Source: Candidatus Thorarchaeota archaeon (GTDB lineage: Archaea > Asgardarchaeota > Thorarchaeia > Thorarchaeales > Thorarchaeaceae). Taken from it: DNA of 14,259 nucleotides. The stretch covers positions 1-14,259 of the forward strand of contig JAEOST010000092.1 of the NCBI GenBank assembly GCA_016840245.1. The letters run 5' to 3'. Shown here one piece after another: positions 1 to 14,259 of the stretch (position 1 is its first letter; the number at the start of each line of letters is the position of its first letter). The notes beneath the pieces were generated by a model. The model ran no database searches. It had not been told where the DNA came from and saw nothing but the letters and a program-made list of their open reading frames with translations. The position numbers were made by a program, and so were the translations under genes.

Positions 1-556
1 TCACAATCTTGGCTAGTCGTTTTGCAAGCTCGTAGGGACAAATATTCCGTTTCGTAGCTATCTCAACAATCTCGGGTGCGGTCAAGACTCTCTTGGGCAT
101 ACTCTCAATCAGGTCTTCTACATTAGCCATTCTCTTCAGACGTTCATAAAATGGACACTTTCTACTTGATTTCAGTTGACTGCATACTTCACTTATCGAC
201 GCAACAATACCAGCATTCTCAAGAACAAAAGGATTGAGACACATATGCCGCCTCCCTCTGAATGATACTCCACTAACTTCCTGTCCATCACCCTCAGTGA
301 TGGCAACTAGTTCTTCAACCACACGATCCAGTTGCCTGTGAGTTCTTGCACAATACAAGACCTTGCCTTGATTCTCAATTACCCACGGTAGCACTCCACT
401 TAGTGACACACAAGTTTTACCGAAACCATTTGGTGCCTCTGCGCATATCTGCTTGCCTTCTCTTACAGCAGCATCAATCTCCTCCATCATCTCATCCTGA
501 CCCTTTCTTACACTTGGGTATGGAAAGAACTCTTTTGGTGAGATACGCTCTGTCAT
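1..556 (-). CDS. Rad3/XPD-family DNA helicase with Fe-S cluster (N-terminal part only)
   Basis: Partial gene: the ATG is at 556 and the reading frame runs off the left edge after 185 codons. Seen: Walker A motif APNGFGKT at residues 41-48, motif Ia-like region around YCARTHRQLD (68-77), and four cysteines at about 106, 125, 134 and 173 in contexts RRHMC, CSQL, KCPFY and ICPYE. This is the pattern of the XPD/Rad3/FancJ iron-sulfur domain inserted after motif Ia. Family knowledge: these are SF2 5'-3' DNA helicases used in nucleotide excision repair and related processes. XPD is inferred because archaea normally carry this form and the cysteine spacing fits. The DEAH box and helicase domain 2 lie outside the window. 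It diverges from the PAC3/4-like gene at 688. A GTGAGAG stretch just before the ATG may serve as ribosome binding site. Bacterial-type DinG is less likely. Confidence 0.85.
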   Translation of the reverse strand, partial: MTERISPKEFFPYPSVRKGQDEMMEEIDAAVREGKQICAEAPNGFGKTCVSLSGVLPWVIENQGKVLYCARTHRQLDRVVEELVAITEGDGQEVSGVSFRGRRHMCLNPFVLENAGIVASISEVCSQLKSSRKCPFYERLKRMANVEDLIESMPKRVLTAPEIVEIATKRNICPYELAKRLAKIV

Positions 557-648
557 ATACTCTCACAGACTTCGTCTTGTCTATGCTTGATAATCATGTT
601 GTTTCCGCACTCAGTAGGCGCCACTATGTATGAATCCGATACCACCAG

Positions 649-655
649 TTTATTA
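649..655 (+). promoter_or_regulatory. TATA-like box for the PAC3/4-like gene
   Basis: TTTATTA lies 33 to 39 bases before the ATG at 688, at the distance expected of an archaeal TATA box that gives a leader of roughly 10 nt. It sits in the 131-base divergent gap between this gene and the XPD helicase gene. Inference from position and AT content only. Confidence 0.35.
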
Positions 656-687
656 CCACAAAATCAAAAATGAGAGGATAGTGAACG

Positions 688-1035
688 ATGATGGACTTGG
701 ATGACATAGAAGAGTTTGAATCAGATGCCAGTGTTGGTAAGATCAGATTTCGAGCAATGCGACTGGAAAATGGAATTCTGTTGTTGATTTCAGATTCTGA
801 CAAATTTCGTATGGGACTCTCGGCTGTGGCAATACCTCCGGGACAGGGGCGTACTGAACCAACCTCTGCAGGTTTTTTGACCATGGGCTTAGATGCCGCA
901 CTCGTAAGGACTCTTGCAGAGAGAATAGCTGCCTGGACCAATCAGACATGTATGCTGATTATTAGTGTAAAGGGTTTCAATCAGGCTATAATGATGGAAC
1001 TAACGTCAATTCTCAAGAACCATTTTCTGTTATGA
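688..1035 (+). CDS. Small protein resembling proteasome assembly chaperone PAC3/PAC4
   Basis: A 115-residue soluble protein with no signal peptide or membrane segment. After an acidic N-terminus (residues 1-15), the predicted layout is strand (about 29-36, ILLLIS), strand (42-49, MGLSAVAI), a proline- and glycine-rich turn (50-62), a short segment GFLTMGLD (62-69), a helix (70-85, ALVRTLAERIAAWTNQ), a strand (88-93, CMLIIS) and a C-terminal helix (98-112). This order, with hydrophobic strand, MG-containing strand, Leu-Gly turn, helix, strand and final helix, matches my recollection of eukaryotic PSMG3 and PSMG4, which pair to help assemble the 20S alpha ring. The similarity is remembered, not searched, so it is an inference. 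The first ATG is used; a second ATG follows at 691, and GAGG precedes at about 674. The last 23 bases overlap the end of the convergent zinc-finger gene. Confidence 0.6.
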   Translation: MMDLDDIEEFESDASVGKIRFRAMRLENGILLLISDSDKFRMGLSAVAIPPGQGRTEPTSAGFLTMGLDAALVRTLAERIAAWTNQTCMLIISVKGFNQAIMMELTSILKNHFLL

Positions 1036-1243
1036 TATGCTCCACGATGTCCCGTACCCATTTACCCAGACTCTCAAGGTCTTGAACGCGATTCAAATAC
1101 TCTTCCCAAGATATCTCAAGTCCCTTTTGCCACTGAACAAATGCTCCTTTGAGGTTCTCGTGTGCCTTAGAGTGATAGGTACAATACACCGAATCTCCTG
1201 CTGTGCTTCGACCACATATCGTACAATCAGGCACTCGAATCAT
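1013..1243 (-). CDS. Small C2CH zinc-finger protein, conserved hypothetical
   Basis: A 76-residue protein. The N-terminus carries a probable zinc site: C7 and C10 (CTICG), then C21 and H24 (YCTYH). The rest is helical with conserved-looking aromatic positions (FVQWQKGLEISWEEYL at 35-50, GKWVRDIVEHI at 60-70). I recognise this as a type of small archaeal protein with a zinc knuckle plus an SWEEYL-type helix, but I know no function. It follows the topoisomerase gene and overlaps its end by 17 bases, so the two are probably cotranscribed and translationally coupled. The start is uncertain: ATG at 1243 has AGGAG almost touching it, while GTG at 1234 has the same AGGAG about 10 bases upstream, a better spacing. 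With the GTG start the overlap with the topoisomerase stop is 8 bases. A DNA- or RNA-binding role is only a guess from the zinc site and neighbour. Confidence 0.7.
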   Translation of the reverse strand: MIRVPDCTICGRSTAGDSVYCTYHSKAHENLKGAFVQWQKGLEISWEEYLNRVQDLESLGKWVRDIVEHIITENGS

Positions 1244-3377
1244 TCTCCTTTGCTTTCTTGCTTCGCTTTTTCTTTCTCTCTTCTAAGACTTTGAGATCCT
1301 CAGCTCTCCCCGGACATTCAGTCCAGTTGATACAGGTTTCCCATGCTCTCCTACCAGAAACAACCTTGTACATTTTATGGCTGCAATGTTCACATACTTT
1401 CTCAAGAGGTGTTATGTCCCCCTTCTGGGGTAATGGATACGTTTGATCACAATCACCCTCCTTGTAGTTAGAACAACCAACGAATCTCTTTCCTGACTTT
1501 GGAGAACGAATCACAATCAGAGTCCCATCACCACACTTTGGACAGGGTCCCAATTCTTGTTTCTCTTTCCAGAATCTCTGTAGACCTGCTACGAGTGCAT
1601 GACCAATCAGGTCTTCCTGTTTCCTGAACTCATTGAGCAGCTCCAGAAGTGATTTTTTGACACCAGCAAGAACTTCATCTCTCTTTTTCTTCTCCATCTG
1701 GATTTTGTCCATTTCCTCCTCAAGACTGCGGGTAAACTCCACTGAGAGCATCATGGGCATGTACTGCTCAAGGGTATCTAACGCAGCATAACCCAGAGTC
1801 GAAATCTCAAACTTGTCACTGTGAGTATATCCTCTCGATTTTAGAGAATCTACTATTCTTGCCCGTGTTGCTTTTGTCCCCAGGTTCACTCTTTCTAGTG
1901 TCTTTAGTAGACTGGCTGGGTTGAAATGGTGTGGAGGTGCTGTATATTTCTCATCAGCAGATACAGAAATCAATGGTATCAAGTCACCTTCCTTCAAGGG
2001 TGGTAGCTCTCTCTCTCTACTTGTAGCGTAGGGACCATAGTACTCCATCCAACCTGGGACTAGTACTCTGAGTCCTCTCAGATGGAAGAGATGGGCGTCG
2101 CTTGTAATGTCTGCCCGTATACTCTCCTTGACAGAGGGGTCACTAAACAGTGCTAAGAACCTACGGACAATGAGGTCGTAGAGTTTCTTCTCGCTCGGAG
2201 TGAGTTTTACTGGTTTATTACCAGTGGGGTGGATTGCTGGGTGGGCTGGATCAGTTTTTTTGCCCTGAACTGGGACGAGTTTCTTCTTAGCAAGTAAGGA
2301 CTCAGTCAGTCTCTTGTAGATTTTACTTGCTCCTAGCTTCTGAATTATATCTCTGGTGTTAGTACTTTCAGGTATCTTCTGACTACTTGTTCTTGGATAG
2401 GAGATCAGTGCCTCAAGGTACAACTTCTGAGCAAGAGCAAGGGTCCTACTTGGCCTAAAGCCGAAGTGACGATAGGCCTCTGCTTGAAGACCACTTAGAT
2501 TGAAAGGAACTGGTGGTGAGTGAGTAGTCTTTTTCTTATTGATTGAATTAACCTGCCCTGATTTTCCCAACAGGTCGCTGACAATAAAATCAGCCTCTCT
2601 CTTCGCATCCAGACGTTTCTTAGAGTATTCCAATAGCAATTCCTGACCATCATGTTCCCCTTGGGCCAAAATCTGCCAATATGGTATTGGGACGAAGACG
2701 TTGATTTGTCGATTCCGTTCAGCAACAAAAGCAAGTGTCGGACCCTGCACTCTTCCCGTAGATACTATCTTGAACCACCCAACAGTGTTCTTGATAGATA
2801 AGGTCAGAGCACGTGTGAAATTGATTCCATAGAGCCAGTCAACTTCATGTCTTAACTGACCTGCCTCGATTAACGGAAAGTCTAGTTGTGGGGACATATT
2901 CTCATATGAAGACTGCAGTTCGGTTTTGGTCAGATTGGAGAAAATCATTCTTCGTGCTTTTGCAGTGTCTATACCACAGGCATATTTCAACGTGAGATAC
3001 CCAATCAGACTCCCCTCGATATCATAGTCCGTAGCCACAACAAAGCTGTCCATCCCCTCTGATAGTCGCTTTATAAGACTGATAATGGGTTTGACATTAG
3101 TGGCCTTCTTCTGGACCTCGTATTTCGGTACCCACTCCATCTCCAGCCGAGGATAGGTCCACCCTTTCTCAGTCTGTTTCAACTCAAAGAGGTGTCCCAA
3201 TGCATAAACGACAATCAGAGTATCATTGTTTCTCTGACACTCGTAATATGATGCACCACGTTTCTTGATTTCTTTTGGAGTCCCTTGATCATCAAGTGCT
3301 TCTGCAATTCTTTTTGCGGCTGATGGTTTTTCGGATACGATAAGGACTCTTGACAATCCGGATTTCCTCTCTGTCAT
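1227..3377 (-). CDS. topA: Type IA DNA topoisomerase (archaeal topoisomerase I/III)
   Basis: A 716-residue enzyme that relaxes negatively supercoiled DNA or decatenates through a single-strand break with a 5'-phosphotyrosine. Seen in order: Toprim domain (about 10-150) with E16 (SEKPSAAKRIAEAL) and the acidic motif D117-Y-D119-I-E121-G; central cleavage and gate domains (160-590) with GRVQGPTLAFV at 208-218 and catalytic Y327 in LISYPRTSSQ, with R329 beside it; motif HPAIHPTG at 379-386; then two C-terminal zinc ribbons (C612, C615, C635, C643 and C662, C665, C682, C688). The protein ends in a lysine-rich tail. All catalytic residues are present. There is no helicase domain, so it is not reverse gyrase. 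Whether it is closer to bacterial TopA or to TopB/Top3 cannot be settled by eye. No clear ribosome binding site precedes the ATG, so the transcript may have a very short leader. Confidence 0.95.
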   Translation of the reverse strand: MTERKSGLSRVLIVSEKPSAAKRIAEALDDQGTPKEIKKRGASYYECQRNNDTLIVVYALGHLFELKQTEKGWTYPRLEMEWVPKYEVQKKATNVKPIISLIKRLSEGMDSFVVATDYDIEGSLIGYLTLKYACGIDTAKARRMIFSNLTKTELQSSYENMSPQLDFPLIEAGQLRHEVDWLYGINFTRALTLSIKNTVGWFKIVSTGRVQGPTLAFVAERNRQINVFVPIPYWQILAQGEHDGQELLLEYSKKRLDAKREADFIVSDLLGKSGQVNSINKKKTTHSPPVPFNLSGLQAEAYRHFGFRPSRTLALAQKLYLEALISYPRTSSQKIPESTNTRDIIQKLGASKIYKRLTESLLAKKKLVPVQGKKTDPAHPAIHPTGNKPVKLTPSEKKLYDLIVRRFLALFSDPSVKESIRADITSDAHLFHLRGLRVLVPGWMEYYGPYATSRERELPPLKEGDLIPLISVSADEKYTAPPHHFNPASLLKTLERVNLGTKATRARIVDSLKSRGYTHSDKFEISTLGYAALDTLEQYMPMMLSVEFTRSLEEEMDKIQMEKKKRDEVLAGVKKSLLELLNEFRKQEDLIGHALVAGLQRFWKEKQELGPCPKCGDGTLIVIRSPKSGKRFVGCSNYKEGDCDQTYPLPQKGDITPLEKVCEHCSHKMYKVVSGRRAWETCINWTECPGRAEDLKVLEERKKKRSKKAKENDSSA

Positions 3378-3417
3378 CTTAATTTTGGCTAGTACAGCAT
3401 TGCATCTCGCGATAGTC

Positions 3418-3423
3418 TTAAAA
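3418..3423. promoter_or_regulatory. AT-rich element shared by divergent topoisomerase and OST3/6-like genes
   Basis: TTAAAA sits in the 83-base divergent gap, 38-43 bases before the ATG at 3461 and 41-46 bases before the ATG at 3377. Either strand could use it as a TATA box, giving leaders of roughly 15 nt both ways. No other AT-rich stretch in the gap is placed as well. Inference from position. Confidence 0.3.
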
Positions 3424-3460
3424 GCGAACCGCCAAAACTCACCCGCTAGAGGTTCGAAAA

Positions 3461-3889
3461 ATGAGTAGTATCTGGTGGCCTAGGTTCATCGTAAAACCCA
3501 GAGTGAGACTATCTAGGCCTAGATTTGGTATGCCAGCTCGTCCACCAGACATCATTGTATTTGGCCTTGCATTTGTCGCCGTTCTCTTCATTCTAGGCGG
3601 GAATGTATACACACTAGTTAGAACACCTCCGGCAATTGCAGGTGGTGCAAACAACATACCGATTGTGATTGCTCCAGGTATTGATATCCAGCTTGGACTG
3701 GAGGGCATTGTTGCATCAGTGATCGTGTGTATGGGTGTAATTGGCTTTGGGCTCATCTACTACGGGTCAAAATACGTATTCCAACCAGCATATGCAACTC
3801 GTCTGATGATACTTGGAATGATCCTAGCAGGCATCGCCTTCCTAGTATTCAGCTACCTATTCGCATACAAGGTCGGTACATTCTCATAG
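3461..3889 (+). CDS. OST3/OST6 (TUSC3/MAGT1)-like membrane protein, oligosaccharyltransferase accessory candidate
   Basis: A 142-residue membrane protein: basic N-terminus (1-25), membrane segments at about 31-52, 80-101 and 113-137, and a short extracytoplasmic loop between the first two. The loop begins with R54-x-P56-P57 and continues to Q77 and E81 at the head of the second segment. That layout (glycine-aromatic, RxPP, isoleucine-rich loop, Q then E, glycine-rich helix, basic linker, last helix) recalls the C-terminal membrane half of human TUSC3 and MAGT1, subunits of the oligosaccharyltransferase. Their lumenal thioredoxin domain and first helix are absent here. The identification is from memory of those sequences, so it is an inference, but the STT3 gene four kilobases away fits it. 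The start is supported by GAGGT seven bases before the ATG. It is divergent from the topoisomerase gene and convergent with mptE. Confidence 0.6.
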   Translation: MSSIWWPRFIVKPRVRLSRPRFGMPARPPDIIVFGLAFVAVLFILGGNVYTLVRTPPAIAGGANNIPIVIAPGIDIQLGLEGIVASVIVCMGVIGFGLIYYGSKYVFQPAYATRLMILGMILAGIAFLVFSYLFAYKVGTFS

Positions 3890-3909
3890 GTCAATCTCGG
3901 ATTGAGACC
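3889..3909 (+). terminator. Weak hairpin between convergent genes
   Basis: GGTCAATC, a three-base loop, then GATT and GACC separated by a two-base bulge, can fold into an eight-pair imperfect hairpin. It lies immediately after the OST3/6-like stop codon, in the 34-base gap before the end of mptE. It may help end transcription from one or both sides. There is no strong T-run after it. Confidence 0.3.
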
Positions 3910-3923
3910 GACCCTTCATCAAA

Positions 3924-4637
3924 TTACTTCAATATAGTGTACTCGATATTTGACTGAACTAGTGGGGCAAATACCAATTCTTCCGCTATTGACAGCTTGA
4001 TTTGCTTTCTCTCATCAGCTGGAAAGTCCTCATCTCTCCCCGGTTTCGACCATCTTCCAACTATCGTGCCAAAGTCCATACCTGCAAGTACGACCGTTTC
4101 TGGATTGTAGTGTGAAACAATATGACATGCTCTATCTCCATCAGTGAAACCACCCCAGAGAAACGCGCGTTCAGTGGGCTCAACCTGTGTACTGGCGAGA
4201 ACAGGTTGCAGTATTGGTATGCTTTCCATCACAAGATCGATATTATCCCCATGTGCGTGAACAATCACTATTGCACCATGTTCCTGCAGAGTTCTAATAT
4301 CATCAATATTCCCATCTAAATCTGTGACAATGACATCGCACCGAAGACCCACTTCTAACAATGCAGTTGCCGCACCATCAGCTGCCACAAAGACTGCAGT
4401 ATCTTTGTAACTAGTTTCATGTAAATAACGTACATGACGCCCTATTGATGGACCTGCACCACACACAACAGTTGTTCTCCCCTCTATCAAATTTCTCAAT
4501 GTTCTCAGCAGCGGCTGAGGATTCGAATTCTCAAGTAATTGAGTAATGATGCCAGTTGCCCTGTAGTCTGCAGCTGAATCAATACCTAGTCTCTGGACTA
4601 TATCTTGGTATATTGGCTGCCAGTCTTTCCAGTCCAA
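3924..4637 (-). CDS. mptE: 6-hydroxymethyl-7,8-dihydropterin pyrophosphokinase, MptE type
   Basis: A 237-residue cytosolic enzyme of the MptE/DUF115 family, which transfers pyrophosphate from ATP to 6-hydroxymethyl-7,8-dihydropterin. In archaea it replaces the unrelated bacterial FolK. Seen motifs: CGAGPS (59-64, nucleotide-binding turn), AADGA (85-89), DLDGN (106-110, acidic metal site), HAHGDN (127-132) and GGFTDGDRA (162-170); all are characteristic of the family, and the length is typical. The start is TTG at 4637, chosen because GGGTGAT lies six bases upstream and no ATG gives an intact N-terminus. It follows folP by 15 bases, so the two form an operon for successive steps of folate or methanopterin synthesis. 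The product of this enzyme is the substrate of the upstream-encoded synthase. Confidence 0.9.
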   Translation of the reverse strand: MDWKDWQPIYQDIVQRLGIDSAADYRATGIITQLLENSNPQPLLRTLRNLIEGRTTVVCGAGPSIGRHVRYLHETSYKDTAVFVAADGAATALLEVGLRCDVIVTDLDGNIDDIRTLQEHGAIVIVHAHGDNIDLVMESIPILQPVLASTQVEPTERAFLWGGFTDGDRACHIVSHYNPETVVLAGMDFGTIVGRWSKPGRDEDFPADERKQIKLSIAEELVFAPLVQSNIEYTILK

Positions 4638-4652
4638 GTTGAATCACCCTTT

Positions 4653-5855
4653 CTATTTACGCTGCTCAAGAATAGATGATATTCCTTCTCCTATTTCTGT
4701 AAGTCCGAAATATTTCATTAGCTTCAGCTTGTTGCTTAATCGTTCCAGCTGAAAAGGAGTTCCCATGATAAAGAGGTCCGTTTCATCTATCTTATGATCG
4801 ATAACATCGTGATGGTAAGCAGCATCCCCTCCCAGAGCAAGCATTTCCTGTTTGATTATCAATGCAGCTGACGTCCTGATATTTCTCACTAACAGATTCA
4901 GAATCACCGCTTTCCTTGCTAGAACATGTCTGATTCGTTTGCTTGTGCCAACGAGCTCAATTAGAACCTCTGCCTCTCTCTCAGTACATGGGCCAATTAA
5001 CTCCACGCCGCTCTCAATGGTGACTCTATGTTTCTGCAAAGATCTACCCAATATCGATGCTATTTTTGCTTCTTCAACATCATGTGTACGGACCACATGT
5101 GCTCCATTAGACACAGCAATAGACGTGGCTGCAATTGTTCCAGATAGCCTATCATCGGGATCAGGTTGGTTCAGAATACTTCCAATGAACGCCTTACGCG
5201 AAATACCAACGAGTAGGGGATGGCCCAATAATCCGAATCTACGGATATCTCTAATTAATTCAAGGTCAATCTCAGTAGGTTTCCCAAAACCTATTCCGGG
5301 GTCTACGATAATCTTGCCGCTAGTTACACCCACAGACCCTGCAATTTCCAATGATTTCTTCAATGATTGGAAGGTGGAGTCGACAGTCTGGCAAGGTTCT
5401 CTACAATTTGCCATCAGAATAACTGGCACATCTCTATCAGCCACAAGTCGCGCCATTCTCTCATCTCTCTGAAGCCCTGAGATATCATTCACTAGAGCTG
5501 CCCCGTGGTCTAGGGCTACTTCTGCGACAGCAGCCGACATAGTATCAATCGAAACCGGAAGGACTGTAGATTCAATTATTGTTTCCATGTACTGATTGAC
5601 TCTGGCAAGCTCCTCCTCTATGCTTACGTCTGCGGTTGAATAGATGTTCTTGGGTGCAGATGATGCTCCACCAACATCGATTATATCTGCTCCATCACTC
5701 ACAAGTTTCTGTATCCGACTAAGGAGTGCATCCTCATTTAGTACGGTAGAGCCCTTGTGAAAAGACTCAGAGGACAGATTCACAACACCCATGATTCGGA
5801 CTGGATGACGGTTTCCAATCTCCAAATCGTTCACACGTACTATGTGACTGTTCAA
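4653..5855 (-). CDS. folP: Dihydropteroate synthase-like enzyme with extra C-terminal domain
   Basis: A 400-residue protein. Residues 1-275 form the pterin-binding TIM barrel that joins a hydroxymethylpterin pyrophosphate to an arylamine: MGVVNLSSESF (22-32), VGGASSAP (61-68), SIDT (102-105), NDISG (123-127), DPGIGFGK (185-192), GISRKAFIG (217-225) and RTHDV (256-260). The second motif departs from bacterial GGESTRPG, losing the arginine of that loop. This suggests a different arylamine partner, perhaps the ribofuranosylaminobenzene phosphate of methanopterin synthesis (inference). Residues about 280-400 are an added domain containing IIKQEMLALGGDAA (333-346), DLFIMGT (360-366) and LKLMKYFGL (377-385). 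I recall the same module at the N-terminus of some clostridial synthases. The start is TTG at 5855: an in-frame stop lies 15 bases upstream, and GAGGT sits about nine bases before the TTG; GTG at 5834 is an alternative. First gene of the pterin operon. Confidence 0.9.
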   Translation of the reverse strand: MNSHIVRVNDLEIGNRHPVRIMGVVNLSSESFHKGSTVLNEDALLSRIQKLVSDGADIIDVGGASSAPKNIYSTADVSIEEELARVNQYMETIIESTVLPVSIDTMSAAVAEVALDHGAALVNDISGLQRDERMARLVADRDVPVILMANCREPCQTVDSTFQSLKKSLEIAGSVGVTSGKIIVDPGIGFGKPTEIDLELIRDIRRFGLLGHPLLVGISRKAFIGSILNQPDPDDRLSGTIAATSIAVSNGAHVVRTHDVEEAKIASILGRSLQKHRVTIESGVELIGPCTEREAEVLIELVGTSKRIRHVLARKAVILNLLVRNIRTSAALIIKQEMLALGGDAAYHHDVIDHKIDETDLFIMGTPFQLERLSNKLKLMKYFGLTEIGEGISSILEQRK

Positions 5856-5965
5856 TTCTAACAGACCTCATTTTAAGGGATAAATCGAAGTATATGTATG
5901 AGTACATAACTATTCTTGGGAACAAGAAGGGGGAGAACTCAACTGACTCAAGAAACGGGTCAGAG

Positions 5966-5975
5966 ATTTAAATAC
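5966..5975 (+). promoter_or_regulatory. TATA-like box upstream of gcvT
   Basis: ATTTAAATAC is the best match to an archaeal TATA box in the folP-gcvT gap. It lies about 145 bases before the gcvT ATG, so transcription from it would give a leader of about 120 nt that includes the 6011-6053 hairpin. A weaker box (GATAAAA near 6067) would give a leader of only about 20 nt, so the choice is open. Confidence 0.4.
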
Positions 5976-6010
5976 AAAGGCGAGAGGCAGGAGAAGGGTG
6001 GAACACAGAA

Positions 6011-6053
6011 GTTTCTTGCAGTTGATGTTTACTCATTTTAAAGTGCAAGAGAT
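6011..6053 (+). other. Stem-loop in the gcvT leader
   Basis: GTTTCTTGCA (6011-6020) can pair with TGCAAGAGAT (6044-6053) over ten pairs, two of them G-U, closing a 23-base loop. It lies 66 bases before the gcvT start and would be in the transcript if the 5966 promoter is used. I see no match to the known glycine riboswitch core. Function unknown; it may be chance. Confidence 0.3.
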
Positions 6054-6118
6054 GCGTCATCGAAGCAGATAAAACCACCTCGATTTGTGCCACAGACCAA
6101 GAGTCAGGGTGATTTTAG

Positions 6119-7267
6119 ATGGTTGAGAACCTTGAGCGAACACACTTGTACGATTGGCATAAGGCCCATGGTGATGTAATCCCCTTTGCGGGATGGGAGA
6201 TGCCAGTGAGATACACTGACATCAGAGATGAGCACATGGCCATCAGGGAAGCCGTGGGAATCGGTGATGTTACTCACATGTTCCGATTTTTCATAAAAGG
6301 CCCACAGGCAGCTGATTTCCTGCAGACTGTCACAACAAACAACGTTCACAAGATCAAGATTAACGGTGGACACTATACAACCTGTCTCAATGAACAAGGT
6401 GGAGTAATGGACGACCTGATGCTTTACCGAGTTGAGGAACACGAGTTCATTTGGGTCACTAACGCATCTAATGGTCCAAAGATATACGACCACCTTATGA
6501 AACACTCAACAAACTTTGAGGTGCAAGTTGAGGACAAATCAAAAGAAGTAGTCATGATTGCAGTGCAAGGACCTAATGCCATGGCTCTGCTCTCTAAGAT
6601 GGCTGGCAAGGAGTTGTCTGAATTTGGTCGGTTCACGTGCAATCCAGTTACTCTAGCAGGCCGTGATTGTTATTGTTGTCGTACAGGTTACACCGGAGAG
6701 GATGGTGCTGAGATACTCCTTCTGGATGTTCCTTTCGATGAAACAGGAAAGAAGAAGGCCATTACTTTCTGGGAGGATATGCTCAATCAAGGTGAGGAGT
6801 TTGGAGTCAAGCCTTTCGGTCTTGGTGCAAGGGACTCAACCCGGCTAGAGGCGGGTTTTGTCCTCTATGGTCATGAGCTTGATGAGGAAACATCTCCCAT
6901 AGAGGCCCGAATCGCTTACGCAGTGAAGTTCAAGGTTGACCCACATTACATCGGTTATGATGTTGTTTGGGCACACAAGAAGGAGAAAGCTATCAGAAAG
7001 ACACGTATTGGTCTTGTGATGATTGATAGAGGTATTCCTCGTGAACACTATCCGGTCATTTTGAATAGTGAAACTATCGGAGAAACCACAAGTGGCGGAC
7101 TCTCTCCTATTACGAAGAAGGGAATTGCCATGGCCTATGTCAAGCCCGGAGTTGTCAGTGAGGGCGACTTGGTTGAGGTAGATATCAAAGGCAGGCTCCG
7201 TAGTGCTGAGGTGACCTCTTGGCCTTTCTATGACACCGAGAAGTATGGTTCTACTCGGTCTGCTTAG
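6119..7267 (+). CDS. gcvT: Aminomethyltransferase (glycine cleavage system T protein)
   Basis: A 382-residue cytosolic enzyme that takes the aminomethyl group from lipoylated GcvH, releases ammonia and passes methylene to a tetrahydropterin carrier. Seen: PFAGWEMPVRY (22-32), DVTHMF (50-55, DVSHM in most relatives), QGGVMDDLMLYR (93-104) with the catalytic aspartate pair D98/D99, VTNASN (113-118), RTGYTGEDGAEI (188-199), and LGARDSTRLEAG (235-246) followed by YGHELDEETSPIEA (250-263); the barrel domain GcvT_C follows to the end. Length and motif order are normal. The ATG is preceded by GGGTGAT with good spacing. gcvH follows after 58 bases on the same strand. No gcvP or dihydrolipoamide dehydrogenase gene is visible here, so the rest of the complex must be encoded elsewhere. 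Confidence 0.96.
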   Translation: MVENLERTHLYDWHKAHGDVIPFAGWEMPVRYTDIRDEHMAIREAVGIGDVTHMFRFFIKGPQAADFLQTVTTNNVHKIKINGGHYTTCLNEQGGVMDDLMLYRVEEHEFIWVTNASNGPKIYDHLMKHSTNFEVQVEDKSKEVVMIAVQGPNAMALLSKMAGKELSEFGRFTCNPVTLAGRDCYCCRTGYTGEDGAEILLLDVPFDETGKKKAITFWEDMLNQGEEFGVKPFGLGARDSTRLEAGFVLYGHELDEETSPIEARIAYAVKFKVDPHYIGYDVVWAHKKEKAIRKTRIGLVMIDRGIPREHYPVILNSETIGETTSGGLSPITKKGIAMAYVKPGVVSEGDLVEVDIKGRLRSAEVTSWPFYDTEKYGSTRSA

Positions 7268-7325
7268 TATGATAAGTGATTTAAGGAACGTAAAATCTTG
7301 CGTCATCATTCGGTGGTGATTCCTT

Positions 7326-7724
7326 ATGGCTGAAGGTAAGGACGTACGTGATGACAGAAAATACAGCAAGGAACATGAATGGGCCAAGATAGAGGGAGAC
7401 TTAGTTATCATAGGAATCTCTGATTTTGCTCAGAATTCACTGCATGAGATTACTTATGTTGAGGTATCGGAAGCCGGTACTACTGTAGACATCAACGGCG
7501 AATGTGGACTCATAGAATCGATGAAAGCATCATCTGAGATCTATTCTCCAATTGCCGGAGAAATAACAGAGGTAAACTCCGCTCTTGAAGACGCTCCTGA
7601 ACTTGTTAACGAATCGCCTTATGAAAAGGGATGGCTGTATAAGATTAAACCATCCAATCTAGAGGCAGACCTTGATAGTCTTATGGATGCTAAGGCCTAT
7701 TCAGAGTACACTGAATCACTCTAG
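7326..7724 (+). CDS. gcvH: Glycine cleavage system H protein (lipoyl carrier)
   Basis: A 132-residue carrier protein that shuttles the aminomethyl intermediate between the P, T and L proteins on a lipoyl-lysine arm. The lipoylation site is K67 in LIESMKASSEIYSP (62-75). Other family marks are YSKEHEWAKIEGD (13-25), VIIGISDFAQNSLHEITYVE (27-46), GEITEVNSAL (78-87) and PELVNESPYEKGWLYKI (91-107). Length is normal. The ATG has GGTGGTGAT about five bases upstream. A TTTAAG near 7279 could give it a promoter of its own, but the short gap suggests cotranscription with gcvT. No lipoate ligase or lipoyl synthase gene is seen in the window. Confidence 0.96.
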   Translation: MAEGKDVRDDRKYSKEHEWAKIEGDLVIIGISDFAQNSLHEITYVEVSEAGTTVDINGECGLIESMKASSEIYSPIAGEITEVNSALEDAPELVNESPYEKGWLYKIKPSNLEADLDSLMDAKAYSEYTESL

Positions 7725-7768
7725 TGCCTATAACCTATCTCTAGGTACAAACCAAGATGAGCAGAGGC

Positions 7769-7798
7769 ATTCTGAGAGTGTTTCAGAATCACTTTCAG
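7769..7798 (+). other. Two overlapping, mutually exclusive hairpins after gcvH
   Basis: ATTCTGA (7769-7775) pairs perfectly with TCAGAAT (7783-7789). Alternatively CTGAGAGTG (7772-7780) pairs with CACTTTCAG (7790-7798), nine pairs with one G-U. The two cannot form together. The site is 45 bases after the gcvH stop and about 75 bases before the STT3 start. It could be a terminator for gcvTH or a leader element; a T-run comes only at 7830. Confidence 0.35.
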
Positions 7799-7829
7799 AT
7801 GTTGTACAATAGCTGAACCAACAGCAACC

Positions 7830-7835
7830 TTTTTA
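7830..7835 (+). promoter_or_regulatory. TATA-like box for STT3
   Basis: TTTTTA lies 38-43 bases before the ATG at 7873, a workable TATA distance for either candidate start of the oligosaccharyltransferase gene. It could equally be a termination T-run for gcvH. Weak evidence. Confidence 0.25.
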
Positions 7836-7872
7836 GCCGTGCCAAGATTGGCTCGGATGACTTCGAGTAAGA

Positions 7873-10629
7873 ATGGAGAGAACGCTCTATATGTCCAAGT
7901 CGGCTAGATTCAAGAGATCAGCTGGAAGATTCCTTCGACAGGTCTTCCACAGACCAAAAGCCAAGATGTCTCGTGGTTCCATAATGCTGGTTCTCATACT
8001 GACAATCCTATTCTTTGCAGCATTGCTACTTCGTCTTGAACCACTCCTAGATGCCCAGCCGATTGTGCGCGCATTTGATCCGTGGTTCCAGCTGAAAGTA
8101 ACTGACTATATCGCTGAGAATGGTTATGCTGCATTTTTCAACTGGCATGATACTACAACATGGGTTCCCTTCGGTCGTGATATGACCACAGCAGCCTATG
8201 TTGGTGTTCCATTCACAAGTGCATTCTTTTACTTCATACTGAATGGCTTGGGTATTCCAGTAGACGTTATCTACGTCTCACTGATTATGCCTGCCTTTAT
8301 GGGTGCACTCACAGTGATTGCAGCCTTTTTCCTTGGACGCGAATTACAAAATAACACAGTCGGACTACTATCCGCACTATTCATGGCCTTCATTCCTGCA
8401 TTCATTCAGAGAACAGTAGCAGGTTTCTATGACAACGAGTGTATGGGAGTTTTCGCAATCGTTGTCACTATGTACTTCTTCGTTAGAAGCTTGAAGAGAG
8501 ATTCACCAACATCTGCAATCTTCGCGGGTCTATCACTTGCTCTCCTCATGGCATCATGGGGTGCAGGAGACTTCCTGTTTGACCTATTCGCTCTGTATGC
8601 ATTCTTGATGTTGGTATCAGGAAAATACAGCAAGCGTCTACTCAATTCGTATCTGATCACAATTGCATTGGGTCTATTCATAGGTAGTCTTGTTCCACGA
8701 AATGGGTTCGGTAATCTGACCTCATTCTCACTCCTAGCTCCCATTGGAGTAGGTGCATTATTAGCATTCTATGAGGTCTGGCTCAGGATTGGAGGTTATC
8801 GAGAGGCAACTGCAAGCGCACTCACGCCTCATATGAAACCAATTCTTCTTGGCCTTATCGCTCCAATCGCAGGAGTAGCAGCGTACTTTACAATTGCGGG
8901 CAGTGCAGACCTGAACATATCGATTTTCAATTCAAATCCAATTGTAACAATTGGTGGTAAGTTTCTCACTGTTATCAATCCGTTCTTCCGGCTTGATCAG
9001 AGGATTTTTGCATCAGTCGCAGAACATCTACCAAGTCCATGGAGCAGCTTCTATCATACACTGAATGTACTGATATTCCTCTTCCCACTTGGAATGTATT
9101 TTGCATACAAAAGAGGACGGGATGAGGATTGGCTGATATTCCTCTATGGCCTCACAGCAGTCTACTTTGCAGGTAGCATGATTCGCCTCAGTCTTATTCT
9201 GGCTCCAGGCGTTGCTGTTCTTGCTGCAGTTGCTGTAAGCAGTGTTCTGACTCCATTTGCAAAGGTAGTCACACAGAAGTCTATCTTTGAACGCCGTCGA
9301 TTCAGAACGAGTTCATCCCTCACCTCGGAGCATGCGATTACTGCTTTCGTGTTTATAGGCATGATACTCTCGGTCAACGTGATGCTTGGGACATCCTACG
9401 CAACATCACAGATTGGTAACCCTGAATTCTCATCTGCACCACTATCACAAGGGGGACAGATGACTGACTGGCAGACTGCGATGACTTTCGTACGCAATGT
9501 GTTACCAGCAACAGCCGTGGTTGCTAGTTGGTGGGATTATGGTTATTGGATAAACAGTGCAGGTGGCGCGCAAACTATAGTGGATAATGCAACGCAAAAT
9601 ACGACGCAAATAGCAGCAATGGGATATGCGTTGATGTCACTTAACCTGACGGAGTCTCTCCGTACGTTCTCACAGTGGAACACATCTCATGTACTCGTCT
9701 ACTGGGGCCATCGACATCCTGCCTTTGGAGGCGATGAGGGTAAGTGGCCTTGGATGGTTCGTATCGCTGAAGACCGCTTTGGCAAAAATGTGATTGATGA
9801 TGCAACCTATCTGGATGAGAGTGATCAGACAAAGGACGCATTCTACCAGTCCACTCTGTACAAGCTGTTACTCTTTGATGAGCCAACAACCGTAACAGAT
9901 GCTCAGGAGAAAGGTCTAACTGACGCCAGGATTAGTCTTGATCAGTATTACTTGGAAGGTGGCGATACTGACCCATGGATTGCTAACATCCCACTCACAC
10001 TCCATGATGCGTTCGATTTGGTCTATACCAGCTCCGAATATGGTACCGTAAAGATCTATGAGATCAACTACGATATGTACGAACAGTCACTCAACAGGAC
10101 TGATGCTGACTGGAAAATGGAGGGTGGCTTGTTAGATGATACCCAGCTAGATGGAGATATCTCAGAAGAGGAAACCGCATTCCAGTCATACAACATCATC
10201 TTCGGTGGTGGATATGAAGGGACAGTCTATACTCAGTCAAACACATCCCACATCTATTTCGGTATAGACATGGACAACTATGTGTTTGGTGATGATGCAT
10301 TCGGTATCCAGTTGGCACCTTTGGGATCCACAGATAGCGCAGACTTCCGCATAGTCAACTATGAGGGAGAAGAGTACTACGATGGATATCTCAGGTACGA
10401 TGGGTCATGGACTCCTGATACAACCGGTGCAAATTCATCAGAGTATGCTACTGGAGAGAACACTATCGAGTTCATGTTTGCATATGGATCGGATGATCCC
10501 CACGATATTGCTCTGAATCTAGGAATGAACTATCAGATTCGATTCATGTTCTGGAACAACGTCGATTCTGGAGAACCATCCTTCACAACACAATGGGTAA
10601 CATTCTGGGTTCCAGCACCCCTGTTCTAA
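7873..10629 (+). CDS. aglB: Oligosaccharyltransferase catalytic subunit STT3/AglB
   Basis: A 918-residue membrane glycosyltransferase that moves a lipid-linked oligosaccharide onto asparagine of secreted proteins. Residues 36-508 hold about a dozen membrane segments. Catalytic features seen: D69 in RAFDPWFQL (first acidic site), YDNE at 186-189 (second acidic site), SVAE at 381-384 in the position of the TIxE/SVSE motif, R438 in MIRLSLILAP, WWDYG at 553-557 (sequon recognition), and D621-x-x-K624-x-x-x-M628, a DK motif in the arrangement of eukaryotic STT3. DNATQNTT (571-578) also recalls eukaryotic DNNTWNNT. Residues about 765-918 form an added acidic, beta-rich domain. The first ATG is at 7873; ATG at 7891 (GGAGAG ten bases upstream) is a reasonable alternative that removes six residues. 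It is flanked by gcvH upstream and convergent nop10 downstream. Confidence 0.95.
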   Translation: MERTLYMSKSARFKRSAGRFLRQVFHRPKAKMSRGSIMLVLILTILFFAALLLRLEPLLDAQPIVRAFDPWFQLKVTDYIAENGYAAFFNWHDTTTWVPFGRDMTTAAYVGVPFTSAFFYFILNGLGIPVDVIYVSLIMPAFMGALTVIAAFFLGRELQNNTVGLLSALFMAFIPAFIQRTVAGFYDNECMGVFAIVVTMYFFVRSLKRDSPTSAIFAGLSLALLMASWGAGDFLFDLFALYAFLMLVSGKYSKRLLNSYLITIALGLFIGSLVPRNGFGNLTSFSLLAPIGVGALLAFYEVWLRIGGYREATASALTPHMKPILLGLIAPIAGVAAYFTIAGSADLNISIFNSNPIVTIGGKFLTVINPFFRLDQRIFASVAEHLPSPWSSFYHTLNVLIFLFPLGMYFAYKRGRDEDWLIFLYGLTAVYFAGSMIRLSLILAPGVAVLAAVAVSSVLTPFAKVVTQKSIFERRRFRTSSSLTSEHAITAFVFIGMILSVNVMLGTSYATSQIGNPEFSSAPLSQGGQMTDWQTAMTFVRNVLPATAVVASWWDYGYWINSAGGAQTIVDNATQNTTQIAAMGYALMSLNLTESLRTFSQWNTSHVLVYWGHRHPAFGGDEGKWPWMVRIAEDRFGKNVIDDATYLDESDQTKDAFYQSTLYKLLLFDEPTTVTDAQEKGLTDARISLDQYYLEGGDTDPWIANIPLTLHDAFDLVYTSSEYGTVKIYEINYDMYEQSLNRTDADWKMEGGLLDDTQLDGDISEEETAFQSYNIIFGGGYEGTVYTQSNTSHIYFGIDMDNYVFGDDAFGIQLAPLGSTDSADFRIVNYEGEEYYDGYLRYDGSWTPDTTGANSSEYATGENTIEFMFAYGSDDPHDIALNLGMNYQIRFMFWNNVDSGEPSFTTQWVTFWVPAPLF

Positions 10630-10643
10630 GTATTGGTCTAATT

Positions 10644-10671
10644 GGCGGTTGATCTCATGGGATCAATCGCC
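10644..10671. terminator. Strong hairpin between convergent STT3 and nop10
   Basis: GGCGGTTGATC (10644-10654) and GATCAATCGCC (10661-10671) form an 11-pair stem with one G-U pair and a six-base loop, in the 73-base gap between the two converging genes. A T-rich stretch (AATTCTTTTC) follows on the plus strand. It is best read as a terminator or 3' end stabiliser, possibly acting in both directions. Intrinsic hairpin terminators are not the rule in archaea, where T-runs dominate. Confidence 0.55.
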
Positions 10672-10702
10672 TGACAATTCTTTTCATAAAGACAAATGGA
10701 CA

Positions 10703-10879
10703 CTATCCAGAAGATGCCTCTCTGGCCTTTTTTTTGGCTTTTCTACGATACATGCCATACTTGTCTTCAGGAGAATATTTTGGAGGTCGAGGACTAACCA
10801 CAGTTCCACCACATTTTGGACACTGTTCCTCTTCTAGAGTGTATTCATTGCATTGGTTACACTTGAATATCTGGGACAC
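10703..10879 (-). CDS. nop10: H/ACA ribonucleoprotein protein Nop10
   Basis: A 58-residue protein of the H/ACA complex, which guides pseudouridine formation in rRNA together with Cbf5, Gar1 and L7Ae. Seen: zinc ribbon C7, C10, C20, C23 (FKCNQC and QCPKCG), then PRPPKYSPEDKYGMYRRKA (30-48), the linear segment that wraps on Cbf5, and a basic tail. It is easy to miss because it starts with GTG at 10879. The ribosome binding site GGGGTG overlaps the aIF2-alpha stop codon, and only nine bases separate the two genes, so it is the last gene of the L44e-S27e-aIF2-alpha-Nop10 operon. This order is a well-known archaeal neighbourhood. In many archaea a COG2047 (PAC2-like) gene follows; here the operon ends instead. 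Confidence 0.95.
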   Translation of the reverse strand: MSQIFKCNQCNEYTLEEEQCPKCGGTVVSPRPPKYSPEDKYGMYRRKAKKKAREASSG

Positions 10880-10888
10880 TTTACACCC

Positions 10889-11683
10889 CTACTTACGAGC
10901 AAAGACTATTGTACCACCACTGCTCTCAATTGTCTTTGTTACAATTTCCAATATGCCTGATAGTATATCCTCAGCCTCTTTATAGTCAGGGCTTATAATT
11001 CGCAGCTTGTACCGTGGAGAGCCAAGCGTATAGATCTCAGTAGTGGATTTGTCATGATCCTTACTATGCTCAAGTCCTCCAGAGAGCGCTTTCTTGATAG
11101 CCTCAACTCCCTCGGGACCTGGTACTTGAATTGTCATTTCACCATCAATCTCAACTGATGGTATCTCGATTCGGGCTTTAGCAAGGTCTGCCACCTGCTT
11201 CTTTAGCTTCTTGGTAGCCTCTACTTCTTCAAATGCCTCTTCCCCGATATCTGACGCTTTCTCCAGTCCTTTGTAGATTTCGCCAAAGACATCTTCCATT
11301 GGCCAACCAATCTGCTGATAGACTTCTTCTATTGTCATTTCATTCTCTTTGGCAATCAATTCTAGCAATTTCTCAGCTTTTTGTGCACGTTTCCACTCAT
11401 TGTTCTTTGCTCTCTTCGCTTCTGTTGAAACCCTTCTCAGGGAGCAATCAATGTGTTGCTTTTGAGTGTCCACCTGCAAGACCTTGACGACGACCCTCTG
11501 ATTCTCACTAATATGATTCCTTATGTTTCGAACCCAAGTGCTACTTACCTCTGAGATATGAATGAAACCTTCCTTTTTACCATATTCGGGAAGAGTAACA
11601 TATGCACCATAAGGGGCAACCTTTGTGGCTACCGCAACAACAAACTCATCTGGCTGTGGCCAGTCAGCACGCTTTAGGACCAT
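10889..11683 (-). CDS. eif2a: Translation initiation factor aIF2 subunit alpha
   Basis: Alpha subunit of the heterotrimer that brings initiator Met-tRNA to the small ribosomal subunit. With the start chosen here it has 264 residues: S1-type beta barrel (about 11-83, with VAPYGAYVTL and EGFIHISEVSS), a helical domain (84-170) and a C-terminal alpha/beta domain (175-264, IEIPSVEIDGEMTIQV and YKLRIISPDYKEAEDIL), which contacts the gamma subunit. S47 aligns with the phosphorylated Ser51 of eukaryotic eIF2-alpha, but the arginines after it are missing. Start: ATG at 11683 gives the usual MVLKRADWP beginning and has GGAGGT nine bases upstream. ATG at 11692 and GTG at 11704 are in frame but would overlap or sit on that site. 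Third gene of the ribosomal operon, 44 bases after S27e. Confidence 0.95.
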   Translation of the reverse strand: MVLKRADWPQPDEFVVAVATKVAPYGAYVTLPEYGKKEGFIHISEVSSTWVRNIRNHISENQRVVVKVLQVDTQKQHIDCSLRRVSTEAKRAKNNEWKRAQKAEKLLELIAKENEMTIEEVYQQIGWPMEDVFGEIYKGLEKASDIGEEAFEEVEATKKLKKQVADLAKARIEIPSVEIDGEMTIQVPGPEGVEAIKKALSGGLEHSKDHDKSTTEIYTLGSPRYKLRIISPDYKEAEDILSGILEIVTKTIESSGGTIVFARK

Positions 11684-11727
11684 TGTCTGCATACCTCCAG
11701 TCACAGCATTGAAGCCATGACGGCAAT

Positions 11728-11928
11728 TTATGGAAGAACATCAAGCTCTCTGGCGTTTGAGTCGAGCTTCGCCTTTCCACCGGTTGGTATGGCCAAGACC
11801 TTCTCACACTTTAAGCATTTCACTTCAGTACTTGCATGACTGAAAATGACCTGCTCATTCTCACAATCAAGACACTTGACTCGAATGAATTTCGATTTTG
11901 GTAGTTGAACTATCTCTCCCTTGGTCAT
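11728..11928 (-). CDS. rps27e: Small ribosomal subunit protein eS27 (S27e)
   Basis: A 66-residue zinc-binding protein of the small ribosomal subunit, found in archaea and eukaryotes but not bacteria. The zinc ribbon is C19, C22 (KCLDC) and C38, C41 (KCLKC), followed by VLAIPTGGKAKL (44-55), the usual C-terminal half. Length is normal for archaea. The ATG is preceded by GGGTGAT that starts right at the L44e stop codon, with a 12-base gap between the two genes, so translation is probably coupled. Second gene of the operon. Confidence 0.96.
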   Translation of the reverse strand: MTKGEIVQLPKSKFIRVKCLDCENEQVIFSHASTEVKCLKCEKVLAIPTGGKAKLDSNARELDVLP

Positions 11929-11940
11929 TTTCTAATCACC

Positions 11941-12222
11941 CTATGCTCTCTCAATATCCAATTTCTTGAGTCGCATTGCCTTAGACTGGATAGTATAACC
12001 ACAATCAACACATTTCAGCTTGGGAAGCTGCTTCTTTGTGGTCTTAGCGAAACGCTTCTGAATGGGCTTTGGGAACGAACCGTAACCTTTCTTCTTTCGC
12101 TCCACTCGTCGAGTGCCTTCTGCCCTTGATCTATCCTTTCCTTTCTTGTATAGACTAACTTTGTGTGCTGTATGTGCTTTGCACCTGGGGCAATATTTTC
12201 GCATTTCAGCCTTCATCTTCAT
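11941..12222 (-). CDS. rpl44e: Large ribosomal subunit protein eL42 (L44e)
   Basis: A 93-residue very basic protein of the large subunit that lies near the E site. Seen: zinc cysteines C11, C14 (YCPRC) and C71, C74 (KCVDC), and the family signature KKKGYGSFPKPIQKRFAKTTKK (43-64), which includes the GYGS-F-KP loop and the K-T-T-K-K run. Start: ATG at 12222 has GGTGAT five bases upstream; in-frame ATGs at 12216 and 12204 are less well placed. First gene of the operon; a TATA-like box lies upstream at 12264-12273. Confidence 0.96.
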   Translation of the reverse strand: MKMKAEMRKYCPRCKAHTAHKVSLYKKGKDRSRAEGTRRVERKKKGYGSFPKPIQKRFAKTTKKQLPKLKCVDCGYTIQSKAMRLKKLDIERA

Positions 12223-12263
12223 ACAGAATCACCAATCTATGGCTGACGGACCCCTTTCTGAGT

Positions 12264-12273
12264 CATTTATAAC
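12264..12273 (-). promoter_or_regulatory. TATA box of the L44e-S27e-aIF2-alpha-Nop10 operon
   Basis: On the minus strand GTTATAAATG lies about 42-51 bases before the L44e ATG, a good match to the archaeal TATA consensus at a distance that would give a leader of about 20 nt containing the GGTGAT site. It falls in the 85-base gap after the Sec61-beta gene, which indicates that the ribosomal operon has its own promoter. Confidence 0.55.
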
Positions 12274-12307
12274 ACTTGGGGCATGGTCTGCTGTTTCGAG
12301 CGGCTAA

Positions 12308-12511
12308 CTATGACGCTAAGCCAATCTGTGCCGCTAGATGTGCTATAACAGTAGCAATCACAAGCATGGAAGCAAAGATAACTACCAGTGTGGGTCCGAC
12401 CTTTATTCCCGGAGTTTCATCTTCGAAGAAGCGTATAAGACCTGCACCACCTGATGGCATTGGTCCTTCACCTTTCTTCTTACGACGTTTCTTTGCAGTC
12501 TTTGGACTCAT
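12308..12511 (-). CDS. Preprotein translocase subunit Sec61-beta (SecG)
   Basis: A 67-residue tail-anchored protein of the SecY translocon. Seen: very basic cytosolic N-terminus (3-13), the archaeal signature PMPSGGAGLIRFFEDE (17-32), TPGIKVGPTLV (33-43), and one membrane segment (about 41-61). Length and layout are typical of archaeal Sec61-beta. GGAGATG lies seven bases before the ATG. Gaps of 81 bases upstream and 85 bases downstream, each with a TATA-like box, suggest it is transcribed alone. Confidence 0.95.
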   Translation of the reverse strand: MSPKTAKKRRKKKGEGPMPSGGAGLIRFFEDETPGIKVGPTLVVIFASMLVIATVIAHLAAQIGLAS

Positions 12512-12554
12512 GTTAATACATCTCCGGGGACTGAATCATCTGCTCAGCTGTGAA

Positions 12555-12561
12555 CTTTTAA
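12555..12561 (-). promoter_or_regulatory. TATA-like box for Sec61-beta
   Basis: On the minus strand TTAAAAG lies 44-50 bases before the Sec61-beta ATG, giving a predicted leader of about 20 nt. It is the only AT-rich element well placed in the 81-base gap after the MazG-like gene. Confidence 0.4.
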
Positions 12562-12592
12562 TCCTTTTGACACGTGCTCAAATGTACAATTA

Positions 12593-12889
12593 CTATGGAT
12601 TCTCAATACATTCACATGGTATCTTCCCACATCTGGAGCATCCCTTTCCATACTTCTTGTTGAGTGCGTCAGATATGTCAACATCAATGAGGTTGGCGAG
12701 GGAGCATAGCCAAGCAAATACATCAGCCACCTCGCCCACGACCTCATCATTGCCTGCTCCTTTTAGGATAGCATCACTGAGCTCTCCCAGTTCTTGGAAC
12801 GTTCGCAGTAGTGTGCGTTCTATGCCTCTCGCCTTATCGCGGTCATAGTAGATTCGACGCATCAACTCTTGGGCTTCTTTGGTGTCCAA
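12593..12889 (-). CDS. MazG-like nucleotide pyrophosphohydrolase with C-terminal cysteine tail
   Basis: A 98-residue all-alpha protein of the MazG/dUTPase-2 type, which hydrolyses nucleoside triphosphates to monophosphates, often to clear damaged nucleotides. The metal-binding pattern is present: E33-x-x-E36 (FQELGELSDA) and E53-x-x-D56 (GEVADVFAWL). The C-terminus adds C84, C87, C92 and C94 (CSRCGKIPCEC), a possible small metal site; I recall similar cysteine-rich ends in archaeal relatives. The substrate cannot be told from sequence. Start: TTG at 12889, supported by GGTGAT six bases upstream; the next in-frame ATG (codon 10) would cut into the first helix. It follows glyA by 26 bases and is probably cotranscribed, though no functional link is evident. 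Confidence 0.85.
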   Translation of the reverse strand: MDTKEAQELMRRIYYDRDKARGIERTLLRTFQELGELSDAILKGAGNDEVVGEVADVFAWLCSLANLIDVDISDALNKKYGKGCSRCGKIPCECIENP

Positions 12890-12915
12890 GGATAGATCAC
12901 CTGACTCAAGAGCAT

Positions 12916-14238
12916 CTACATGAATCTAAGATGAGCGTATGCTTCAGTTTCAGTATCAAAGGCATAGTGGACTTTTTGGTATTCTTTCTTGAACTCTGCG
13001 ACATCAGCTGCAACTTTCTTGACATCTTCCTCTTTCATAACAATACGAGTAATGAATTCGGCAATAGCATCCATCTCGGACTCCTTCATTCCTAATCGAG
13101 TGGTTTCACTTGTGCCTAATCGAATACCACCAGGAGTCTTGTAGTCCCTACCTCTCTTCTTGTCCCAAGGCAAGAGGTTACGGTTAATGATGATATTAGC
13201 ATCCTCCAGTGTCTCCTCGACGTTACTCCCATCCTTCAGTGGGGTTTCTGTGATGTCTACAAGAATAGTATGTGACTCAGTGAATCCCTTTTGCTCTGCT
13301 ATGACGTGGAATCCGCGCTCATGGAGTGCTTGAGCAAGTGCCTTAGCATTCTTGAGGATTTGACCAGTATAGTCCTTTCCGAACTCCATGAGTTCTGCAA
13401 AAGCAACTGCCAGGCCAGCCACATTATGCAAGTGATGGTTGCTCATCATTCCTGGGAATGCAGCTCGCTTGATGGCATCTGCAAATTTCTCATGACTCAA
13501 AAGGCATCCATGCTGTGGACCAAAAAGCGTCTTATGGGTTGACAGAGTCACCATATCGGCGCCCTCTCTAAGTGGATCTTGGAAACGACCTGAGGCAATT
13601 AGTCCGGAAACATGAGCAGAGTCGTAACCAATGGTCATGCCGTATTCATCAGCAATTTCTCTGAATTCTTTCACTGGATGTGGGAATGGGAATACACTAC
13701 CACCAAAAAGCAGGAATTTAATCTCGTCTCCCTTATCTTGGAGTTTCTTTATCTTCGCTTTGCTAGCATCTATATCGAAATTGAACTCCTCATCGTTGAA
13801 GACCCAATTCTGGACCTTGTGACCACGGATTGCACCAGCCGTACCACCAAGATTTGCCCTTGCGTGAGAGATGTGACCTCCATGTGCAATCGAGAGTGCC
13901 ATCATTCTCTCCCCTGGTTTCATAGCTGCTGCGTACATCATAAGGTTTGCAACAACACCTGATATGGGTCTGACATCGGCAAACTCTGCATCGTACAACT
14001 TCATTGCAAGCTTCATACAAATCAATTCGACCTCATCGATGTACTTGCAACCGGCATATACTCTCTCGCCGGGCCAACCCTCTGCATATCGGTCTCTAAA
14101 GTCGCTGACTATTGCAGACCGTACAGCAGGTGAACTGACGTTCTCAGAGGCAATGAGATTGATTGTATTACTCATCCAATTGTCATGTTTTTCCAATAAG
14201 TCGAATATTTCATCGTAGACCTTCTTATTATCGCTCAA
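12916..14238 (-). CDS. glyA: Serine hydroxymethyltransferase
   Basis: A 440-residue PLP enzyme that interconverts serine and glycine with transfer of a C1 unit to a tetrahydropterin. Seen: NLIASEN (27-33), YAEGWPGERVYAGCKYID (51-68), AHGGHISH (118-125), YDSAHVSGLIASG (205-217) with D206 binding the pyridine nitrogen, and LSTHKTLFGPQHG (232-244) with the PLP lysine K236. TPGGIRLGTSETTRLGM (residues around 370-390) is the C-terminal family motif. Length is normal. Start: TTG at 14238, with GGAGG eight bases upstream. The carrier could be tetrahydrofolate or tetrahydromethanopterin. The gene sits in the same window as gcvT, gcvH, folP and mptE, though in a separate transcription unit with the MazG-like gene. 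Confidence 0.96.
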   Translation of the reverse strand: MSDNKKVYDEIFDLLEKHDNWMSNTINLIASENVSSPAVRSAIVSDFRDRYAEGWPGERVYAGCKYIDEVELICMKLAMKLYDAEFADVRPISGVVANLMMYAAAMKPGERMMALSIAHGGHISHARANLGGTAGAIRGHKVQNWVFNDEEFNFDIDASKAKIKKLQDKGDEIKFLLFGGSVFPFPHPVKEFREIADEYGMTIGYDSAHVSGLIASGRFQDPLREGADMVTLSTHKTLFGPQHGCLLSHEKFADAIKRAAFPGMMSNHHLHNVAGLAVAFAELMEFGKDYTGQILKNAKALAQALHERGFHVIAEQKGFTESHTILVDITETPLKDGSNVEETLEDANIIINRNLLPWDKKRGRDYKTPGGIRLGTSETTRLGMKESEMDAIAEFITRIVMKEEDVKKVAADVAEFKKEYQKVHYAFDTETEAYAHLRFM

Positions 14239-14259
14239 GCAATGGGCCTCCCTAATCCA

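Follow-up and report, generated by a model that had tools for sequence, protein, structure and literature searches.

The eukaryotic assembly chaperone PAC4 (PSMG4; Pba4 in yeast) and its partner PAC3 (Pba3) bind alpha4-alpha6 on the beta-facing side of the proteasomal alpha ring (PMC6539346; PMC11327110), and the archaeal proteins PbaA and PbaB, of the PAC2 family (PF09754), are homologs of the eukaryotic PAC1-PAC2 assembly factors (PMC3605417). LpdD (PF21758, PAC_bac), a chaperone that binds prFMNH2, has the same fold as PAC3/PAC4 and as the protein described here. The open-licence literature that was found, as far as its available text goes, describes PAC3/PAC4 for eukaryotes and credits archaea with homologs of PAC1-PAC2; no paper on an archaeal or Asgard PAC3/PAC4 or LpdD was found in it. 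The window, a stretch of 14,259 nucleotides from a Candidatus Thorarchaeota archaeon, carries a gene for the Thor-type representative of a protein family that extends across Asgard archaea, is mostly encoded once per genome and has the PAC3/PAC4/LpdD fold. It may differ from the PAC3-PAC4 pair in being one gene: a PAC3-type partner (PF10178) gave a match in none of 222 genomes, in a search that had no positive control. Like PbaA and PbaB the protein is archaeal, but it ends in HFLL, which does not conform to HbYX (as the motif is given in PMC11327110), and the PAC2 domain finds no match in it at E up to 10.

Fifty-seven proteins match the window protein in a protein search (53-92% identity) and 17 invariant columns are common to 30 aligned members of the Thor family, which identifies the reading frame as a real gene and not a chance ORF. 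Organism names, where given among these matches, are all Thorarchaeota or Promethearchaeota. Since the alignments of most relatives begin at the second ATG, the natural start of the gene may be the later of the two in the table. The loop listed there, which is the best conserved part of the Thor proteins, would correspond roughly in position to the mobile loop of PAC3 (residues 51-61), which carries alpha6-contacting residues (PMC6539346), and to the conserved flexible loop of LpdD (residues 53-66; PMC10865409).

Table. Features of the window around the PAC4-like gene
Feature	Position	Strand	Basis and remarks
Start of DEAD_2/Helicase_C_2 helicase gene, cut by window edge	2..556	-	Same family as L002:7954-9879 (Pfam); similar gene in 9/86 loci
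PAC4-like gene, 115 codons	688..1035, stop included	+	ORF, family, Pfam, model and fold; alternative start 691
Loop, codons 50-60, with P50, G52, G54, P58 and S60 invariant in the Thor family	835..867	+	Aligned invariant columns
Small protein of 76 aa, rich in Cys, without a Pfam family	1013..1243	-	Converges tail to tail on the PAC4-like gene; ends overlap by 23 bases
DNA topoisomerase	1227..3377	-	Named by reading of the sequence; similar gene in 8/86 loci
Putative membrane protein, 142 aa	3461..3889	+	Common to UbiX-linked L099, L109 and L131 (E 3e-6, 2e-23 and 8e-21)
Dihydropteroate-synthase-like protein	4653..5855	-	Named by reading; common to UbiX-linked L109 and L131 (E 7e-86 and 1e-82)

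The original prediction had recognized in the 115-residue protein the order of strand, MG-strand, Leu-Gly turn, helix, strand and helix found in PAC3 and PAC4. This order is borne out by the better model of the protein, which presents the PAC3/PAC4 arrangement of six strands (residues 7-14, 17-26, 29-35, 44-49, 59-63 and 87-93) and two helices (68-84 and 99-114), with the lowest pLDDT values, around 75, in the stretches 1-10 and 51-70. Human PAC4 is the best structural match to the model, and the nearest solved structure to the family is eukaryotic PAC4. A proposed likeness of the segment LAERIAAWTNQ to a helix of PAC4 proved to be real, the wider Asgard profile aligning this helix to LAQRLARKTNKQ of the human protein. 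The same profile (A5) recovers human PAC4 among PDB sequences at E 1.6e-5 and 3.5e-5, as its best match. Thus the assignment to a PAC3/4 type holds by fold, structural match and wider profile, but not by the PAC4 family model (PF16093), for which the window protein stays below the gathering cut-off (21.7 versus 31 bits); across the Thor family this model matches 30 of 30 members below E 1, the best at 1.1e-6.

The LpdD family model is likewise not reached at its cut-off by the window protein (16.9 versus 27 bits), and the two models overlap in what they match. Members from UbiX-linked loci (A9, n=15) match PAC_bac in 14 cases (best 4.2e-9), PAC4 in 14 (best 5.9e-7) and PAC3 in seven (best 0.0045), and a mainly Heimdall-type set that also includes a few G183-type members (A8, n=22) matches PAC4 throughout (best 4.1e-7) and PAC_bac in 13 (best 0.0094). 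True LpdD proteins (A4, n=9) all match PAC_bac (best 6.7e-36), and seven of them also match PAC4 (best 5.3e-5), so that PAC4-likeness alone fails to separate the window-gene family from LpdD; PDB profiles and structure do separate them. Two relatives bear NCBI labels, 'proteasome assembly chaperone 4 family protein' (P0155) and 'prenylated flavin chaperone LpdD' (P0065), showing that automatic annotation has already reached the family and given it two separate functions.

A survey of Asgard genomes, one of the checks suggested at the outset, revealed a widespread family, present in up to 173 of 227 genomes and mostly as one copy each; this number derives from 182 genomes matched by the widest profile, less nine (G079-G085, G188 and G197) taken as LpdD-only by their better LpdD score, and includes 14 genomes with weak matches (E above 1e-14). 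The Thor-only profile matches 67 of the 227 genomes of the phylum, 44 of them closely. Organism names in three protein searches are all Asgard, most matches being unnamed and one search giving 120 of its 201 matches. Lineage names used here were assigned in this analysis, except those given for proteins or for G001-G006.

Gene neighbourhoods were compared across 86 loci, one per genome, taken from the genome search together with six Thor loci (L001-L006); these loci are not independent, and neighbour families were named by Pfam from one representative each. The tail-to-tail arrangement with the Cys-rich gene recurs in all six Thor loci. In three of the 86 loci, from two lineages, the family gene has a gene for a proteasome subunit on its own strand at a distance of 133-673 bases, and in two of these, L096 and L098, UbiX adjoins the family gene on the opposite side. 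In L096 and L098 (genomes G183 and G184) the order on one strand is proteasome subunit gene, an uncharacterized gene of 170 aa, PAC4-like gene and UbiX. Members of a gene cluster whose representative is PAC2 (PF09754) share the strand of the family gene in 31 of the 86 loci (within L087-L155; median distance 3.7 kb), all of them from a single broad set of related genomes. A protein of roughly 253 aa (L006:7193-7954; also in L001-L005, L106, L109, L131 and L151) is encoded near the PAC4-like gene in 10 of the 86 loci, Thor and UbiX-linked, and has a weak match to DUF460 under the cut-off. Further along the window (6119-14238) are the glycine cleavage genes for GcvT and GcvH, an oligosaccharyl-transferase-like gene and translation-related genes, named by reading of the ORF list.

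We tentatively regard the protein as a PAC4-like chaperone that would probably serve proteasome assembly, a role favoured by its structure, by the profiles and by the survival of the gene in genomes lacking both UbiX and UbiD. It would act as a small dimeric chaperone of the 20S proteasome that may hold adjacent alpha subunits at the ring face turned towards the beta subunits, as PAC3-PAC4 do in eukaryotes, and would leave the assembling alpha ring as beta subunits enter. The sorting of unlike subunits can be no general need, because Heimdall-type G034 and G061 have two proteasome-subunit matches each; Thor-type G002, G191, G200 and G220 have four each. That the resemblance to PAC3/PAC4 is a chance product of a common order of strands and helices is very improbable; the low identity to human PAC4 (18-20%) would fit such a coincidence, as would the failure of the window protein alone and of the Thor-only profile to pick up any PAC chain in sequence searches of the PDB. 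A client of another kind is also conceivable but unlikely: the fold would be a general platform for small chaperones, and Thor members, which have an invariant loop of their own, would bind another partner. Consistent with this are the conservation of that loop (around residues 50-60), far higher in the Thor family than in the same region of the remaining family, the change of neighbours of the family gene from lineage to lineage, and the persistence of family genes without UbiX and UbiD, but the solved structural relatives suggest no third client.

The main rival to a PAC4-like role, though a somewhat improbable one, is an LpdD-like chaperone that would receive prFMNH2 from UbiX and pass it on to a decarboxylase of the UbiD type; its ancestral setting would be an archaeal mevalonate gene cluster. 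The archaeal mevalonate branch comprises UbiX together with a dehydratase of the aconitase X type and a UbiD-type decarboxylase. The available part of one source (PMC9385802) names the mevalonate dehydratase and decarboxylase, and does not name UbiX or UbiD. In favour of the LpdD-like role, UbiX directly adjoins the family gene in nine of the 86 loci, spread over five tree branches (Odin-type, Baldr-type, G183 type, G008 and G227), UbiD lies within about 2.4 kb in 12 and aconitase X is near in six; in the genomes G015-G035, UbiD is on the same contig and close to the gene in 17 of 18. This old linkage favours an origin as a cofactor chaperone. Neither UbiX nor UbiD occurs in the window itself, yet the locus looks like a rearranged relative of a UbiX-linked one, because its putative membrane protein and dihydropteroate-synthase-like genes recur at such loci and, in the Thor-type genomes G002 and G200, the gene and UbiD are some 20 and 22 kb apart. 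Furthermore, comparison of the PAC-like profile with that of LpdD gives a mutual match (E 1.7e-12), and the Odin-type protein P0059 passes the PAC_bac cut-off (36.2 versus 27 bits). The metal ligands point the other way. The strictly conserved His35, His61 and Asp63 of LpdD are ligands of a metal that its authors describe as dispensable for activity (PMC10865409), a point on the side of the rival; at the columns of His35 and His61, histidine is found in 0 and 2 of 111 family members as against nine of nine LpdD proteins, and the window protein has Arg and Leu there, with Asp only at the third site (Asp63). True LpdD is moreover present in its own right in 60 of the 227 genomes, among them 48 of the 173 with the window-gene family, and in 45 of the 47 Thor-type genomes (G001-G006 and G186-G226).

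The genomic distribution of UbiX speaks against LpdD-like function as well. Of the 227 genomes, 107 have the family gene together with UbiX, 66 have the gene without UbiX, 36 have UbiX without the gene and 18 lack both; no co-occurrence is seen (Fisher p 0.63, not corrected for kinship). UbiX absence was called at E 1e-30 in all 227 genomes; at E 1e-3, applied to 52 genomes, 26 have a weak match, the best of which, a fragment in G053 (7.9e-15), may be a true partial UbiX. A curated UbiX model run on 53 genomes exceeded its cut-off in none of 45 UbiX-less ones and in all eight chosen positives. Some of the 66 gene-only genomes are small or incomplete, but incompleteness is an unlikely cause where whole groups are UbiX-less (G013-G018, most of G020-G035, G061-G067, G070-G076 and G091-G098). 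UbiD is kept in 26 of the 45 UbiX-less genomes tested and missing in 19, which thus have the family gene with neither partner; among them is G093, where one contig makes up 4.36 of roughly 4.4 Mb. G015-G035 (e.g. loci L144-L150) have UbiD in 18 of 18 genomes tested and no recognisable UbiX. Occurrence of the family without UbiX and UbiD sets it apart from LpdD, and strict dependence on prFMN is weakened as a property of the family.

The preferred reading as a PAC4-like assembly chaperone raises the question of ancestry. In a 70-row tree whose eukaryotic part is one partial, long-branch sequence, human PAC4 stands beside two Heimdall-type groups (support 87/81, not starred), a grouping that serves as a lead only. 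Trees constrained to group human PAC4 with LpdD were not rejected (p 0.36), nor were those that group it with Thor (p 0.27). Its placement with the group labelled Loki was rejected (p 0.004). A rather doubtful proposal is that PAC3/PAC4 of eukaryotes derive from a cofactor chaperone of an Asgard prFMN (mevalonate) cluster that was recruited to proteasome assembly; if this were true, living Asgards would display the stages, from UbiX/UbiD-linked genes, through genes beside those of the proteasome, to Heimdall-type genes in genomes that lack UbiX or both UbiX and UbiD. The UbiX/UbiD link of the cousins of the window gene provides a concrete alternative and, possibly, the trace of a cofactor chaperone turned assembly chaperone. 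The family may thus bear on the origin of eukaryotic proteasome chaperones, and a widespread Asgard PAC4-like gene would give chaperones dedicated to the alpha ring a point of departure among prokaryotes and brings the question within reach of tests on a single small protein.
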